Shown here piece by piece: positions 1 to 64,000 of a stretch of DNA of 64,000 bases. The notes beneath the pieces were generated by a model. The model saw only the letters and a list, made by a program, of their open reading frames with translations. It was not told the origin of the DNA and searched no databases. This DNA comes from Sphaerisporangium album (GTDB lineage Bacteria; Actinomycetota; Actinomycetes; Streptosporangiales; Streptosporangiaceae): the NCBI RefSeq assembly GCF_003323745.1, contig NZ_QOIL01000014.1, positions 124,001 to 188,000 on the forward strand. Direction: 5' to 3'. The translations under genes were made by a program, and so were the position numbers. Within the stretch, counting starts at the first letter, position 1; every line of letters starts with the position of its first letter.

Positions 1-682
1 CCTGAGCCTGGGCCTGGGCCTGCTGCGCCGCCTGGGCCTGCGCCTGGGCGGCCTGCTCGCGCTGGAGACGCGCGGCCTCCAGGACGTCCTGCTTGCGGAT
101 GCGGCCGCCGACGCCGGTGCCGCTCAGCGAGTCCAGGTCGACGCCGTGCTCGCCGGCCAGCTTGCGCACCAGCGGCGTGACGTACGGGCTCTCGCCGGAG
201 GTCGCCGGCGCGGAGGGCGCGATCGGCGACAGGGCGGCGGTCGCGGGGGCCTGCTGCTGGACCTGCGGCCTCGGCGGCTGCGGCGCGGGCTGCGGCGGCT
301 GCGGGATCGAGGACACAGGAGCGGGAGCCGGAGCGGGCTCGGGCTGCGGCGCCGGGGCCGCCTTGGCCTGCTCGGGCTCGGGAGCGGGCTCGGGCTCCGC
401 CTGCGGCTCGGCCTGCGCGGGAGCCGCGGCACCGCCCGCCGCGCCGTTCTGGTCGATGACGGCCAGCTCGGCGCCGACCTCGACGGTCTCGTCCTCGGCG
501 ACGACGATCTTGGTCAGGACGCCCGCGGACGGGGAGGGGATCTCGGTGTCGACCTTGTCGGTGGAGACCTCGAGCAACGGCTCGTCGGTCTCGACGTGGT
601 CCCCCTCCTTCTTCAACCAGCGGGTGACGGTGCCCTCGGTCACGCTCTCGCCGAGCTGGGGCATGGTTACGGAAACCGGCAT
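1..682 (-). CDS. sucB: 2-oxoacid dehydrogenase E2 (dihydrolipoyl acyltransferase), 3' end cut off
   Basis: This is the N-terminal 227 residues of an E2 acyltransferase, which moves acyl groups from E1 to CoA on a lipoyl arm in a 2-oxoacid dehydrogenase complex. Residues 1-76 form a lipoyl domain, with the lipoylated Lys43 in the motif [10 protein letters not shown]. An Ala/Pro/Glu/Gln-rich swinging linker follows. An E3-binding domain ([10 protein letters not shown] ... [10 protein letters not shown]) lies near residues 165-200. The window ends in an Ala-Gln repeat linker before the catalytic domain. The ATG at 682 starts the usual [19 protein letters not shown]. It lies 33 bp downstream of lpdA on the same strand, so E2 and E3 are probably cotranscribed. 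Succinyl versus acetyl specificity cannot be read from this part; actinobacterial E2 of this type often serves both complexes. Confidence 0.93.
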
Positions 683-715
683 GGTGTCGTCTTCTCTCGC
701 GTTTCCTGTGAGGGC

Positions 716-2095
716 TTAGTTGTGTACGTGAAGGGGCTTGCCGGCCAGGGCGAGCATCGCCTCGCCGACAGCCTCGGACTGGGTCGGGTGCGCGTGGATG
801 AGCTGCGCCACCTCGGAGGGCAGCGCCTCCCAGTTGTAGATGAGCTGCCCCTCGGTGACGAGCTCACCCATGCGCTTGCCCACCATGTGGACGCCGAGCA
901 CGGGGCCGTCCTTCTGGGAAATGATCTTGACGGCGCCCTGCGTGCCGATGATCTGGCTCTTGGGGTTGCCGCCGAGGTCGTAGACCAGCTCGGTGATCTC
1001 GTGGCCTCGCTCCTTGGCGACGGCCGACGTGATGCCGACGGAGGCCACCTCGGGGTCGGAGTAGGTGATGCGGGGCACGCCCGCGTAGTCGATGGGCATC
1101 GGGGACAGGCCGGCGATGTGCTCGGCGACGAGGATGCCCTCGGCGAAGCCCGCGTGCGCGAGCTGGAGCGTCGGGATCAGGTCGCCGACCGCGTAGACGC
1201 CGGGCACGCTGGTGCGGCAGAACTCGTCGACGACGACGGTGCCGCGCTCGATGGTCACCCCGGACTCCTCGTACCCCAGGCCCGTGGCGACGGCGCCGCG
1301 CCCGACGGCGACGAGCAGCAACTCGGCGTCCAGGGTCTTGCCGCCCTCCAGGGTGACGACCACGCCGGTGCCGGTGGTCTTGACGCTCTCGAAGCGGACC
1401 CCGAGCTCGTACTTGATGCCCCGGCGGCGGAAGGCGCGCTCCAGGAGCTTGGAGCTGGACTCCTCCTCCAGCGGGAGCAGGTGGGGCAGGGCCTCGACGA
1501 TCGTGACCTCGGCGCCGAAGGAGCGCCAGACGGAGGCGAACTCGACGCCGATCACGCCGCCGCCGAGGACGACCACCGACGAGGGGACGCGGTCCAGCTT
1601 GAGCGCGTGGTCGCTGGTGATGACCCGCTCGCCGTCGATGTCGAGGCCGGGGAGCGACTTCGGCACCGAGCCGGTGGCGAGGACGACGGCGCGGCCCTCG
1701 ACGGCCTGGTCGCCCACGATGACCCGGCCGGGGCCGGCCAGGCGGCCCTCGCCCTCGATGATCGTGACGCCCCGGCTCTTGAGCAGCCCCTGGACGCCCT
1801 TCCATGCGCGATTGACGATCTTGTCCTTGAAGGCGTGGACGCCGGGCATGTCGATGCCCTCGAACCTCGCCTTGACGCCCACGGTCGTGGCCTCGCGCGT
1901 CTCGTCGGCGACCTCGGCGGCGTGCAGCAGCGCCTTGGTCGGGATGCACCCCCGGTGCAGGCACGTGCCGCCGATCTTGTCCTTCTCGATCAGCGCGACG
2001 GACTTGCCGAGCTCGGCCGCCCGCAGGGCACAGGCGTAGCCGCCGCTACCGCCGCCCAGGACAACGATGTCGAAGGGGCCGCTGCCATCAGCCAC
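716..2095 (-). CDS. lpdA: dihydrolipoyl dehydrogenase (E3)
   Basis: The 459-residue flavoprotein reoxidises dihydrolipoamide on the neighbouring E2 and passes electrons to NAD. The N-terminal FAD site reads VVLGGGSGGYACALRAAE at residues 11-28. The redox-active disulfide is GGTCLHRGCIPTK, with Cys45 and Cys50. An NAD-binding glycine motif (VVLGGGVIGVEFAS) sits mid-protein. The C-terminal interface domain carries the His-Pro of the catalytic dyad in HAHPTQSEAVGEA. Length and motif order are normal for the family. It is the first gene of the E3-E2 pair; 150 bp separate it from pepA upstream. Assignment is secure. Confidence 0.97.
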   Translation of the reverse strand: MADGSGPFDIVVLGGGSGGYACALRAAELGKSVALIEKDKIGGTCLHRGCIPTKALLHAAEVADETREATTVGVKARFEGIDMPGVHAFKDKIVNRAWKGVQGLLKSRGVTIIEGEGRLAGPGRVIVGDQAVEGRAVVLATGSVPKSLPGLDIDGERVITSDHALKLDRVPSSVVVLGGGVIGVEFASVWRSFGAEVTIVEALPHLLPLEEESSSKLLERAFRRRGIKYELGVRFESVKTTGTGVVVTLEGGKTLDAELLLVAVGRGAVATGLGYEESGVTIERGTVVVDEFCRTSVPGVYAVGDLIPTLQLAHAGFAEGILVAEHIAGLSPMPIDYAGVPRITYSDPEVASVGITSAVAKERGHEITELVYDLGGNPKSQIIGTQGAVKIISQKDGPVLGVHMVGKRMGELVTEGQLIYNWEALPSEVAQLIHAHPTQSEAVGEAMLALAGKPLHVHN

Positions 2096-2245
2096 TGGAA
2101 AGCTCCTTGTCGGATCGGTGGGCCCTCACGGCCGGGCCATGCCGCATCGACGGCGCCGCCCCGGCCTGCCCAACAGCATCTTTTCACTTGTCCCGCGTGT
2201 GTGTGACGCCGCCGGTCCCCGTCGATCGGTGGCGCCCCGCGTTCA

Positions 2246-3748
2246 TCATGCCTCGCGCGCCGCCTGGTGGTGCTCGGCCAGCGCGACGAGGGTGCGGGTC
2301 AGTATCCCCGTACCGCCCTTGGGGGTGTACCCGTAGGGGGCCTCCTTGTTGAAGGCGGGCCCGGCGATGTCGACGTGCGCCCAGCGCACGCCCTCGGGGA
2401 CGAACTCGCGCAGAAAGATGCCGGCGGCGAGCATGCTGCCCGAACGCTCCGGGTTGAGGTTGGCGATGTCGGCGATCGGCGAGTCGAGGCCCTTGCGCAG
2501 GTCCTCGGGGAGGGGCATGCCCCAGGCGGCCTCGCCCTGGCCGACGGCGAGCTCGACGAGCTCCTCGCGCAGCTCGTCGTCGGAGGCCATGACGCCGGAG
2601 GTGCGCCAGCCGAGCGCGACGATCTGCCCGCCGGTCAGGGTGGCGACGTCCACGATGATGTCCGGGTCGTCCTCGCCGGCGCGGGCGATGCCGTCCACGA
2701 GGACCAGGCGGCCCTCGGCGTCGGTGTCGAGGACCTCGACGGTCTTGCCGGAGTAGGTGGTGAGCACGTCCGAGGGGCGCTGGGCGCTCCCGCTCGGCAT
2801 GTTCTCGGCCAGGCACAGGTAGCCGACGGTGTTGACGCGCAGGCCGAGCTTGGCGATGGCGAGCAGCGCTCCGAAGACCGCGCCCGCGCCGCCCATGTCG
2901 GACTTCATCCACGCCATGGAGGCGGACGGCTTGAGCGACAGGCCGCCGGAGTCGAAGGTGATGCCCTTGCCGACGAACGCCAGCGTGGTGGTCGCCTCGG
3001 GGTGGGTGTAGCCCAGGCGCACCAGGCGCGGGGGGTTCACCGAGCCCTGGCCGACCCCGACGATGCCGCCGTAGCCGCCTTCCCTGAGCGCGGTCTCGTC
3101 GAGCACCTCGACCGTGAGCCCGGCCTTGGCGCCGGTCTCCTCGGCGATCTCGGCGAAGCGGGCGGGCGGCAGATCGGACGGCGGGGTGTTGACCAGGTCG
3201 CGGACCAGCGCGACGGACTCGGCCAGCGTGGCCGCCCTGGCGACGGCCTCCTCGCCGCCGGGCGCGCCGGTCAGGACGGTGATCTCGCCGACGGGCGGCT
3301 TCTGCTCCTCCGCCGTGCGGTACCGGGCGAAGTCGTAGGCGCCCAGCAGGCCGCCGAGGGCCACGGCCTCGGCCTGCTCGGGCGTCGTGGCGGGCAGCGC
3401 GAGTGCGGCGCGGGGCGTGCCGGCCAGCGAGCGGACGGCGGCGCCGGCCGCGCGACGCAGCACCTCCAGGTCGTGGTCGCCGCCGGACTCCGGGGCGTCT
3501 CCCAGACCGGCGGCGACGACCACGGCCGCGGGCAGCGCGCCGAACGTCGGGATCTTGGCGATCTCGCCGGGCTTGCCGGAGAAGCCGAGGGCGCCGAGCG
3601 TCGCGGCGAGGCCGCCGGAGAGCGCGGCGTCCACGTCGTGCGCGCCCGGTGCGGGGCGGGGGCCTTCGGGTGAGGCGTTGATGCCGACTACGAGGGCGTC
3701 GGTCTCCACCGACCCCGAGTCAAGGGCGTTAAGTCGCACTGTCGTCAC
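2246..3748 (-). CDS. pepA: leucyl aminopeptidase (M17)
   Basis: This cytosolic di-zinc aminopeptidase removes N-terminal residues from peptides. The M17 signatures are present: GKGITFDSGGLSLKP with the catalytic Lys and metal Asp, and the (N)TDAEGR box as DTDAEGRLVLVDGIA. The last third is the metal-binding catalytic domain; the first third is the N-terminal regulatory domain. I place the start at GTG 3748 (VTTVRLNALDSG), which matches family N-termini. An in-frame ATG at 3784 adds 12 unlikely residues. It is transcribed divergently from the GntR gene, whose doubled operator lies between the two, so shared control is possible. Confidence 0.95.
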   Translation of the reverse strand: MTTVRLNALDSGSVETDALVVGINASPEGPRPAPGAHDVDAALSGGLAATLGALGFSGKPGEIAKIPTFGALPAAVVVAAGLGDAPESGGDHDLEVLRRAAGAAVRSLAGTPRAALALPATTPEQAEAVALGGLLGAYDFARYRTAEEQKPPVGEITVLTGAPGGEEAVARAATLAESVALVRDLVNTPPSDLPPARFAEIAEETGAKAGLTVEVLDETALREGGYGGIVGVGQGSVNPPRLVRLGYTHPEATTTLAFVGKGITFDSGGLSLKPSASMAWMKSDMGGAGAVFGALLAIAKLGLRVNTVGYLCLAENMPSGSAQRPSDVLTTYSGKTVEVLDTDAEGRLVLVDGIARAGEDDPDIIVDVATLTGGQIVALGWRTSGVMASDDELREELVELAVGQGEAAWGMPLPEDLRKGLDSPIADIANLNPERSGSMLAAGIFLREFVPEGVRWAHVDIAGPAFNKEAPYGYTPKGGTGILTRTLVALAEHHQAAREA

Positions 3749-3832
3749 GAAGGCCGATGCTAGCCCTGGATGCCCCATACGCATAAACGAGGGTTCGTCC
3801 TACGAATCGGTTTACCTGCGCGAACGTCGATG

Positions 3833-3896
3833 GTGCTAATGCGTGTGGCACCATCCATCGCACGTCAGGGGCGAATGGTGCTAATGTCGCTAGCAC
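3833..3896 (+). promoter_or_regulatory. two tandem GntR-type operators upstream of the GntR gene
   Basis: A perfect inverted repeat GTGCTA-N7-TAGCAC lies at 3878-3896. It ends one base before the ATG of the regulator. A second copy, GTGCTA-N7-TGGCAC with one mismatch, lies at 3833-3851. The copies are exactly 45 bp apart and share further bases (TGGTGCTAATG). Their position in the divergent pepA/GntR gap suggests autoregulation by the adjacent repressor. The site abutting the ATG also suggests a leaderless or very short-leader transcript. Binding is inferred. Confidence 0.6.
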
Positions 3897-3897
3897 T

Positions 3898-4245
3898 ATG
3901 CTGCTCACCCTGGATCTGAACGACCCCCGGCCCCTCCACGTCCAGGTGGCCGAAGCCGTCCGGCGGGCGGTCGCCTCCGGCGTCGTGCTCCCGGGACAGC
4001 GCCTGCCGTCCGCGCGGGAGCTCGCCACGGCCCTCGGGGTCAACGCCAACACGGTGCTGCGCGCCCTTCGCGACCTGCGGGACGAGGGGGTGCTGGAGTT
4101 CCGCCGAGGCCGCGGGGTCTCGGTGCTGCGCCCCCCCGACGGGCGCGAGGTCGTCCTGCGCAAGGCGCGGGAGCTGCTGGACGAGGCGGAGCGCTACGGC
4201 CTGCGCCCGGAGGACGTCATCGAAATGATCAAGGAGTCGTCATGA
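3898..4245 (+). CDS. GntR family regulator, short YtrA-type
   Basis: The 115-residue protein has a GntR winged helix at residues 10-75 (PLHVQVAEAVRRAVASG, LPSARELATALGVNANTV). Only a short helical tail follows, as in YtrA-type regulators that dimerise through a small C-terminus. YtrA-type genes usually sit in front of ABC transporter genes or a small membrane-protein gene; neither is here. The stop codon overlaps an ATG in an ATGA arrangement at 4242-4245. The 55-codon frame it opens is Arg/Pro-rich and runs antisense into cobS, so it looks non-coding. The doubled operator directly upstream suggests autoregulation. Confidence 0.88.
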   Translation: MLLTLDLNDPRPLHVQVAEAVRRAVASGVVLPGQRLPSARELATALGVNANTVLRALRDLRDEGVLEFRRGRGVSVLRPPDGREVVLRKARELLDEAERYGLRPEDVIEMIKESS

Positions 4246-4332
4246 ACCACCGGTCGCGGTGCGTCCCGGCTGCCTCCCCGGCGAGCTCGGCGTGCGGTGG
4301 TCCGTCTCGAGATGCGCCGCGGCGGCCGGGTC

Positions 4333-5100
4333 TCAGGGCGCGGCGGCGCAGACCAGGAGCGTGGCCGTGGCGGCGATCTCGACCAGGGCGCCGAGGACGT
4401 CGCCGGTGACGCCGCCGAGGCGGCGCGTCGCGTGCGTGCGGACCGCCCAGGCCGCGCCCAGCCCGGCCGCGGACGCGATCGGGAAGACGACCGGGTGGCC
4501 CGCGACCAGGCCGCACACCAGGGCCACGACGCCGACGGCGGCCGTCACGAAGATCGCCGAGCTCTGCCGCACCGTGCCGGCGACCATCGCGCCGAGCCCG
4601 TCCGGGCGCGCGGAGGGCACGCCCGCCACGCAGGCCCACGTCACCGCCGCCCGGCCGGTCGCGCAGGCGAGCACCAGCGCCGCCGGGCCCGCCTCCGCCG
4701 CCGCGGCGACCTGCGCCAGCAGGGTGAAGATCAGCGTGAACACGCCGAACGGCCCGATGTCCGACTTTTTCATGATGTCCAGCGCCTGCGCGGCGGGCCT
4801 GCCACTGCCGAGGCCGTCGGCGAGGTCCGCGAGCCCGTCCAGATGCAGCCCGCGCGTCAGCAGCGCCAGCACGGCCAGGCCCGCGACGGCCGCGAGCAGC
4901 GGGGACACCAGGAACTGCGCGCCCGCCATCACTGCCGCCGCCACCAGGCCGAGCAGCAGCCCGACCAGCGGTGCGAGCGTCATGGCCCACCCGGCGGTCT
5001 CGCGGTCGGCGCGCGGCAGCCCGATGGGCCAGATGCTCAGCGTGCCGACGGCCAGGCGCAGGCCCGCGACGACCGGCTCGGGAACGGTGGGTGCGGCCAT
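4333..5100 (-). CDS. cobS: adenosylcobinamide-GDP ribazoletransferase
   Basis: CobS joins adenosylcobinamide-GDP to alpha-ribazole, the last assembly step toward adenosylcobalamin, in the membrane. The 255-residue protein is mostly hydrophobic helices. It carries family landmarks: an N-terminal R-x-P-G/T/A-rich segment, then LHLDGLADLADGLGSG with the Asp-rich metal site, and MKKSDIGPFG. The motif DGLADLADG near residue 90 is diagnostic. It follows cobU on the same strand after about 100 bp, giving a two-gene cobalamin pair. No B12 riboswitch was recognised upstream. Confidence 0.95.
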   Translation of the reverse strand: MAAPTVPEPVVAGLRLAVGTLSIWPIGLPRADRETAGWAMTLAPLVGLLLGLVAAAVMAGAQFLVSPLLAAVAGLAVLALLTRGLHLDGLADLADGLGSGRPAAQALDIMKKSDIGPFGVFTLIFTLLAQVAAAAEAGPAALVLACATGRAAVTWACVAGVPSARPDGLGAMVAGTVRQSSAIFVTAAVGVVALVCGLVAGHPVVFPIASAAGLGAAWAVRTHATRRLGGVTGDVLGALVEIAATATLLVCAAAP

Positions 5101-5200
5101 ACTGACGAATCCTCCACGGGCGGAAGCGAGCGGGGAAGGCGGCTCGGCGCCGGGGGCCCGGTGAAGGGTATCGGGCCGCGGCGCCCCGCCAGGAGGGGCG

Positions 5201-6304
5201 TCAGATCGGCAGGGGGACGACGCGGCCGGCGACGACCAGGGTGGCCTCCTCCGACTCGGCGGCCAGGCCCTGGTTGAGCCGGCCGAGCGCGTCGCGGAAC
5301 ACGCGCCCGCTGGCCGTCGCCGGCACCACGCTCAGCCCCACCTCGTCGCTCACCGCCACGACCTGGGCCCGGGTCTGCCGCCACGCCGCCACCAGGTCGT
5401 CGCACCGGGCCGCCACCGCGTCCAGGGCCGTGCCGAAACGGCCGGGGTTGCGCCCCCGCGGACGGTCGTGCGCCGGGTCGTCCCAGGCGCCGCACGCGTC
5501 GAACACCGAGGCCAGCCAGGTGCCGATGCCGTCGATGAGCAGCGGCCCCGCCTCCGACCTGAGCAGCGCCTCCAGCTCGGTGGTCTCGATCGTCGTCCAG
5601 TACGGAGGCCGGCGCCGCTGGTGGGCGCGTACCCGGGCCAGCCAGTCGGCGTCGAGCCTCCCCGTGGGCCCGGTGGCCACGTAGGTGACGTCCGGCTCGG
5701 TGATCAGGCGCAGCTCGGCCTCCGCCGACTTGCCCGAGCGGGCGCCGCCGAGCAGCAGCACCCGCTTCGGCGCCGGCGGGCGCGCCGGGACGGGCTGCCG
5801 CGTGTCGAGGATAGTGCCGTCGTCCACCACCTCGGCGCCCCAGAACGCCAGCCGCCTGCCGAGCTCGGCCTCGGAGGGCACGCGGTGGTCCAGGTTGACC
5901 GCGACGACCCGCGTCCTGGCGGTGACCAGGCCCCGGCGGCGCAGGTCGCCGAGCCGCTGCGGCCTGTCGAGCAGGTCGATGAGCACCAGGTCGTAGTCGT
6001 CCTCGGCCCAGCACGGGGAGGGGGTTCCGCCCCGTTCGCCGGGCGGCACGGCGTGCAGGACCCGGCCGCGGTCGGGGCCGCTGACCGCGTAGCCGTCCGG
6101 CGTGACGGTCATGCGGTAGCCCTTCGGAAGGGTGGCCGGGGGAGTGACCGGGAGCCCGGCGGGGGGCGCGAGCCGGAGCACGTCGTCCAGCACCACGGCC
6201 GTGGGCAGGCGGTGACCGGCGGGAAGACGGCCGCAGGAGGCGCAGCCGCAGGTGGGCTCGGGCCAGCCGTACGGGCCCGCCGTGCCGGACAGGAGGACCT
6301 TCAC
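5201..6304 (-). CDS. cobU: adenosylcobinamide kinase/guanylyltransferase with N-terminal beta-lactamase-fold-like domain
   Basis: The C-terminal half is CobU, which phosphorylates adenosylcobinamide and attaches GMP before CobS acts. It contains the P-loop GGARSGKSAEAELR, YVATGP, and the C-terminal SDEVGLSVVPATASGRVFRDALGRLNQ block. The N-terminal ~190 residues begin GTAGPYGWPEPTCGCASC, resembling the start of PhnP-like metallo-beta-lactamase-fold proteins. The HxHxDH metal motif is absent, so that domain is probably degenerate. The start is taken as GTG 6304 (367 residues). The reading frame stays open to 6523, but that extension is low-complexity. Confidence 0.9.
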   Translation of the reverse strand: MKVLLSGTAGPYGWPEPTCGCASCGRLPAGHRLPTAVVLDDVLRLAPPAGLPVTPPATLPKGYRMTVTPDGYAVSGPDRGRVLHAVPPGERGGTPSPCWAEDDYDLVLIDLLDRPQRLGDLRRRGLVTARTRVVAVNLDHRVPSEAELGRRLAFWGAEVVDDGTILDTRQPVPARPPAPKRVLLLGGARSGKSAEAELRLITEPDVTYVATGPTGRLDADWLARVRAHQRRRPPYWTTIETTELEALLRSEAGPLLIDGIGTWLASVFDACGAWDDPAHDRPRGRNPGRFGTALDAVAARCDDLVAAWRQTRAQVVAVSDEVGLSVVPATASGRVFRDALGRLNQGLAAESEEATLVVAGRVVPLPI

Positions 6305-6553
6305 CACGCCCCGGCCGGGGACGAGGGGCCCGCCGCCGTCGCGAGTCCGGGTCCGGCCTGGTGCGCCTGGAGACGGAGCGTGGGCGGCATGGGATGGCCT
6401 CCATCCTCGAAGGGGCTCGGGTCCGGTCGGTTCCCGTGGACCTCCTGGCCTGTCCCGGCGCCCGTCGGCAAGATCTGCGGCACACTCCAGGAGATAGGGT
6501 CTGCACAGCCGTCGTGAGGGCATTGGGCGAACCCGCGAAAAGGAGCGTATGGC

Positions 6554-6760
6554 ATGACTTGGCGCTGGCGATATGAAAACGCAAATGGTGGTGAGGTTAC
6601 GGACGGCCCGCTTCCGCGCGAGATCTTTCCAAGCCAGGCCGACGCCGAGTCATGGCTCGGGGAGAATTGGCGGATGCTCCTGGAGGCGGGAGTCGAGCAG
6701 GTCACGCTGCTGGAGGACGACAAGGTGGAGTACGGCGGGATGTCCCTGCGCGCGGAGTGA
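6554..6760 (+). CDS. conserved small actinobacterial protein
   Basis: This 68-residue soluble, acidic protein starts MTWRWRYENANG and contains FPSQADAESWLGENW and VEQVTLLED. I recognise this as a pattern conserved across actinomycetes, but its function is unknown. An AAGGAG ribosome-binding site stands 9-10 bases before the ATG. It is a single gene, convergent with the aldo/keto reductase; an 11-bp inverted repeat fills the space between their ends. No catalytic motif or membrane segment is visible. Confidence 0.82.
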   Translation: MTWRWRYENANGGEVTDGPLPREIFPSQADAESWLGENWRMLLEAGVEQVTLLEDDKVEYGGMSLRAE

Positions 6761-6780
6761 TATCGGTAGTCAGGCATTGT

Positions 6781-6846
6781 GCCCCTTGTCCATTCCCGGT
6801 ACTGGTGTGACCTGAAACAATCGGCCCGACCGAGAGGACAAGGGGC
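6781..6846. terminator. inverted repeat between convergent genes, probable bidirectional terminator
   Basis: The arm GCCCCTTGTCC (6781-6791) is perfectly complementary to GGACAAGGGGC (6836-6846), with a 44-nt spacer. It occupies most of the gap between the 68-residue protein gene and the aldo/keto reductase gene, which converge here. There is no long U tract. The long loop is unusual for an intrinsic terminator, so the role is an inference from position. Confidence 0.45.
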
Positions 6847-6857
6847 CCGAAAATACG

Positions 6858-7856
6858 TTACGGACGGGCGGCCGGGCTTTGCGTCCTGGCCGGATCCCGC
6901 TCCACGACGGGGCCGAGCACGTCGTCGACGCGCGCGAGCACGTCCTCGCCGAGCCGCACGCCCGCCGCCTTGACGTTGTCGCGCACCTGCTCCGGCCGCG
7001 TCGCCCCGACGATGGCGGAGGAGACGTTCGGGTTCTGCAGCACCCACGCCACCGCGAGCTGAGCCATGGACAGGCCCAGGTCGGCGGCGATCGGCTTCAG
7101 CTCCTGCACGCGGGTCAGCAGGTCGTCGTCCATCATGCGGCCGATGAAGTTCGCGCCGGTCGGGTCGGTGGCGCGCGACCCCTCGGGCGGGGCCTGCCCG
7201 GGCAGGTACTTGCCGGTCAGCACGCCCTGCGCGATGGGCGACCACACGATCTGGCCGATCCCCTCCTTCTGGCACAGCGGCACGACCTCGGCCTCGATCA
7301 CGCGCCACAGCATCGAGTACTGCGGCTGGTTGGAGACCAGCCGGTCGAAGCCCATCTCGTCGGCGATGCGCAGCGCGTCCGCGATCTGCGCGGCGGTCCA
7401 CTCGCTGACGCCGACGTAGAGCACCTTGCCCTGGCGCACCAGATCGTCGAACGTCTTCAGGGTCTCTTCGAGCGGGGTCTCGTGGTCGTACCGGTGCGCC
7501 TGGTAGAGGTCCACGTAGTCGGTGCCGAGCCGCCGCAGCGAGCCGTTGATGCTCTCGGTGATGTGCTTGCGGGACAGGCCGCGGTCGTTCTGCCCCGGGC
7601 CGGTCGGCCAGTAGACCTTGGTGAAGATCTCCAGCGACTCGCGGCGCACGCCCGCGAGCGCGCGGCCGAGGACCTCCTCGGCCCGGGTGCCCGCGTAGAC
7701 GTCGGCGGTGTCGAACGTGGTCACGCCCTCGTCCAGGGCCGCGTGGACGCACGCCTTGGCGGCGTCCTCCTCGACCTGGGAACCGTGGGTGATCCAGTTG
7801 CCGTAGCTGATCTCACTGACCTTCAGGCCGCTGCGGCCGAGATGGCGAAATTGCAT
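6858..7856 (-). CDS. aldo/keto reductase
   Basis: This 332-residue NADPH-dependent oxidoreductase has the TIM-barrel AKR fold. The catalytic tetrad is visible as Asp49, Tyr54 (TFDTADVYAG), Lys80 (IFTKVYW) and His121 (LYQAHRYD). N-terminal MQFRHLGRSGLKVSEISYGNW and C-terminal NVSSAIVGATRPEQV place it near the Kv-beta-like/YajO group. The substrate cannot be deduced. It is followed by no same-strand partner. The DUF3043 gene lies upstream on the same strand but is separated from it by about 40 bp, so weak coupling is possible. Confidence 0.94.
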   Translation of the reverse strand: MQFRHLGRSGLKVSEISYGNWITHGSQVEEDAAKACVHAALDEGVTTFDTADVYAGTRAEEVLGRALAGVRRESLEIFTKVYWPTGPGQNDRGLSRKHITESINGSLRRLGTDYVDLYQAHRYDHETPLEETLKTFDDLVRQGKVLYVGVSEWTAAQIADALRIADEMGFDRLVSNQPQYSMLWRVIEAEVVPLCQKEGIGQIVWSPIAQGVLTGKYLPGQAPPEGSRATDPTGANFIGRMMDDDLLTRVQELKPIAADLGLSMAQLAVAWVLQNPNVSSAIVGATRPEQVRDNVKAAGVRLGEDVLARVDDVLGPVVERDPARTQSPAARP

Positions 7857-7897
7857 GTTCCGACCTTAACCACATGGTTCGAACCGACCCCGCCGGG

Positions 7898-8521
7898 TCA
7901 CTTCTTGGGCGGCACGGGCTTGCCCCCGGGCAGCAGCTTGGGCGGCGGGAAGCGCAGCTTGCGGATCTGCATGGCGCGCATCGCCGCGTAGAAGCCGACG
8001 CCCTTGAGGTTCTCCTCCGGGTACTTCTCGGCGACCTCGCGCTTGACGCGCCGCGCCACCCAGAACCCGCTCAGCGCCACGACGACGATCATCGCCGGCC
8101 ACAGGATGGTGATGGCGTAGGAGTAGAGGAGCATGCCGGTCTGCCCGCCGAACATCGGGATCGTCCACAGCACGACGAGCAGGATCAGCGAGACGGGCAG
8201 GAAGTACTGGCTGATCGTGCGCCGCGAGTCGACCCAGTCGCGGGCGAACTTGCGCGCGGGGCCGCGGTCGCGGGCCTGCAGGTAGCGGTCGTCGCCGCGC
8301 AGCATGCCCTCGCGGGCACGGGCGCGCTCGGCGGCCTGCCGCTCGCGGGCCTGCTTGTAGGCCTCTTTGCGGTTGGTGGGGGCGGTCACCGGCGAGCGGC
8401 GCCGACCTTCGGCCTCGCGGCGCTTGGGAGTGGGGCGGCCCTTGCCCGTGGTCTTCGCGGCCGCGTCGGAAGACGCGGCGGGGGAGTCATCCACGGGAGC
8501 CTCAGTACGACGTCGGAACAC
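7898..8521 (-). CDS. DUF3043 membrane protein
   Basis: The 207-residue protein has a charged N-terminal half rich in Lys/Arg (TPKRREAEGRRRSP, NRKEAYKQARERQA). Two hydrophobic segments follow, near residues 107-127 and 133-155. The conserved RDRGPARKFARDWVDSRRT block precedes the first helix. This matches the actinobacterial DUF3043 family, found next to central metabolic genes and of unknown role. The C-terminus is basic (PPPKLLPGGKPVPPKK). It is divergent from pspA across a 233-bp gap that should hold both promoters. Confidence 0.85.
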   Translation of the reverse strand: MFRRRTEAPVDDSPAASSDAAAKTTGKGRPTPKRREAEGRRRSPVTAPTNRKEAYKQARERQAAERARAREGMLRGDDRYLQARDRGPARKFARDWVDSRRTISQYFLPVSLILLVVLWTIPMFGGQTGMLLYSYAITILWPAMIVVVALSGFWVARRVKREVAEKYPEENLKGVGFYAAMRAMQIRKLRFPPPKLLPGGKPVPPKK

Positions 8522-8754
8522 GACGTCAGCCTACCGGCGGTGCAACTTAATGACGCCCCCGTGCGTTATGCGTAGGGTGGACCTAGGCGACTTTGCCGCG
8601 ATAATCGGGGGCTGACGGTGAGTAGGCAGCCAATGGAGTTGCGAGTCGGCGCGAAGGAGCACGGATGCCAGCGCAGCGAGCATACGGCCGGCGAGCATCG
8701 CAGCGAGCGGCAGCATAGGGCACAGCACAACCTAGAAGGGGACGGCCAACGCGC

Positions 8755-9579
8755 ATGAGCGTGATGAAGAGACTTTCGATGATCTTCAAGTCCAAGGCCA
8801 ACAAAGCCTTGGACAAGATGGAGGATCCGCGCGAGACCCTCGACTACTCCTATCAGCGGCAGCTTGAGCTTTTGCAGAAGGTGCGCCGGGGTGTCGCCGA
8901 CGTCGCCACCTCGCGCAAGCGGGTGGAGCTGCAGATCAACCAGATCCAGCAGCAGGCGAGCAAGCTGGAGGACCAGGGGCGCAAGGCCCTCAGCGTCGGC
9001 CGGGAGGACCTCGCGCGCGAGGCGTTGAGCCGCCGGTCCGCGCTGCAGACGCAGATCGCCGACCTGCAGGTGCAGCACAACAACCTCCAGGGCGAGGAAG
9101 AGAAGCTCACCCTCGCGAGCCAGCGCCTGCAGACCAAGGTCGACTCCTTCCGCCACCGCAAGGAGACCATCAAGGCCACCTACACGGCGGCCGAGGCGCA
9201 GACGCGCATCAACGAGGCGTTCTCCGGCATCTCCGAGGAGATGGGCGACGTGGGTCTGGCGATCCAGCGCGCCGAGGACAAGACCGCCCAGATGCAGGCA
9301 CGCGCCGGCGCGATCGACGAGCTGCTCGCCAGCGGCGCGCTGGACGACTTCAGCGGTCAGCGCGGCGACGACATCCAGGCCGAGCTGGACCGCATGGGCG
9401 GTGGCCGCGACGTCGAGCTGGAGCTCGCCCGCATGAAGGCCGAGCTGGGCCAGGGCCCCGCGCCGCGTGACGCGATCGAGGCCGGTCAGCAGGGGCAGCA
9501 GCAGGCTCCGCCGCAGCAGGCTCCCCACCAGCAGGCCCAGCCCACCCAGCAGTACCGTCAGCCGGGGGAGGGCCTGTGA
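8755..9579 (+). CDS. pspA: phage-shock protein A (PspA/IM30)
   Basis: PspA coats stressed membranes as an ESCRT-III-like coiled-coil polymer. The 274 residues begin with the amphipathic helix (MSVMKRLSMIFKSKANKALDKME). A long coiled coil follows (RETLDYSYQRQLELLQKVRR ... KVDSFRHRKETIKATYTAAEAQTRI). Actinobacterial copies often end, as here, in a Gln/Pro-rich tail (about residues 243-274). It leads a four-gene set and overlaps pspAA by the stop/start GTGA, so translation is coupled. No pspF-type activator is nearby. Confidence 0.95.
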   Translation: MSVMKRLSMIFKSKANKALDKMEDPRETLDYSYQRQLELLQKVRRGVADVATSRKRVELQINQIQQQASKLEDQGRKALSVGREDLAREALSRRSALQTQIADLQVQHNNLQGEEEKLTLASQRLQTKVDSFRHRKETIKATYTAAEAQTRINEAFSGISEEMGDVGLAIQRAEDKTAQMQARAGAIDELLASGALDDFSGQRGDDIQAELDRMGGGRDVELELARMKAELGQGPAPRDAIEAGQQGQQQAPPQQAPHQQAQPTQQYRQPGEGL

Positions 9580-9854
9580 TCGTCCGCATCATGGGGGAGG
9601 GGCAGGTCCAGATCGCCGAGGGCGACATCGACGTGCTCAACGCCCTGGACAGCGAGCTCGAGGCGGCGATCGAGACCGACGACGAGTCGCAGTTCCGGTC
9701 CAAGCTGCACGCGCTGCTCGACAAGGTGCGCCAGCTCGGCAAGCCGCTGCCGGACGACGCCCTTGAGCCGTCAGAGTTGATTTTGCCGCCGTCCGACGCT
9801 TCGATCGACGAAGTGAGGGGCATGCTTGGGGATTCTGGGCTAATCCCGGGATAG
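9576..9854 (+). CDS. pspAA: PspA-associated protein PspAA
   Basis: The 92-residue acidic protein starts MIVRIMGEGQVQIAEGDIDVLNALD, which is characteristic of the actinobacterial PspAA partner of PspA. It starts at GTG 9576, overlapping the pspA stop. There is no membrane segment or enzymatic motif. The family is known from its strict linkage to pspA and is thought to modulate it; its biochemical role is not established. The next gene follows after 9 bp. Confidence 0.85.
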   Translation: MIVRIMGEGQVQIAEGDIDVLNALDSELEAAIETDDESQFRSKLHALLDKVRQLGKPLPDDALEPSELILPPSDASIDEVRGMLGDSGLIPG

Positions 9855-9863
9855 CTTGGACAT

Positions 9864-10775
9864 ATGACTCAAACCCGGTACGCCCCCGACCGGGGACTGA
9901 CCGTGCGCATGGTCGTCACCATGTTCCTGCTCGGCCTGCTCTACGTCGCCTTCGTGGGTGTCCTGATCGCCATGGGGGTCCAGGCGATCGTCGTGCTCGT
10001 CCTCGCCGGTGGCCTCCTGCTGGTGCAGTACTTCCTGTCCGACAAGATCGCGCTGTTCGCGATGCACGGCAGGGAGGTCTCCCCGCAGGAGGCACCGGAG
10101 CTGCACGGGCTGATCGACCGGCTCAGCGCGATCTCCAACACCCCGAAGCCGAGGGTGGCCATCGCCGACAGCGACGTGCCGAACGCCTTCGCCACCGGCC
10201 GCGACCAGAAACACTCGGTCGTCTGCGTCACAACCGGCCTGCTGCGGCGGCTCGACCCGATCGAGCTCGAAGGCGTCATCGCGCACGAGATGTCCCACGT
10301 CGCCCACCGCGACGTCGCGGTCATGACCATCGCGTCCTTCCTCGGCATCGTCGCCGGCCTGATGACGCGGTTCGCCCTGTACACCGGGCTCGGCCGCGAC
10401 CGGGGCAACAACAACGGCCCGCCCATCGGGCTCATCATCATGCTGGTCTCGCTGGTGGTGTACGCGATCAGCTTCCTGCTCACCCGCGCGCTGTCGCGCT
10501 ACCGCGAGCTGTCGGCCGACCGGGCCGGCGCGCTGCTCACCCAGCGTCCCTCCGCGCTCGCCAGCGCCCTGGTCAAGGTCACCGGCGAGATGTCGCGCAT
10601 CCCGACCCGCGACCTGCGCGAGGCGCAGCCGTTCAACGCCTTCTTCTTCGCCCCCGCCCTGTCGGCCAAGGGCGCCCGGGCGGGCATCGCCACGCTGTTC
10701 GCCACCCACCCGCCGCTGGAGCGCCGGCTGGAGCAGCTCAGCGCCATCGCCGCCCAGCTCGGCAGAGGAGCCTGA
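9864..10775 (+). CDS. htpX: M48 membrane metalloprotease, HtpX-like
   Basis: The 303-residue protein has paired N-terminal membrane helices (about 15-35 and 40-58). The zinc motif HEMSH is at 141-145, and two more hydrophobic segments follow. The third zinc ligand is in YRELSADRAGALL. HtpX-type proteases degrade damaged membrane proteins with the active site on the cytosolic face. Here the gene sits inside the psp operon, consistent with envelope-stress quality control. The C-terminal ATHPPLERRLEQL motif is typical of M48B. Four bases separate it from pspAB. Confidence 0.93.
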   Translation: MTQTRYAPDRGLTVRMVVTMFLLGLLYVAFVGVLIAMGVQAIVVLVLAGGLLLVQYFLSDKIALFAMHGREVSPQEAPELHGLIDRLSAISNTPKPRVAIADSDVPNAFATGRDQKHSVVCVTTGLLRRLDPIELEGVIAHEMSHVAHRDVAVMTIASFLGIVAGLMTRFALYTGLGRDRGNNNGPPIGLIIMLVSLVVYAISFLLTRALSRYRELSADRAGALLTQRPSALASALVKVTGEMSRIPTRDLREAQPFNAFFFAPALSAKGARAGIATLFATHPPLERRLEQLSAIAAQLGRGA

Positions 10776-10779
10776 TCCG

Positions 10780-11340
10780 ATGGGCTGGCTGGACGCGCTG
10801 CTCGGGCGCAGCAAGCCCGTGAAACCCGATCTTGACGCGCTGTTCGCGCTGCCCTCCGCGGCCGTGACCCTCCAGGCCGCCACGGGGGCCACCCCCACGG
10901 GCCTCGGCTCGGTCTGCTTCCGCGCGGCCGAGGGCGGGGCCTTCGCCACCCTCCAGCAGGACATCAAGGCCCTGCTCGGCGAGTCCGAGGTCGAGCAGTC
11001 CCAGGACTCCTACGGGTACACCTGGCTGCTCGCGCGCAGGCCGCCCGACGACCTCGCCGCCCTGGTGACCGACCTCCACGGCATCAACTCCTCGCTGGAG
11101 TCGGCGGGTTTCGGTCCCTCGCTGCTGTGCTCGATGGTCGCCTTCACCGACCCCTCCGGGCAGCGCCTCGCCATCGTCTACCTGTACAAACAGGGCACCT
11201 TCTACCCGTTCGCCCCCCTCGCCGGCGAGCGCAGGGACAACGCGCTGGAACTCCAGGTCCGCGCGGCAATCTCCGGCGACCTCAAAATCGAACCGGACCT
11301 CTCCCGCTGGTTTCCCCTCTGGGGCGCGCCAGGGTTGTAA
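10780..11340 (+). CDS. pspAB: PspA-associated protein PspAB
   Basis: The 186-residue soluble protein starts MGWLDALLGRSKPVKPDLDALFALPSA. It contains the conserved YGYTWLLARRPPDDLAALVTDLH and VYLYKQGTFYPFAPL segments that I recognise from actinobacterial PspAB proteins. Function is unknown beyond association with pspA and htpX. It closes the four-gene operon, and 87 bp separate it from the next gene. No terminator is obvious, so read-through to the lipid synthase gene is possible. Confidence 0.82.
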   Translation: MGWLDALLGRSKPVKPDLDALFALPSAAVTLQAATGATPTGLGSVCFRAAEGGAFATLQQDIKALLGESEVEQSQDSYGYTWLLARRPPDDLAALVTDLHGINSSLESAGFGPSLLCSMVAFTDPSGQRLAIVYLYKQGTFYPFAPLAGERRDNALELQVRAAISGDLKIEPDLSRWFPLWGAPGL

Positions 11341-11427
11341 AGGGAGATCAGTCGCCCGTTCCCGGCCTTAGATAGGTGGATCAAGGGGTATACCTGCGGC
11401 GATTCAGCCATCGCCGGGGGGATACAG

Positions 11428-13203
11428 GTGGCAGTGACCGAGCAGGGCCGTGTCAGTGCGGCGGTACGGGCGGGTGCGGGGGACGGGTTCCGGGGGCTGG
11501 TGCCGCGGGTGCTGTCGGTGTGCATGGCCGTCGCCGCCCTGTACTCCGCGGCCATCGCGATCGCCGGACCGCTGCGCAGCACGCTCGGACCGGTCACCGG
11601 CCTCATCGAGACCGCGGTCTTCCCCGTGGAGCCGAACCTCGGGTACGCCGTGTTCCTGGGCATCCTCGCCGGAGCCCTGGCCCGCCGCAAGCGCGCCGCG
11701 TACGGCGTCGTCGTGGTCATCTTCGTGCTGCTGGTGCTGGGCAACCTCGCGGTCGTGCTGTCCTCGTCCCTGATGCCCGACCTCGTGGACGAGTTCTCCC
11801 TCACCGGCCAGGTCGTCGCCGCCGAGGTGAACCTCGTGGTGTCGGCCGTCATCCTCGGCGTGCTCGCGGCGGCGCACGACGAGTTCTTCGCCCCCACCCG
11901 GCGCGCGTCCTTCAGGAAGGCCCTGCTCACGCTGGCGTCGCTGCTGGGCGTCTCGTTCGCCGTCGGGTACACGCTGGTGACGCTCTTCCCGGGCACGCTC
12001 AAGCCGGGCGACCACCTTCCCTGGACGTTGGAGCACACCCTGGGCGGGGTCGTCACCCTCGACTTCTACCGCGCCGGACGCCCGCCCTCGTGGGTCAACC
12101 TGGTGATCGGCCTGCTCAGCGCGGCCGCGGTGCTGGTCGCGTTCGCCGTGCTGTTCCGGTCGCAGCGGGCCAGGGCCGAGCTGCCCGCCGAGAGCGAGGA
12201 GCGCGTCAGGGCGCTGCTGCGGGCGTACGGCTCGCGCGACTCGCTCGGCTACTTCGCCACCCGCCGCGACCGCGCCGTCATCTTCTCGCCCAGCGGCAAG
12301 GCGGCCGTCTCCTACCGGGTGGTCGCCGGGGTGTGCCTGGCCGGGGGAGACCCGATCGGCGATGTCGAGGCGTGGGGGCACGCGATCCGGGCGTGGATGG
12401 ACGAGGCCCAGCGCTACGGCTGGGCGCCCGCGGCGATCGGCCCCAGCGAGGCCGCCGCCCACGCCTACGCGCGGGCCGGGCTGCGGGTGCTGGAGCTCGG
12501 CGACGAGGCCGTCATCGAGGTCGCGGCGTTCGGGCTGGAGGGCCGCGAGATGCGCGGGGTGCGCCAGGCCGTGAACCGGGTGCGGCGCGCGGGCTTCACG
12601 CTGCGGGTCCGCCGGCACGCCGACCTGACGCCCGAGGAGATGCGTCAGGTGATCGACCGCGCGGCCGCCTGGCGCGACACTCACGCCGAACGCGGCTTCT
12701 CGATGGCACTCGGGCGGCTCGGCGACCCGGCGGACGGCGCGTGCGTGCTGGTCGAGGCCAGGGACGCCGAGGGACGTCTCGCCGCGATGCTGTCGTTCGT
12801 GCCGTGGGGCGAGGACGGGCTGTCGCTGGACCTGATGCGCCGCGACCGCGGCTCCGACAACGGGCTCATGGAGTTCATGGTCGCCGGGCTGGTCGCCGAG
12901 GCGGAGTCGCTGGGCGTCAAGCAGATCTCGCTCAACTTCGCCATGTTCCGGTCGGTGTTCGAGGGCGGGGCGCGGCTCGGCGCGGGGCCGGTGCTGCGGC
13001 TGTGGCGCTGCACCCTGCTGTTCTTGTCGCGGTGGTGGCAGCTCGAGTCGCTCTACCGGGCGAACGCCAAGTACCACCCGGTGTGGACGCCACGCTTCAT
13101 CGCCTTCGAGGACACCCGTGACCTGCCCAAGGTCGGCCTGGCCTCCGTGATCGCCGAGGGCTTCCTGGCCGTCCCACGCGTCTTCGGCCCGCGCCGCTCC
13201 TGA
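11428..13203 (+). CDS. MprF-like phosphatidylglycerol lysyltransferase domain protein (DUF2156)
   Basis: The N-terminal ~260 residues hold six or seven membrane helices. The C-terminal ~330 residues are a cytosolic DUF2156 dual-GNAT domain. Typical motifs are RAYGSRDSLGYFATRRDRAVIFS, GDPIGDVEAWGHAIRAWMDEA, ERGFSMALGRLGDP and DNGLMEFMVAGLVAEAESLG. The family transfers aminoacyl groups from charged tRNA to phosphatidylglycerol, reducing the negative charge of the membrane. Unlike mycobacterial LysX, no lysyl-tRNA synthetase is fused. The GTG at 11428 has a GGGGG ribosome-binding site. Lys versus Ala specificity is not readable. The location after the psp operon fits an envelope-stress theme. 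Confidence 0.88.
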   Translation: MAVTEQGRVSAAVRAGAGDGFRGLVPRVLSVCMAVAALYSAAIAIAGPLRSTLGPVTGLIETAVFPVEPNLGYAVFLGILAGALARRKRAAYGVVVVIFVLLVLGNLAVVLSSSLMPDLVDEFSLTGQVVAAEVNLVVSAVILGVLAAAHDEFFAPTRRASFRKALLTLASLLGVSFAVGYTLVTLFPGTLKPGDHLPWTLEHTLGGVVTLDFYRAGRPPSWVNLVIGLLSAAAVLVAFAVLFRSQRARAELPAESEERVRALLRAYGSRDSLGYFATRRDRAVIFSPSGKAAVSYRVVAGVCLAGGDPIGDVEAWGHAIRAWMDEAQRYGWAPAAIGPSEAAAHAYARAGLRVLELGDEAVIEVAAFGLEGREMRGVRQAVNRVRRAGFTLRVRRHADLTPEEMRQVIDRAAAWRDTHAERGFSMALGRLGDPADGACVLVEARDAEGRLAAMLSFVPWGEDGLSLDLMRRDRGSDNGLMEFMVAGLVAEAESLGVKQISLNFAMFRSVFEGGARLGAGPVLRLWRCTLLFLSRWWQLESLYRANAKYHPVWTPRFIAFEDTRDLPKVGLASVIAEGFLAVPRVFGPRRS

Positions 13204-13256
13204 GGCCGGACGGGCGCGCGGAGCCGGACGAGGGCGTCGAGGCCGGACGGGCGCGC
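13202..13256 (+). repeat. 18-bp direct repeat in a short intergenic space
   Basis: GAGGCCGGACGGGCGCGC occurs at 13202-13219 and again at 13239-13256. A partial copy lies between them. It is in the 180-bp gap between the lysyl-lipid synthase and the SIMPL protein. No coding or terminator role is clear. Confidence 0.5.
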
Positions 13257-13383
13257 CCGGCCGGGTCTGGTCTCGGGGCGCGATCCGCCCGGCCTGGCCT
13301 GGGGCTGCGGCGGCCCTGGGATTGGTCAAGTTCCCGCCGCGTGCGGAGGCGGCGCGCCGGAGCGGCGCGCCCTTGGTGGTGCC

Positions 13384-14130
13384 ATGTGCTTCATGACTGT
13401 GCTCGTGATGCTCGTGACCCGCGTGACCAGACTGAGTGTCGTGCTGGCGGCCGCCGGCGCCGTCTTCGCGGGGGCGCAGGCGGCGCACGCGGCTCCCGGC
13501 CCCGCCGCTTCGACGGCCCCCGCGGCGTCCGCCGCCGGTGAACCCGCCGAGGTGGGCGTCGTGGGCCGGGGGAGCGTCCAGGCCACGCCGGACCTGATGC
13601 GGGTCAACGTCGGCGTGGAGTTGCGACGGGACAAGGCCGGCGCGGCGTTCGCGGCCGTGAAGGAGGGCGCCGCCAAGCTCACCGACGCCCTCCTCGCCGC
13701 GGGCGTGGCCCCGCGGGACGTGCGGACCAACGACCTGTCCCTCGGCGCGGAGTACCAGAAGTACCCGAAGTTGGTCGGGTACCGCGCCTCGCAGGGCATG
13801 GAGGCGCTGGTCCGCGACCTGTCGAAGGCCGACGCCGTCATCGACGCCGTGGCCGCCGCGGGCGAGGAGGTGCGGCTGAGCGGGGTCTCCTTCGAGATCT
13901 CCCGGTCCCAGGCCCTGCTCAAGGAGGCCCGCGCGGCCGCCTACCGCGACGCGCAGGCCAAGGCCGAGCAGTACGCCGCCCTGACCGGCAGACGCGTCGG
14001 CCGCGTCATGAAGCTGGAGGAGGAGGGCGACAGCGGCCCTCCGCGCTTCACGATGGCCGAGAAGTCCTCCATCAGCCCCGGTCAGGGCACGGTGACCATC
14101 ATCGTCCGGGCGATCTACGAGCTCGTGTGA
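13384..14130 (+). CDS. secreted SIMPL domain (DUF541) protein
   Basis: The 248-residue protein has an N-terminal export signal (hydrophobic core VVLAAAGAVFAGAQAAHA, likely cleaved after AHA). An Ala/Pro linker and a SIMPL domain from about residue 55 follow (GVVGRGSVQATPDLMRVNVGVEL, VAPRDVRTNDLSLGAEYQ, RDAQAKAEQYAALTGRRVGRV). SIMPL proteins are exported and form ring or coat assemblies; their general role is unclear. Start choice is uncertain: ATG 13384 is followed by further Met/Val codons up to 13423. It converges with nadA, with only 9 bp between the ends. Confidence 0.88.
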   Translation: MCFMTVLVMLVTRVTRLSVVLAAAGAVFAGAQAAHAAPGPAASTAPAASAAGEPAEVGVVGRGSVQATPDLMRVNVGVELRRDKAGAAFAAVKEGAAKLTDALLAAGVAPRDVRTNDLSLGAEYQKYPKLVGYRASQGMEALVRDLSKADAVIDAVAAAGEEVRLSGVSFEISRSQALLKEARAAAYRDAQAKAEQYAALTGRRVGRVMKLEEEGDSGPPRFTMAEKSSISPGQGTVTIIVRAIYELV

Positions 14131-14139
14131 CCCGCCCGG

Positions 14140-15300
14140 TCAGGGGAGTGCGAGCATGCGGTCGAGGGCGAGCTTGGCCCAGTACGTCGTCTCCGGGTCC
14201 ACGGTGATCTGGTTGACGACCTGGCCCTCGACCAGGGACTCCAGCGCCCAGACCAGGTGCGGCAGGTCGATGCGGTTCATCGTCGAGCAGTAGCACACCG
14301 TGCGGTCCAGGAAGGTCACGGTCTTGTCGGGGTGCTCGGCCGCGAGCCGCTTGACCAGGTTGAGCTCGGTGCCGACCGCCCACGCCGACCCGGCCGGGGC
14401 CTTCTCCAGCGTCTTGATGATGTACTCGGTCGACCCGACGTGGTCGGCCTTGGTGACCACCTCGTGCCGGCACTCCGGGTGGACCAGCACGTTGACGCCG
14501 GGGATGCGCGTCCGCACGTCGTCCACGCACTGCTCGGTGAACCGCCCGTGCACCGAGCAGTGCCCGCGCCAGAGGATCATCTTGGCGTCCCTGAGCTGCT
14601 GATCGGTGAGGCCGCCGTTCGGGCGGTGCGGGTTGTAGACGACGCAGTCGTCCAGCGAGAGGCCCATCTCCAGGACGGCCGTGTTGCGCCCGAGGTGCTG
14701 GTCGGGCAGGAACAGCACCTTCCTGTCGTCCCCCTGCTCGAAGGCCCAGGTGAGCGCGCGCCGCGCGTTGGAGGACGTGCACACGGCGCCGCCCTTGCGC
14801 CCGCAGAACGCCTTGATGTCGGCCGAGGAGTTCATGTACGTGATCGGGACGGTGACGTCCGCGAGCCCGAGATCGGACAGGACGTCCCAGGCCTCCTCGA
14901 CCTGGTCGAACGTCGCCATGTCGGCCATGGAGCACCCGGCGGCCATGTCGGGGAGGATCACCCGCTGGTCGTCGCCTGTCAGGATGTCCGCCGACTCGGC
15001 CATGAAGTGGACGCCGCAGAAGACGATGTACTCGGCCTCGGGACGGGCGGCCGCCTCCCTGGCCAGCTTGAAGGAGTCGCCGGTCACGTCGGCGAACCGG
15101 ATGACCTCGTCGCGCTGGTAGTGGTGGCCGAGCACGAACAGCCGGTCGCCCAGGGCGGCCTTGGCCTTCACCGCGCGCGCCACGAGATCGGGATCGGACG
15201 CCGGGGGCAGCTCGCCGGGACAGTCGACGCCGCGCTCGCTGTGCGGGTCGGTGCCCTGGCCGAGGACGAAGAGAGGGATCCCGGTGTCGAGAGTTGTCAC
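14140..15300 (-). CDS. nadA: quinolinate synthase
   Basis: NadA condenses iminoaspartate with dihydroxyacetone phosphate to quinolinate for NAD synthesis, using a [4Fe-4S] cluster. Conserved blocks are LGHHYQRDEVIRFADVTGDSFKLA, IVFCGVHFMAESADIL, AAGCSMADMA, CTSSNARRAL and CYCSTMNRIDLPHLVW, which supply the cluster cysteines. I start it at GTG 15300 (VTTLDTGIPLFVLGQG) because GAGG lies nine bases upstream and the N-terminus matches actinobacterial NadA. ATG 15315 is the alternative. nadB and nadC are not adjacent. It is divergent from the Fe-S carrier gene, which could serve its cluster. Confidence 0.95.
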   Translation of the reverse strand: MTTLDTGIPLFVLGQGTDPHSERGVDCPGELPPASDPDLVARAVKAKAALGDRLFVLGHHYQRDEVIRFADVTGDSFKLAREAAARPEAEYIVFCGVHFMAESADILTGDDQRVILPDMAAGCSMADMATFDQVEEAWDVLSDLGLADVTVPITYMNSSADIKAFCGRKGGAVCTSSNARRALTWAFEQGDDRKVLFLPDQHLGRNTAVLEMGLSLDDCVVYNPHRPNGGLTDQQLRDAKMILWRGHCSVHGRFTEQCVDDVRTRIPGVNVLVHPECRHEVVTKADHVGSTEYIIKTLEKAPAGSAWAVGTELNLVKRLAAEHPDKTVTFLDRTVCYCSTMNRIDLPHLVWALESLVEGQVVNQITVDPETTYWAKLALDRMLALP

Positions 15301-15326
15301 GGCTGTACACCTCATGTGGGGACTTA

Positions 15327-15341
15327 TCGTCTAGTTGACGA
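15327..15341. promoter_or_regulatory. candidate operator upstream of nadA
   Basis: The inverted repeat TCGTC-N5-GACGA lies 27 bp upstream of the nadA start in the nadA/erpA divergent gap. NAD genes are often repressed by NrtR- or NadR-type proteins through palindromes in this position. The arms are short and no regulator gene is adjacent, so this is suggestive only. Confidence 0.25.
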
Positions 15342-15507
15342 CTAATCATGACACATGGCGGCGTCCCGGTATTCCCGAGGGGTGGGGAGTTCGGAGCGCG
15401 AGACAGGAATGTGTAGTGGTCCCCCGGTGTTGGTAGCGTCTGAGTGAGACCTCAGAACAAGGCCACCGTCCCCCCAGGGGGCGTTGGGGCAGACGGGGAG
15501 TCAACAG

Positions 15508-15861
15508 ATGACGGTTGAGAGCAGCGAGACCACGCAGCAGGGCTTGGTCCTGACCGACGCGGCCGCGGCCAAGGTGCGCAGCCTGCTGGAACAGCAGGGT
15601 GAGGAGGGCCTCCAGCTCCGTGTCGCGGTGCAGCCGGGCGGCTGCTCCGGCCTGCGCTATCAGCTCTTCTTCGACGACCGTTCGATGGACGGGGACGTCG
15701 TCTCCGACTTCGGCGGCGTCAGTGTCGTCACCGACCGCATGAGCGCTCCGTACCTCATGGGCGCCACGGTCGACTTCGTCGACACGATCGAGAAGCAGGG
15801 CTTCACGATCGACAACCCGAACGCCACGGGTTCCTGCGCCTGCGGCGACTCGTTCAACTAG
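15508..15861 (+). CDS. erpA: ErpA/HesB-type iron-sulfur cluster insertion protein
   Basis: The 117-residue A-type carrier delivers Fe-S clusters to apoproteins. The three ligand cysteines are present: GGCSGLRYQ in the middle and CACGDSF at the C-terminus. The ATG at 15508 follows GGGGAG by eight bases; the frame upstream to 15484 lacks a site. It is divergent from nadA, an Fe-S enzyme, which makes a functional link plausible. A GC-rich hairpin about 18 bp past the stop is a likely terminator. Confidence 0.95.
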   Translation: MTVESSETTQQGLVLTDAAAAKVRSLLEQQGEEGLQLRVAVQPGGCSGLRYQLFFDDRSMDGDVVSDFGGVSVVTDRMSAPYLMGATVDFVDTIEKQGFTIDNPNATGSCACGDSFN

Positions 15862-15878
15862 GCAACGGGCCGCCACCA

Positions 15879-15908
15879 CCCCGCCCGCAGGTTCGACGCC
15901 GGGCGGGG
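15879..15908 (+). terminator. hairpin after erpA
   Basis: CCCCGCCCG (15879-15887) pairs perfectly with CGGGCGGGG (15900-15908) across a 12-nt loop. It sits 18 bp beyond the erpA stop and is followed by TTC rather than a long U run. Terminators without U-tails are common in actinomycetes. Confidence 0.55.
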
Positions 15909-16281
15909 TTCAGGCATGCCCGGGGGTTCGCGTCCCGCATGCCTGCTCGCATCACACCCCGAGGACGGCGAGCCGAGCGTGCCCGGGGCCGGCGAGGCGG
16001 ACGTGCCCGAGGCCCGGCGAGCGCCCGGCGAGGCCACCCCACCCGGGACGGGCGCGAGGTCGCTCCGTACTTCTGGGAGCTCTAGGGGTCGCCACGTCCC
16101 CGCAGGTGACCAATGCCACAACTTCGGCGCGAGCCGCCGGGGACGGGCCGATCAAGATCGCCGGCGGCACGGTCGTATCGCTATGGCCGGTGTTTCCGTG
16201 TCATATTCTTGGCGGGCTCAACGAGGCTGACCGACGCCGACCGTGGCCGACGGCCGTGGCTGACAACGAGGAGAGCGACCC
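15909..16281. other. intergenic region upstream of the PfkB kinase
   Basis: About 370 bp separate the erpA hairpin from the kinase gene. The first half is very GC-rich with repeated GGCGAG/CCCGG words and no convincing reading frame. The second half is less GC-rich (CGGTCGTATCGC ... GTGTCATATTCTTGG) and is the likely promoter and leader of the kinase gene. No RNA element was recognised. Confidence 0.5.
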
Positions 16282-17268
16282 GTGCGCATCGCCGTCACCG
16301 GCTCCATCGCGACCGACCATCTGATGACGTTCCCGGGCAGCTTCGGCGAACAGCTCATCGCCGAGCAGCTCGACCGCGTCTCACTGTCCTTCCTCGTCGA
16401 CGATCTGCAGATCCGGCGTGGCGGTGCGGCGGCCAACATCGCGTTCGGCATGGGCTGCCTGGGCCAGAAGCCGATCCTGGTGGGCGCGGTGGGCGACGAC
16501 TTCGCCGACTACCGCTCCTGGCTGGAGCGCCACGGCGTCGACTGCCACTCGGTGCACGTCTCCGAGACGCGCCACACGGCCCGGTTCCTGTGCACCACCG
16601 ACGAGCACCACAACCAGATCGCGTCCTTCTACACCGGCGCGATGGCCGAGGCGCGCGAGATCGAGCTCAAGCCCGTCGCCGACCGCGTGGACGGCCTCGA
16701 CCTGGTGCTGATCAGCCCGAACGACCCCGACGCGATGTTCCGGCACACCGAGGAGTGCCGCCGGCGCGGCATCCCCTTCGGGGCCGACCCCTCCCAGCAG
16801 CTCGCCCGCATGGGCGGCGACGAGATCAAGTCGCTGATCGAGGGCGCGGCCTACCTCTTCACCAACGACTACGAGAAGGCCCTGGTCGAGCAGAAGACCG
16901 GCTGGTCGGACGAAGAGGTGCTGGACCGGGTCGGCGTACGGGTCACCACCCTCGGCCCGAAGGGCGCGCGCATCGACCGCAAGGGCGAGCCGTCCATCCA
17001 CGTCCCCCCGGCCCCCGAGCAGGGCAAGGTCGACCCGACCGGCGTCGGCGACGCCTTCCGCGCGGGCTTCCTGTCGGCCCTCGCCTGGGGCGTGTCGCCG
17101 GAGCGCTGCGGCCAGGTGGGCAACCTCGTCGCCACCCACGTGCTCGAAGAGGTCGGCGGCCAGGAGTACAAGCTCGGCAAGCAGGGCTTCCTGGACCGCT
17201 TCTCGGCGTCCTACGGCACCGAGGCCGCCGCCGAGATCGCCCCGCACCTGAACTGCCACTACGCCTGA
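16282..17268 (+). CDS. adoK: PfkB-family carbohydrate/nucleoside kinase, probable adenosine kinase
   Basis: The 328-residue ribokinase-fold enzyme starts IAVTGSIATDHLMTFPG. It carries the glycine pair RRGGAAANIAFGMGCLG and the catalytic anion hole DPTGVGDAFRAGFL. The sequence resembles, from memory, M. tuberculosis Rv2202c, the unusual bacterial adenosine kinase also called cbhK, along most of its length. The reaction would be ATP-dependent phosphorylation of adenosine (or a sugar). A GAGGAG site lies upstream of GTG 16282. It converges on tusA across a strongly structured intergenic region. Confidence 0.88.
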   Translation: MRIAVTGSIATDHLMTFPGSFGEQLIAEQLDRVSLSFLVDDLQIRRGGAAANIAFGMGCLGQKPILVGAVGDDFADYRSWLERHGVDCHSVHVSETRHTARFLCTTDEHHNQIASFYTGAMAEAREIELKPVADRVDGLDLVLISPNDPDAMFRHTEECRRRGIPFGADPSQQLARMGGDEIKSLIEGAAYLFTNDYEKALVEQKTGWSDEEVLDRVGVRVTTLGPKGARIDRKGEPSIHVPPAPEQGKVDPTGVGDAFRAGFLSALAWGVSPERCGQVGNLVATHVLEEVGGQEYKLGKQGFLDRFSASYGTEAAAEIAPHLNCHYA

Positions 17269-17273
17269 CCTTT

Positions 17274-17412
17274 GCCTATGGCCTCGCTCCGCTCGGCGTG
17301 TCCGGGCGCGCCCCGAACGGGCCTATGGCCGCGCCTCAGGAACTGGAGTTCGGGGCGGCTTGGAGGTGGCCCGGTCGCCTCGAACACGCCGCCCCGGAGA
17401 CGCGGCCATAGG
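17274..17412. repeat. nested inverted repeats between convergent genes
   Basis: CCTATGGCCGCG (17322-17333) pairs perfectly with CGCGGCCATAGG (17401-17412). Inside it CGGGGCGGC (17351-17359) pairs with GCCGCCCCG (17388-17396). A further copy of GCCTATGGCC lies at 17274-17283, forming a direct repeat with 17321-17330. The element fills the gap between the kinase and tusA ends. It could act as a bidirectional terminator or as a structured repeat family. Confidence 0.6.
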
Positions 17413-17432
17413 TAGGGCCATGGGCACCGCTT

Positions 17433-17723
17433 TCAGTAGTTGCGCCGCACGTGGATGGCCCAGCCCCCCTGGGGAAGCTCGTAGCTCCCCACATGGTGGT
17501 GGGACTTCAGGCGGCACCACGCGGGGACGTCGGTGAACGCCGCGGGGTCGTCGGCGAGCACGGCGACGGTCGCGTTCATCGGCACGTCGTTGATCTGCTG
17601 CGCCAGCATGATGATCGGAATCGGGCACTTGCGCCCGAGCGCGTCGATCGTCAGCGCCGCCTCGGGCGGCGCGGCCGGCTCCTGGCGCGGAGCCTCCCCG
17701 GCGTCCCGCCGCCTGGTCGTCAC
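17433..17723 (-). CDS. tusA: TusA-family sulfurtransferase
   Basis: This 96-residue sulfur carrier has the signature GRKCPIPIIML, with the persulfide-accepting Cys in CPxP. A C-terminal extension with an aromatic/His segment (CRLKSHHHVGSYE) follows. I start it at GTG 17723 (VTTRRRDAGEAP), preceded by GGGAAGG. It lies 37 bp downstream of the cysteine desulfurase on the same strand, so the two probably form a sulfur relay. TusBCDE are not present, so 2-thiouridine synthesis by the E. coli route is not implied. Confidence 0.88.
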   Translation of the reverse strand: MTTRRRDAGEAPRQEPAAPPEAALTIDALGRKCPIPIIMLAQQINDVPMNATVAVLADDPAAFTDVPAWCRLKSHHHVGSYELPQGGWAIHVRRNY

Positions 17724-17760
17724 GACCGCGACCTTCCCCGGGCGGGCGACCCGTGGCCGC

Positions 17761-18894
17761 TCACGGGGACTCGACCCCGACGGCGGCGCGGACGCGCCGG
17801 ACGATGTCCGGGAGGACGGCAAGGAACCGGTCGACGTCCGCCTCGGACGCGTTCCAGGGCAGGGACACCCTCACGTTCCCGTGCGTGAGCACTCCCATGG
17901 CCTCCAATACGTGTGATGGTCGTAGCGTACTCGCCGTGCACGAACTGCCGGATGATACGGCGAACCCGGACCTATCCAACTCAGTAAGTATCGCCTCACC
18001 CGCCACGTAAAGGCATGAAAACGTGACGATGTGCGGCACCCGCTCGACCGGGTCGCCGACCACCTCGACGTCGGGCACCAGCCGGGGCACGGCCTCGCGT
18101 ACGCGGTCGACCAGCGCCGACAGCCGCGCGTTGTCCCGCTCGGCGTCGGCCACGCGCGCCCTCAGCGCCGCCACCGCCGCCACGATGGCCGGGACGTTCT
18201 CGAAGCCCGGCACCCGGCGCCGCTCCCGCTCGTCCTCCGGCAGCGGCGAGCGCCATCGCGTGCCCTTGCGCACCGCCAGCACCCCCACACCGGCCGGACC
18301 GCCCCACTTGTGGGCGCTGCCCGCCAGCACCGACCACCCGGGCGGGACGGGCAGCCGCCCGAGCGTCTGCGCCGCGTCCACGAGCAGTGGCACCCCGGCC
18401 GCCCGGCACGCCTCGGCCGCCCGCGCCACAGGCTGGAGCGTGCCGACCTCGTGGTTGGCCGTCTGCAGGCAGGCCAGCGCCGTGCCCTCGCGCGCCACGG
18501 CCGCCGCGAACTCCTCCGGGTCGACCCGCCCGGTCATCCCGACCCCGACGACGTCCATCTCGCCGCCCTCGCGCTCATGGACGGCCCCCGCCTGCAGCAC
18601 GCTGGAATGCTCCACGGCGCCGGCGACCATGCGGCGTCCCGCGCGGCGGCGGCCCAGAAGCGTCCCGAGCACCCCGAGGTGGATCGCCTGGGTGCCGGAG
18701 GAGGTGAAGGACACCTCGTCCGGCCGCGCGCCGATCACCTCGGCGGCCTCCTCACGCGCCCGCTCCAGCAGCATGCGCGAGCGCCGCGCCGCGCCGTACA
18801 GCCGGGCGGGGTCGGCCGCGTCGAGGGCGCCGATCAGCGCCTCACGCGCGGCGGGGTGCAGGGGTTCGGTGGAGGCCGCGTCGAAGTACGCCAC
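17761..18894 (-). CDS. cysteine desulfurase (class V aminotransferase fold)
   Basis: This PLP enzyme releases sulfur from cysteine as an enzyme-bound persulfide. Conserved parts are YFDAASTEPLHPAAREAL at the N-terminus, TSSGTQAIHLGVLG, the PLP lysine in AGSAHKWGGPAGVGVL and the mobile-loop cysteine in SSGSSCTASTL. I start it at GTG 18894 (VAYFDAAST), where close family members begin. The open frame continues to 18993, but those residues look non-coding, and no clear ribosome-binding site supports either. With tusA downstream it makes a donor-acceptor pair. Whether it serves Fe-S assembly, tRNA thiolation or cofactor synthesis is not readable. Confidence 0.9.
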   Translation of the reverse strand: MAYFDAASTEPLHPAAREALIGALDAADPARLYGAARRSRMLLERAREEAAEVIGARPDEVSFTSSGTQAIHLGVLGTLLGRRRAGRRMVAGAVEHSSVLQAGAVHEREGGEMDVVGVGMTGRVDPEEFAAAVAREGTALACLQTANHEVGTLQPVARAAEACRAAGVPLLVDAAQTLGRLPVPPGWSVLAGSAHKWGGPAGVGVLAVRKGTRWRSPLPEDERERRRVPGFENVPAIVAAVAALRARVADAERDNARLSALVDRVREAVPRLVPDVEVVGDPVERVPHIVTFSCLYVAGEAILTELDRSGFAVSSGSSCTASTLRPSHVLEAMGVLTHGNVRVSLPWNASEADVDRFLAVLPDIVRRVRAAVGVESP

Positions 18895-19154
18895 GCGTTC
18901 ATGGTCGCACCAGCCCGCGAAACGGGCATCGGTGGGCCTGGGCGCGGGGGGAGCGAGGGACACGCGGGCGGCCGGCGGCGACGTGCCCGGCACGTTGACG
19001 GGGGCTGAGAGGGAGGGCGGGCCCAGTGCGCGCTAATGTGTCCCCCAGCGTGACGTGAGACAACTTAGAACGCGAATCCCGTTTGAGATCGTGAATCTGG
19101 AAACGACCGCCCAGGAGGGGGACTCTTGGGCTTTATCTGTGGAGTAGGCGATCC

Positions 19155-19940
19155 GTGAGTCCGACCCGCCGTTCTACACGGCGCCCGTTGGCCCGCAGGG
19201 TGCCGCGCGCCGCCGCTCTGGCGGTGCTGCTGGTGTCCCTGACGGCGTGTGGAGGGCCTGGCACGTGGTCCCGTGCCGGCATGCCCGAGGGTGCCACCAA
19301 GGAGGCCGGCATCATCCAGAATCTCTGGAACGGTGCCTGGATCGCCTCCCTCGCTGTAGGTGTCGTCGTTTGGGGCCTGATCCTCTGGGCCTGCGCGTTC
19401 CACCGCAAGCGGAAGAACTCGCCCGACGCGCTGCCGCCCCAGGTGCGCTACAACCTGCCGATCGAGATCCTCTACACGACGGTCCCGATCATCATGGTGG
19501 CGGTGTTCTTCTACTTCACCGCGCGTGACGAGAACGCGATCGTCGCGGTGTCGAAGAACCCCGACGTCAAGGTCAAGGTCGAGGGCTTCCAGTGGAGCTG
19601 GCGCTTCACCAGCGAGTACAACGGCAAGACCGTCAGCGTCGTCGGCACGCCCGCCAAGAGGCCCGAGCTGGTGCTCCCGGTGGACAAGAAGGTGCAGTTC
19701 GACCTCGTCTCGCCGGACGTGAACCACTCGTTCTGGGTTCCCGCGTTCCTGTTCAAGCGTGACGTCATCCCTGGGGTCAAGAACGTTTTCGACGTCCAGA
19801 CGCTCAACAAGCCCGGCACCTTCGCCGGGCGCTGCGCCGAGCTCTGCGGCGTCGACCACAGCCGCATGCTGTTCACGGTCAAGCTGGTGCCCCAGGACCA
19901 ATACGACACGTACGTCAACCAGGCTGGGAGTGCCCAGTGA
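19155..19940 (+). CDS. ctaC: cytochrome c oxidase subunit II (aa3)
   Basis: Subunit II takes electrons from cytochrome c through the CuA centre. The 261-residue protein has a lipoprotein signal ([14 protein letters not shown], lipobox Cys about residue 33). Two membrane helices lie near 60-85 and 100-122. The cupredoxin domain has the CuA ligands in [15 protein letters not shown] 19155 has GGAG at suitable distance. The gene overlaps ctaD by four bases (GTGA), so translation is coupled. Confidence 0.97.
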
Positions 19941-21607
19941 CCTCCGCAAGCGAACCGATCTACGGAGGCGTCCCCGCGAGGCGCGCTCGCAAGGGAAACG
20001 TCATCGTCCGGTGGATGTCCTCCACCGACCACAAGGTGATCGGGCACCTGTACCTGATCACGTCTTTCGTGTTCTTCCTGATCGGCGGCGTCATGGCGCT
20101 GATCATGCGGGCCGAGCTCGCCCAGCCGGGCCTCGAGTTCGTGAGCAACGAGCAGTTCAACCAGTTGTTCACGATGCACGGCACGATCATGCTGCTGATG
20201 TTCGCGACCCCGCTGTTCGCGGGCTTCGCCAACGAGCTCATGCCGCTGCAGATCGGCGCCCCCGACGTGGCGTTCCCGCGCCTCAACATGGTGAGCTACT
20301 GGCTCTACCTGTTCGGCAGCACGATCGCCGTCTCGGGCTTCTTCACCCCCGACGGCGCCGCCGCCTTCGGCTGGACGGCCTATACGCCGCTGTCGGACGC
20401 CGTGTCCTCGCCGGGCCTCGGCGGCGACCTGTGGATCATGGGCCTGTCGATGTCCGGCATCGGCACCATCCTCGGCGCGGTGAACTTCATCACCACGATC
20501 ATCACGATGCGCGCGCCCGGCATGACGATGTTCCGCATGCCGATCTTCACCTGGAACATCCTGCTCACCAGCATCCTGGTGCTGCTGGCCTTCCCGGTGC
20601 TGGCCGCCGCCCTGCTCGCGCTGGAGGCCGACCGGCATCTCGGGGCGCACATCTTCGACTCGACGACCGGCGGTGCGATGCTCTGGCAGCACCTGTTCTG
20701 GTTCTTCGGGCACCCCGAGGTGTACATCATCGCGCTGCCGTTCTTCGGCATCATCACCGAGGTCCTCCCGGTCTTCAGCCGTAAGCCGGTCTTCGGCTAC
20801 ATCAGCCTCATCGGCGCCACCATCGCCATCGCGGGCCTGTCCGCGGCGGTGTGGGCGCACCACATGTTCGTGACCGGCCAGGTCCTGCTGCCGTTCTTCT
20901 CGTTCATGACGTTCCTCATCGCGGTCCCGACCGGCGTGAAGTTCTTCAACTGGATCGGCACGATGTGGCGGGGCCACATCTCGTTCGAGTCGCCGATGCT
21001 GTTCGCGGTCGGCTTCCTGGTGACGTTCCTGTTCGGCGGCCTGACCGGCATCATCCTGGCCTCGCCTCCGCTGGACTTCCAGGTCAGCGACTCCTACTTC
21101 GTCGTCGCGCACTTCCACTACGTGGTCTTCGGCACCGTGGTGTTCGCGATGTTCGCCGGGTTCTACTTCTGGTGGCCGAAGTTCACCGGCAAGATGCTCA
21201 ACGACACGCTCGGCAAGTTCCACTTCTGGACGTTGTTCATCGGCTTCCACACGACGTTCCTGGTGCAGCACTGGCTCGGCGCCGAGGGCTTCCCGCGCCG
21301 CTACGCCGACTACTCGGCGGCGGACGGCTTCACCGACCTGAACGTCGTGTCCTCGGTCGGCGCGTTCATCCTGGGCGCCTCGACGCTGCCGTTCCTGTAC
21401 AACGTGTGGCGCACCGCCCGCACGGCGCCCAAGGTGCTCGTGGACGACCCGTGGGGCTTCGGCAACTCTCTCGAGTGGGCGACGTCCTGCCCGCCGCCCC
21501 GGCACAACTTCACGTCCCTGCCGCGCATCCGGTCGGAGCGTCCCGCCTTCGACCTGCACAACCCGCCGGCGGCCGTCCCCGACAAGGAACTGGAGGAGGC
21601 CCGATGA
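19937..21607 (+). CDS. ctaD: cytochrome c oxidase subunit I (aa3)
   Basis: The 556-residue catalytic subunit binds haem a and the haem a3-CuB site and pumps protons. Twelve hydrophobic helices are evident. Ligand motifs are [10 protein letters not shown] (haem a His), [17 protein letters not shown] with the CuB His and crosslinked Tyr, AHHMFVTGQ and [14 protein letters not shown]. It starts in the ctaC stop and its own stop overlaps the ctaF start (ATGA). Placement of ctaD between ctaC and ctaF is usual in Streptomyces-like genomes; in mycobacteria ctaD is elsewhere. Confidence 0.98.
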
Positions 21608-21999
21608 AGGTCCAGGGGTGGATGTTCGTCCTGTGCGGCGTCTTCTTCGCCGCCGTGGACCTCGTGTACTGGTTCTGGTCCAAGGAGCCGACGGGCACGA
21701 CCGCGCTGGCCATCTCCGTGGGCCTCGCGCTCATGATCGGCTACTACCTGCTCTACACGGCCCGCCGCATCGGCGACCAGCCGGAGGACAGGAAGGACGC
21801 CGAGATCAGCGACGGCGCCGGCGAGCTCGGGTTCTTCAGCCCGTCGAGCTGGTGGCCGCTGTTCGTCTGCCTCGCCGCCGCCCTGATGACCGTCGGGTTC
21901 ATCATCGGCTGGTGGATGTTCATCATCGGCGCCTTCGCGGTGATCATGGCCAGCATCGGCTTCGTCTTCCAGTACTACCGGGGCCACTTCACGCACTGA
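21604..21999 (+). CDS. ctaF: cytochrome c oxidase subunit IV, actinobacterial type
   Basis: The 131-residue protein starts [31 protein letters not shown]. It has four hydrophobic helices and a conserved loop [18 protein letters not shown]. This is the actinobacterial fourth subunit of aa3 oxidase. The ATG at 21604 overlaps the ctaD stop by four bases. It ends the oxidase operon; a strong hairpin with a T-run follows after about 45 bp. Confidence 0.95.
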
Positions 22000-22042
22000 T
22001 CACCCTCTGATCTACGCGCCCGCCCCGGCGCAGGCCCACATG

Positions 22043-22098
22043 TCGCGGGCGGCGGGCGGTTCCCCCAAGGGACCGCCCGCCGCCCGCGATTCTTTTTT
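22043..22098 (+). terminator. strong intrinsic terminator after ctaCDF
   Basis: An 18-bp perfect stem (22043-22060 with 22072-22089, GCGGGCGGCGGGCGGT core) is followed at once by TTCTTTTTT. It is the clearest factor-independent terminator in the window. It closes the ctaC-ctaD-ctaF transcript. Confidence 0.88.
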
Positions 22099-22202
22099 GG
22101 TGTGTCGTGTCACCCTTTCTCCCGTCAGGCGAGGTACGCGACTCGGGGTAACCGGGTAATAACTCACAAGGAGTGATCCATCGGAGACGGGGGAGACGTC
22201 AC

Positions 22203-23468
22203 GTGGGACACGTCGAGATCCGGGTGGTCGCCCTTGGCACGGGGGCGCTGGCCCTGCTACTGGCAAGTGCATGTGCGAGTTCCGGCACCGAGAAGGGTGC
22301 CCAAGGTTCACGTCAGGACGTGGCTGTGAACGTCTCTCCGGGCAACGGGGCCGCCCAGGTGGCCCCTGAGCTGCCCGTCACGGTAGGAGCCGTCAACGGC
22401 TCTCTCAGGAGCGTCAGCGTGCGCACGACGTCGGGGAACGCGCCGGTCGAGGGCGTGCTGAGCGCGGACCGCACCCAGTGGCGCAGCAAGCGCGCCATGG
22501 CCCCGGGCGAGACCTACAAGATCACGGCGGTGGCCGTGGGACCCGGCGGCACCAAGCAGGTGACCAGCGAGTTCTCCACCCTCAAGGCCACCAAGCTGTT
22601 CGCCGTGGACAAGATCCTTCCCAACAAGGACATCACCGGCCTCACCGTCGGCATCGGCATGCCCATCATGCTGACCTTCGACCAGCCCATCACCGACCGC
22701 GTGTCCGTCGAGCGCAACCTCATGGTGCAGGCGTCCAAGCCGGTCGAGGGCGCGTGGCACTGGTTCGACGACAAGTCGATTTCCTTCCGCCCCAAGCAGT
22801 GGTGGCCGGCGCACACCAAGGTGAAGCTGATCGCCCACCTCGCCGGCGTCCGCGGCGGCCCCGGCATGTACGGCGGGCAGGACTACGTCCGCGAGTTCGA
22901 GATCGGGCGCGCGCAGATCAGCCACGCCGACACCACGAGCCACCAGATGACGGTCAGGCGCGACGGCGACGTCATCAGGACGGTGCCGCTCAGCGCCGGT
23001 CAGGGCGGCGCCTGGAGGTACTTCACGACCAACGGCATCCACCTGGCCATGTCGCGGGAGGACGTCACCGTTATGACCTCTCCCGACGCCGGTCCCGGCA
23101 GCCCGGGGTACTACAGCCAGACCGTGTACGACACCGTGCGGATCTCCGACACCGGCGAGTACGTCCACGGCGCGCCCTGGTCGGTGGGCTCCCAGGGCAA
23201 CTCCAACGTGAGCCACGGCTGCATCAACATCAGCCCGTCCAACGCCAAGTGGTTCAAGGAGACGACGCTCATCGGCGACCCGATCATCGTGAGCGGCTCC
23301 CCGCGCCAGCTCGACCCGGGCAACGGGTGGGGGCACTGGCAGGAGCCCTGGCAGCAGTGGCTGCGCTGGAGCGGCCTGCGCTCCGGCTTCACCACCGAGG
23401 CGCTGACCGGCCACGACCGCACCACGGGCGTCCCGGCGAGCGAGTCCAAGAAGAAGGTGACGTCTTGA
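22203..23468 (+). CDS. lipoprotein L,D-transpeptidase (YkuD) with Ig-like domains
   Basis: This enzyme makes 3-3 peptidoglycan crosslinks outside the membrane. Sequence order: lipoprotein signal (ALALLLASACASSG), two Ig-like domains to about residue 240, then the YkuD catalytic domain. The active-site motif reads HGAPWSVGSQGNSNVSHGCINIS, with the nucleophilic Cys in SHGC. An aromatic C-terminal extension (WGHWQEPWQQWLRW) matches actinobacterial Ldt proteins. GTG 22203 follows GGGGGAG; an alternative start is 22173. It sits between the two respiratory operons, converging on qcrB across a perfect hairpin. Confidence 0.95.
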   Translation: MGHVEIRVVALGTGALALLLASACASSGTEKGAQGSRQDVAVNVSPGNGAAQVAPELPVTVGAVNGSLRSVSVRTTSGNAPVEGVLSADRTQWRSKRAMAPGETYKITAVAVGPGGTKQVTSEFSTLKATKLFAVDKILPNKDITGLTVGIGMPIMLTFDQPITDRVSVERNLMVQASKPVEGAWHWFDDKSISFRPKQWWPAHTKVKLIAHLAGVRGGPGMYGGQDYVREFEIGRAQISHADTTSHQMTVRRDGDVIRTVPLSAGQGGAWRYFTTNGIHLAMSREDVTVMTSPDAGPGSPGYYSQTVYDTVRISDTGEYVHGAPWSVGSQGNSNVSHGCINISPSNAKWFKETTLIGDPIIVSGSPRQLDPGNGWGHWQEPWQQWLRWSGLRSGFTTEALTGHDRTTGVPASESKKKVTS

Positions 23469-23520
23469 TGTCCTGACGGCCGGGCCTCCGGCTCGGCGGG
23501 TCAAGTCCCGGAACGAGAAC

Positions 23521-23559
23521 GAAGGGGCCCGGGCGCGCATCGCGCGCCCGGGCCCCTTC
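23521..23559. terminator. perfect 18-bp hairpin between convergent genes
   Basis: The arm 23521-23538 (GAAGGGGCCCGGGCGCGC) is fully complementary to 23542-23559 across a three-base loop (ATC). It separates the transpeptidase gene from the end of qcrB. No U tract follows on either strand, so it is a bidirectional, U-less terminator candidate. Confidence 0.7.
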
Positions 23560-23580
23560 ACGTCCGCGGGGTCTGACTTC

Positions 23581-25233
23581 TCAGTGCCCGATGGCCTTTG
23601 TCTCGTCCCCGGCGCCGACGCCGGCGTGGCCGTGCCCCTCACCGTGCCCGTCGCCGTGGTGGCCGTCGAGCGAGATGGCCTCGGAGTCGGCCGAGTAGGT
23701 CTCGCTGAGCTTGGCCCTGAGCCGCCCGAGCGGGTTGCGCATGCCCTTCGGGGGCACGCCCTCGCCGTCCGGGGCCGCCTCGATGGCCGGGATGCGCTTC
23801 TTGCCCTGGACGAGGGCCGCGAGGTCCTCGGCCGGGGGGACGTGCACCTCGATGTACTCGCCGTGGGGCAGGCGCTTGATGACGCCCGACTCCACGCCGT
23901 GCAGCAGCGTCTCCTGGTCCCTGCGCTGGAGGCCGATGCACATGCGGTACGCGACGAAGTAGGCGATGGCCGGCCCGACGAAGATGGCGACGCGGCCGAC
24001 CTCGGTCGTGGTGTACAGCGGGATGTGGAACGTCGAGGAGATCTCGTCGTTGGCGCCCAGCAGCCACAGGATGCCGTAGAACGTGATCCCCGAGATGCCG
24101 ATCGACGTGCGGTGCGGGTTGTTGCGCGGCCGGTCGGTGAGGTGGTGCTCACGGTTGTCCCCGGTGATCCACCGTTCGGCGAACGGATAGAGCGCCAGGC
24201 CGGTCATGATGATGCCCATGGGCACCAGGGCCGGGATGAGCACGCTCAGCGGCAGCGTGTACCCCAGGAAGTTGATCTCCCAGGCGGGCATCAACCGCAG
24301 CGCGCCCTCCAGGAAGCCCATGTAGAAGTCCGGCTGCGAGCCCGCCGAGATGTCCGCCGGGGTGTAGGGGCCGAACAGCCAGATGGGGTTGATCTGGGCG
24401 AACGTTCCGAGCAGCGCCAGGACGCCGAACGTGAACAGGAAGTACGCGCCCGACTTGACCATGAAGGTCGGGTAGAACGGCGCGCCGACCACGTTGGTCT
24501 CGGTGCGGCCCTTGCCCGGCATCTGGGTGTGCTTCTGCACCCACATGAGGATCATGTGCGCGGAGATCAGCGCCAGCAGGATGCCCGGGATCAGCAGGAT
24601 GTGCAGGCTGTAGAACCGGGAGATCACGTCCTCGCCGGGGTACTCCCCGCCGAACAGGAAGAACGTGATGTAGGTGCCCACCAGCGGGAGCGAGATCGCG
24701 ACGCCCTCGGTGATCCGCAGGCCCGCGCCGGACAGCAGGTCGTCCGGGAGGGAGTAGCCGGTGAGGCCCTCCAGGAGCGCCAGCGTGAGCAGCAGCACGC
24801 CGATGATCCAGTTGAGCTCGCGCGGCTTGCGGTACGCCCCGGTGAAGAACACCCGGAGCATGTGCACCATCATGCCCGCCACGAACAGCAGCGCCGCCCA
24901 GTGGTGGATCTGCCGGATCAGCAGGCCGCCGCGGACGTCGAAGCTGATGTGCAGCGCCGAGGCGTAGGCCTCGGACATGTGCACGCCCACCAGCGGCTCG
25001 TACGCGCCCTTGTAGACGACCTCGCCCATGCTCGGCTTGAACCAGAACGTCAGGAACGTACCAGTCAGGAGCAGGATGACGAACGAGTAGAGCGCGATCT
25101 CACCGAGCAGGAACGACCAGTGGTCGGGGAAGACCTTGCGCAGGTTGCGCTTGAGGAAGTTCCCGGCGCCGATGCGGTCGTCCAGGAAGGTCGACGTGCC
25201 GGCGATGGGCTTCGGAACGGTGTCCAGGCTCAT
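23581..25233 (-). CDS. qcrB: menaquinol-cytochrome c reductase cytochrome b subunit
   Basis: QcrB oxidises menaquinol and carries two b haems. The 550 residues contain eight helices with haem ligands in HMLRVFFTGAYRKPRE and HILLIPG/HMILMW. The Qo-site PEWY-like segment is replaced by the bcc-type pattern around PYTPADISAGSQPDF. A cytosolic C-terminal extension of about 150 residues ends in a His/Gly/Asp-rich tail (DGHHGDGHGEGHGH), longer than in proteobacterial cytochrome b. Its start overlaps the qcrA stop by four bases. It is the last gene of ctaE-qcrC-qcrA-qcrB. Confidence 0.97.
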   Translation of the reverse strand: MSLDTVPKPIAGTSTFLDDRIGAGNFLKRNLRKVFPDHWSFLLGEIALYSFVILLLTGTFLTFWFKPSMGEVVYKGAYEPLVGVHMSEAYASALHISFDVRGGLLIRQIHHWAALLFVAGMMVHMLRVFFTGAYRKPRELNWIIGVLLLTLALLEGLTGYSLPDDLLSGAGLRITEGVAISLPLVGTYITFFLFGGEYPGEDVISRFYSLHILLIPGILLALISAHMILMWVQKHTQMPGKGRTETNVVGAPFYPTFMVKSGAYFLFTFGVLALLGTFAQINPIWLFGPYTPADISAGSQPDFYMGFLEGALRLMPAWEINFLGYTLPLSVLIPALVPMGIIMTGLALYPFAERWITGDNREHHLTDRPRNNPHRTSIGISGITFYGILWLLGANDEISSTFHIPLYTTTEVGRVAIFVGPAIAYFVAYRMCIGLQRRDQETLLHGVESGVIKRLPHGEYIEVHVPPAEDLAALVQGKKRIPAIEAAPDGEGVPPKGMRNPLGRLRAKLSETYSADSEAISLDGHHGDGHGEGHGHAGVGAGDETKAIGH

Positions 25234-26375
25234 GCCTGCCCCCTAGCTTCCGCCTCCGCGTCCCCGCGCTCCCAGAAGCTCGGGCCCACCGGGACGTTGA
25301 AGTCGCTCTGTGCGATCAGGTACCCCTCGTTGTCGACACCGATCGGCAACTGGGGGAGAGGACGGGCCGCGGGGCCGAAGATGACCTTGGCTCCGTCGGC
25401 CGCGTCGAAGGTGGACTGGTGGCACGGGCAGAGGATGTGGTGGGTCGTCTGCTCGTACAACGCCGCCGGACAGCCCACGTGGGTGCAGATCTTGGAGTAG
25501 GCGACGATGCTGTCGTGCGTCCAGTTCAGGTTGACCCCGGGCTTGAGGTCCTCGGGCCTGAACTTGATGAGGATCAGCGTGGCCTTGGCCAGGGCGTTGA
25601 GGTCGTCCTCGTGCCCTTCCGGCACCACCGACAGGATGCCGCCGGGGGAGTTGAAGTCCGCCGCGCGGATCGGCTGGCGGGTGCCCTCGACCATCAGGCG
25701 AAGGCCCTTCTTCCACACCGTGTGCCGCAGGGAGGTGCCGGGCAGCGGGCCGAGGTCCTTGAGCAGCACCAGCGGCAGCAGGCCGAGCGGCGCGGACGCC
25801 AGCAGGAGCGTGCGGCGCAGCATCTTGTGCCGGAGGAACCCGCTCTCGTTCGCGCCCTCGATGAACGTCTTGGCGACGTCCTCGCGGACCTCGGGGCTGG
25901 AGGCCATCGGGTGGCGCTGCTGGACCAGCGTGTACTTCGGCATGATCTGACGGGCCCAGACCACCATGCCCGCCGCCATGGACAGCAGCGCGACGGCCAG
26001 CGAGCCGCCTAGCGCCAGGTTGGAGGTGGCCGTCCTCTCGACCGAGCCGACCTGGAAGATGACGTAGGACGCCACGAAGCCGATCCCGGCCAGGAACGTC
26101 ACCAGGAACAGCAGCGAGGCGCGCCGCTCGCCCTTGCGGGCGCTCTGCGGGTCGGGGTACTTGATCTCGCCCACCGCGACCGGCTCGTCGGCCGGGTGCG
26201 CGTCGTGCGCGGCGGCCGCGCCGTTGCCGTCGCCCCGGGGACGCGCGCCGGCGTCCGGGCCGAGCAGGGAGTCGCCGCCACGCGGCGGGGGCGTGCCGAT
26301 GACGCGCCGCGGAACCCGGGGGCTTTCGCCCGGCTCGATCTCGCCCGGGTTGATCTCGTTCGGATTGTCAGTCAT
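25230..26375 (-). CDS. qcrA: Rieske iron-sulfur subunit of the bcc complex
   Basis: The 381-residue protein has a long charged N-terminus, three membrane helices (actinobacterial feature) and a C-terminal Rieske domain. The [2Fe-2S] ligands are in CTHVGCPA and CPCHQSTFD. It moves electrons from menaquinol to the di-haem cytochrome c. The start at 26375 lies inside the qcrC end (8-bp overlap) and its stop overlaps qcrB, giving tight translational coupling. Confidence 0.97.
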   Translation of the reverse strand: MTDNPNEINPGEIEPGESPRVPRRVIGTPPPRGGDSLLGPDAGARPRGDGNGAAAAHDAHPADEPVAVGEIKYPDPQSARKGERRASLLFLVTFLAGIGFVASYVIFQVGSVERTATSNLALGGSLAVALLSMAAGMVVWARQIMPKYTLVQQRHPMASSPEVREDVAKTFIEGANESGFLRHKMLRRTLLLASAPLGLLPLVLLKDLGPLPGTSLRHTVWKKGLRLMVEGTRQPIRAADFNSPGGILSVVPEGHEDDLNALAKATLILIKFRPEDLKPGVNLNWTHDSIVAYSKICTHVGCPAALYEQTTHHILCPCHQSTFDAADGAKVIFGPAARPLPQLPIGVDNEGYLIAQSDFNVPVGPSFWERGDAEAEARGQA

Positions 26376-27198
26376 GGTTGACCTGCCGCTTCTTCGCGGT
26401 GATCCAGATGGCGGCGATGATCAGCAGGCTCAGGCCGCCGACCCACGCCACGAGGCCCTCGGTGACCGGGCCGATGCGGCCGAGGCCGTTGCCGCCCGGG
26501 TTCGGCTCGTGACGGACGCCCACGATGTAGGCGATCATGTCGCGCTTCTGCTCGGGGGTGATCGTGCTGTCGTTGAACACCGGCATCGCCTGCGGGCCCG
26601 TGGCCATCGCCTCGTAGATCTGCGTCGGCGTGGCGGGCTCCAGGGACGGCGCGTACTTGCCGTAGGTCAGCGCTCCGCCGGCGCCCACGAAGTTGTGGCA
26701 CTGGATGCAGTTGGCCCGGAACAGCTCACCGCCCTTGGCCGGGTCGCCCTTGGCGGGGTCGACGGCCTCCAGGGAGGGCTTGGTGGGACCGCCGCCGAGC
26801 GACTGCACGTACGCCGCGAGCTGCTTGACGGTCTCGGGGTTCACCCACTCCGGGGGACGCTTGCGCGGGGCCTGGGGGCCGGGGTTCGCGAACGGCATGC
26901 GGCCGCTGGAGACCTGGAAGTCCACCGCGGCGGCGCCGACGCCGATGAGGCTCGGGCCCGAGGCACCGCCGGGCGCGTAGGAGCCCTCGGCGTTGAGGCC
27001 GTGGCAGCTCGCGCAGTGCGCCGCGAACAGCTCCTTGCCCGCGGCCACGTCGTCCGCCTTGCCGGAGGCGATCGCCGCGTCAGCCCGGTCGCCTCCGGGC
27101 ATGAGCAGGGCGTACACCCCTCCGAGGAGGCTCAGGGCCAGAAGGAGGACGGCGTATCGCGCGAGTGGATGCCGCCTCCGTGCGGTGATCGAGTTCAC
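26368..27198 (-). CDS. qcrC: di-haem cytochrome c subunit of the bcc complex
   Basis: QcrC replaces soluble cytochrome c and links the bcc complex to the aa3 oxidase. An N-terminal helix (YAVLLLALSLLGGVYALL), two haem sites (CASCHGLNAEG and CIQCHNFVG) and a C-terminal anchor helix (VAWVGGLSLLIIAAIWI) are clear. Start is ambiguous. GTG 27198 has GAGGA six bases upstream and gives a family-like N-terminus (VNSITARRRHPLARY). ATG 27219 overlaps the ctaE stop as ATGA. I prefer 27198. Confidence 0.95.
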   Translation of the reverse strand: MNSITARRRHPLARYAVLLLALSLLGGVYALLMPGGDRADAAIASGKADDVAAGKELFAAHCASCHGLNAEGSYAPGGASGPSLIGVGAAAVDFQVSSGRMPFANPGPQAPRKRPPEWVNPETVKQLAAYVQSLGGGPTKPSLEAVDPAKGDPAKGGELFRANCIQCHNFVGAGGALTYGKYAPSLEPATPTQIYEAMATGPQAMPVFNDSTITPEQKRDMIAYIVGVRHEPNPGGNGLGRIGPVTEGLVAWVGGLSLLIIAAIWITAKKRQVNHD

Positions 27199-27215
27199 CG
27201 ATATCCTCGTTCCGA

Positions 27216-27842
27216 TCATTTGATGATGTAGATGGTCGCGAAGAGGCCGATCCAGACGACGTCGACGAAGTGCCAGTAGTAGGACACGACGATCGCGCTG
27301 GTGGCCTGCTCATGGGTGAAGCGCTTCGCGGCGTACGTGCGTCCCAGCATGAACAGGAACGCGATCAGGCCACCGGTCACGTGCAGGCCGTGGAAGCCCG
27401 TGGTCAGGTAGAAGACCGAGCCATAGGCGTTGGACGACAGGGTCAGGCCCTCTTCCACGAGGTTGTGGTACTCGTACAGCTGACCCCCGACGAACCACGC
27501 GCCCATGAGGAAGCTGACGACGTACCAGAACCGGAGCTTCTTGACCTGCCCCTTCTCGGCGGCCCACACGCCCAGCTGGCACGTCACACTCGACAGGACC
27601 AGAACGATCGTGTTGACAAGCGCGTACGGGACGTCCAGGTGGACGCCCTCGGGAAGAGTGGGCCATGGCCTTTCCAGGCCGAGGCTGACCGACCGGATCG
27701 TGAAGTACATCGCGAACAGCGCCGCGAAGAACATGAGCTCAGAGGACAGCCAGACGATCGTGCCGACGCTGACCAGGTTCGGCCGGCGGGACGATGGGGC
27801 TGTCGTCGTCGTGATTGCGGATGCTGTCGCCACGCGCAGCAT
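27216..27842 (-). CDS. ctaE: cytochrome c oxidase subunit III
   Basis: The 208-residue membrane subunit has five helices starting at [24 protein letters not shown] and ending with the family tail [32 protein letters not shown] (in segments). It stabilises subunit I. The start is taken at ATG 27842, which gives the usual length; an open frame runs on to 27989 but looks non-coding. It leads the ctaE-qcrCAB operon and is divergent from the receiver-like gene. Confidence 0.95.
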
Positions 27843-28023
27843 TATTGCGGCTGTGAGGGCCGGGTCGCCGCACGACCCCCCGCTAAGGGGCACTTCACGC
27901 GAATAAACCGGACATACGCCCGGTTCCACGCCAAGTATGACTCGTCTGGGCTTCCGTCGGCGGGGACCGGTAGCATCCGTGGTGACCATACCTCGTCAAT
28001 CGATAGTGAGCGCGACCGTGAGC

Positions 28024-28422
28024 ATGAGGGTTCTCGTCTACAGCGACGACGCGGGCACCCGCGAGAAGGTGCGGCTGGCGATCGGGCGGCGTCCGGCCGC
28101 CGACGTGCCCCTCGTCGAGATCGTCGAGTGCGCCACCCAGCCCGCCGTCCTCAAGCGGCTCGACTCCGGCGACATCGACGTCGCCGTGCTGGACGGCGCG
28201 GCCGTCCCCGCCGGTGGCATGGGCGTGTGCCGCCAGGCCAAGGACGAGGTGTACGACTGCCCGCCGATCTGCGTGATCGTCGAGCGCCGCGACGACCGCT
28301 GGCTCGCCGACTGGTCGCGCGCCGACGCCGTCGTGTCCCAGCCGATCGACCCCATCGCGCTCGCCGAGGCCGTCGCGGGCCTCATGCGGCGCCGTTCGGA
28401 AACCCGCATCTCCTCTCACTGA
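28024..28422 (+). CDS. receiver-like protein of unknown output
   Basis: The 132-residue protein begins [24 protein letters not shown] and contains [35 protein letters not shown] and [15 protein letters not shown]. The layout is that of a CheY-like receiver: an acidic pair near the N-terminus, Asp at the end of beta-3 (VLDG) and a Ser/Thr-Gln position near the end. The usual Lys before the last Pro is changed to Gln (VVSQPID), so classical phosphorylation is doubtful. There is no DNA-binding domain. The gene is often found between ctaE and trpD in actinomycetes. A role in respiratory control is only inferred from place. Confidence 0.75.
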
Positions 28423-28444
28423 CCTCTCACTGACGGAGACCCCC

Positions 28445-29548
28445 ATGGACGCGCGCACCACCTGGCCCGCGCTGCTCACCGCCCTGCTGTCCCGCGAGCA
28501 CCTCAGCGCGGACGAGACCGCCTGGGCCATGAGCGAGATCATGTCCGGGGCCGCGACGTCCGCCCAGATCGCGGGCTTCGTCACGGCCCTGCGCGCCAAG
28601 GGGGAGACGGTCGCGGAGGTGGCCGGCATCGCGCGCGCCATGCTCGACTACTCCACCCCCCTGAAGATCGACGGCCCGACGGTCGACATCGTCGGCACCG
28701 GCGGCGACCGCGCCCACACCGTCAACGTCTCGACGATGGCGGCGATCGTGGCGGCGGCGGCCGGGGCGCGCGTGGTCAAGCACGGCAACCGCGCGGCCTC
28801 CTCGTCCTGCGGGGCCGCCGACGTGCTCGAACACCTCGGCGTCGCCCTGGAGCTGTCGCCGGAGGCGACCGCGCGCACCGCCGCCGACGCCGGCATCACG
28901 TTCTGCTTCGCGCCCGTCTACCACCCCGCGTTCCGCCACGCCGGGCCCACCCGCAGGGAACTCGGCGTGCCCACCGTCTTCAACTTCCTCGGCCCGCTCA
29001 CCAACCCCGCGCGTCCCACGGCCCAGGCGATCGGCGTGTTCGACGCGCGCATGCTCCAGGTCGTCGCCGGGGTCTTCGCCGAGCGGGGCGTGTCCGCGCT
29101 GGTCTTCCGGGGCGACGACGGCCTGGACGAGCTGTCCACGGCCACCACCTCCACGGTCTTCGTCGTCCGGGACGGCGCGGCCGTGCGGACGGGCTTCGAC
29201 CCGCTGGACCTCGGCGTCCCGCGCTCGGAGCCGGACGCGCTGCGCGGCGGCGACCGTGAGTTCAACGCCCAGGCCGTGCGCGACCTGGTCGCCGGCAAGA
29301 CCGGGCCGGTGCGCGACGCCGTGCTGCTCAACGCGGCCGCCGCCCTGGTCAGCCTGGACGCCGGGTCGGCCGGAGCGCTGGACACGGCGGTCGCCGAACC
29401 CGACGGCAGGGCGGTCGGCGAGGCGCTGGTCGCCGCCATGGCCGGGGCCTACGAGCGCGCCGCCGAGGCGGTCGACTCCGGCCGCGCCGCGACGACCCTC
29501 ACCCGCTGGGTCGACACCAGCCGCTCCCACCAAACCTCGGGCACCTGA
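28445..29548 (+). CDS. trpD: anthranilate phosphoribosyltransferase
   Basis: TrpD adds phosphoribosyl to anthranilate in tryptophan synthesis. The 367 residues include the diagnostic [25 protein letters not shown] (in parts GTGGDR), [18 protein letters not shown] for PRPP and anthranilate binding, and [13 protein letters not shown]. It stands apart from other trp genes, as in many actinobacteria. A 22-bp gap to the receiver-like gene upstream suggests cotranscription. It is the last conserved gene before the accessory block. Confidence 0.97.
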
Positions 29549-29594
29549 AGCGAGCAGCGTGGCCGCTCTTCGGATGCCACGTCGTCCCCGGCCC

Positions 29595-30002
29595 TCATCC
29601 GTCCGTCACCGCGAACCACACCGTCCGGCCCGCCGCATCGTCCTTCCAGCCCCAGGCCGAGGACAGCTCGCGCACGAGCCACAGCCCACGGCCCCTCTCG
29701 GCGAGCGGGTCCACCTGTGAGGGGACGACGGGCAGGGGGGTGGCCGACCCCTCGTCCGCCACGCTCACGTAGGTCAGGTCGCCCGTTGCCGTGACCTCCA
29801 CCCTGATCCGCCCGCCCTCCCGCCGTCCGGAAGCGGAGTGGCTGACGGAATTGGCCACCAGTTCGGTCACCAGGAGTTCCACTTCGTCCACGCGCGGGCA
29901 GCCGCATGGAATCAGAAGATCCCGCACGTAGGCACGCGCCGCCGAGACGGAGATCTCCGTGGCTGGGAGCTCGATGGAGCCCAGCAGGCCGGCCGTTCTC
30001 AC
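29595..30002 (-). CDS. RsbW/AbaA-like HATPase (anti-sigma-type ATP-binding protein)
   Basis: The 135-residue protein is a stand-alone GHKL ATPase domain. The N box is DEVELLVTELVANSVSHSASG; the G boxes are VADEGSATPLP and ERGRGLWLVREL. Such proteins act as anti-sigma or regulatory kinases in actinomycetes. GTG 30002 overlaps the stop of the preceding small gene (GTGA). The open frame continues to 30323 in a poor Arg/Pro/His-rich sequence, which I exclude. Together with the XRE/DUF397 pair it resembles the whiJ/abaA type of locus. Confidence 0.88.
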   Translation of the reverse strand: MRTAGLLGSIELPATEISVSAARAYVRDLLIPCGCPRVDEVELLVTELVANSVSHSASGRREGGRIRVEVTATGDLTYVSVADEGSATPLPVVPSQVDPLAERGRGLWLVRELSSAWGWKDDAAGRTVWFAVTDG

Positions 30003-30271
30003 TGCGCCGCCTCCCAGACCCGTTCGGACGCGTCGTCCGCCAGCGCCCGCACCATCTGGGCGCGGCCCCGGCCCCAGGTGAAGAACCACCTGCCGTCGCG
30101 CAGCAGCGCCATGACCTTCAGGGGAGCGGGGGTGCGGGGGATCAGCAGGGTGGGTTGCCGGCCTGTGCGCAGGTCGATCGCGGAGCTCAGTCCTCGTTTG
30201 CGCAGCTCCCATCCCAACCGCACCAGGTGAATGAGCTGCTGCCGCGAGTCCGGTAGCGTCTTGGCGCTCAT
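29999..30271 (-). CDS. small hypothetical protein coupled to the HATPase
   Basis: The 90-residue basic, soluble protein starts MSAKTLPDSRQQLIHLVRLGWELRKRGLSS. Its middle has GRQPTLLIPRTPAPLKVMAL and WFFTWGRGRAQMV. I recognise no enzyme family, though similar small proteins precede HATPase genes in other actinomycetes. It overlaps the ATPase start by four bases, which strongly suggests a joint role. It may be a partner or target of the ATPase. Confidence 0.7.
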   Translation of the reverse strand: MSAKTLPDSRQQLIHLVRLGWELRKRGLSSAIDLRTGRQPTLLIPRTPAPLKVMALLRDGRWFFTWGRGRAQMVRALADDASERVWEAAQ

Positions 30272-30526
30272 CCACGCCGCCGCGTCGTGTGCGTGGCCGC
30301 GAGGGCGTCGGGAGCGAGGGCACCCGATGTGCCGGCCTCGCCCGCTACGCCGTACACGCTCAGGATTTTGGGCGTTTGGAGCGGTTCGTTCATCTTGCCA
30401 CCTGTAAATTCGGCGAATTGGGACTACCGCCGACCTTCACATGGCAGCATGATGGGAAGTAGCGGAATCACGGCTACCCAGCTTTTGCAATCCGTGTCCA
30501 CCCGTATGTAACGCGAGGTAACCCGA

Positions 30527-31339
30527 ATGGCCGGGAACGCTGGCACCTCACGCGCCTTCTTGGGGCGAGAATTGCGACGGGCACGTGAGGCAAAAGGGAT
30601 AACTCGTGCATCGCTTGCTAAAGTATGCTACGTTAGTGAATCACTGGTGAAACTGTGGGAGACGGGGCGCCGTGTTCCTGTGCCGGACCACCTCGCCCAG
30701 ATGGATCAACTCTTCGAGATGAACGGCATACTGGTCCGGCTCCGCGAGGAGCTGGTGAAAACCGCGGTGCCCCTTGAATGGTTCGGCCGGTGGCCGGAGG
30801 TCGAGAATCGGGCTGCGTCTTTGTGGTGGTTCGAGCCGACCGTAATACCCGGTCTACTGCAGACAGAGGACTATATGCGCGCCGTCCTCCACGCCGGAAA
30901 CCACCAGGCGGACGTTGAGGAGATGGTGAGCGCACGCCTGGAGCGGCAGAAGGTCCTCGAAAAAGAAGACGACCCGCCCATGCTTGTCGCTCTCATCTCG
31001 GAGAGCGTGCTACGGCACAACGCGGGCGGCGCCAAGACCATGGTGGATCAGTTGACGAGTCTCGCTGACATGGCTGAGCGGGACAACAGTGTCATAGTGC
31101 AGATCATTCCCAACCGCGCGTTCGCATGCGCGGGGTTCATCGCGCACTTTGTCATCGCCGGTTTCGATGACGGCACGGATGTCGCGTACGTCGATAACCA
31201 GTTGAGCGGCGAAGTCGTAGAGCATGCCGAGGATCTGGTGCGGTTGAAGCGTATGTTCGATGCTTTCAGGGCGGAAGCCCTGCCCAAGCAGGAATCAATA
31301 TCATTGATTATGGAAGAGGTGGAAAGATGGAGAATCTGA
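30527..31339 (+). CDS. XRE regulator with DUF5753 (WhiJ-like)
   Basis: The 270-residue protein has an N-terminal helix-turn-helix (LGRELRRAREAKGITRASLAKVCYVSESLVKLWETGRR, residues 11-48 in pieces). A DUF5753 domain follows from about residue 85 (PTVIPGLLQTEDYMRAVL ... VIVQIIPNRAFACAGFIAHFVIAGF). These regulators pair with DUF397 proteins in morphological and antibiotic control in Streptomyces. The next gene starts within its end (13-bp overlap). A direct repeat GTAAC-N5-GTAACC lies 4 bp before the ATG (30508-30523) and may be its own operator. Confidence 0.93.
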   Translation: MAGNAGTSRAFLGRELRRAREAKGITRASLAKVCYVSESLVKLWETGRRVPVPDHLAQMDQLFEMNGILVRLREELVKTAVPLEWFGRWPEVENRAASLWWFEPTVIPGLLQTEDYMRAVLHAGNHQADVEEMVSARLERQKVLEKEDDPPMLVALISESVLRHNAGGAKTMVDQLTSLADMAERDNSVIVQIIPNRAFACAGFIAHFVIAGFDDGTDVAYVDNQLSGEVVEHAEDLVRLKRMFDAFRAEALPKQESISLIMEEVERWRI

Positions 31340-31512
31340 ATTGGCGCAAGTCCTCGTACAGCGGCTCCAATGGAGGCACCTGCATTGAGGTGGCGAAAGC
31401 CGCCGGTGGTATCGCGGTGCGAGATAGCAAGCGACCCAATGGTGGTCACTTGGAAGTACCTGTGGAAGCGTTTCGTGCGTTTCTGGTTGGTCTCAAGGAA
31501 GACGTCGTCTGA
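31327..31512 (+). CDS. DUF397 small protein
   Basis: The 61-residue protein has the family pattern NWRKSSYSGSNGGTCIEVA ... IAVRDSKRP. DUF397 proteins accompany XRE-DUF5753 regulators and are thought to modulate them. This one overlaps the regulator gene by 13 bases, so the pair is translationally coupled. Gene order and overlap are the normal arrangement. Confidence 0.93.
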   Translation: MENLNWRKSSYSGSNGGTCIEVAKAAGGIAVRDSKRPNGGHLEVPVEAFRAFLVGLKEDVV

Positions 31513-31646
31513 CCAGTCCTGACGTGATCGGAAGAGCGCCCCGTCATGGACGGAAAGCGCCTGGCGGGCGCCCTCCGATCCGTGTTGGCCGCCCTGTCCG
31601 AGTGATCGTCGATGCTTGGCTGCGTCCTTGAGATCAAGGCCCGTTC

Positions 31647-33317
31647 TCAGGCGTCCGGATCGCTTTCTGGGTCATCGGGTCCGGCATCCTCAGCCAGCAG
31701 GCGATTTAGTCTCGCCAAATAGGCGTCCAGTTCGGCGACGCCGGACGCGTCGGGCCCCTGATAGCCGATAATCGCCTCCCGCAGTCGTACGGCGATCGCC
31801 ACGGCACGGGTCGGCCGGTTCGCCGCCGCGTGCAGCCGCATGAGGGACGCCAGCGCGTCGAGGTGACGTTCGACGTCCTCGGTGTCATCGGGGTCCGGCC
31901 GGTAGGTGATGAAGTCCTCGTAGGCCGCGATGGCTCCGGTCACCGTGCCCAGCTCTTCCTGGCATTTCGCGAGCGAGTATCGAGCGGCCCGCGTGAACTC
32001 GTCGTCCGGCCCGTAAGCGTCGCGGTAGAAGAGCATGGCTTTTTCGAAAAGCTCGGTGGCCTCACTGAGTCCGCCACCGACGAACTTCACCTGACCGAGT
32101 GCGAAGATCAGCTCGTTGGCCAGCGTCGGGTTCACGGGCCGGGCCAGCAGGTCGGTGATGACGTCCGCGGCCTGCACGAACTGATGGTCCTCCGCCAGTC
32201 GCTGCGCGAGGCCCGTCGCCTCCTCGACCTCCTCAGGTGCCACCGGGGACGCGCCCGCAGGCCCGGAGCCTGGGGCGTTCAGGTGGGTCGCGGCGGCTTC
32301 GAGGTCTGTCGCCGGCCTCGGCCCGGTCTTCGTCCGCACAGTGCCGCCGAGCGGGCGTACGAACGGAAGACAGGGGTCGAGATGCGGGATGTCCAACGGG
32401 AAGCCCCGCAGGTCCGGCTCGGCAATGGCCCACGGCAGGAGCGCATCATAGATCTCGGCCGCGTCAGGCCGGTCTTCGGCCTGCTTCGCGAGCATGGCCA
32501 GGAGAAGTTCTTCGATCTCGGAGGGCGCGTCGGGACGCAGTCTCCGGAGCGGCGGCGGGGCGGCGTTGAGGTGGTGCCAGAGGTACGACCTGTCGCTGGT
32601 CTGCCCGAACGGCGGCTTGCCTGTGAACAGCTCGTACATCACGCACCCCAGGGCATAGGCGTCCGCGGCGGGACCCACGGCGTTCGCGATCCCCTGTTCC
32701 GGTGACATGTACGGCGGTGTGCCCACGGTCATTCCGACCTGTGTCAACCTGGTGTTCGTGCCCGAGCCGATGAGGGAGGCCACACCGAAATCCAGGACCT
32801 TGACGATGCCGCCAGGGGTCAGCATCAGGTTCTCCGGCTTGATGTCGCGGTGGACGACATCATTCAGGTGCACCTCGTGGAGCACGGAGGCGACCTGAGC
32901 CCCGATCGCGGCCACTCGCGAGACTAACAAAGGGTCGTCCGGGTCGCTTTCGTCGATGAGCGTCTTCAACTCCCGGCCGCGCACCAGCAATTGCATCACC
33001 ACGAACAACCTGCCGGTGCTCGGATCGGTGCCCCAGTCGTAGACGGCGGGAATTCCGGGATGCTCCAGCCGTGCAGTCGTGTTGACCTCCCGGAGAAAGC
33101 GTTCCCGCCGAATCTCCAGGGCTTCCAGATCGGGATGCCCCGTCACCATGGAGGACCGTTCGGCGATCATCATCTTGACGGCCACCCGCCGGTCGAACTG
33201 TTCGTCGTAGGCCTGCCAGACCTCCCCCATGCCGCCCGCGCCGATAGGAGCGCGCAGGCGGTACCGGCCTGCGATGAGGCGGCCGTTCACGCCCTCCGGC
33301 TCGGTGCCATCTCTCAT
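31647..33317 (-). CDS. cytosolic Ser/Thr protein kinase with C-terminal TPR-like region
   Basis: Hanks-type kinase: glycine loop IGAGGMGEV (25-33), ATP Lys48 (VAVKMM), catalytic loop VVHRDIKPENLML (155-167), DFG at 176-178 and TPPYMSPEQ in the activation segment. The kinase domain ends near residue 300. The rest (about 345-550) is helical, with TPR-like repeats (NELIFALGQVKFVGGGLSEA, YSLAKCQEELGTVTGAI). Unlike most actinobacterial PknB-type kinases it has no membrane helix. Its start is only 50 bp past the hsdR stop on the same strand, so it is probably part of the restriction-modification transcript. Confidence 0.92.
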   Translation of the reverse strand: MRDGTEPEGVNGRLIAGRYRLRAPIGAGGMGEVWQAYDEQFDRRVAVKMMIAERSSMVTGHPDLEALEIRRERFLREVNTTARLEHPGIPAVYDWGTDPSTGRLFVVMQLLVRGRELKTLIDESDPDDPLLVSRVAAIGAQVASVLHEVHLNDVVHRDIKPENLMLTPGGIVKVLDFGVASLIGSGTNTRLTQVGMTVGTPPYMSPEQGIANAVGPAADAYALGCVMYELFTGKPPFGQTSDRSYLWHHLNAAPPPLRRLRPDAPSEIEELLLAMLAKQAEDRPDAAEIYDALLPWAIAEPDLRGFPLDIPHLDPCLPFVRPLGGTVRTKTGPRPATDLEAAATHLNAPGSGPAGASPVAPEEVEEATGLAQRLAEDHQFVQAADVITDLLARPVNPTLANELIFALGQVKFVGGGLSEATELFEKAMLFYRDAYGPDDEFTRAARYSLAKCQEELGTVTGAIAAYEDFITYRPDPDDTEDVERHLDALASLMRLHAAANRPTRAVAIAVRLREAIIGYQGPDASGVAELDAYLARLNRLLAEDAGPDDPESDPDA

Positions 33318-33367
33318 GCCGATGTCCCTTCCAGCGATGCCGCCGACCCCCGTCCCGCTGATCGAGA

Positions 33368-36300
33368 CTAATCGGTGCGACTCTCTCTGGTCGCCCGAAT
33401 CTCGGCAAGTCGGGCAGCCGTCGCCTGGCGCTCCGCCTCCCGCCGGGCGGGCCTGCGGATCAGGTTGTACGCCTGGCGTTTCGCGACCTGCTTGAAGAGC
33501 CGGCCGATCTCTTCTTCTTCGAAGTAGCGAACGAGCAGGGCGTCATTGGAAGCGGCCTGGTCGATGAGGATCCGGTCGAAATCCTTGTCCAGCTCCCGAC
33601 CGAACGTCTCCTCGTCCTGGTTCAGGGCGATCTCGGCCAGTTCGGCGTTCTCGGTGACCGCCACAACGAGCTGGCCGAGCAGGATCTGATCGGTGGTGGA
33701 CAGGTTCGCGCCGTACTCGTCGTTGACCTCCTCGATCACCCGGGCCAGCGACTTCTCCTCAGGATCGGCGCCACCGGCTCCGGCATCGTCGGTGAAGCCC
33801 GGCAGCACCTTGGGCCCTTCCGCCTTCAACGTGAGCTCGTGGTCGCCGGTCTTTTCGATGCGCAGGTGGCTCGGCGCGATGCCTCCGACGTCCACACTCG
33901 CTTCCTGGCTGGGTGGGGGCAGCCTGTTCAGCAGGAACCGTGCGTACTGGTAGAGCCGTTCCAGCGAATCGTCGTTGTACCCGATGATCTGCGACAGAAA
34001 GCCGTAAAGACGCACGTAGTCGCGCAGCGCGCAGCGGAACTGCTCGGCCTTCTCCGGCTCTTCGGCGGCTAGGTCGTTGAAGCGGTCGATGGCCGGCTCG
34101 GTGAATCGGTAGAGCTTGGCATGCGCCTTCCGCAGAGCGGCCTCGCTCTCGGCCGCGGCGAAGTAGGCGTCGACGAACGCCTGCATCTCCGACTCGACCA
34201 GCAGCCGGAAGGCCATGACCTCCCGCTCTTTGTCGTACAGAAGGTTCGGGTCGGTCGGTTCGGTGATCGTGGTCTCGTAGAACGGCTGGAACGCCGCCAG
34301 GATGTCCTCCGCCTTGTTCGAGAAGTCCAGCACGAACAGGTCTTCCTGTGTCTTGCTGCGGTGCGTGCGGTTCAGGCGTGACAGGGTCTGCACCGCCGCC
34401 ACCCCGGCAAGGGGCTTGTCCACGTACATCGTGGTGAGCAGCGGCTGGTCGAAGCCGGTCTGGTACTTCTCCGCCGCCACCAGGATCCGGTACTCCTCCT
34501 TGCGGACGGTGTCGGCGTGCTTGTCGTCGGCCCGTGTGTAGGCGAACCGGCGCGGGAGCTCTCGTTCGGGGAATCCGTTGAGCTTCGGCTCGGTGTACTC
34601 TGGGCCGTCCTTCTCCAGCTTGAGCGTGCCGGAGAACGCCACCAGCGTGGCGCAGTCAGGGAACCCCCGCTCGTCCACGTAGGCGCGAATGGCCTGATAG
34701 AGCCGTACGGCGTCGCTGCGGTAGGGGACGACCACCATCGCCTTGGCGCGGCCACCGAGCCGCCGCGCCGTGTGGGAGCGGAAATGGTCCACGATGATCT
34801 TCGCGCGGGAGGCCATGGACGCGTCGGATCGCAGCGCGGCCCGTACCAGCTGCGACTTGGCCTTTCGCGGATCCACGAGCCGCTCCGCCTCCTCCACGGC
34901 GGCCTCGGACAGCTTGAAGTAGGTGGCGTAGGTGACGTAGTTGCGCAGCACGTCGTGGATGAATCCCTCGTCGATGGCCTGCCGCATCGAGTAGACGTGG
35001 AAGGGCTCCATCGCGCCCGTCGCCGGATGGGGCCGGCCGAACAGGTTCAGCGTCTTGGGCTTGGGGGTCGCCGTGAAGGCGAACACCGACAGGTTCGGCT
35101 GCCTGCCTCGGGCCAGTGCCGCCGACGTCAGCGGGTCACCGTTCTCATCGACCGTGCGGGAGCCGAGGGCCTTCTTCAGCGCCGCGTTGTCCTCGCCGCC
35201 CTGAGAGGAGTGCGCCTCGTCGATGATGATCGCGTACTTGCGGGTGCCCAGGCCCGTGACCTTATCGAGGACGAACTGGAACTTCTGCTGGGTCGTGATC
35301 ACGATTCGCGCAGCCTGGCCCGTCAGCGCGGCGGCGAGTTGGGCGGAGTCCTCGTCGATCCGCTCGACCACGCCCTGGACCTGCTCGAACTGATAGATCG
35401 TGTCCTGCAACTGCTTGTCCAGCACCTTGCGGTCGGTGAGCACGACCACCTTGTCGAAGACCGGCTGATTCGGGGCGACGCCCTTGCCGCGCGCCGCCTC
35501 GTCGATCAGCCCGGCGTCCTCCGGGGTGTGCAGGGACGACAGCCAGTGCGCGAGCCAGGCGATCGTGTTGGACTTTCCCGACCCCGCCGAATGCTGCACC
35601 AGGTAGTTCTCACCCGCGCCGTGCCGCGCAGCATGAGCGGTCAGAGTCTTGACCGCATGCCACTGATGGAACCTCGGGAAGATCAGTGGCTGGGTGTGTG
35701 CCGCACCCGGCTTGTAGGAAGGCGCCCGTCCCGCCTTCGCGTCGGCGTCCTCCATGTGGAGGAACCTCTGCAGCAGCTCCAGGACGTTGTCACGGTGCAG
35801 TAGTTCCTCCCACAGATACGAGGTTCTGTACTCCCTGGCGCCCGCGGGCCGGTTGCCAGCGCCCCCGGACTCCCCGGGACCGTTGGAACCCTCGTTGAAG
35901 GGCAGGAAACGTGTCCTGTCCCCGGCCAGCCGTGTCGTGAGGAACACCAGGTCCGGGTCGACCGCGAAATGCACCAGCGTGCGCTTGGCGAACAGCGGCT
36001 CTTTCGGATCACGCAGCCGGTACTGCCGCTTGGCGTCAAGCACCGTCTGCCGGGTCGCGGGATTCTTCAGCTCTGCGGTGGCGATCGGGATACCGTTCAC
36101 GAAGAACGCCAGGTCGACGGAGTTACCCGGTTCCTTCAGCGAGTAGTGCAACTGTCGGACCAAGGTCAACCGGTTCGCGCGGTATTCGTCGAGCGCATGG
36201 GCCGCGAGCGTGTGCGCGGGCCTGAAGTAGGCGAGGCGGAATTTGAGGCCCTTGTCCTTCACCCCGTGCCGCACCACGTCTAGCACGCCCCGCACGTCGA

Positions 36301-36544
36301 TCTCCCTGGCCACGAGCCTGGCGAACTGCCAGATCGGCTGCTCCACGTCTCCGTACGCCTCACGCAGCCGTTCCCACTGGTCCGCCTGCGTCGCCCCGAG
36401 GAACAGCGCCAGCTCGGCCGTGTCAATGGCGAGCTCACGGTCGTAGTCGTCGTTCACCCCAAGGGCCCACCCAACCGTAGGAGCCGTCAGCGCGGCGACC
36501 ACAGCGTCCTCGAATGCCCGCTCCGTATACACCCGCGCTTCCAT
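33368..36544 (-). CDS. hsdR: type I restriction enzyme R subunit
   Basis: HsdR cuts DNA after ATP-driven translocation. The 1058 residues show the N-terminal PD-(D/E)xK nuclease (VDLAFFVNG with Asp144, TAELK with Glu158 and Lys160). The SF2 motor follows: Walker A HSAGSGKSN (318-326), DEAH at 442-445, FAFTATPKPKT and the late motif QTLSRLNRTH. The C-terminal helical domain binds the methylase core. All catalytic residues are present, so the enzyme looks intact. Its start shares one base with the hsdS stop (TGATG). Confidence 0.96.
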   Translation of the reverse strand: MEARVYTERAFEDAVVAALTAPTVGWALGVNDDYDRELAIDTAELALFLGATQADQWERLREAYGDVEQPIWQFARLVAREIDVRGVLDVVRHGVKDKGLKFRLAYFRPAHTLAAHALDEYRANRLTLVRQLHYSLKEPGNSVDLAFFVNGIPIATAELKNPATRQTVLDAKRQYRLRDPKEPLFAKRTLVHFAVDPDLVFLTTRLAGDRTRFLPFNEGSNGPGESGGAGNRPAGAREYRTSYLWEELLHRDNVLELLQRFLHMEDADAKAGRAPSYKPGAAHTQPLIFPRFHQWHAVKTLTAHAARHGAGENYLVQHSAGSGKSNTIAWLAHWLSSLHTPEDAGLIDEAARGKGVAPNQPVFDKVVVLTDRKVLDKQLQDTIYQFEQVQGVVERIDEDSAQLAAALTGQAARIVITTQQKFQFVLDKVTGLGTRKYAIIIDEAHSSQGGEDNAALKKALGSRTVDENGDPLTSAALARGRQPNLSVFAFTATPKPKTLNLFGRPHPATGAMEPFHVYSMRQAIDEGFIHDVLRNYVTYATYFKLSEAAVEEAERLVDPRKAKSQLVRAALRSDASMASRAKIIVDHFRSHTARRLGGRAKAMVVVPYRSDAVRLYQAIRAYVDERGFPDCATLVAFSGTLKLEKDGPEYTEPKLNGFPERELPRRFAYTRADDKHADTVRKEEYRILVAAEKYQTGFDQPLLTTMYVDKPLAGVAAVQTLSRLNRTHRSKTQEDLFVLDFSNKAEDILAAFQPFYETTITEPTDPNLLYDKEREVMAFRLLVESEMQAFVDAYFAAAESEAALRKAHAKLYRFTEPAIDRFNDLAAEEPEKAEQFRCALRDYVRLYGFLSQIIGYNDDSLERLYQYARFLLNRLPPPSQEASVDVGGIAPSHLRIEKTGDHELTLKAEGPKVLPGFTDDAGAGGADPEEKSLARVIEEVNDEYGANLSTTDQILLGQLVVAVTENAELAEIALNQDEETFGRELDKDFDRILIDQAASNDALLVRYFEEEEIGRLFKQVAKRQAYNLIRRPARREAERQATAARLAEIRATRESRTD

Positions 36545-37779
36545 CAGGCCAGCCCCTCGCTCCCTCGCCCTGCCGTTGTGACATCGATCTGCCCGGTCAC
36601 CGCGCCCGTTATCAGTGCTTGTCGTCGTTCCGTTAGTAGTTGTTTCTGCTTAATTAGCAGATTGGTCAAAGAATCGATTCTATCAAGCGTGCGGCTTGTT
36701 TCTTTTACGATCCTCTTCTGAGTGGCGAGTGAAACTAGAGGGATGCGAAAGTCTCGGATTTTCCCGCTACTCGTCGACGCCAAGTTCGTTGTCTTCGTTC
36801 CTGTGCTCTCGAAGTAATTCCGGGCGTAAATCGACCTTGTCAATAACGCGAGGTAATCCGAATCCAAGCTAGCTCCGGGTCGTACTGCGAAGATGTGGTT
36901 TTGATGCAGGCATTCAGGAATTTCATCCCGCCAGACTGTGCCGCGCCCGAGTTTGTCGAGGTCGCCGCCCTCCGTCATAAGCACATCACCGAAACGTAGG
37001 GTGCTGGCGGCCGCCATCTTTTCCGAGACGGAGATCTCTGTGATGGAGTTAAGTTCCAAACGGCCTGCCTGAACGTTCGCGACGCGTATATAAGGTCGTG
37101 TCACCGCATCATCTGACAGGGTTCGTGATCCGTCCACGGTGATACCGGACTGAATTGTGGCAAGATAGCCGAGTCGGATGAATTGGCAATCTCCTGAAGT
37201 CGGCAGTACCTCGGAGATGAAAGCTGTCGAACGGTCGTTAAGTAGGTGGAGTTGGCGGTCGCGAATGGCGGCTAGCCGGTCGATGTAGATAGTTTCGACA
37301 TCGAGGAAGTTTGCGATCCAACGCTGCTCATCCAAAGACGGGGTCGGTATCTCAATGTTCCCAAGATCTTCCGGATTAATGCGAGGCGTGCGTACTGCTC
37401 CGTTGTCTGTACCTCCGATTCCGCGTAGTCGTGATGCCATCTCTCCTATGAACCATGAAGATCGAAACAGGTGATGCAGATACTGGGCATTAACATGGGG
37501 GCTAGGCTGCAAAACCAGATAGTCCGGGCTGACGAGTCCCCGAATCGGGCTGACCCCGATGGCTCCCTGGAATGCGCGCATCCGATTCAGGATGATGTCT
37601 CCAGGCTCGCAAATCTTATAGTTACTCAAATCCTCTGCCCGAGGAAGATCATCGGTGAGGGATTCGCGTGGAATGACTCCTTTGTGGATTGAAACGGCAA
37701 GCAAGGGAGGCTGATCGGATCCCGCCCGCCTGTCGATCGTCCGGGACAAGTACTTGAGCCGTCGAGTCGGCCAGATCAT
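36544..37779 (-). CDS. hsdS: type I restriction enzyme S (specificity) subunit
   Basis: The 411-residue protein carries two target-recognition domains and two conserved helical regions. TRD1 region begins IWPTRRLKYLSRTIDRR. The first conserved region contains IEIPTPSLDEQRWIANFLD, and the second DFRIPLVSLATQKRIVKE and LTERRQALITGAVTGQI. It sets the DNA sequence read by the complex. The gene is visibly richer in A+T than its neighbours, typical of frequently exchanged hsdS genes. It overlaps hsdM by ATGA. The recognition sequence cannot be predicted from sequence. Confidence 0.95.
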   Translation of the reverse strand: MIWPTRRLKYLSRTIDRRAGSDQPPLLAVSIHKGVIPRESLTDDLPRAEDLSNYKICEPGDIILNRMRAFQGAIGVSPIRGLVSPDYLVLQPSPHVNAQYLHHLFRSSWFIGEMASRLRGIGGTDNGAVRTPRINPEDLGNIEIPTPSLDEQRWIANFLDVETIYIDRLAAIRDRQLHLLNDRSTAFISEVLPTSGDCQFIRLGYLATIQSGITVDGSRTLSDDAVTRPYIRVANVQAGRLELNSITEISVSEKMAAASTLRFGDVLMTEGGDLDKLGRGTVWRDEIPECLHQNHIFAVRPGASLDSDYLALLTRSIYARNYFESTGTKTTNLASTSSGKIRDFRIPLVSLATQKRIVKETSRTLDRIDSLTNLLIKQKQLLTERRQALITGAVTGQIDVTTAGRGSEGLA

Positions 37780-39797
37780 GAGGTGACCTCGCCGAGGAGG
37801 GTCTGAATCTGCCCTTCGAGTGCCTTGAGTTCTGCGTCGATCTCCGCCAGGGGGCGTGGCGGGGTGTAGACGTAGAAGTGGCGGGTGAAGAGGATCTCGT
37901 AGCCGATTCTCGCGCGGGTGGTCGTCTTGGTCTTGGGATCTTTGATCTCAGCGATCCAGGCGTCGGGGACGTGGGGGAGTACTTCGCGTGCGAGGTACTC
38001 GTCTATGTCCTCGTCGAGGGGGACGTTCTCGTAGTCGCGTAGGTCCGGGTCGGGCTCGGGTTTGCCCTTGAGTTTCTGGATCTCGCCGCCGGGGTCGGGG
38101 ACACCAAGCGCGTTCCAGATGGCCTTGTCGACCGAAGATCCCGCCGGCCACATTGTCCCGGCGGTGACGACCGCATGGAGGGTCGCGTTGCGGGCTTCGG
38201 CCTTGGTCCACCAGACCGTGCCGAGGAGGGGTTTCAGTGCGTCGACGAACGCCTCATGACCAGCGATCTTGGCGAGGGGCTTGGCCTCGCGGAGGGCGGC
38301 AAGGGTCTCCTCGGTGATCTCGAAGCGGAGCCTGAGCGGCCGGTCGACGGTGATGCGCTGGTAGCCGAAGTCCTCGTTGCGGAACACTTTGACGCTGCCA
38401 TGCGACGGATGGGACTCGTCCTCGGCGATCTGCAGGGCGTCCCGGTAGAGCCCGCACACGTGCTTCACCTGCTCCGGCGAGATCTCCTTGCGCTTCTCGC
38501 CGAGGGACTTGCGCATCTTCCGCCACTGGTCGCGGGCGTCGAGCAAGATGACCTTGCCCTTGTGGCGGCTGTCCTTGCGGTTGGTGACGATCCAGAAGTA
38601 CGTGGAGATCCCGGTGTTGTAGAAGAGCTGGTCCGGAAGGGCGACGATCGCCTCAAGGTAGTCGTTCTCCAGGATCCACCGGCGGATCTCCGACTCGCCC
38701 GATCCCGCGCCGCCGGTGAACAGCGGCGAGCCGTTGAAGACGATCGCGATGCGGGAGCCGCCCTCCGACACGGGCCGCATCTTGGCCATCATGTGCTGGA
38801 GGAACAGGAACGAGCCGTCGTTGATGCGCGGCAGGCCGGCGCCGAACCGGCCGGCGTGGCCACGATCCTCATGCTCGTCGCGTACGGCCTTCTCCACCTT
38901 CTTCCATTCCACCCCGAAGGGCGGGTTGGCGAGCATGTACGCGAAGGTGCGGCGGTTGCCGTTCTCGTCACGGTCGTGCCCGTCCTGGCTGAAGGAGTTG
39001 CCGAAGACGATGTGCGACGGGTCCTGCCCCTTGAGGAGCAGGTCAGATCGGCAGATGGCGTAGGACTCGGCGTTGACCTCCTGGCCGTAGAGGTTCACGC
39101 GGGTCCTCGGGTTCAACCGGCGGATGTGCTCCTCAGCGGCCGAGAGCATTCCGCCCGTCCCGCACGCCGGGTCGAGAATGTCGATGACCTGCCCAGGACC
39201 GGTCAGCACCGCGTCGTCGGGGGCGAGCAGCAGCTCGACCATCAACTCGATGACCTCGCGCGGGGTGAAGTGCTCACCCGCGGTCTCGTTGGAGATTTCC
39301 GAGAACCTCCGGATCAGCTCCTCGAAGGCGTAGCCCATCTGGTGGTTGTCGACGGCCTGAGGGCTGAGGTTGATCCTGGGGTCGGCGAACTTCTGGATCA
39401 CCTGGTAGAGCAGCCCCGCCGTGTCGAGCCGGTCGATCTGGATATGGAACTCGTAGCGGTTGATGATCTCGGTGGCCTCGGAGGAGAACCCGTTGATGTA
39501 GTCGCGCAGGTTCCTGGCGACGTTCGCCGGGTCCGCTCCGATCGTCGCGAAGCTCTGCGAGGAGGTGTTGTAGTAGCGCAGGCCTGCGGCCACCTTTAGG
39601 AGGGAGTCGCGCTTCTGCCCGGTGTAGGAGGCGGCGCGGGCCCATACCGCCTGACGGGTCGGCTCCATGACGCAGTCGAGTCGGCGCAGCACGGTCATCG
39701 GCAGGATGACCTTGCCGTATTCGGACTGCTTGTAGTCTCCGCGCAGCAGGTCGGCCACCGACCAGATGAACCCGGCCAGTTCCTGGTGCTTACTCAC
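37776..39797 (-). CDS. hsdM: type I restriction-modification N6-adenine methylase M subunit
   Basis: The 673-residue methylase has the helical N-terminal domain (HQELAGFIWSVADLLRGDYKQSEYGKVILP, in parts). The SAM site DPACGTGGM is at 209-217 and the catalytic NPPFGVEW starts at residue 291. The C-terminus binds HsdS. It methylates adenine at the site chosen by HsdS and protects host DNA. Motifs are all intact. It overlaps both neighbours by four bases (ATGA), giving strict coupling in the operon. Confidence 0.96.
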   Translation of the reverse strand: MSKHQELAGFIWSVADLLRGDYKQSEYGKVILPMTVLRRLDCVMEPTRQAVWARAASYTGQKRDSLLKVAAGLRYYNTSSQSFATIGADPANVARNLRDYINGFSSEATEIINRYEFHIQIDRLDTAGLLYQVIQKFADPRINLSPQAVDNHQMGYAFEELIRRFSEISNETAGEHFTPREVIELMVELLLAPDDAVLTGPGQVIDILDPACGTGGMLSAAEEHIRRLNPRTRVNLYGQEVNAESYAICRSDLLLKGQDPSHIVFGNSFSQDGHDRDENGNRRTFAYMLANPPFGVEWKKVEKAVRDEHEDRGHAGRFGAGLPRINDGSFLFLQHMMAKMRPVSEGGSRIAIVFNGSPLFTGGAGSGESEIRRWILENDYLEAIVALPDQLFYNTGISTYFWIVTNRKDSRHKGKVILLDARDQWRKMRKSLGEKRKEISPEQVKHVCGLYRDALQIAEDESHPSHGSVKVFRNEDFGYQRITVDRPLRLRFEITEETLAALREAKPLAKIAGHEAFVDALKPLLGTVWWTKAEARNATLHAVVTAGTMWPAGSSVDKAIWNALGVPDPGGEIQKLKGKPEPDPDLRDYENVPLDEDIDEYLAREVLPHVPDAWIAEIKDPKTKTTTRARIGYEILFTRHFYVYTPPRPLAEIDAELKALEGQIQTLLGEVTS

Positions 39798-41491
39798 TCG
39801 TCGCCCTCTCGCTTGTCATCGCCGTGCTTCGTACCTGTGCGGCGGGATGGTGGTGGATCCAACGCGCCGCTGGTCAGTCCTTCGTGTGCCAGCCGCGCGG
39901 CGTGTCTGCCCATCTTGGCGGCCTCGTCGAGATCACGGGTGAAACTCTCGAGTTCCCGGAACACCGCTCCGTACCGCCGCTGCCGCTCGATGTCCATCTG
40001 GGGCACCGACGCGCCGCGCAGGTCGGCTCTGTACGTGCCCGTCGCGGAGGTGTTCCGCCGTCTGTGGGTGACGCCGCGCAGGAAACCCTTGAGGTAGTCG
40101 GTGTCGAGGAGTTCGGTGCGCGAGGTGACGTCATCCCCCTCGGCGCTCACCAGGTTGTTCTTGATCAACTCGCTCACGTTCAACGTCGAGGTGAGCTCCT
40201 GGCTGGTGGAAACCGGGAGTTCCGGCAGCGCCCGGACCAGTTCCCGCAGCCGTTCCTCTAGCCGGGCCCGCGCCGTGGCGTACGCCGTCACGTAGTCCGG
40301 CTGGGAAGCGGCCACGTACCGGGTGGGGGAGAGGTCCACCTCGTCGCCGAGCAGCGTGATCATCGAAACCTCGGCGACCTGCTCGGAAGCGGGCTCGATC
40401 TTCCCCCCCGCCTCCGGATCGAGGTCGGTCAGGTCGATCATGCGTACCGGGACATCGCCGATCACGGGGGTTTCCGGGCGGCGCAGCACCCACAGATGTA
40501 CGGGCAGGGCGTGGCCGGGGACCAGTCCCGCGGGTAGGGCGACCATCGTGTCGAGGATGCCCTTGCGCACGAGTTCCGCCCTGATGCGCTTTCCCGACCT
40601 GCGATAGGCCACGGACGCGGGCAGGACGAGCACCGCGCGACCGCCTGGCGCGGTGTGGAAGTAGCAGTGCTGCAGCCAGGCCAGCTCGCTCTCCGCCCGG
40701 GGTGGCACCGCCAGTTCCCAGCGGCGGTCCACCAGCAGGGCGTCACGGCCCCAGTCCGTCTGCGCGGCGGGCGGGTCACAGACCACCAGGTCAGCTCTGA
40801 GCTCAGGAAATCGGTCGTAACGAAGGGAATCGCCCGTCGCGGTGGTGAACGCACGGGACCGCGGGCCGAGTGACGACCGGAGTTCGGCGAAGCGGGCGAC
40901 AGCGGGGCGCTGGTCCTGGCCCATTCGCCAAGCGACTCGCGGGCCGCCGCACGACAGCAGCAGGTCGCCGATGCCGCATGCGGGGTCGTAGACGGTGCCC
41001 GAGGTGTCGCCTGCGAAATGCCGTACGAGCCGCACGAGGCCCGGCGTGGAGACGTGCTCGCCACCGGCCCTGCCGGACGAGGCGACCAAGCGAGCGGAAA
41101 GATCCTCCAGCAACCCGTGAGGAGTGCGCTCGTCCGCCATCTGCCGTGCCAGTTCGACCGTTGAAGGAGACAGGGGCCGCGTGGCGGGCCCGCCCTCGCC
41201 GACCAGGAACTCCTCGCCGAGGGCGACCAGCGCCCCGATCATGTCGTCGCCGCATTCGGTTCTCAGTGCCTGCCAAAGGCGTACCTCGTCGGAGACGGCC
41301 TGCCCTTTGCCCTGCCGGTCCAGCCATCGCCGTACCTCGACGACAGAGAACAGCGGGTTCGTGGCCGTGCCCCCGGACGGCTCCGGGAAGTCGGCATGCC
41401 GGCGGCGCCAGTTCGAGACGGCCGCACGAGACACCCCCGCCAGCCTCGCTATCTCGACGGGCGCCACTAGCGCCACCTCTTCGCCGCTCAT
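39794..41491 (-). CDS. HTH-containing N6-DNA-methylase-like protein, first gene of the RM operon
   Basis: The 565-residue protein starts with a helix-turn-helix (VEIARLAGVSRAAVSNWRRR, residues 12-31) and a wing-like FPEPSGGTATNPLFSVVEVRRWL. An HsdM-type methylase fold follows: SAM motif YDPACGIGDLLL at 168-179, then motif IV as CDPPAAQTDWG at 238-248. The aromatic residue normally after (N/D)PP is Ala here. The C-terminal part may interact with other subunits. It may be a regulator built on a methylase, a second methylase, or both. A palindrome 43 bp upstream of its ATG is a candidate binding site. ATGA overlap with hsdM. Confidence 0.85.
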   Translation of the reverse strand: MSGEEVALVAPVEIARLAGVSRAAVSNWRRRHADFPEPSGGTATNPLFSVVEVRRWLDRQGKGQAVSDEVRLWQALRTECGDDMIGALVALGEEFLVGEGGPATRPLSPSTVELARQMADERTPHGLLEDLSARLVASSGRAGGEHVSTPGLVRLVRHFAGDTSGTVYDPACGIGDLLLSCGGPRVAWRMGQDQRPAVARFAELRSSLGPRSRAFTTATGDSLRYDRFPELRADLVVCDPPAAQTDWGRDALLVDRRWELAVPPRAESELAWLQHCYFHTAPGGRAVLVLPASVAYRRSGKRIRAELVRKGILDTMVALPAGLVPGHALPVHLWVLRRPETPVIGDVPVRMIDLTDLDPEAGGKIEPASEQVAEVSMITLLGDEVDLSPTRYVAASQPDYVTAYATARARLEERLRELVRALPELPVSTSQELTSTLNVSELIKNNLVSAEGDDVTSRTELLDTDYLKGFLRGVTHRRRNTSATGTYRADLRGASVPQMDIERQRRYGAVFRELESFTRDLDEAAKMGRHAARLAHEGLTSGALDPPPSRRTGTKHGDDKREGDE

Positions 41492-41533
41492 GCCAGCAGC
41501 GTACGCCTGTGTGCACAGCGGTGCAACGTTTTC

Positions 41534-41550
41534 AGCGTGTTGACCACGCT
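41534..41550. promoter_or_regulatory. perfect palindrome in the promoter region of the RM operon
   Basis: AGCGTG-N5-CACGCT lies 43 bp upstream of the HTH-methylase start. A second palindrome, TGTGCACA, is at 41510-41517. The 117-bp gap after the AsnC-type gene is the only space for the operon promoter. Autoregulation by the HTH domain of the first gene is inferred. Confidence 0.45.
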
Positions 41551-41608
41551 AACAGCATGAGCGCAGCCGAAGCCCGTCCTCGGAGATCCGTCCGGTGCCC
41601 CGGGGGCC

Positions 41609-41896
41609 TCAGTCGGCCTCGGTGAAGCCGATGCTGAACGCGGCGTCGAGGTCGTGCTTGCTGTAGGTGCGGAAGGCGAGGTGGGTCTCGGTCGCGAGGA
41701 CGCCCGCCACCTTGTTGATGCGCCCGGGGATGACCTCGGCGACCTCGTCGTAGTGGGGCACGCGGACCATGGCCACCAGGTCGTAGTCACCGGTGATCGA
41801 ATAGACCTCGCTCACCCCGTCGAGCTCGGCGATCGTCTCGGCGACCTCGGGAATCCGGTCGACCTCCGCCTTGATGTGCACGATCGCGGTGATCAT
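41609..41896 (-). CDS. Lrp/AsnC-type ligand-binding (RAM) domain protein
   Basis: The 95-residue protein is a stand-alone RAM domain (ITAIVHIKAEVDRIPEVAETIAEL, VYSITGDYDLVAMVRVPHYDE). It lacks the DNA-binding helix-turn-helix of Lrp/AsnC regulators. Such proteins bind amino acids and may form octamers or mix with full-length regulators. The ATG at 41896 follows GGAGAG. The gene is common next to the DEDDh exonuclease gene in actinobacteria, which marks the resumption of the conserved block. Confidence 0.9.
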   Translation of the reverse strand: MITAIVHIKAEVDRIPEVAETIAELDGVSEVYSITGDYDLVAMVRVPHYDEVAEVIPGRINKVAGVLATETHLAFRTYSKHDLDAAFSIGFTEAD

Positions 41897-42006
41897 CAGC
41901 GCTCTCTCCTTCGAGTACGGCCTGCGCCCGACTCTAGCGCCGGACGGCGATCCGCCCATCACCGGTGCGGCAGGCGGACCTCCCGCATCCCCGGCATGGC
42001 CGCGGC

Positions 42007-43746
42007 TCATCGCAGGGGCCGGCCCTCGCGGGGCTGTGAGACCTCCAGGCCCTTGTACGCGCGGTCGATGCGCTCCTTGAGGCGGCCCGCGCCCCTGGCG
42101 GGGAGGCTCCAGACGCCGTCCACGCGCACCAGTCGCACGCCGGGGGAGTCCAGCCAGCGCAGGATGCACTCGGTCTCCTCGGCGCCGGTGGCGGGCAGGG
42201 GGCCGGGGCCGGGGATCACGGTCTCGGCGGTGGCGACCAGCGCGTCGACGTACGGCGTCGGGTGGGCGCCCTTCGGCATCACGCCCGCCGCGGCCAGCCG
42301 GCCGTGCCGGACGACGTGGATGTCCCACCCGCCGCCGAAGGCGGGGCTGGCGGCGATCATCTCCGGGATGCCGGTCAGCGACCGAAGGCGCTGCATGCGC
42401 GCCGCCGTGCGCACGTACACGGCCAGCCGGTCGCGGTCGACCGCGGCCTCCTCGTAGCGCTGCTCGGCGGCGAGCCGCTCCATGCGGGCCTGGAGCGCCG
42501 AGAACACCGGGCCGGGATCCTCTTCCATGGCCGACTTCGCGGAGTCGACGTGGCGGCGGTAGTCCTCCACGGTCTGCCGGCCCTCGCAGGGCGCGCCGCA
42601 GCGGCCCATCTCGGCCAGCGCGCAGGCGGACCGGCGGGTGCGCGGGGTGATGCGCTCGGTGCACTGGCGTAAGGGCACGGCCTCGTGCAGCGCCGTCCTC
42701 GCGTCCTCGGCGCCGCGGGCGGAGGTGAAGGGGCCGAGGTAGGTGGCCGCGTCACCCTTGACCTCGCGGACGATGGACAGGCGCGGGAAGGGCTCGTCGG
42801 TCAGCTTGAGCCAGACGACCTTCTCGGGGAAGCGCGAGCGCCGGTTGTAGCGCGGCTTGGTGGAGCCGATGAGGCGCAGCTCTCTGACCTCGGCCTCGAG
42901 GCCGGTGGCGCAGACGATCGGCCGGACGCGCTCGGCGATGCCGATCATCTCGCGGATGCGGGGCCGGGTCTCGCTCGCGGTGAAGTAAGACCGCACCCGC
43001 TGGCGCAGGTCGCCGCTCTTGCCGACGTACAGCGCCTCACCGCGCTCGTCCTCGAAGACGTAGACGCCCGGGGCGCTCGGGACCGTGGCCGCGAGGTGGC
43101 GTTTGCGTTTCTGCTCGGGCGTGGGGGCCCGCACGAAGCCCTTGAGCTCCTCCAGGGTGTGCACGCCGTACGCGGCGACGCGCTCGATCAGGGCGTGGAG
43201 CACGTCGACGGTGGCCTTGGCGTCGGCGAGGGCGCGGTGGCAGGGCTCGGTGGAGCTTCTGAAGACCCGGGCCAGGGTGGCCAGCTTGCAGTTCGGCACC
43301 TCGTCCCGGGTGAGGACGCGGCGGGCGAGATCGGCGGTGTCGACGACCGGGTTGGCGGGGGGCGGGTAGCCGCCGGCCTGGCAGACGGCCTTGACGAAGC
43401 CGACGTCGAACGGGGCGTTGTGCGCGACGAGCGTGGCCCCGCGGATGAACTCGAGGAAGGTCGGCAGCACCTGCTCGACGCGCGGGGCGGCGGTCACCAT
43501 GACGTCGGTGATGCCGGTCAGGACAGTGATGAACGGGGGGATCGGGCGGCCGGGATCGACCAGGGTGGCGAACTCGCCGAGCACCTCGCCGCCGCGCACC
43601 TTGACCGCGCCGATCTCGGTGATGGCGTGCTCGGAGGGGGAGCCGCCGGTCGTCTCCAGGTCGAACACGACGAAGGTCACCTGGTCGAGGGGCGTGCCCA
43701 GCTCGTCCAGCGTTCCTTGAACCCCGATCTCCACGCCCAAGACCAT
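42007..43746 (-). CDS. DEDDh 3'-5' exonuclease fused to UvrC-like GIY-YIG nuclease
   Basis: The N-terminal domain (residues about 15-180) is a DnaQ-type exonuclease: VVFDLETTGGSPSEHAITEIGAV, GATLVAHNAPFDVGFVKAV and CHRALADAKATVDV supply the four acidic residues and His. A GIY-YIG domain follows at about 215-300 (PGVYVFEDERGEALYVGKSGDLRQRV), then UvrC-like segments with Cys-containing CALAEMGRCGAPCEG. The fusion is characteristic of actinobacteria (M. tuberculosis Rv2191 is similar, from memory) and is probably a DNA repair enzyme. The C-terminal RNase H-like nuclease of UvrC is absent. Start ATG 43746 gives 579 residues. Confidence 0.92.
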   Translation of the reverse strand: MVLGVEIGVQGTLDELGTPLDQVTFVVFDLETTGGSPSEHAITEIGAVKVRGGEVLGEFATLVDPGRPIPPFITVLTGITDVMVTAAPRVEQVLPTFLEFIRGATLVAHNAPFDVGFVKAVCQAGGYPPPANPVVDTADLARRVLTRDEVPNCKLATLARVFRSSTEPCHRALADAKATVDVLHALIERVAAYGVHTLEELKGFVRAPTPEQKRKRHLAATVPSAPGVYVFEDERGEALYVGKSGDLRQRVRSYFTASETRPRIREMIGIAERVRPIVCATGLEAEVRELRLIGSTKPRYNRRSRFPEKVVWLKLTDEPFPRLSIVREVKGDAATYLGPFTSARGAEDARTALHEAVPLRQCTERITPRTRRSACALAEMGRCGAPCEGRQTVEDYRRHVDSAKSAMEEDPGPVFSALQARMERLAAEQRYEEAAVDRDRLAVYVRTAARMQRLRSLTGIPEMIAASPAFGGGWDIHVVRHGRLAAAGVMPKGAHPTPYVDALVATAETVIPGPGPLPATGAEETECILRWLDSPGVRLVRVDGVWSLPARGAGRLKERIDRAYKGLEVSQPREGRPLR

Positions 43747-43807
43747 ACGGTCGGGGGCCGACAGTTCCGAGGGGGGTCCGGGAAACCGCGGGAAACTCGG
43801 CCGGAAT

Positions 43808-43840
43808 CCGTATGACGCGGGAACGCAACCCGGCATACGG
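43808..43840. promoter_or_regulatory. inverted repeat in divergent promoter region
   Basis: CCGTATG (43808-43814) and CATACGG (43834-43840) are perfect inverted arms in the 225-bp gap between the exonuclease and the secreted protein genes. Related words (ATACGG) recur at 43745 and 43850. No adjacent regulator gene exists, so function is unknown. Confidence 0.3.
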
Positions 43841-43971
43841 ACGGTCGTTATACGGCTTGTGTTCGATGTGCCCTGGCGTGTCGGACGCAGTGCCGACGCC
43901 ATCGCCCGCGGCGGAGGTAGTGCCGTATTTCGGCTATTTGTCCGTTTTGACTGCTAATTCCGGAGGTACCT

Positions 43972-44556
43972 ATGCGCAAGACGTCCACCTTGCCGGCATC
44001 CCTCGCCTTGGCGACCGGATCGCTGCTGTTATCCGCCGCCCCCGTCCAGGCCGCCCCCGTCCAGGCCGCCCCCGTCCAGGCGGCCCCGGCCCAGGCCGTC
44101 GCGGCGTCCGCCACAGGCGAGGCGTCCGCCGGTGCCCGGACGGCCCTCGCCGCGCGGGTCAAGGTGAGCTACCCGCGGGGCATGCGCCGCGGCGGCTACG
44201 CGACCTACACCTACAAGGTCACCAATGCCGGCCAGTTGCAGGACGACGCCCTCGTGCTCACGACGATCCTGCCCTCCAAGGCGGTGTCCAAGGTCCGGTT
44301 CGTGAAGAAGCCGCCGCACGCCTCCTGCGGCTACCGCAGCCTCCGCGTCTACTGCGTCGTCCGCCTGGGGAGCGCGAACACGCTCGGCATGCAGTTCCGC
44401 GTCTACGTGAAGTACAAGTACGCGGGCAACTTCATGGCCGACCACTACTGGACGCCCGTGAGCTACGAGCCGGGGCTCGGCGCCTGGGACTACGTCCGTG
44501 AGGTGAGCAGGGACGACCGCATCGGCCGCTCCAAGACGAAGATCTCCCTGCGCTGA
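43972..44556 (+). CDS. secreted protein with conserved-repeat-like beta domain
   Basis: The 194-residue protein has a signal peptide (LPASLALATGSLLLSAAPVQA) followed by an Ala-Pro-Val-Gln repeat linker. A domain then runs from about residue 60 (VKVSYPRGMRRGGYATYTYKVTNAG). This resembles the DUF11-like extracellular beta-sandwich in bacterial surface proteins. Two Cys (HASCGYRSLRVYCVV) may form a disulfide. There is no membrane anchor or catalytic motif. A GGAGG site precedes the ATG. It is divergent from the exonuclease gene; function unknown. Confidence 0.8.
   Translation: MRKTSTLPASLALATGSLLLSAAPVQAAPVQAAPVQAAPAQAVAASATGEASAGARTALAARVKVSYPRGMRRGGYATYTYKVTNAGQLQDDALVLTTILPSKAVSKVRFVKKPPHASCGYRSLRVYCVVRLGSANTLGMQFRVYVKYKYAGNFMADHYWTPVSYEPGLGAWDYVREVSRDDRIGRSKTKISLR
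44041..44100 (+). repeat. 15-bp tandem repeat, four copies, inside a coding region
   Basis: The unit CCCGTCCAGGCCGCC occurs twice exactly, then once with one change and once more degenerate, in frame as repeated PVQAA. Being a multiple of three, copy-number changes would only alter the linker length of the secreted protein. Confidence 0.85.
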
Positions 44557-44796
44557 GCGCCCGCGCCCGGTCCCGTGCGAGCGCCGCGGGCCCGGGCGCG
44601 TTCGGTGCACCTGGGATCACACCTTCGTACGCCCGCGGTTCGCCCACTGTTCACCAGGTCGGTGGGCGCGGCCGTGACCACACGCAACACGCGCCGCGTG
44701 GGCGACCGGGCACTGAGCGCTCTGACCACGGACGCGACAGCCGTACCCTTGTCGGATAGGGAGATTCTGAACGGCCAGTCAGCTAGGGGAAGTCGG

Positions 44797-46119
44797 ATGA
44801 GTTCAGCCGGTGAAGGTCTGTCTCGCCCGCTGCCCGAGCAGGTCCGGTTACACGTCGTCGAGCTCGCGGCCCAGGTGCTCGGCTCGATGCAGCCCCCGGC
44901 GATCCCGCCGCCGCTGCGCAACATCGCCAGATTCGACCCGCGCAAGCGCGCCCGCCTGGGCAGCGCGCCGATCGCCGCGCAGCTGGAGACCGACAAGGAG
45001 TTCCGCGAGATCGTCGCCGAGGCGCTCAAGGAGGCCTGGCCCGAGCTGGTCGCCACCCTGGAGGAGGGCAACGTGCCCCCCGCCGCCGAGCCGGTGCTCG
45101 TGGCGGCCGCGGCCTACCTGACCCGCCCGCCCGGCTGGCCCGACCTCGTGGAGACCGCCCGCGCCGACCTGGAGCAGGTGGCGGCCGCCGCCGAGGGCAG
45201 CGCGCAGGAGCAGACGCTGACCCGCCTGCGCGAGCAGCTCGCCGCGCAGAAGACCGCCGCCAAGGAGGAGGTCGACCGCCTGCGCGAGCAGCTCAAGGCG
45301 TCCCGCGCCGAGGTCGCCGACCTGCGCCGCCGGTTGCACGACGCCCGGGAGCGCGGCAGGCTCGCCGAGGAACGCGCCGCCGAGCTGGAGACGCTCGCCC
45401 AGGAGGCCAGGGCGGCGGTCAGCTCGGCCGCCAGCGCGGGCGAGACCGAGCTGCGCAAGCTGCGCGAGCGCCTCACCGACGCCGAGCGGCAGCTGGAGGC
45501 CAGCCGCCGCGCCGCGCGCGAGGGGCGCAGCATCGAGGACGCGCGCATCCGCGTCCTGCTGGACAGCCTTCAGGACGCCGCGGCGGGGCTGCGCAGCGAG
45601 CTCGGCCTGCCCGTCGCCATCAGCAGGCCGGCCGACTCGGTCAGCGCGGTCGCCCCGGGCCGTCCGTCGGTCAGGGCCGTTCCCGCGCGGGCGCTCGCCG
45701 ACGACGATCCGGCCCTGCTCGACCAGTTGCTGGCGATCCCGCAGCTCCATCTGATCGTGGACGGCTACAACGTCACCAAGACCGGTTACCCCTCGCTGAC
45801 GCTGCTCGACCAGCGCTCGCGCCTGCTGACCGGGCTCGGCGGCCTGGTGGCGCAGACGCGCGTCGAGCTGACCTGCGCGTTCGACGGCGCCGAGCTGAAC
45901 GGGCCCGTGCAGGTGTCCGCGCCGCGCGGAGTCCGCGTGCTGTTCAGCGCGCCCGGGGAGATCGCCGACGACCTGATACGGCAGCTCGTCCGGGCCGAGC
46001 CGCCCGGGCGCGCGGTGGCGGTCGTGTCCTCCGACCGCGAGGTGGCCGACTCGGTGCGCCGCATGGGCGCCCGTCCCGTGCCGTCCACGCTGCTGCTCCG
46101 CCGCCTCGGCCGCGCCTGA
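44797..46119 (+). CDS. NYN (PIN-like) domain RNA-processing protein
   Basis: The 440-residue protein starts MSSAGEGLSRPLPEQVRLHV after GGGGA. Residues about 120-250 form a long coiled coil (LREQLAAQKTAAKEEVDRLREQL). The C-terminal 170 residues are an NYN domain: HLIVDGYNVTKTGYPSLTLLDQRSRLL, CAFDGAELNG, AVVSSDREVADSVRRMGARPVPS, with the acidic catalytic positions kept. NYN proteins are RNases related to YacP/Rae1. The upstream open frame from 44575 lacks coding character. It is a lone gene followed by the RipC-like gene. Confidence 0.88.
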   Translation: MSSAGEGLSRPLPEQVRLHVVELAAQVLGSMQPPAIPPPLRNIARFDPRKRARLGSAPIAAQLETDKEFREIVAEALKEAWPELVATLEEGNVPPAAEPVLVAAAAYLTRPPGWPDLVETARADLEQVAAAAEGSAQEQTLTRLREQLAAQKTAAKEEVDRLREQLKASRAEVADLRRRLHDARERGRLAEERAAELETLAQEARAAVSSAASAGETELRKLRERLTDAERQLEASRRAAREGRSIEDARIRVLLDSLQDAAAGLRSELGLPVAISRPADSVSAVAPGRPSVRAVPARALADDDPALLDQLLAIPQLHLIVDGYNVTKTGYPSLTLLDQRSRLLTGLGGLVAQTRVELTCAFDGAELNGPVQVSAPRGVRVLFSAPGEIADDLIRQLVRAEPPGRAVAVVSSDREVADSVRRMGARPVPSTLLLRRLGRA

Positions 46120-46220
46120 CGGCCCCGTACGGACCGTCCGGGGCGTGCCCGTCGGGGCATCCCTGAACATTGCTGGTGCCTGGTGTCCAGGGGTTGCCAA
46201 CGCCAGACGAATTAATGGGG

Positions 46221-46246
46221 AAAAGGTGCAGGTATCTGTACCTTTT
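46221..46246 (+). promoter_or_regulatory. 26-bp near-perfect palindrome in the leader of the NlpC/P60 gene
   Basis: The sequence AAAAGGTGCAGGT...ACCTTTT is symmetrical about 46233/46234. All pairs match except two, and both of those are G-T. It lies 59 bp upstream of the GTG at 46305. It may be an operator for a dimeric regulator, or a leader hairpin with G-U pairs. Confidence 0.5.
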
Positions 46247-46304
46247 CTGTAGGATCACGCCGCAGGTTGTCTCACTTGTCTCACAAGAGGGGGCTGTCGT
46301 CCCA

Positions 46305-47291
46305 GTGCTTGCGCGTGGCATCCGGCGAGTCGGGCGGATACCTGTGGTCACCGGCCTCATCGCCGCCGTCCTGGTGACGCAGGCGGCGGGGGCCGAGGCG
46401 AAGCCGAAGCCCACCATCGCCCAGACCAAGGCCAGGCTCGCGAAGCTCAACGACCAGGCCGACCAGGTGGTCGAGAAGTACAACCGGGCGAACGAGCAGT
46501 GGAAGAAGGCGCGCAAGGACTACAACGCGCTCAACGGCCGCTTCAAGGAGCAGGTGGAGCGCATCGACGGCCTGCGCGCGGGCCTGGTGTCGGTCGCGGT
46601 GAGCACCTACCAGTCGGGCGACATGCTGGCGCTGCCGAACCTGATCACGCAGGGCGACCCCGAGGCGCTGCTCAGCGGGCTCGCCTCGATCGACCAGCTC
46701 GCGGCCGACCGGTCGCGCAAGATGGCCGAGTTCGAGGAGGCCACGCGCTCCCTGAAGGGCCGGCGCGACGGCGCGAAGGACGCCTACGACAAGGCGATCA
46801 AGCTGCTGAACGACCTGCGCACGCAGAAGAAGGACGTCGAGAAGCTGGTGGGCGAGCAGGAGCGGCTCCTGCGCCGGCTCAACGCCTACAACCCCGGCAA
46901 CCCCAACAGCACCGGCATCAAGTACACCGGCCCGGCCTCGGGCAACGCGCGGGCGGCGCTGCAGTACGCCTTCGCGCAGGTGGGCAAGCCCTACCGCTAC
47001 GGCGGCACCGGCCCCGGCGCCTTCGACTGCTCGGGGCTCACCCAGATGTCCTGGCGCGCGGCCGGTGTCAGCCTCCCCAGGACCGCCGCCGAGCAGTACT
47101 CCTGGGGCGCCTCGCGCCGGGTCTCCCTGGACGCCCTGGAGCCCGGCGACCTGCTGTTCGCCTCCGGGCTCGGCCATGTCGGGATGTACGCGGGCGGCGG
47201 CAAGATGGTGCACGCCCCGCGCACGGGGGACGTCGTGAGCGTCGTCCCGCTGTCGTCCTACCGGGGCATCTTCGCCGCCGTACGGCCCTGA
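46305..47291 (+). CDS. NlpC/P60 peptidoglycan hydrolase with N-terminal coiled coil (RipC-like)
   Basis: The 328-residue exported endopeptidase cuts peptide stems in peptidoglycan. It has a signal segment (VVTGLIAAVLVTQAAGAEA), then a coiled coil at about 35-200 (KARLAKLNDQADQVVEKYNR, KDVEKLVGEQERLLRRL). A C-terminal NlpC/P60 domain has the catalytic triad in YGGTGPGAFDCSGLTQMSWRAAG (Cys), GHVGMYAGGGKMVHAP (His) and the following polar position. The coiled coil probably inhibits or docks on FtsEX, as known for RipC/PcsB. Start GTG 46305 gives a proper signal peptide; ATG 46215 does not. A palindrome lies in the leader. Confidence 0.92.
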   Translation: MLARGIRRVGRIPVVTGLIAAVLVTQAAGAEAKPKPTIAQTKARLAKLNDQADQVVEKYNRANEQWKKARKDYNALNGRFKEQVERIDGLRAGLVSVAVSTYQSGDMLALPNLITQGDPEALLSGLASIDQLAADRSRKMAEFEEATRSLKGRRDGAKDAYDKAIKLLNDLRTQKKDVEKLVGEQERLLRRLNAYNPGNPNSTGIKYTGPASGNARAALQYAFAQVGKPYRYGGTGPGAFDCSGLTQMSWRAAGVSLPRTAAEQYSWGASRRVSLDALEPGDLLFASGLGHVGMYAGGGKMVHAPRTGDVVSVVPLSSYRGIFAAVRP

Positions 47292-47501
47292 CACCAACGA
47301 GCTCCTGGTCGTCACCACCCTGATCGCGCGACCGCCGCACACACGCGGAGCCGCCGCGTGTTCGTCGTCACGCGTCTCTCCGTGCCGGTGGGCCGTGGGG
47401 AGATCACCCCTGCGCCGGTGGGCCGGTCTAGGGTTGAGGGCGGCCCGGATCGCTCCGGCCGGGCCGGGAACGCGCCATGCCGCGGCGAGGAGGCATTCCT
47501 G

Positions 47502-47591
47502 GTGCCGACGACGGACCTACGCACCCTGAGCCGGCGCCTGACCGTGGTCGGTGAGCACGACCGGATGATGGCGCAGGCAGGGCGGACATGA
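47502..47591 (+). CDS. possible small protein coupled to the SLOG-like gene
   Basis: A 29-codon frame begins at GTG 47502 after GAGGAGG and ends overlapping the next ATG (ATGA at 47588). The product starts MPTTDLRTLSRRLTVVGEHD and is basic with no recognised domain. The ribosome-binding site and start overlap argue for translation, perhaps as a coupling leader. Conservation is untested. Confidence 0.35.
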   Translation: MPTTDLRTLSRRLTVVGEHDRMMAQAGRT

Positions 47592-48064
47592 CCGTCGTCG
47601 GGATCACCGGCCACCGGTCGTTGCCGCCGCGGGCGTTGGCCCACGCCGAACGGGAGCTGCGCGCGCTGCTGGCCGGCATGGAGGCGCCGCTCATCGGCTG
47701 GTCCAGCCTCGCGGCGGGCGCCGACCAGCTCTTCGCCGAGATCCTCCTGCGGGCCGGGGGAGAGCTGCGCGTCGTCGTGCCGTCCCACGGCTACGAGGCG
47801 ACGTTCCGGGGCCCGGGTCTGGACGCCTACCGCCGGTTGCTCGCCGCCGCAAGGGTCACGACGGTGCTGGACTTCGCCGAGCCGGGCGAGCCCGCCTACT
47901 ACGCGGCCGGATGTCTCGTCGTCGAGAACTGCGAGGTCCTCGTGGCCGTCTGGGACGGCAGGCCCGCGCGCGGGTTCGGCGGGACGGCAGACGCCGTCCG
48001 GTACGCCCGCGGCCAGGGCCGCGAGGTCGTGGTCATCTGGCCGGAGGGCGTCCAGCGGCTCTGA
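47588..48064 (+). CDS. SLOG-superfamily-like protein
   Basis: The 158-residue protein starts MTVVGITGHRSLPPRALAHAE. It contains IGWSSLAAGADQLFAEILLRAGGELRVVVPSH and ENCEVLVAVWDGRPARGFGGTADAVRYA. The GITGHR start, the glycine-rich GADQL stretch and the GTAD turn match Rossmann-like SLOG/YpsA-type proteins that bind nucleotide-derived ligands. No effector domain is fused. It has no obvious partner except the small frame just upstream. The ligand is unknown. Confidence 0.7.
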   Translation: MTVVGITGHRSLPPRALAHAERELRALLAGMEAPLIGWSSLAAGADQLFAEILLRAGGELRVVVPSHGYEATFRGPGLDAYRRLLAAARVTTVLDFAEPGEPAYYAAGCLVVENCEVLVAVWDGRPARGFGGTADAVRYARGQGREVVVIWPEGVQRL

Positions 48065-48393
48065 CCGCCCTCCGAGGGGCTGTGACCGCCCTCCGGCGAG
48101 CGGTTGGCGGTCGCCGCTTCCGGGCCCGATCCGCAGGGAGCGGGTGCGTCCCGCCGGAGGGATGATGACCCGAGGGTAATAGTCTGCTATCGGCATATAC
48201 GGCGAATTGACTTCTGTGGAAACGCTGGAACGTGGGGGAATTTCTTGCCTTCCGCGAGATGTCCGCCGCCGGTGGAGGCCAGGTTCTCGATAGCTTTTTT
48301 GGTGATATTTGAGGACAATATCGCAAAGGCGCGCATTGACTTCGGCCCCCTTTCCTGGATGCAAGAGTGCTTTAGCTCACATTGCTGTCTAAT
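48065..48393. other. intergenic region, locally A+T-rich
   Basis: The first 100 bp are GC-rich repeats of the word CCCTCC/GCGG. From about 48170 the sequence is clearly richer in A+T (GGGTAATAGTCTGC, GATAGCTTTTTTGGTG, GGACAATATCGC). It separates the SLOG-like gene from the convergent MFS gene. I see no coding frame with a ribosome-binding site. The T-run at 48295-48300 is not preceded by a good hairpin. Confidence 0.5.
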
Positions 48394-49725
48394 TCAGGAC
48401 GTGGCGGGTGAGCCGGGAAGGTCGCGGTCGCGCTTGATAGGCCCCGCGAGCAGGATGAGGCCCGTCAGGGCGAGCCCGCCGGTCATGATCCACATGGCGG
48501 GCCGCACGCCCAGGGAATCGCCCAGCGCGCCGCCGAGCAGGGCGCCCATCGGGACCGTCCCGAGGTTGACGAACTGCATGGACACCGACGCCCGGCCGAG
48601 AAGGTGCCGCGGGGTGTACATCTGCCGGAAGCTCCCCTTGATCACGTTGCCCGCCACCACGCCCGCGACGACGACCAGCCCGCCCGCCACCGCGAACGCC
48701 AGCCCCCATCCCGGGAAGGCCGCGGGGATCAGCAGCACGAAGGGCGCGCACCCGACCTCGGCGGCCAGCAGCGCCCGCGCGCTCCCGAGGCGGCGGGCGA
48801 TCCACGGAGCGACCGCGGCTCCGGCCACGCCGCCGAGGCTCGTGGCGGCGATCACGCCACCGGCCGTCCCCGGGCCCACGCCGACCTCGCGTACCAGGAA
48901 GATGACCAGGATCGCCTGGTAGCCCATCAGGAACAGGTTGCTCGTGGCCCCGAAGGCCGTGAGAACCCGCAGGTAGGGGTCGTGGAGCACGAAGCGCAGC
49001 CCCTGGGCGATCTGCCGCCGCAGGGTGGTGGAGTCCCGGGGAGGGGGCGGCGCCTCGCGCGTCCTCATCGCCAGCAGGCAGGCCGCCGAGATCACGAAGG
49101 TGGCCGCGTCCGCGATCAGGCCGGTGACCGCGCCGAACGCCTGGGCCAGCAGGCCGCCCAGGCCGGGCCCCGCCACCTGGGCGGCGGACTCGCTGCCCTG
49201 GAGCTTGGCGTTGCCCTCCGGCAGGTCGCCGGCGGCGACGACGGAGGGCAGCAGCACCTGGTACGCCGTCTGGAAGAAGACCTTCGCGGTGCCGGTGAGC
49301 AGCGCCGCGACCATCAGGTGGCCGATGGTGAGCACGCCGAACCAGGCCGCCACGGGGACGCTGCAGAACACCAGCGCGGACACGGCGTCGCAGGCCAGCA
49401 TCACCGGCCGCCGGGGCAGGCGGTCGACCCAGGCCCCGGCGGGCAGGCCGATCAGCAGCCAGGGCACCCAGGAGGCGGCCGCCAGCACGCCCACGACCAG
49501 CGCGTTCGCCTGCAGGACGGTGATGGCCACGAGCGGCAGGGCCACGCTGGTGACCGAGCTGCCGAAGGCGCTGGCCGTCTCGCCCACCCACAGCAGCCGG
49601 AAGTCACGCTCGCGCAGCAGCCCGCCGCGCCTGGGACGTCCGGGCGTCCCGGCGGCCGCGCTCGCGGGGCCGGGGGCGGGGCCGGGTGTGCGGACCCTCG
49701 CGAACAGGGCGCTGAGGGCGTTCAC
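48394..49725 (-). CDS. MFS transporter (enterobactin exporter/EntS-like, DUF894-type)
   Basis: This 443-residue protein has 12 hydrophobic segments. It has the family start LLRERDFRLLWVGETASAFGSSVTSVALPLVAI and an MFS A-like loop WVDRLPRRPVMLACDAVSAL. This subgroup exports siderophores or drugs; the substrate here is unknown. GTG 49725 overlaps the ArsR stop (GTGA), so the regulator and the transporter are cotranslated. The frame continues upstream to 50061 only as a shadow of the ArsR gene. Confidence 0.93.
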   Translation of the reverse strand: MNALSALFARVRTPGPAPGPASAAAGTPGRPRRGGLLRERDFRLLWVGETASAFGSSVTSVALPLVAITVLQANALVVGVLAAASWVPWLLIGLPAGAWVDRLPRRPVMLACDAVSALVFCSVPVAAWFGVLTIGHLMVAALLTGTAKVFFQTAYQVLLPSVVAAGDLPEGNAKLQGSESAAQVAGPGLGGLLAQAFGAVTGLIADAATFVISAACLLAMRTREAPPPPRDSTTLRRQIAQGLRFVLHDPYLRVLTAFGATSNLFLMGYQAILVIFLVREVGVGPGTAGGVIAATSLGGVAGAAVAPWIARRLGSARALLAAEVGCAPFVLLIPAAFPGWGLAFAVAGGLVVVAGVVAGNVIKGSFRQMYTPRHLLGRASVSMQFVNLGTVPMGALLGGALGDSLGVRPAMWIMTGGLALTGLILLAGPIKRDRDLPGSPATS

Positions 49726-50297
49726 GGGCGTCCCGGGACGCCGTAGGTGAACACGAACACGGGGTCGCGGCGCCGGCCGTCGTCCGGGATCTCGCGGGTG
49801 GCCCAGCGCTCGTAGAGGCCGATGACCTCGTGGGACAGCTCGGACAGCTCCGAGGGCGTTAGCCGCAGCCACTTGTCGGTGGCGAACGGCGCGCCGTGCC
49901 AGGCCTCGTGTTCCTCTTCGGAGGCGGCGTAGTAGGTGCGGACCAGGTTCATGTGGTGTTCGAGATTGAGCGACTCGGCCGCGCCGGCGATGGCCGCGGA
50001 CGCGGGGTCGCCCTCGAAGTCGCGCATGGACCAGCGGATCGTGGTCGCCACCAGGCGCCACCAGCGTTCGCGCCGGTCACGGGCCAGCTCGGGCGCCTCC
50101 TCGATCAGCTCTCCCGAGGCCAGGACGCGCAGGTGGTGGCTGACGTTCGCGACGGCCTGGCCGGTGTGGTCGGCGAGCATGCTGGCCGTGCAGGGCCCGT
50201 AGACCCTCATGACGTCCATGATCCGGCGGCGTAGGGGGTGGGTAAGGGCCGCGAGGACGCGGGAGTCGGTGATCTGGCGGACGTTCTCGTTCTCCAT
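49722..50297 (-). CDS. ArsR-type winged-helix regulator
   Basis: The 191-residue protein begins MENENVRQITDSRVLAALTHPLRRRIMDVM. The HTH is in GPCTASMLADHTGQAVANVSHHLRVLASGELIEEA (residues about 38-72, in parts). A helical C-terminal domain of about 100 residues follows, as in HTH_20-type regulators of drug exporters. No metal-binding CxC is in the recognition helix, so it is unlikely to sense metals. It is translationally coupled to the MFS transporter, which it probably represses. The Met at 50297 is preferred over 50333 by family start. Confidence 0.9.
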   Translation of the reverse strand: MENENVRQITDSRVLAALTHPLRRRIMDVMRVYGPCTASMLADHTGQAVANVSHHLRVLASGELIEEAPELARDRRERWWRLVATTIRWSMRDFEGDPASAAIAGAAESLNLEHHMNLVRTYYAASEEEHEAWHGAPFATDKWLRLTPSELSELSHEVIGLYERWATREIPDDGRRRDPVFVFTYGVPGRP

Positions 50298-50689
50298 GAT
50301 CCCAGGCTGGCATGTGCAACGGTTACTGCACAAGAGCCATTGCTAAAGATCTCTTGCACACTTGCATCTCTAGAGAGACCGCGCGGTCGGTCGCCGCCAC
50401 CAAGATCGAGAACTCCTGTGGCTGATGTGACCCATGTGACTTCTATCGGGCCCTGTGTCGGGATATGTGAGGGGAATCACATTCGGGTAACAGAGGTCAT
50501 TGATATGCAGGCGTTATCTGGCAAAGATCGCGTTATTTGATCTACGTTCCGCCCGCTCACCCTTTGCCGGAAATTGGCAAAGCTTGTACCTTCTGGGCCG
50601 CGGCGAGCACGCCATGCCGTCGCGCTGTGGGCCGGAACGTCGCGGGATCCGGCTTATGCAAGACCATCCATTCGGCCACCGCCGTGAAC
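50298..50689. other. divergent promoter region, ArsR side and riboswitch side
   Basis: Between the ArsR gene and the riboswitch lie about 390 bp with no coding frame. A perfect repeat CTTTGCC-N7-GGCAAAG occurs at 50562-50582, and GGCAAAG also at 50519. One GGGTAACAGAGG word at 50485 resembles an MtrA half-site, but only a single copy is present. The promoter of the NlpC/P60 gene should lie here. Confidence 0.5.
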
Positions 50690-50870
50690 GAGTAGCGAAA
50701 CCGAGAACCACCACTGGCGGTGGTCTGCCGAATCCGTGCGGCAAGGAGCACGGAGCCGGGGACCCAATTGACCCCTTGACCGGGGTCGGGGGTGAATCGG
50801 CGCGACAGCGCCGTAGGGCTACTTCCATGCCCGAATCCGTCAGCTAACCCGGTAGGCGTAAGTGGAAGAA
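50690..50870 (+). ncRNA. c-di-AMP riboswitch (ydaO/yuaA type)
   Basis: Conserved blocks of the ydaO class are present in order: CCGAATCCG near 50729, AGCACGGAGCCGGGGACCC near 50748-50764, GGGGTGAATCGG near 50789, TAGGGCTACTTCC near 50814, and CCGAATCCGTCAGCTAACCC with GGTAGGCGT near 50831-50859. CTTCCA (50823-50828) pairs with TGGAAG (50863-50868). In actinomycetes this RNA controls cell-wall hydrolase genes, reducing expression when c-di-AMP is high. The hydrolase start lies 16 bp beyond. Exact ends are approximate. Confidence 0.92.
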
Positions 50871-50883
50871 CCAAGGAGCGATC

Positions 50884-51486
50884 CTGTCCAGCACTACCCC
50901 TAGCCCCAGCCTGTCCAGATTCGCCCGGCTCTCCCTCGGCGGTGCCGCCCTCACCATGACGGCATCCGTCGCCGTGGCGGCGGTGCAGGCACCTTCGGCG
51001 GGCGCGGCCGCGGCGGCCACGGCGCGGAGCTCGGTCAAGGTCGGCAAGGTCAGCACGGCCGGTACGGCTAGTACGGCCGGCAAGACCTCCAAGACCACCA
51101 AGCTCAGCAAGGCCGCCAGGCAGCGGATCAAGGCGCACACCGCCGTGCAAGTGGCCAAGAAGCAGATCGGAGACCCGTACCGGTGGGGTGCCAGCGGCCC
51201 CGGTGCGTTCGACTGCTCAGGCCTGGTCGTGTACGCCTGGCGCAAGGCCGGCGTGAAGCTGCCGCGCATCGCGGCCAGCCAGTTCCGTTCCGTACGGAAG
51301 AAGGTCTCCTGGAAGTACCTCAAGCCGGGCGACCTGATGTTCTTCCGCGGACTGGGCCACGTCGGCATGTACGTCGGCCACGGCAAGATGATCCACTCTC
51401 CGCACAGCGGAACCCGGGTGCGGATCGACAAGCTGAACGGCTATCGCAAGAGCAGTTTCGTCGGAGCCGTTCGCCCCGGAGCGTGA
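50884..51486 (+). CDS. NlpC/P60 cell-wall endopeptidase, CTG start
   Basis: The 200-residue exported hydrolase has a signal peptide (RFARLSLGGAALTMTASVAVAA), a Lys/Ser/Thr-rich linker and a C-terminal NlpC/P60 domain. The catalytic parts are DPYRWGASGPGAFDCSGLVVYAW (Cys) and GHVGMYVGHGKMIHSP (His). The only start that keeps the charged N-terminus of the signal peptide is CTG 50884, five bases after AAGGAG. ATG 50956 would lie in the middle of the signal. It is directly controlled by the c-di-AMP riboswitch. Likely role: peptidoglycan remodelling tied to osmotic state. Confidence 0.9.
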   Translation: MSSTTPSPSLSRFARLSLGGAALTMTASVAVAAVQAPSAGAAAAATARSSVKVGKVSTAGTASTAGKTSKTTKLSKAARQRIKAHTAVQVAKKQIGDPYRWGASGPGAFDCSGLVVYAWRKAGVKLPRIAASQFRSVRKKVSWKYLKPGDLMFFRGLGHVGMYVGHGKMIHSPHSGTRVRIDKLNGYRKSSFVGAVRPGA

Positions 51487-51731
51487 CCGGAGCGCGGGAG
51501 GACTTCCCGGGAGCCCTTTCCCGGGAAGCCCCCCGCGCCCACCGGCCCGCGCGGCGGCCCCTCAGAGGCCCCGTCCTCCTCCACCCCTCGGAGGCGGCCG
51601 GGGCCTCCCGCGTCCCCGCCCCGGCGCGCGAAAGAGTGCTCGGCGTCGCGGGTCACCTGGCCCGAGCGCGCCGCGTGGTACGCGGGGCCGGGAACGCGCG
51701 ACGCGGGGGAGCGGGCGGGTAGATTGCCCGC

Positions 51732-52682
51732 ATGCGCGTCGTGTGGCTGGGGACCGTGCTGGCGGGCCTGCTGGCCGCGCTGACCGTGCCCCCGGTGCCC
51801 CCGGTGCCCCCGGTGCCCCCGGTGCCCCCGTCCACACCATCTGGACCCCCCTCCGCGCTACCCGCGGCCCCCTCCGTGCCCGCGTCCATCCCCCTGTCCG
51901 TGCCTCCGTTCGCCCCTGTGCCGGGAGCGGGGGACCCGAGAGGGCCGACAGACGCCGTGATCGGGGAGCGGCCGGACATCTGGGCCCGCGCGAAGGTCGT
52001 CCGCGGAGCCCGCTCCCTGGTGATCGGCACGGCGGCCGCGCGCGTCGAGGAGCTCGAAGATCTCGCCCGCAGGGCCGACCGCGCCGGTCTCGTCGTCGCC
52101 GAGGTCGCCGGGCCGGTGCGCCCGCTGGTCCTGGTCCCCGCCACCACCGCGCAGGCCGCCACGCTCGCCGCCCCCGCCTCCGTGAACGGCCTCGCCGCCG
52201 TCGCCGCCGCCGACCGCGTGATCGTCGAGCCCGGCTCGTTCGCGCGCCTCAGCGCCGCCGGGCGCGACGTCGTCCTCGCCCACGAGCTGACGCACGTCGC
52301 CACCGGCGCGGCCACGGACGCCCGTACCCCCAAGTGGCTGGTCGAGGGGTTCGCCGACTACGTGGGCTACCTCCGCTCGGGCATCCCCGTCCGCGCGGCC
52401 GCCGCCGAGCTGGCCGCCGAGGTGCGCGCGGGCCGCCTGCCGTCCGCGCTTCCCGGCCCGGACGACTTCGCCCCCGGAGCGCCGCGCCTCGCCCAGGCGT
52501 ACGAGGAGGCGTGGCTCGCCTGCCGGTATGTCGCGGCCCGATACGGCGAACGGGCCCTGGTCGCCCTCTACCGTGAGTTCAGCGGGGGAGACGCGGCAGG
52601 GGCCCTCCCGCGCGCGCTGGGGGTGTCCGCCGGGCGGTTCACCGCCGCCTGGCGCGCGTACATGAAGGCGGAGCTGTCCTGA
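51732..52682 (+). CDS. exported gluzincin-type metalloprotease-like protein
   Basis: The 316-residue protein has a signal peptide and a Pro-Val repeat linker (PPVPPVPPVPPVPP, residues 20-34). After a Pro/Ser-rich stretch comes a domain with the zinc motif HELTH (VVLAHELTHVATGAAT). WLVEGFADYVGY follows about 20 residues later, providing the gluzincin Glu. This arrangement (HExxH-x~20-E) is typical of Peptidase_MA-like proteins. A role in envelope protein turnover is inferred. Short repeats of GTGCCCCCG encode the linker. It is followed by an M48 protease gene on the same strand. Confidence 0.82.
   Translation: MRVVWLGTVLAGLLAALTVPPVPPVPPVPPVPPSTPSGPPSALPAAPSVPASIPLSVPPFAPVPGAGDPRGPTDAVIGERPDIWARAKVVRGARSLVIGTAAARVEELEDLARRADRAGLVVAEVAGPVRPLVLVPATTAQAATLAAPASVNGLAAVAAADRVIVEPGSFARLSAAGRDVVLAHELTHVATGAATDARTPKWLVEGFADYVGYLRSGIPVRAAAAELAAEVRAGRLPSALPGPDDFAPGAPRLAQAYEEAWLACRYVAARYGERALVALYREFSGGDAAGALPRALGVSAGRFTAAWRAYMKAELS
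51786..51830 (+). repeat. 9-bp tandem repeat, five copies, in a coding region
   Basis: GTGCCCCCG is repeated five times without change and encodes the Val-Pro-Pro linker of the metalloprotease-like protein. Slippage would change linker length by three residues. Confidence 0.9.
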
Positions 52683-52705
52683 CGACGGCGGAAGGGCTGG
52701 TATCG

Positions 52706-54004
52706 GTGGCGGAGCTGATCGAGGAGACCCGCCCCGGCCGGCGCACGGACGGGGGAGTGCGCGCGGCCGGCGTCGCCCTGGTCGTGCTCGGCGCGGCGGT
52801 GGCCGTGCTCGTCGCGGTGACGACGCCGTGGCACGCCCTGCGCGGCGGCGCCCCCGAGGTGGCGCCGGACCCCGCGCGCGACTTCACGCCCGCGCAGATC
52901 GCCCGGGCCGCCGCGTTCGACTCGGCCGTCAGCCTGCCCGCCTACCTCTCGCTCGCGGTCACGCTGATCGTCGCCGGGGTGCTGATCCTCACCCCGGCGG
53001 GCGCGTGGGCGGTGGACCGCCTCAGGGGGCCGTGGTGGGTGCGCGTACTGCTCGGCGTGCTCGTCCTCTCGGCGGTGAGCCTGCTGCTGAAGTGGCCGCT
53101 CGGCATGTGGTACGAGACCCGCCTGCGCGCGTTCGGGCTGTCCACCCAGGACTGGGCGTCGTGGTCGGCCGACCGGCTGAAAGGCTTCGCCGTCCAGGCC
53201 GTGATGACGGCCGTCATGATCCTCGCCGTCGTCTGGCTGGCCCGCCGCGCCCGGAGGCGGTGGTGGATTCCCGCGTCGATCGGCGCCTTCGCGTTCACGA
53301 TCGCCGCCTCCTTCGTCTACCCGCTCGTCGTGGAACCGCTGTTCAACGACTTCAGGCCGCTGCCCGCCGGGCCGCTGCGCGCGGACCTGATCGCCATGGC
53401 CGCCCGCGACGGCGTCCCGGTCGAGGACGTCCTGGTCGCCGACGCCTCCCGCAGGACCACCGCGCTCAACGCCTACGTCTCCGGCTTCGGGGCCACGCGG
53501 CGCATCGTCGTCTACGACACGCTGCTGCGGGCCCCCGAGAAGGAGGTCGAGCTGGTCGTCGCGCACGAGCTCGGTCACGCCAAGAACGGCGACGTCCTGT
53601 CCGGCACGCTGGTCGGCGGGCTCGGCGCCGCGGCCGGGGCGTGCCTGCTGTTCCTCGTCGCCGGATCGCCCTCACTCCGGCGCCGCGCCCGGGTGCCGTC
53701 CGTGGGCGACCCGCGCGCCACCGGGCTGCTGCTCGGGCTGATGACCGTCGCCACCATCCTGTCCGGCCCCGCCGAGAACGTCGTCAGCCGCGCGGTCGAG
53801 GCGAGGGCCGACGTGCACGCGCTCGACCTCACCCGCGATCCGGCCACGTTCGCCGCGATGCAACGGCGGCTGGCCGTCACGAACCTCTCCGACCTGTCGC
53901 CGGACGCCTTCGAGTACTTCCTGTACGCCTCGCACCCCACGCCCCCGCAGCGCATCGCCCTGGCACGCTCGTGGGCCCGGCAGAACGGGCTGCCGGAGCC
54001 GTGA
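52706..54004 (+). CDS. M48 Ste24-type membrane protease
   Basis: The 432-residue protein has about seven hydrophobic segments. The zinc motif HELGHAKNGD lies near residue 291, and the third ligand is in RAVEARADVHALDLTRDP. The architecture matches CAAX prenyl protease-like Ste24 family members, which act as membrane endopeptidases; bacteria lack prenylated CAAX substrates, so the target is unknown. The GTG at 52706 starts 23 bp after the previous gene. It overlaps the glycosyltransferase start by four bases (GTGA). Confidence 0.92.
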   Translation: MAELIEETRPGRRTDGGVRAAGVALVVLGAAVAVLVAVTTPWHALRGGAPEVAPDPARDFTPAQIARAAAFDSAVSLPAYLSLAVTLIVAGVLILTPAGAWAVDRLRGPWWVRVLLGVLVLSAVSLLLKWPLGMWYETRLRAFGLSTQDWASWSADRLKGFAVQAVMTAVMILAVVWLARRARRRWWIPASIGAFAFTIAASFVYPLVVEPLFNDFRPLPAGPLRADLIAMAARDGVPVEDVLVADASRRTTALNAYVSGFGATRRIVVYDTLLRAPEKEVELVVAHELGHAKNGDVLSGTLVGGLGAAAGACLLFLVAGSPSLRRRARVPSVGDPRATGLLLGLMTVATILSGPAENVVSRAVEARADVHALDLTRDPATFAAMQRRLAVTNLSDLSPDAFEYFLYASHPTPPQRIALARSWARQNGLPEP

Positions 54005-55125
54005 CCCCGCCGGGCCGCACGCTGATCGTCACCAACGACTTCCCGCCGCGTCCGGGGGGCATCCAGGCGTTCGTCCACGCCCTCGCCGAGCGCCGCCCGC
54101 CGGGCTCCACCGTCGTGTACGCCTCGCGCTGGCCGGGCTGGGAGGAGTTCGACGCCCGCCGCCCGTACCGCGTGGTGCGCCACCCCGGCTCGCTCATGCT
54201 GCCCCTGCCCGGGGTCGCCCGGCGGGCGGCGGCGCTGGTGCGCGAGCACAAGTGCGAGACCGTCGTCTTCGGCGCCGCCGCGCCGCTCGGCCTGCTCGCG
54301 CCGGCGCTGCGCGCGGCCGGGGCCCGCCGGGTGGTCATGCTGACCCACGGCCACGAGGCCGCCTGGGCGGGGGTGCCGCTGGCGCGCGGCCTGCTCGCCA
54401 GGATCGGCGCGCACGCCGACGCGATCACCTACCTCGGCGAGTACACCAGGGAGCGGCTGGCGCGGGTCGTGCCGCCGTCGCGCCTGGTCAGGCTGGCGCC
54501 GGGCGTGGACACGAGCGTGTTCCGCCCGGGGGCCGGGGGCGCGGCGGTGCGGGCGGCGCTCGGCCTCGGCGACCGGCCGGTGGTGGTGTGCGTGTCCCGG
54601 CTGGTGCCGCGCAAGGGGCAGGACACGCTGGTGCGCTGCTGGCCGGCCGTGCTGCGGTCCGTCCCGGACGCGGTGCTGCTGCTGGTCGGCGGCGGGCCGT
54701 CCCGGCGGACCCTCGCGCGGACCGTCGCGGCGCGCGGTCTCGGCGACTCCGTGGTCATCACCGGGCCGGTGCCCTGGAACAGCCTTCCCGCCTACTACGA
54801 CGCCGGAGACGTGTTCGCCATGCCCTGCCGCACGCGCCTTCGCGGGCTGGACGTCGAGGGACTCGGCATCGTCTACCTGGAGGCGTCCGCGACCGGGCTG
54901 CCGGTCGTCGCCGGGTCCTCGGGCGGCGCGCCCGACGCCCTGCGCGACGGCGAGACGGGCCTGCTGGTGGACGGCGACCGGCCCGAGGAGGTGGCCCGCG
55001 CGCTCGCCTCCCTGCTGGCGGACCCCGGGCGGGCGCGGCGGATGGGGGCGCGTGGGCGTGCGTGGATCGAGCGCGAGTGGCGCTGGGACCTGGTCGCCGA
55101 GCGCTTCTCCGAACTGCTCGGCTGA
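54001..55125 (+). CDS. pimB: GT4 mannosyltransferase, PimB-like
   Basis: The 374-residue GT-B enzyme starts LIVTNDFPPRPGGIQAFVHALA. It has the nucleotide-sugar domain with VSRLVPRKGQDTLVRCWP and the acid pair in EGLGIVYLEASATGLPVVAGSSGG. The HGHEAAWAG segment matches PimB-type GDP-mannose-dependent alpha-mannosyltransferases. These act on phosphatidylinositol mannosides at the inner face of the membrane. Location near the DEDDh/NlpC cluster agrees with mycobacterial synteny. Coupled by GTGA to the M48 protease gene. Confidence 0.88.
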   Translation: MTPPGRTLIVTNDFPPRPGGIQAFVHALAERRPPGSTVVYASRWPGWEEFDARRPYRVVRHPGSLMLPLPGVARRAAALVREHKCETVVFGAAAPLGLLAPALRAAGARRVVMLTHGHEAAWAGVPLARGLLARIGAHADAITYLGEYTRERLARVVPPSRLVRLAPGVDTSVFRPGAGGAAVRAALGLGDRPVVVCVSRLVPRKGQDTLVRCWPAVLRSVPDAVLLLVGGGPSRRTLARTVAARGLGDSVVITGPVPWNSLPAYYDAGDVFAMPCRTRLRGLDVEGLGIVYLEASATGLPVVAGSSGGAPDALRDGETGLLVDGDRPEEVARALASLLADPGRARRMGARGRAWIEREWRWDLVAERFSELLG

Positions 55126-55257
55126 CACCGAGATCCACCACCGTTTCGCACGCAATGCGACACATTCCATCGTGTTCGAACGCGAGACTCGACATCGCGG
55201 ATTTTTCCCCACGTCAAAGCCCGGACCCGAGGGCCGGTCAGCGCTCCGTGAGCGTGA

Positions 55258-56073
55258 TCAGCGTGCGTGCGGCACCGCCGGGCGGACGGGCGGGTCGCCC
55301 CCCAGCTTCCTGGAGATGCGCGAGGCCGCCTCCGCCACCAGCGGCCCGAGATGACGGACCCGCGCCGCCGTGATCCGCGACGACAACCCCGAGACGGAGA
55401 TCGCCGCGGTCACCGCGTCCCCGGGCCCGAAGATCGGGGCCGCCACGCACCGGACCTCGGGCTCGTTCTCCCGGTCGTCCACCGCGTACCCGCGCTGCCG
55501 GATCCGGGCCAGTTCCCCGCGCAGGTGCGCGGCGTCCGTGATCGTGTGGCGGGTGACGGCCGGCATCCCCGCGGCCACGACCTCGCGCAGGTCCGCCTCG
55601 GGCTGCCAGGCGAGGATCGCCTTGCCCACGGCCGTGCGGTACGCGGGCGTGCGGCTGCCGACGCGCGAGGCCATGCGCACGGTCGCGGTGTTCTCCACCT
55701 TGTCGATGTACACCACGTCCGGCGGGTCGTAGACCACCAGGTGCACCGTCTCCTGGACCTCGGCCATGAGCCGGTGCGACTCCTCGGCCGCGACCGTCCG
55801 CAGGTCGAGGGTGGCCAGATACGCCTGGCCGAGCAGCAGGGCGCCGTGCCCGAGCCGGTAGGCGCCGGTCCTGCGGTCACGTTCCAGCAGCTTGGCCTCG
55901 ATCAGCGGGGTCGTCAGCCGCAGGATCGTGCTCTTGGACACGCCGAGCTCCTCGGCCAGCCGGGTCAGCGTCAGCCCCTGTGGGGCGCACCCGTGGTCGC
56001 GCACGCGGTGGAGCACGGCGAGCGCGCGCCGCAGCGACAGCGACTGGTTGCGCCCGGGGGCGGGTTCGTTCAC
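55258..56073 (-). CDS. IclR family regulator
   Basis: The 271-residue protein has an N-terminal winged helix (LTRLAEELGVSKSTILRLTTPLIEAKLLERD). A C-terminal ligand-binding domain follows (SHRLMAEVQETVHLVVYDPPDVVYIDKVE, SRITAARVRHLGPLVAEAASRIS). GTG 56073 follows AGAAGG by five bases; upstream in-frame ATGs at 56130 and 56172 are alternatives. It is divergent from the sugar ABC genes, which it probably controls through the repeat in the gap. Confidence 0.92.
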   Translation of the reverse strand: MNEPAPGRNQSLSLRRALAVLHRVRDHGCAPQGLTLTRLAEELGVSKSTILRLTTPLIEAKLLERDRRTGAYRLGHGALLLGQAYLATLDLRTVAAEESHRLMAEVQETVHLVVYDPPDVVYIDKVENTATVRMASRVGSRTPAYRTAVGKAILAWQPEADLREVVAAGMPAVTRHTITDAAHLRGELARIRQRGYAVDDRENEPEVRCVAAPIFGPGDAVTAAISVSGLSSRITAARVRHLGPLVAEAASRISRKLGGDPPVRPAVPHAR

Positions 56074-56145
56074 TGGGGCCTTCTCGGGGAGATCCGGCGG
56101 ATCAAAACGCAGGTGGACATAGGCGGTCATCGCGTGAATCACCAC

Positions 56146-56173
56146 TGTGCACCACAAGATTCCGCGATGCACA
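56146..56173. promoter_or_regulatory. inverted repeat in the IclR/ABC divergent gap
   Basis: TGTGCA (56146-56151) and TGCACA (56168-56173) are perfect inverted arms 16 bp apart between the IclR start (56073) and the ABC lipoprotein start (56246). IclR proteins bind palindromes in such spaces. Binding is inferred. Confidence 0.4.
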
Positions 56174-56245
56174 ACAATCCAACCGGACTCTTCCCGTGAT
56201 CGTCAGGATCTTCGTAAGGTCTGCCGCCAACGGGAGGAGACAGCC

Positions 56246-57508
56246 GTGAAGATGCTGAACCGGGCGATCGCGGGCGCGGCCCTGCTGGCCCTGGCCGCCT
56301 GCGCACCGTCCACCGCCCCGTCGGCGAGCGGCGGCGACGACAAGTCGGGAACGCTGCGCGTGTGGCTCTTCGACGAGCCCAACCGCGCTCCCAAGGAGAA
56401 GGTCGTCGGCGAGGCGATCAAGGAGTTCACCGCCGCCAACCCGGGCGTGACGGTCGAGGTGTCCTACATCCCCACCACCCCGGCCCGGCACGAGAAGTTC
56501 AAGGGCGCGTTCAACGACCCCGCCAGCGCCCCCGACGTCGCCGAGTACGGCAACACCGACCTGGCCGAGTACGCCGCCGCCGGAGGGTTCGCCGACCTGA
56601 ACGAGGACCTGCGGGCCTGGCCGGAGGGCCGGGACATCGGCACCGACCTGCTGCGATCCGCCACGGTGGACGGGAAGGTCTACGGGCTGCCGTGGTACAT
56701 CGGCATCCGCGCGCTCTACTACCGCACCGACGTGTTCGGCGAGCTGAAGCTGAAGCCGCCCACGAGCCTCAAGGAGCTGACCTCCACCGCGCGGACGATC
56801 CGCGAGAAGAGGCCCGACCTGTACGGCGTCGCGGTCGGCGGCGAGTACACCTTCGGCGCGCTGCCCTTCGTCTGGAGTTTCGGCGGCGACCTCGAGAAGC
56901 TTGACGGCGCCGGGTCGCGTGAGGGCGTCAAGGCGTACACCGACCTGCTCGCCGACGACAACTGCCCGCCGCAGGCGTGCGCCGGGCTCACCGGCGGCAG
57001 GACCGTCGAGCTCTTCGCGGGCGGCAAGGCGGCCATGGGCATCCTCGGCAACTTCAACCGGTCGGCGGTCGACGCGGGGCCGGCGGCGGGCAAGTACGCC
57101 GTCGTGCCGCTGCCCGGCGCCGAGCCCGGCTCGATCGCCCCGGCCTTCGCGGGCGGCAACAACCTCGGCGTCATGAAGAGCAGCAGGCATCGCTCGCTCG
57201 CCGTGAAGTTCCTGGAGCTGCTGGGCGGCAAGACATACCAGACCAAGATGTACGAGGCCATGGGCAACCTGCCCACGCTGACCTCCGCGCGCGAGGAGCT
57301 CGCCGCCAAGGAGGCGTTCCTCAAGCCGTTCCTCGACACCGTCGCCGCGGGCACCCGGTTCGTGCCCGTCGACCCGGCCTGGGTGAAGATCGACAATCAG
57401 AAGGTCATCCCGACCATGCTGCAGAAGGTCGCCACCAAGCAGGCCACCGTCGAGCAGGCCACCACGGAGGCCGCCGCGGCGGTGAAGGCGGCGTTCGGCG
57501 GCTCATGA
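56246..57508 (+). CDS. ABC sugar-binding lipoprotein
   Basis: The 420-residue extracellular solute-binding protein has a lipoprotein signal (AALLALAACAPSTAP). The family-1 fold follows (LRVWLFDEPNRAPKEKVVGEAIKEFTAANPGVTVEVSY, in pieces; GLPWYIGIRALYYRTDVF; FNRSAVDAGPAAGKYAVVPLPG). It captures a sugar and hands it to the two permeases. GTG 56246 follows GGGAGGAG. The sugar is not identifiable. Mature lipoprotein would be anchored at Cys in LAAC. Confidence 0.93.
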   Translation: MKMLNRAIAGAALLALAACAPSTAPSASGGDDKSGTLRVWLFDEPNRAPKEKVVGEAIKEFTAANPGVTVEVSYIPTTPARHEKFKGAFNDPASAPDVAEYGNTDLAEYAAAGGFADLNEDLRAWPEGRDIGTDLLRSATVDGKVYGLPWYIGIRALYYRTDVFGELKLKPPTSLKELTSTARTIREKRPDLYGVAVGGEYTFGALPFVWSFGGDLEKLDGAGSREGVKAYTDLLADDNCPPQACAGLTGGRTVELFAGGKAAMGILGNFNRSAVDAGPAAGKYAVVPLPGAEPGSIAPAFAGGNNLGVMKSSRHRSLAVKFLELLGGKTYQTKMYEAMGNLPTLTSAREELAAKEAFLKPFLDTVAAGTRFVPVDPAWVKIDNQKVIPTMLQKVATKQATVEQATTEAAAAVKAAFGGS

Positions 57509-57581
57509 GGACGCTCACCGCGACGTCCGGGACACGGGCACGCCCGCACGGCGGGGCGGCCCCCGGCGCGGGGACTCCGGC

Positions 57582-58517
57582 ATGACGACGCTGACCACGG
57601 CGCCCGCCGGCCCGTCCACCCGCGCGGGAACCCCGCCGCGCCGGCGGGGAGGGCCGCGGCCCTGGCTGTACCTGCTGCCCTCCGCCGCCGTCCTGGTACC
57701 CCTGCTCGGCTATCCGGTCTACATGCTCGGGCTGCTGTCGGTGTTCGACTACCGGCAGGCGCAGGTCAGCGGCGGCGAGCCGACCCGTTTCATCGGCCTC
57801 GCCAACTACGCGGCGCTCGCCGGGGACGGCCGCTTCTGGTCGGTGCTCGGGCAGACCGTGGCGTTCGCCGCCGCGCTGGTCGTCGCCACCCTGGCCGTCG
57901 GCGCGGCGCTCGCCGTCGTGCTGACCAGGGCCGCGCGGGTGCCCCGGCTGCTGCTGTCGCTGGCGGCCATGGCGGCGTGGGCGGCACCGGCCGTCACCGG
58001 GTCGACGGTGTGGATGTTCCTCTTCGACGCCGACCTCGGCCTGGTCAACCAGGTCCTCGGCCTGGACGGATTCAACTGGTTCTACGACAAATGGGTCGCC
58101 TTCGGGATCGTCGGCGCCACCGTCGTCTGGCACTCGTTCCCCTTCGTCATGGTCACGCTGTACGCGGGCATCCAGGCGATCCCGGCCTCGGTCCTGGAGG
58201 CGGCGGCACTGGACGGGGCGTCCGCCTGGCACGCCTTCTGGCGGGTCATGGTGCCGATGCTGCGTCCCCTCATCACGATCGTGGTCATCCAGTCGATCAT
58301 CTGGGACTTCAAGATCTTCACCCAGGTGTACGTGATGACGAGCGGCGGCGGCATCGCCGGGCAGAACACCGTCCTGAACGTCTACGCCTACCAGACCGCC
58401 TTCGGCTCCTCGGAGTACGGGCTCGGCTCGGCCATCGGCGTCGTCATGACCCTGATCCTGCTCGCCGTCACCCTGCTCTACCTTCGCGCCCTCTACCGGG
58501 GCGGAGAGAAGCTGTGA
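57582..58517 (+). CDS. ABC sugar permease 1 (MalF type)
   Basis: The 311-residue protein has six membrane helices and the EAA loop VLEAAALDGASAWHAFWRVMVPMLRP. The segment WLYLLPSAAVLVPLLGYPVYML opens the first helix. It pairs with the following permease. It starts about 70 bp after the binding-protein stop in a GC-rich spacer. No ATPase follows, so a shared MsiK-like ATPase elsewhere is expected. Confidence 0.93.
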   Translation: MTTLTTAPAGPSTRAGTPPRRRGGPRPWLYLLPSAAVLVPLLGYPVYMLGLLSVFDYRQAQVSGGEPTRFIGLANYAALAGDGRFWSVLGQTVAFAAALVVATLAVGAALAVVLTRAARVPRLLLSLAAMAAWAAPAVTGSTVWMFLFDADLGLVNQVLGLDGFNWFYDKWVAFGIVGATVVWHSFPFVMVTLYAGIQAIPASVLEAAALDGASAWHAFWRVMVPMLRPLITIVVIQSIIWDFKIFTQVYVMTSGGGIAGQNTVLNVYAYQTAFGSSEYGLGSAIGVVMTLILLAVTLLYLRALYRGGEKL

Positions 58518-58632
58518 CGCCCTTCACCCCCGACGACGGGGACGCGCACGGGCCGAACGCACGCGGGTCGTGCGGCACGCGGTCGCAAGAGCCGCCCGGT
58601 GACCCGCGCCCGGGACCACAGGGAGGACGAGC

Positions 58633-59472
58633 GTGAACCGATCTCGCGTGGTCGCGAGCACGATCGCCGTCATCGCGACCGTCGTCACCCTCTTCCCGGT
58701 TTACTGGATGGTGCTCTCGGCGTTCAAACCGCCGGGCGAGATCCAGTCGCTGGAGGTCCGCCCGTGGACCCTGCACCCCACCCTCGACCACTTCCGCCGC
58801 GTGCTCGGCGGCGAGAACTTCGCCCGCTACTTCCTCAACAGCCTCGCCGTCGCGCTGACGGTGGTCGTGCTGTCCGCCGTCGTGGCCTTCCTCGCCGCCG
58901 TGGCGGTGACCCGGTTCCGGTTCCGCTTCCGCACCACCGTGCTGATCATGTTCCTGATCGCCCAGATGGTCCCGGTCGAGGCGCTCACCATCCCGCTGTT
59001 CTTCCTGGTCCGCGACCTCGGCGCCGTCGTCCCCGCCGTCGGGCTCAACACGCTCGGCTCCCTGGTCCTGGTGCACCTGGCCTTCTCGCTGCCGTTCGCG
59101 ATCTGGATGATGCGCGGCTTCGTGGCGGCGGTCCCCGAGGCGCTGGAGGAGGCCGCCACGATCGACGGGGCGAGCCGGGCCGTCGTCCTGTGGCGCGTCA
59201 TGTTCCCGCTGGTGGCCCCGGGCCTCGTCGCGACCAGCGTGTTCTCGTTCATCACCGCCTGGAACGACTTCATCTTCGCCCGGACGTTCATCATCTCGGC
59301 CAAGGACCACCAGACCCTGCCCGCCGCCCTGCTCGTGTTCTTCAAACCCGACGAGAACGACTGGGGCGGCATCATGGCCGCCTCGACCCTCATGACCGTC
59401 CCCGTCCTGGTCTTCTTCGTCGCCGTCCAGCGCAGGCTCGTCGCGGGTCTCGGCGGGTCTGTGAAGGACTGA
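58633..59472 (+). CDS. ABC sugar permease 2 (MalG type)
   Basis: The 279-residue protein has six helices and the EAA loop ALEEAATIDGASRAVVLWRVMFPLVAPGL. The N-terminal FPVYWMVLSAFKPPGEI is typical of the MalG group. GTG 58633 follows GGGAGGACGA. It closes the importer operon (binding protein, two permeases), 115 bp after permease 1. Confidence 0.93.
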   Translation: MNRSRVVASTIAVIATVVTLFPVYWMVLSAFKPPGEIQSLEVRPWTLHPTLDHFRRVLGGENFARYFLNSLAVALTVVVLSAVVAFLAAVAVTRFRFRFRTTVLIMFLIAQMVPVEALTIPLFFLVRDLGAVVPAVGLNTLGSLVLVHLAFSLPFAIWMMRGFVAAVPEALEEAATIDGASRAVVLWRVMFPLVAPGLVATSVFSFITAWNDFIFARTFIISAKDHQTLPAALLVFFKPDENDWGGIMAASTLMTVPVLVFFVAVQRRLVAGLGGSVKD

Positions 59473-59577
59473 CCCGGCTGCCGGCGGGGCAGCGGGGGGA
59501 TCGAGGCGCGCCGCCCCCGCCGAGGTCGAGCGGATCGATCGAGCCCGGGGTGGCCGCCCGCGCGGCCCTCCGGTCGC

Positions 59578-60303
59578 TCAGGCGGGTTTGCGGGCCGTCA
59601 GCATCCGCGTGCCGGACCACGGGCCGCCGTACCAGAACCGGGAGCCCAGGTCGCGGACGGTCACCTCCTCCGCGCCGAGCTCGCGGAGCACGGCGGCGTA
59701 GTCCCCGGTGTGCCGGAAGTCGGCGATCGCCATCCGCCCGCCGGGGGCGAGCACGCGGTACGCCTCGCGGATCGCGCGCAGCCGTCCCTGCGGGTCGGGA
59801 ATGTTGTGGATGGCGAGGCTCGACACGATCAGGTCGAAGTGGTCGTCCTCGAACGGCAGCGACCGCATGTCCCCGGTGACCAGTTCGACGCGGTCGGCCA
59901 CGTTCTCCGCCTTGAGGTTGCGCCTGGTCACGTCCTCGGCGTTGCCCGACTGGTCGCGCGAGAGCCACAGGTCGATGCCGGTGACCCGCCCCCTGGGTAC
60001 GCGCTTCGCCGCCTGGACCAGCACCGCGCCGCGCCCGCACCCGAGGTCCAGCACCCGCTCGTCCCCCCGCAGGCCCAGCCGCCCAAGCTCCTCGGCCCAC
60101 ACCCGGAACTTCCCCCGCAGCGTGGTGTGCGCGAAGCTGCTCACGCTCGCGACCGAGTACAGGACCCCCACCAGCAGAACCCAGGCGAGCCACCACCCGT
60201 TCGCGAACGCGATGACCGTGACGACCGCCATGATCAACGCCCCGGCCGCCAGCCCCAGCAACGACGAGGGAGAGTCCACCCCGTAAGTGCGCAACGCGCG
60301 CAT
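59578..60303 (-). CDS. membrane-anchored SAM-dependent methyltransferase
   Basis: The 241-residue protein has two N-terminal hydrophobic segments (LLGLAAGALIMAVVTVIAF, WWLAWVLLVGVLYSVASV). A class I methyltransferase domain follows: VLDLGCGRGAVLVQAAKR, VTGIDLW, DDHFDLIVSSLAIHNIPD. The substrate is unknown, but the membrane anchor suggests a lipid or quinone. Start may be ATG 60303 or GTG 60315. It is divergent from the PucR-like gene across a G-rich gap. Confidence 0.88.
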   Translation of the reverse strand: MRALRTYGVDSPSSLLGLAAGALIMAVVTVIAFANGWWLAWVLLVGVLYSVASVSSFAHTTLRGKFRVWAEELGRLGLRGDERVLDLGCGRGAVLVQAAKRVPRGRVTGIDLWLSRDQSGNAEDVTRRNLKAENVADRVELVTGDMRSLPFEDDHFDLIVSSLAIHNIPDPQGRLRAIREAYRVLAPGGRMAIADFRHTGDYAAVLRELGAEEVTVRDLGSRFWYGGPWSGTRMLTARKPA

Positions 60304-60680
60304 CCCCTTACCCACCCCCGCAACCTAACCCCGCCGCCCCACCCCGGACCAGACGGCGCGGCCATGACGCCCTATCCCGAATCTTGCCCGAACCCCACGC
60401 CCTCACGGCCGTTCGAGACGGATGACGTAGACCTCGCGTCGCTCCTCCAGCACCAGGTACGTGCCCTACAGTTCGACTCCGCGCGGCCGGCGCGTCCCGC
60501 GACGGCCTGCCGTCCTGGCGAGCGGAGTCGGAACGGCTGACATCTTTGAGGGGATTGGGGGATCGGTGGGCCGGCGAGGGGGTGAGTCGCCGTCGCCGGG
60601 GTTGTGGGGATGGTTCGCGTCGGCGGACGGGGTCGGGGGCGGGTTTAGGCTGGTGGGCCCGAGAGAGGTGGGAGCCGCTG
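60304..60680. other. divergent intergenic region with G-quadruplex motif
   Basis: No coding frame is convincing. The + strand is strongly G-rich after 60540. Four G-runs in 60550-60582 (GGGG-ATT-GGGGG-ATCGGT-GGG-CCGGCGA-GGGGG) meet the usual quadruplex spacing. A further G-rich stretch at 60600-60660 leads into the GGGAG ribosome-binding site of the next gene. Confidence 0.5.
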
Positions 60681-61844
60681 ATGGAGGAGCTTCTCGGACG
60701 TCTTACCGCCCTTGATCCCATCGCGAGCGAGGGGGTGAAGATCATCACCTATTTCGACGCCCTCGTGCAGCGCCAGGCGGGTCTGGAGGCGCTGATCCGG
60801 GGCGCCGCGATCCTGGCCGGGAGCCCGGCGGGGTTCGTCGCGGGCGGACGGCGGATGCGCGTCACGTCCGCCGGCGCGCGGACGCGCGAGCCGGTCCCGT
60901 CCGACTTCGCGGGCCGCCCGAGCCACGCGGTCGGCGCGGAGGGGCTGGTGTGGCTCGAACGCGAGGACGAGACGCACGCGAACGACGAGATGATCCTCGA
61001 ACGCGCCGCCATCGCGCTGGGCGTCACGCTGGACCGCCTCAACGGCGTCGCGACGACGAGCCAGGCCGTCGAAACCCTCCTCGACCCGTCCTCGGGCGCC
61101 GACGCCCGCAAGCTCGCCGCCGTCCACCTCCGGCTCCGCGCGACCCACGAGTACCGCGTCCTCGCCACCCCCGCCGGCCGACCCCTCGATCCGGGCAGCC
61201 ACGCGCCCGCCACCCGGCCCCTCGCCCCTGGCGGCCGCATGCCTGTGGCCCGGAGCGTTGCCGCCGACGGCCCCCACGCGCTCCTCGACACGACGGTGGG
61301 AATACTGCGGGCGACCATCGTGGACGCCGACGCCCCTGCGAACACCGGCACCGCTGCTCGCGCCGCCATCCCACCCGGCATCGTCACCACCTCCGACGTC
61401 GCCTCGGGTGCGGACGCCGGTGACCGGCTGGGCATCGGCGAGGCGCGGGTACCCGCCCTCCTGCACGAATCGTGGGCGCACGCCGTGATCGCCCTCCGGC
61501 TCACCAACGCGCGGTGGCCCGCCATTCGCGCGGACGACCTCGGCGTGCTGGCCGACATCGCCCGCCTGGCGGACGCCGCCGACCTGGCCGGCCTGGCGGA
61601 CGTCAAGGCGGTCGGTTCCGTCGTCGCGTCCTCGCGGCACGCCCATGAGCTGCTGGAATCCATCGCGGTCACCGGCAGCCTGCGATCGGCGGCGGCCGAC
61701 GCCGGGCTGCACCATTCCACGGTGCAGGCGAAGGCGGCCGAGTTCTCGGCGGCCCTCGGATACGACCTGCGTACCCCGGCGGGCCGCGTACGCCTGACCC
61801 TCGCCCTCACCCTGTGGCAGCTCGCGTCGAACCGCTTCGACTGA
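60681..61844 (+). CDS. PucR/CdaR-like HTH regulator
   Basis: The 387-residue protein starts MEELLGRLTALDPIASEGVKII after GGGAG. The C-terminal ~60 residues form a helix-turn-helix of the PucR type (LLESIAVTGSLRSAAADAGLHHSTVQAKAAEF). The middle is variable and Ala/Pro-rich (about residues 150-270). It lies 133 bp upstream of the alpha/beta hydrolase gene on the same strand, a recurrent arrangement in actinomycetes, so it may control that gene. The ligand is unknown. Confidence 0.82.
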   Translation: MEELLGRLTALDPIASEGVKIITYFDALVQRQAGLEALIRGAAILAGSPAGFVAGGRRMRVTSAGARTREPVPSDFAGRPSHAVGAEGLVWLEREDETHANDEMILERAAIALGVTLDRLNGVATTSQAVETLLDPSSGADARKLAAVHLRLRATHEYRVLATPAGRPLDPGSHAPATRPLAPGGRMPVARSVAADGPHALLDTTVGILRATIVDADAPANTGTAARAAIPPGIVTTSDVASGADAGDRLGIGEARVPALLHESWAHAVIALRLTNARWPAIRADDLGVLADIARLADAADLAGLADVKAVGSVVASSRHAHELLESIAVTGSLRSAAADAGLHHSTVQAKAAEFSAALGYDLRTPAGRVRLTLALTLWQLASNRFD

Positions 61845-61977
61845 CCTCTTCGCGGGACCGCCGGGTGGCGGGCGGCCGGGGCGGAAGCCGGGTCAGGTGG
61901 CGGTTGCCGGGCCGACAGGCCCAGGACCAGCATGAACGTAAGGCCCGGAGCGGCCGGGACACCGCTGGAGGAGTGCG

Positions 61978-62982
61978 ATGACGACCATACCCCGTCCCCC
62001 GTACGACACCGAGCTGGAGGCCGCGCTCGCGGTCGTCTTGCAGCAGTTCGCCTCGGCCCATGGCACGGAGCCCGGGGCGAAGGCCTCCACGACGCTCGCC
62101 GAAGACCTCATCCAGACGAGGCGGTCCGGCATGGCGAGCCCGCCCATCGACCCGATCCTCCAGCAGTACGGGCTCGCCCATACGGAGCACGTGGTGCCCG
62201 GCCCCGAGGGCGACCCCGACATCACACTGTCGGTGTTCAAGCGGCATGATCTACCGCCCGGAGCGCCGTGCGTCTACAACATCCACGGCGGCGGCATGGT
62301 GATCGGCGACCGTTTCACGGGCATGGACCGGATGCTGGCCGAGTGGGCGGTCGACCTCGGCGCCGTCGTCGTCTCGGTCGAGTACCGGCTGGCCCCCGAG
62401 AACCCCGACCCCGCGCCGGTGGAGGACTGCTACGCGGGCCTGCTCTGGACCGCCGCCCACGCCCGGGAGCTCGGCGCCGACCCGGAGCGCATCCTGGTCG
62501 CCGGAGCCAGCGCCGGGGGAGGGCTGGCCGCCGGGGTGGCCCTGCTCGCCCGCGACCGCGGCGGCCCGCGCCTGATCGGCCAGCTCCTGATCTGCCCCAT
62601 GCTCGACGACCGCAACGAGACCCTCTCCAGCCACCAGTACGACGGCATCGGCGTCTGGGACCGGGGCAGCAACGAGACCGGCTGGACCGCGCTGCTCGGC
62701 GACCGGCGCGGCACCGGCAAGGTGTCGATCTACGCCGCGCCCGCCCGCGCCACGGACCTGTCGAACCTGCCGCCCGCGTTCATCGACGTCGGCTCCGCCG
62801 AGGTCTTCCGCGACGAGGACGTCGCGTACGCGATGGGCATCTGGGCGGCCGGCGGCGTGGCCGACCTGCACGTCTGGGCCGGCGGCTTCCACGGCTTCTC
62901 CGGCATGGCCCCCCACGCGGCGGTATCGGCCGCCGCCAACGAGACCCGCACCAACTGGACCCGCCGCATCCTCGGCACCTGA
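61978..62982 (+). CDS. alpha/beta hydrolase of the hormone-sensitive lipase family
   Basis: The 334-residue esterase-like enzyme has the oxyanion-hole HGGG at 103-106, nucleophile Ser178 in GASAGG and His305 in GGFHGF. The acid is probably Glu275 or Asp279 in the GSAEVFRDED segment, where the family usually has Asp at the first position. The ATG at 61978 follows GGAGGAG by six bases. Substrate is unknown, but the family hydrolyses short acyl esters. The PucR-like gene upstream may regulate it. Confidence 0.92.
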   Translation: MTTIPRPPYDTELEAALAVVLQQFASAHGTEPGAKASTTLAEDLIQTRRSGMASPPIDPILQQYGLAHTEHVVPGPEGDPDITLSVFKRHDLPPGAPCVYNIHGGGMVIGDRFTGMDRMLAEWAVDLGAVVVSVEYRLAPENPDPAPVEDCYAGLLWTAAHARELGADPERILVAGASAGGGLAAGVALLARDRGGPRLIGQLLICPMLDDRNETLSSHQYDGIGVWDRGSNETGWTALLGDRRGTGKVSIYAAPARATDLSNLPPAFIDVGSAEVFRDEDVAYAMGIWAAGGVADLHVWAGGFHGFSGMAPHAAVSAAANETRTNWTRRILGT

Positions 62983-63103
62983 CCCGCAGCGTCTGGTCGT
63001 CCTGCGGCACGTGTGAGATACACGAATGGCCAGGGGCGACGCCGCTCGATGCCAGGTGGAGGTCTTCTCCTGATCACCTCCGTCGTCCTGCCGGTCTGGG
63101 CGG

Positions 63104-64000
63104 TCAGAGCTGGAGCCAGCGTTGCATGCGGTCGATGAGTTCCTCGGCGTCGACGGGCTTGGTCACGTAGTCGCTGGCGCCGGAGGACAGGGTCTTCTCG
63201 CGGTCGCCGTGCATGGCCTTGGCGGTGACGGCGATGATGGGGAGGCTGGAGAAGCGGGGCATCTCGCGGATCGCGGCCGTGGCGGCGTAGCCGTCCATCT
63301 CCGGCATCATGATGTCCATCAGGACCAGGTCGACGTCGTCGTTGCGCATCAGCATCTCGATGCCCTTGCGGCCGTTCTCGGCGTAGAGCACCTGCATGCC
63401 GTGCAGTTCCAGGATGTTGGTGAGCGCGAAGACGTTGCGGACGTCGTCGTCGATGACCAGCACCTTGCGGCCGAGCAGGCCGCTGTCGACCTTCTCGACG
63501 TCGCGCGGCGCCTCCTCGGGGGTCGACTGAACCAGCGGGAGGACGTCGCCGGGACCCTTGGCGGACAGGTGGAGCGTGATGCGCTCGCGCAGCTCGTCCA
63601 GGCTGGGCAGGCGCTCCAGGGGCTGGGTGCGCGAGCGGCCCTGGAGCAGCTTCTCCTGGTTGCGGGTGAGCTTGCGCGTGTGGTGGGCGAGCACGGGCAG
63701 TGTGCGCAGCGCCGGGTCGTCGTCGAGCCGGCGCAGGAACTCGGCGGCGGCGTCGTGCGGCATGCCGAGGTCGAGCACGATGCAGTGGTAGTCGTCCCCG
63801 GCGAGCGCGGCCATGGCGCTGTCGGGGTCGCTGGCCGTGGTGACCCGCACCGGGCCGTGCGTCTCCGACAGGTCGGCGACGACGCTCTGCGCCAGCAGTG
63901 ACAGCAGGCCGTTGGCCCGTCCTTCGACGACCAGCAGCCTGCGGCCGTTCTCGCCCGGGAGGCCGTTTCGAGGGGCGGCCTGCGCCGGCGCGGGCAGTTC
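63104..64000 (-). CDS. C-terminal receiver domains of a hybrid sensor histidine kinase, 5' end outside window
   Basis: The last 298 residues contain two receiver domains. The first (LLVVEGRANGLLSLLAQSVVAD ... CIVLDLGMPHDAAAEFLRRL) keeps the Asp in VLDLGMP but lacks the N-terminal acidic pair. The second is complete: KVLVIDDDVRNVFALTNIL, LVLMDIMMPEMDGYAATAAI with the phospho-Asp, IAVTAKAMHGD and YVTKPVDAEEL with the conserved Lys. The full protein is probably one of the large actinobacterial HAMP-repeat hybrid kinases. The N-terminus lies beyond the window edge, so the sensor part cannot be described. Confidence 0.88.
   Translation of the reverse strand, partial: ELPAPAQAAPRNGLPGENGRRLLVVEGRANGLLSLLAQSVVADLSETHGPVRVTTASDPDSAMAALAGDDYHCIVLDLGMPHDAAAEFLRRLDDDPALRTLPVLAHHTRKLTRNQEKLLQGRSRTQPLERLPSLDELRERITLHLSAKGPGDVLPLVQSTPEEAPRDVEKVDSGLLGRKVLVIDDDVRNVFALTNILELHGMQVLYAENGRKGIEMLMRNDDVDLVLMDIMMPEMDGYAATAAIREMPRFSSLPIIAVTAKAMHGDREKTLSSGASDYVTKPVDAEELIDRMQRWLQL

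Follow-up and report, generated by a model that had tools for sequence, protein, structure and literature searches.

Gene organization of the locus

The window analyzed here, a 64,000-nucleotide stretch of the Sphaerisporangium album genome (contig NZ_QOIL01000014.1), contains five open reading frames on the minus strand in the order HTHM (an HTH-methylase gene), hsdM, hsdS, hsdR and a kinase gene (KIN). The coordinates confirmed the preliminary description of four genes overlapping by 1–4 bases, the overlaps being 4 bp for HTHM/hsdM, 4 bp for hsdM/hsdS and 1 bp for hsdS/hsdR. They also confirmed that the kinase gene begins 50 bp past hsdR with no terminator between them, as a scan of 11 kb found no terminator-like site in this gap (five sites elsewhere, 5.6 expected by chance). 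The 30–41 kb part of the window is low in G+C, with 0.58–0.68 per 2-kb segment vs 0.70–0.74 in the adjoining segments.

Domain analysis of the three restriction genes revealed the features of a type I restriction-modification (R-M) system. HsdM (37776–39797, minus strand; 673 aa, GTG start) contains the Pfam domains HsdM_N and N6_Mtase with motifs I and IV present (DPACGTGG at 209 and NPPF at 291), and matched the PADLOC model MTase_I with 871 bits and NCBIfam TIGR00497 under its cut-off (92.5 vs 242.75 bits). HsdS (36544–37779, minus strand; 411 aa) contains two Methylase_S stretches (Pfam), as expected for type I target recognition. HsdR (33368–36544, minus strand; 1058 aa) combines a nuclease with an SF2 motor (Pfam HSDR_N and SWI2_SNF2; ELKN at 158, GSGKS at 321, DEAH at 442), with a score under the cut-off of TIGR00348 (176.9 vs 284.55 bits). 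Judged by these predicted domains, the window holds a complete type I R-M system with intact motifs. It resembles known HsdRMS systems in having all three subunits, whereas it differs from them in being flanked by HTHM and a kinase gene.

The last gene (31647–33317, minus strand; 556 aa) encodes a Hanks-type Ser/Thr kinase matching Pkinase (Pfam) and ending in C-terminal helical repeats, which are TPR-like with TPR matches below the Pfam cut-off. Its catalytic residues are invariant in all 32 aligned kinases. The first gene, HTHM (39794–41491, minus strand; 565 aa), encodes an N-terminal HTH, an HsdM-like N6-MTase domain (Pfam N6_Mtase), a remnant of an HsdS-like target-recognition domain (TRD) and a C-terminal long helix. 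The HTH is recognized by a conserved motif, present in 101 of the 104 aligned HTHMs, and by a helical pair in the AF2 model (pLDDT 88.8), Pfam HTH matches all being sub-cut-off. In the window protein, the HTH is kept, whereas the aromatic residue of motif IV is lost (DPPA) and most of the TRD is gone; the clade to which it belongs shares the DPPA motif and the deletion of the TRD core. These features point to an HTHM that derives from a single-chain methylase composed of an HTH, an HsdM-like part and half an HsdS.

A putative operator upstream of HTHM

A likely promoter of HTHM, picked by eye, is located at positions 41498–41526 on the minus strand, with a −35 box TTGCAC (41526–41521), a spacer of 17 nt and a −10 box TACGCT (41503–41498); it scored under the threshold of the consensus promoter scan and is thus unlisted there. 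The ATG of HTHM lies only 6 nt beyond the −10 box, which implied that the transcript is probably leaderless, and homologues have a similar layout from −10 to ATG. Just upstream of this promoter, a 19-bp site GTTAGCGTGGTCAACACGC (41535–41553, minus strand) contains the 15-bp dyad GTTAGC-N3-GTCAAC, which we regard as a putative operator. The exact sequence occurs at a single place in the 9.3-Mb genome, and the other 49 places listed have two mismatches.

The putative operator is conserved at the same position in homologous loci, and its sequence varies with the class of the HTH, as represented by the class consensuses TGAAAGC-N3-GTCAAAC, TGTTNRC-N3-GYCAACA and GTGAAC-N3-GTCAAC. When held-out loci were scored with class matrices, 33 of 36 (TRAT), 31 of 32 (TRAA) and 14 of 28 (GRAA, in which the operator is weak) reached at least the 99th percentile of 800 control starts, the training and test loci being related to each other. 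The TRAT and TRAA matrices hardly cross-matched (0/36 and 1/32). Individual control starts also attained the scores of real sites, with maxima of 32.0, 25.7 and 24.8, and up to 25.1 in the held-out test. The putative operator of the window, whose HTHM is of the SRAA class and belongs to no training set, scored 21.7 with the TRAA matrix vs 13.1 for the 99th percentile of 1000 control starts, and no other place in the 64-kb window reached 21.7. Within the loci, strong operator matches were located predominantly at the 5′ end of HTHM (62/72). Motif discovery at the starts of HsdM and HsdR gave information contents of 23.6 and 22.5, nearly the 25.1 of HTHM, which we attribute to overlapping coding DNA. 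Among HTHM-kinase pairs without hsd genes, the motif search found no clear operator, and what it picked up at 27 starts of stand-alone HTHM genes was a motif lying just within the coding sequence, at a constant distance from the start. Loci L163 and L169 showed dyads like GTGAACGCCGTACAC.

Two other roles for this site were considered and rejected. It is not expected to be the HsdS target, since HsdS varies between loci (identity to the window's HsdS mostly 25–52%) and the site is common to them; nor, in the window clade, the target of HTHM's own TRD, since the TRD core is deleted and the site retained. The putative operator apparently fits an autoregulator like M.SsoII, with an N-terminal HTH and a palindrome at its own promoter. 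The methylases M.SsoII/Ecl18kI likewise bind DNA through a domain at the N-terminus and have a palindromic site at the promoter of their own gene; for M.SsoII, the N-terminal domain binds a 15-bp palindrome, according to the part of the source consulted (PMC6100179). The two differ in that SsoII belongs to a type II system and is a C5-MTase, whereas HTHM is of the HsdM-like N6 type, degenerate in the window, and precedes a separate type I system and a kinase gene; the domain analysis of HTHM gave N6_Mtase with the fold of a type I M subunit and not the C5-MTase domain of the M.SsoII family. DNA binding by HTHM is well supported as a prediction, and the combined features support the view that HTHM is a regulator and has a conserved operator of its own.

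Recurrence of the five genes

Analysis of the 80 closest hsdM loci showed that HTHM lies upstream in 77, a same-strand kinase gene downstream in 63, and both in 62. The kinase gene was absent from seven loci despite enough downstream sequence, ten loci were set aside in this count as cut off, and none of the 80 had a downstream kinase gene on the opposite strand. In a control set of 20 other, more distant type I hsdM loci of the same family, neither an HTHM directly upstream (0/20) nor a kinase gene directly after the hsd genes (0/20) was found, and the HTHM-hsd-kinase arrangement was lacking. One control locus has its own HTHM-kinase pair about 1.7 kb beyond the hsdR match. Across 51 loci, the pairwise distances of HTHM, HsdM, HsdR and KIN were correlated (Spearman 0.81–0.90, to which host phylogeny contributes), whereas the largest value among 200 permutations was only 0.16–0.26. 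These results support the five genes as a recurrent unit across many actinobacteria. The possibility raised beforehand, that most homologous hsdRMS loci would lack HTHM and the kinase gene, was thus decided in favor of a unit within the close hsdM subfamily.

The kinases of these loci fell into one clade (support 0.94, 98 tips) comprising 67 hsd-linked kinases, 13 of 14 HTHM-adjacent ones, all 12 divergent ones and six in other positions, and containing none of the 25 background kinases of this genome. Some HTHM-kinase pairs stand apart from any hsd genes, and in a sample of 20 HTHM paralogues, 8 were directly followed by a kinase gene. The concern of the preliminary description that the kinase might be found in unrelated contexts thus held in part, as kinases of the same clade adjoin HTHM without hsd genes, which suggested that HTHM, rather than hsd, is the constant partner of the kinase.

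This partnership bears on an alternative in which the R-M system works alone, HTHM only regulates expression, and the kinase rides in the operon as an effector in its own right, activated by infection and of the abortive type, comparable to known defense kinases. The seven loci lacking the kinase gene are in keeping with it, as are the other called genes that separate hsdR from the kinase gene in 24 of 62 loci (the kinase start lies more than 1.5 kb past hsdR in 18 of the 63 kinase-bearing loci) and the best PADLOC matches of the kinase, which are PD-T4-6 models. The single clade shared with HTHM-paired kinases of hsd-free loci argues for HTHM as the partner instead, and we regard the PD-T4-6 match as weak because these models probably match many Hanks kinases; a single-gene PD-T4-6 system was set aside, and an independent effector appears unlikely.

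Degeneration of the HTHM methylase

Long forms of HTHM bear their own HsdS-like TRD. Of the 13 distinct hsd-linked HTHMs shorter than 600 aa, 12 have a degenerate motif IV. Across all 63 distinct hsd-linked HTHMs, 28 retain NPPY/F and 19 more xPPY/F, so some of them may still methylate. The motif counts exclude the duplicate records L039 = L080 and L042 = L081 and the HTH-less proteins L095 (apparently wrong frame), L122 (masked) and L104|3 (cut off); duplicates remain in the sets of 67 hsd-linked HTHMs, 83 HsdR, 86 HsdM and 67 hsd-linked kinases.

HTHM might instead serve as a second M subunit, forming with HsdM and HsdS a mixed M1M2S methylase like PacII to which the HTH adds a DNA contact. 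The best PDB matches of its model in Foldseek were indeed type I M subunits, including the PacII M1M2S chains, and the HTHM and hsdM genes of the window share 4 bp. This proposal is rendered improbable by the TRD of the long HTHMs, by hsd-free HTHM genes that adjoin kinases, a helicase fusion or DISARM-like genes, by the placement of the window HTHM among HTHMs of hsd-free loci (35-tip clade, support 0.99), and by the three of 80 loci that lack HTHM and retain NPPF in hsdM. An HTHM that is an active methylase, giving a second modification tuned by the kinase, would accord with the retained NPPY/F and xPPY/F motifs and with the TRD of the long form, but is very improbable given the DPPA motif and deleted TRD core of the window clade. 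A chance gathering of genes in a defense island, for which the low G+C content and the defense-type genes inserted in related loci might speak, is contradicted by the recurrence of one gene order and orientation across most of the 80 loci, its absence from the 20 controls and the correlated distances, and can practically be dismissed.

Comparison with known defense systems

The published methylation-associated defense system (MADS), which the preliminary description leaves unmentioned, reportedly combines an S subunit with an MTase and a kinase, and is cited within PMC11842806. Its MTase, specificity-subunit and Ser/Thr kinase models match HsdM, HsdS and the kinase of the window, whereas the complete HsdR distinguishes the window; since the scores were far under the NCBIfam cut-offs (MAD6, MAD2 and MAD5: 140/460, 52/720 and 28/400 bits), MADS was set aside. 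BREX type 2/Pgl likewise pairs a kinase with an adenine methylase in actinobacteria, but the window kinase is small and TPR-like, and BREX-2 was rejected on the PglW score of this kinase (46.8 of 990 bits) and the lack of PglX, PglY or PglZ matches in a profile scan covering the five genes. DISARM was set aside as the same scan found no Drm match (DrmA/B/D core) among the five genes. By these profiles, the unit is predicted to be distinct from MADS, BREX-2 and DISARM. A mobile-element origin received little support: HTHM relatives at E 1e-30 occur in six plasmid records, all predicted non-mobilizable, viral contigs gave one 53-residue HTHM match, and phage records gave 15 HsdM relatives, each below 60% identity. 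Our full-text search, made mostly by title and largely within literature open without subscription, found no published description of the five-gene unit; in the part of PMC13388538 consulted, hsd genes and kinases are named in separate contexts only.

Proposed regulatory mechanism

We propose, with a probability of roughly 0.6, that the locus is a type I R-M operon under the control of the methylase-derived regulator HTHM and a partner kinase. HsdM, HsdS and HsdR would be made from one transcript starting at the promoter before HTHM. HTHM, formerly a single-chain adenine methylase, would now act as a sequence-specific transcription factor, whose HTH would bind the palindrome upstream of the promoter and set the expression of the whole operon up or down, a role that M.SsoII plays for a type II system. 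The last gene of the operon would supply HTHM with a dedicated partner kinase; most likely this kinase senses a cue via its TPR-like C-terminus and may phosphorylate HTHM or an Hsd subunit, matching restriction to infection or growth state. Phosphorylation by KIN is in this scheme an inferred step. The earlier reading of the locus as a regulated defense system is supported in part, by the recurrence of the unit and by a regulator-like front gene with a conserved operator. More tentatively, HTHM and the kinase could form a portable actinobacterial control cassette that is plugged into different defense effectors, phage or stress signals switching restriction on via phosphorylation. Besides the type I R-M system of the window, the effectors of such a cassette would include a fusion of kinase and helicase whose gene is divergent from HTHM in other loci.

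Type I restriction is usually regarded as constitutive, with control after translation. One exception is the RptR system, in which, in the part of the source consulted, a small homodimeric regulator conserved across Gammaproteobacteria binds TAGCTA (PMC12255303). The window unit resembles it in having a dedicated DNA-binding regulator and a conserved site before type I genes, and differs in having a kinase, which that part of the source does not mention with RptR (PMC12255303). The makeup of the unit suggests restriction that is governed by signals instead of being permanently active, and HTHM seems to be a worn-down methylase turned on/off regulator of its restriction system, an apparent conversion of a DNA methylase into a transcription factor whose intermediate stages persist in relatives. 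The HTHM-kinase pair offers a marker to find further defense systems, in bacteria whose restriction is a practical obstacle for cloning. With its apparent operator and dedicated kinase, this recurrent unit opens signal-controlled restriction to direct tests in laboratory actinomycetes.

Organization of the five-gene unit

The five-gene arrangement of the preliminary description was confirmed, since all five genes, namely HTHM (encoding an HTH joined to an HsdM-like N6-methyltransferase), hsdM, hsdS, hsdR and a Hanks-type Ser/Thr kinase gene, lie on the minus strand with the overlaps and gap as claimed: HTHM/hsdM at 39794-39797, hsdM/hsdS at 37776-37779, hsdS/hsdR at 36544, and the hsdR-kinase gap at 33318-33367. 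The G+C content of the region is lower than that of the adjoining sequence. Pfam searches revealed N6_Mtase in both HTHM and HsdM, HsdM_N in HsdM, two copies of Methylase_S in HsdS, HSDR_N and SWI2_SNF2 in HsdR, and Pkinase in the kinase gene product. Across the gene clusters, with the window and two duplicate records counted, HsdR carries GSGK[ST] in 83/83, DEAH in 83/83 and E[LV]KN in 82/83 sequences, and HsdM carries NPPF in 85/86 and DPACGTGG in 84/86. Beside the unit, 30527-31512 and 29595-30323 hold what we take to be XRE/DUF5753-like, short DUF397-like and ATP-binding anti-sigma-like genes.

Recurrence of the unit in actinobacteria

HTHM matches (E up to 0.001) were found in 248 of 297 genomes of the host family; among the matches listed, 32 places including the window exceeded 430 bits, one scored 374 and the remainder at most 292. 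The 31 other high-scoring places and the next two were fetched as comparison loci L038-L070. The complete set was present in order in L040, L042 and L043, HTHM-hsdM-hsdS occurred in L039 and L041, with hsdR additionally in L039, and HTHM had other neighbours in the remaining regions.

A search anchored on hsdM (alignment A1, 6 sequences) yielded 569 confirmed loci, of which the best 80 were taken; these are the closest hsdM relatives rather than a random draw, and all 80 are actinobacterial by record titles. The gene order of the preliminary description recurred there, with HTHM upstream in 77/80, a same-strand kinase downstream in 63/80 and both in 62/80. hsdR was present in 78 loci. One locus has a kinase upstream, and in none does a downstream kinase lie on the opposite strand; seven had no kinase, and ten were truncated too early to show one (<4.6 kb beyond hsdR, or lacking hsdR). 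The hsdR-kinase gap in the 63 loci was up to 300 bp in 40, 300-1500 bp in 5 and >1500 bp in 18. Members of the XRE cluster separate hsdR from the kinase in 12 of the 62 related loci where these two genes were both called. An additional hsdM-like gene is found at the same place within the unit of L153 (16392-18218), AIPR and UvrD-like genes follow or interrupt the unit in some loci, and L083 has hsdM (called frame longer, 765 aa), hsdS, hsdR and the kinase with HTHM undetected. The divergent neighbour upstream of HTHM in L078-L157 is drawn from a few clusters; across 62 loci these were DUF6119/TIGR04141 (16), DndB-like below cut-off (8) and SMC/AAA (7), the names resting on one scanned member per cluster.

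A survey of hsdM in 150 genomes from the order gave 31 places of at least 760 bits, including the window, 8 of 298-615 bits, and otherwise scores of at most 160 bits. Twenty lower-scoring hsdM loci were hand-picked as controls (7 intermediate, 13 distant; hsdR match in 12). HTHM directly upstream was found in 0/20, the HTHM matches there being hsdM itself, and the hsd genes were immediately followed by a kinase in 0/20. Control L221 contains a separate same-strand HTHM-kinase pair, its kinase about 3.5 kb beyond the hsdR match, which would count under the looser rule applied to the 80 loci and give 1/20. The 9.3-Mb host genome encodes 46 kinases that pass the Pfam threshold, on average one in some 200 kb, and we infer that a same-strand kinase directly downstream would rarely be expected by chance. 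Control L212 (contig C3) is a further type I system of the host itself, related to the one described here, and has neither HTHM nor kinase.

The kinase and its relatives

The catalytic residues were invariant in 32/32 aligned kinases, and fold searches returned the kinase domains of mycobacterial PknB and PknA as top matches. The conserved C-terminal part was modelled as helical repeats (pLDDT 84.1). A tree of 132 kinase domains, rooted at the midpoint, contained a 98-tip clade (support 0.94) comprising 67 hsd-linked kinases (one a duplicate), 13/14 HTHM-adjacent kinases, 12/12 divergent kinases, 11 of these 12 from loci of the kinase-helicase cluster described below, and 6 others from HTHM loci, and 0/25 background kinases of the host genome. 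Within an 18-tip clade of hsd-linked kinases alone (support 1.0) lies the window kinase.

HTHM as a methylase-derived protein

The HTH motif was present in 101/104 aligned HTHMs, and Pfam HTH models hit this region below cut-off only. The AlphaFold2 model of HTHM (pLDDT 88.8, pTM 0.79) most closely resembled type I M subunits, with PacII M1M2S on top. Long HTHMs carry, after the HTH and the HsdM-like domain, a C-terminal region with homology to one half of an HsdS. This was revealed when the profile of 33 long HTHMs was compared with that of 52 HsdS (probability 98%, E 2.5e-13 and 6.8e-14); plain Pfam reported no Methylase_S in this region. The short form, to which the window HTHM belongs, is devoid of most of the half-HsdS part, and its C-terminus corresponds to the long form (99.1%) and hardly to HsdS (7-15%).

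N6-methylases that lose the aromatic residue of motif IV can no longer methylate adenine. With duplicates and wrong reading frames excluded, 63 distinct hsd-linked HTHMs carrying the HTH motif were compared at motif IV: 28 have NPPY/F, 19 have xPPY/F and 16 a degenerate version, which is also the form in 12 of the 13 that are below 600 aa. The window HTHM retains motif I (DPACGIG), and therefore cofactor binding may survive.

A putative operator upstream of HTHM

A putative operator, GTTAGCGTGGTCAACACGC (41553-41535), lies 8 nt upstream of a proposed promoter, TTGCAC-17-TACGCT, which was read by eye and whose -10 element ends 6 nt before the HTHM ATG. HTHM genes of the TRAA class, one of three classes named after HTH residues, show a comparable layout with GTGTACNGT-like boxes immediately before the ATG. 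The exact operator pattern, derived from the window and near relatives, occurs once in the genome; with 2 mismatches, 49 other places were found among the matches listed versus 30 for a reversed control pattern. Of 400 background starts, 5 also agreed with the pattern at 13 or 14 of 14 positions; these may be neighbours that share the intergenic region.

Motif discovery on upstream regions, grouped by HTH residues (TRAT, TRAA and GRAA; 36, 32 and 28 loci), gave three related dyads. In-sample, 35/36, 32/32 and 20/28 loci reached at least the 99th percentile of 1000 control starts; held out, against 800 control starts, the counts were 33/36, 31/32 and 14/28, training and test halves both containing related loci. 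TRAT and TRAA hardly cross-match, and GRAA and TRAA do so partly (17/32 and 9/28). The window operator scored 21.7 with the TRAA matrix, a value reached nowhere else in the 64-kb window; the other two matrices gave 3.8 and 8.0. The HTH variant of the window, SRAA, falls outside all classes and training sets. This held-out score slightly strengthens the putative operator. The 72 strong matches within loci were at the HTHM 5' end in 62, at the kinase-helicase start in 2 and elsewhere in 8. Against the operator, besides the related loci in both halves, single control starts score equal to real sites, and motif discovery at HsdM and HsdR starts yields nearly as high information content.

HTHM in other contexts

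In L044, L050, L052, L056, L060-L064, L068 and L069, the gene next to HTHM, and divergent from it, encodes a large protein in which a Ser/Thr kinase is fused to a DEAD/DEAH-type helicase. This cluster has 11 members of 1256-1689 aa as called, several ended by the locus boundary, with the domain reading resting on the one scanned member, L044; together with HTHM, these loci are a candidate defence system of their own. Several of them show a second dyad on the opposite side of the intergenic stretch. In L047, L048, L049, L051, L053, L054 and L057, HTHM adjoins DrmD-like helicase, PglX-like methylase and McrB-like genes, a set that varies by locus and was scanned in L048 alone, all scores being below NCBIfam cut-offs. 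HTHM-kinase pairs with no adjoining hsd genes occur in L072, L074-L076, L159, L165, L166, L168, L173, L174, L176 and L177, and motif searches at such pairs gave no clear operator site, a further point against the putative operator. Among 20 HTHM paralogues chosen from the higher-ranking matches below 300 bits, 8 had a kinase directly downstream.

The window HTHM falls in a 35-tip clade (support 0.99) that also holds HTHMs from kinase-helicase and DISARM-like loci (9 hsd-linked, 10 kinase-helicase, 7 DISARM-like, 9 other). That it and the window kinase group with different kinds of loci in the HTHM and kinase trees suggests an exchange of HTHM between systems.

Proposed regulatory mechanism

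Among the titles listed by full-text literature searches, none describes the five-gene unit, and HsdR is mentioned 0 times in PMC12839542. According to PMC6100179, the N-terminal domain of M.SsoII binds a 15-bp palindrome, and M.SsoII is a repressor of its own gene and an activator of the nuclease gene. M.SsoII provides the working precedent for the proposed self-binding regulation by HTHM. The methylase-derived HTHM would bind its own site and control the type I operon, and the partner kinase would modulate the regulator or the enzyme. The unit is best read as a type I operon controlled by a methylase-derived, self-binding regulator together with a modulating partner kinase.
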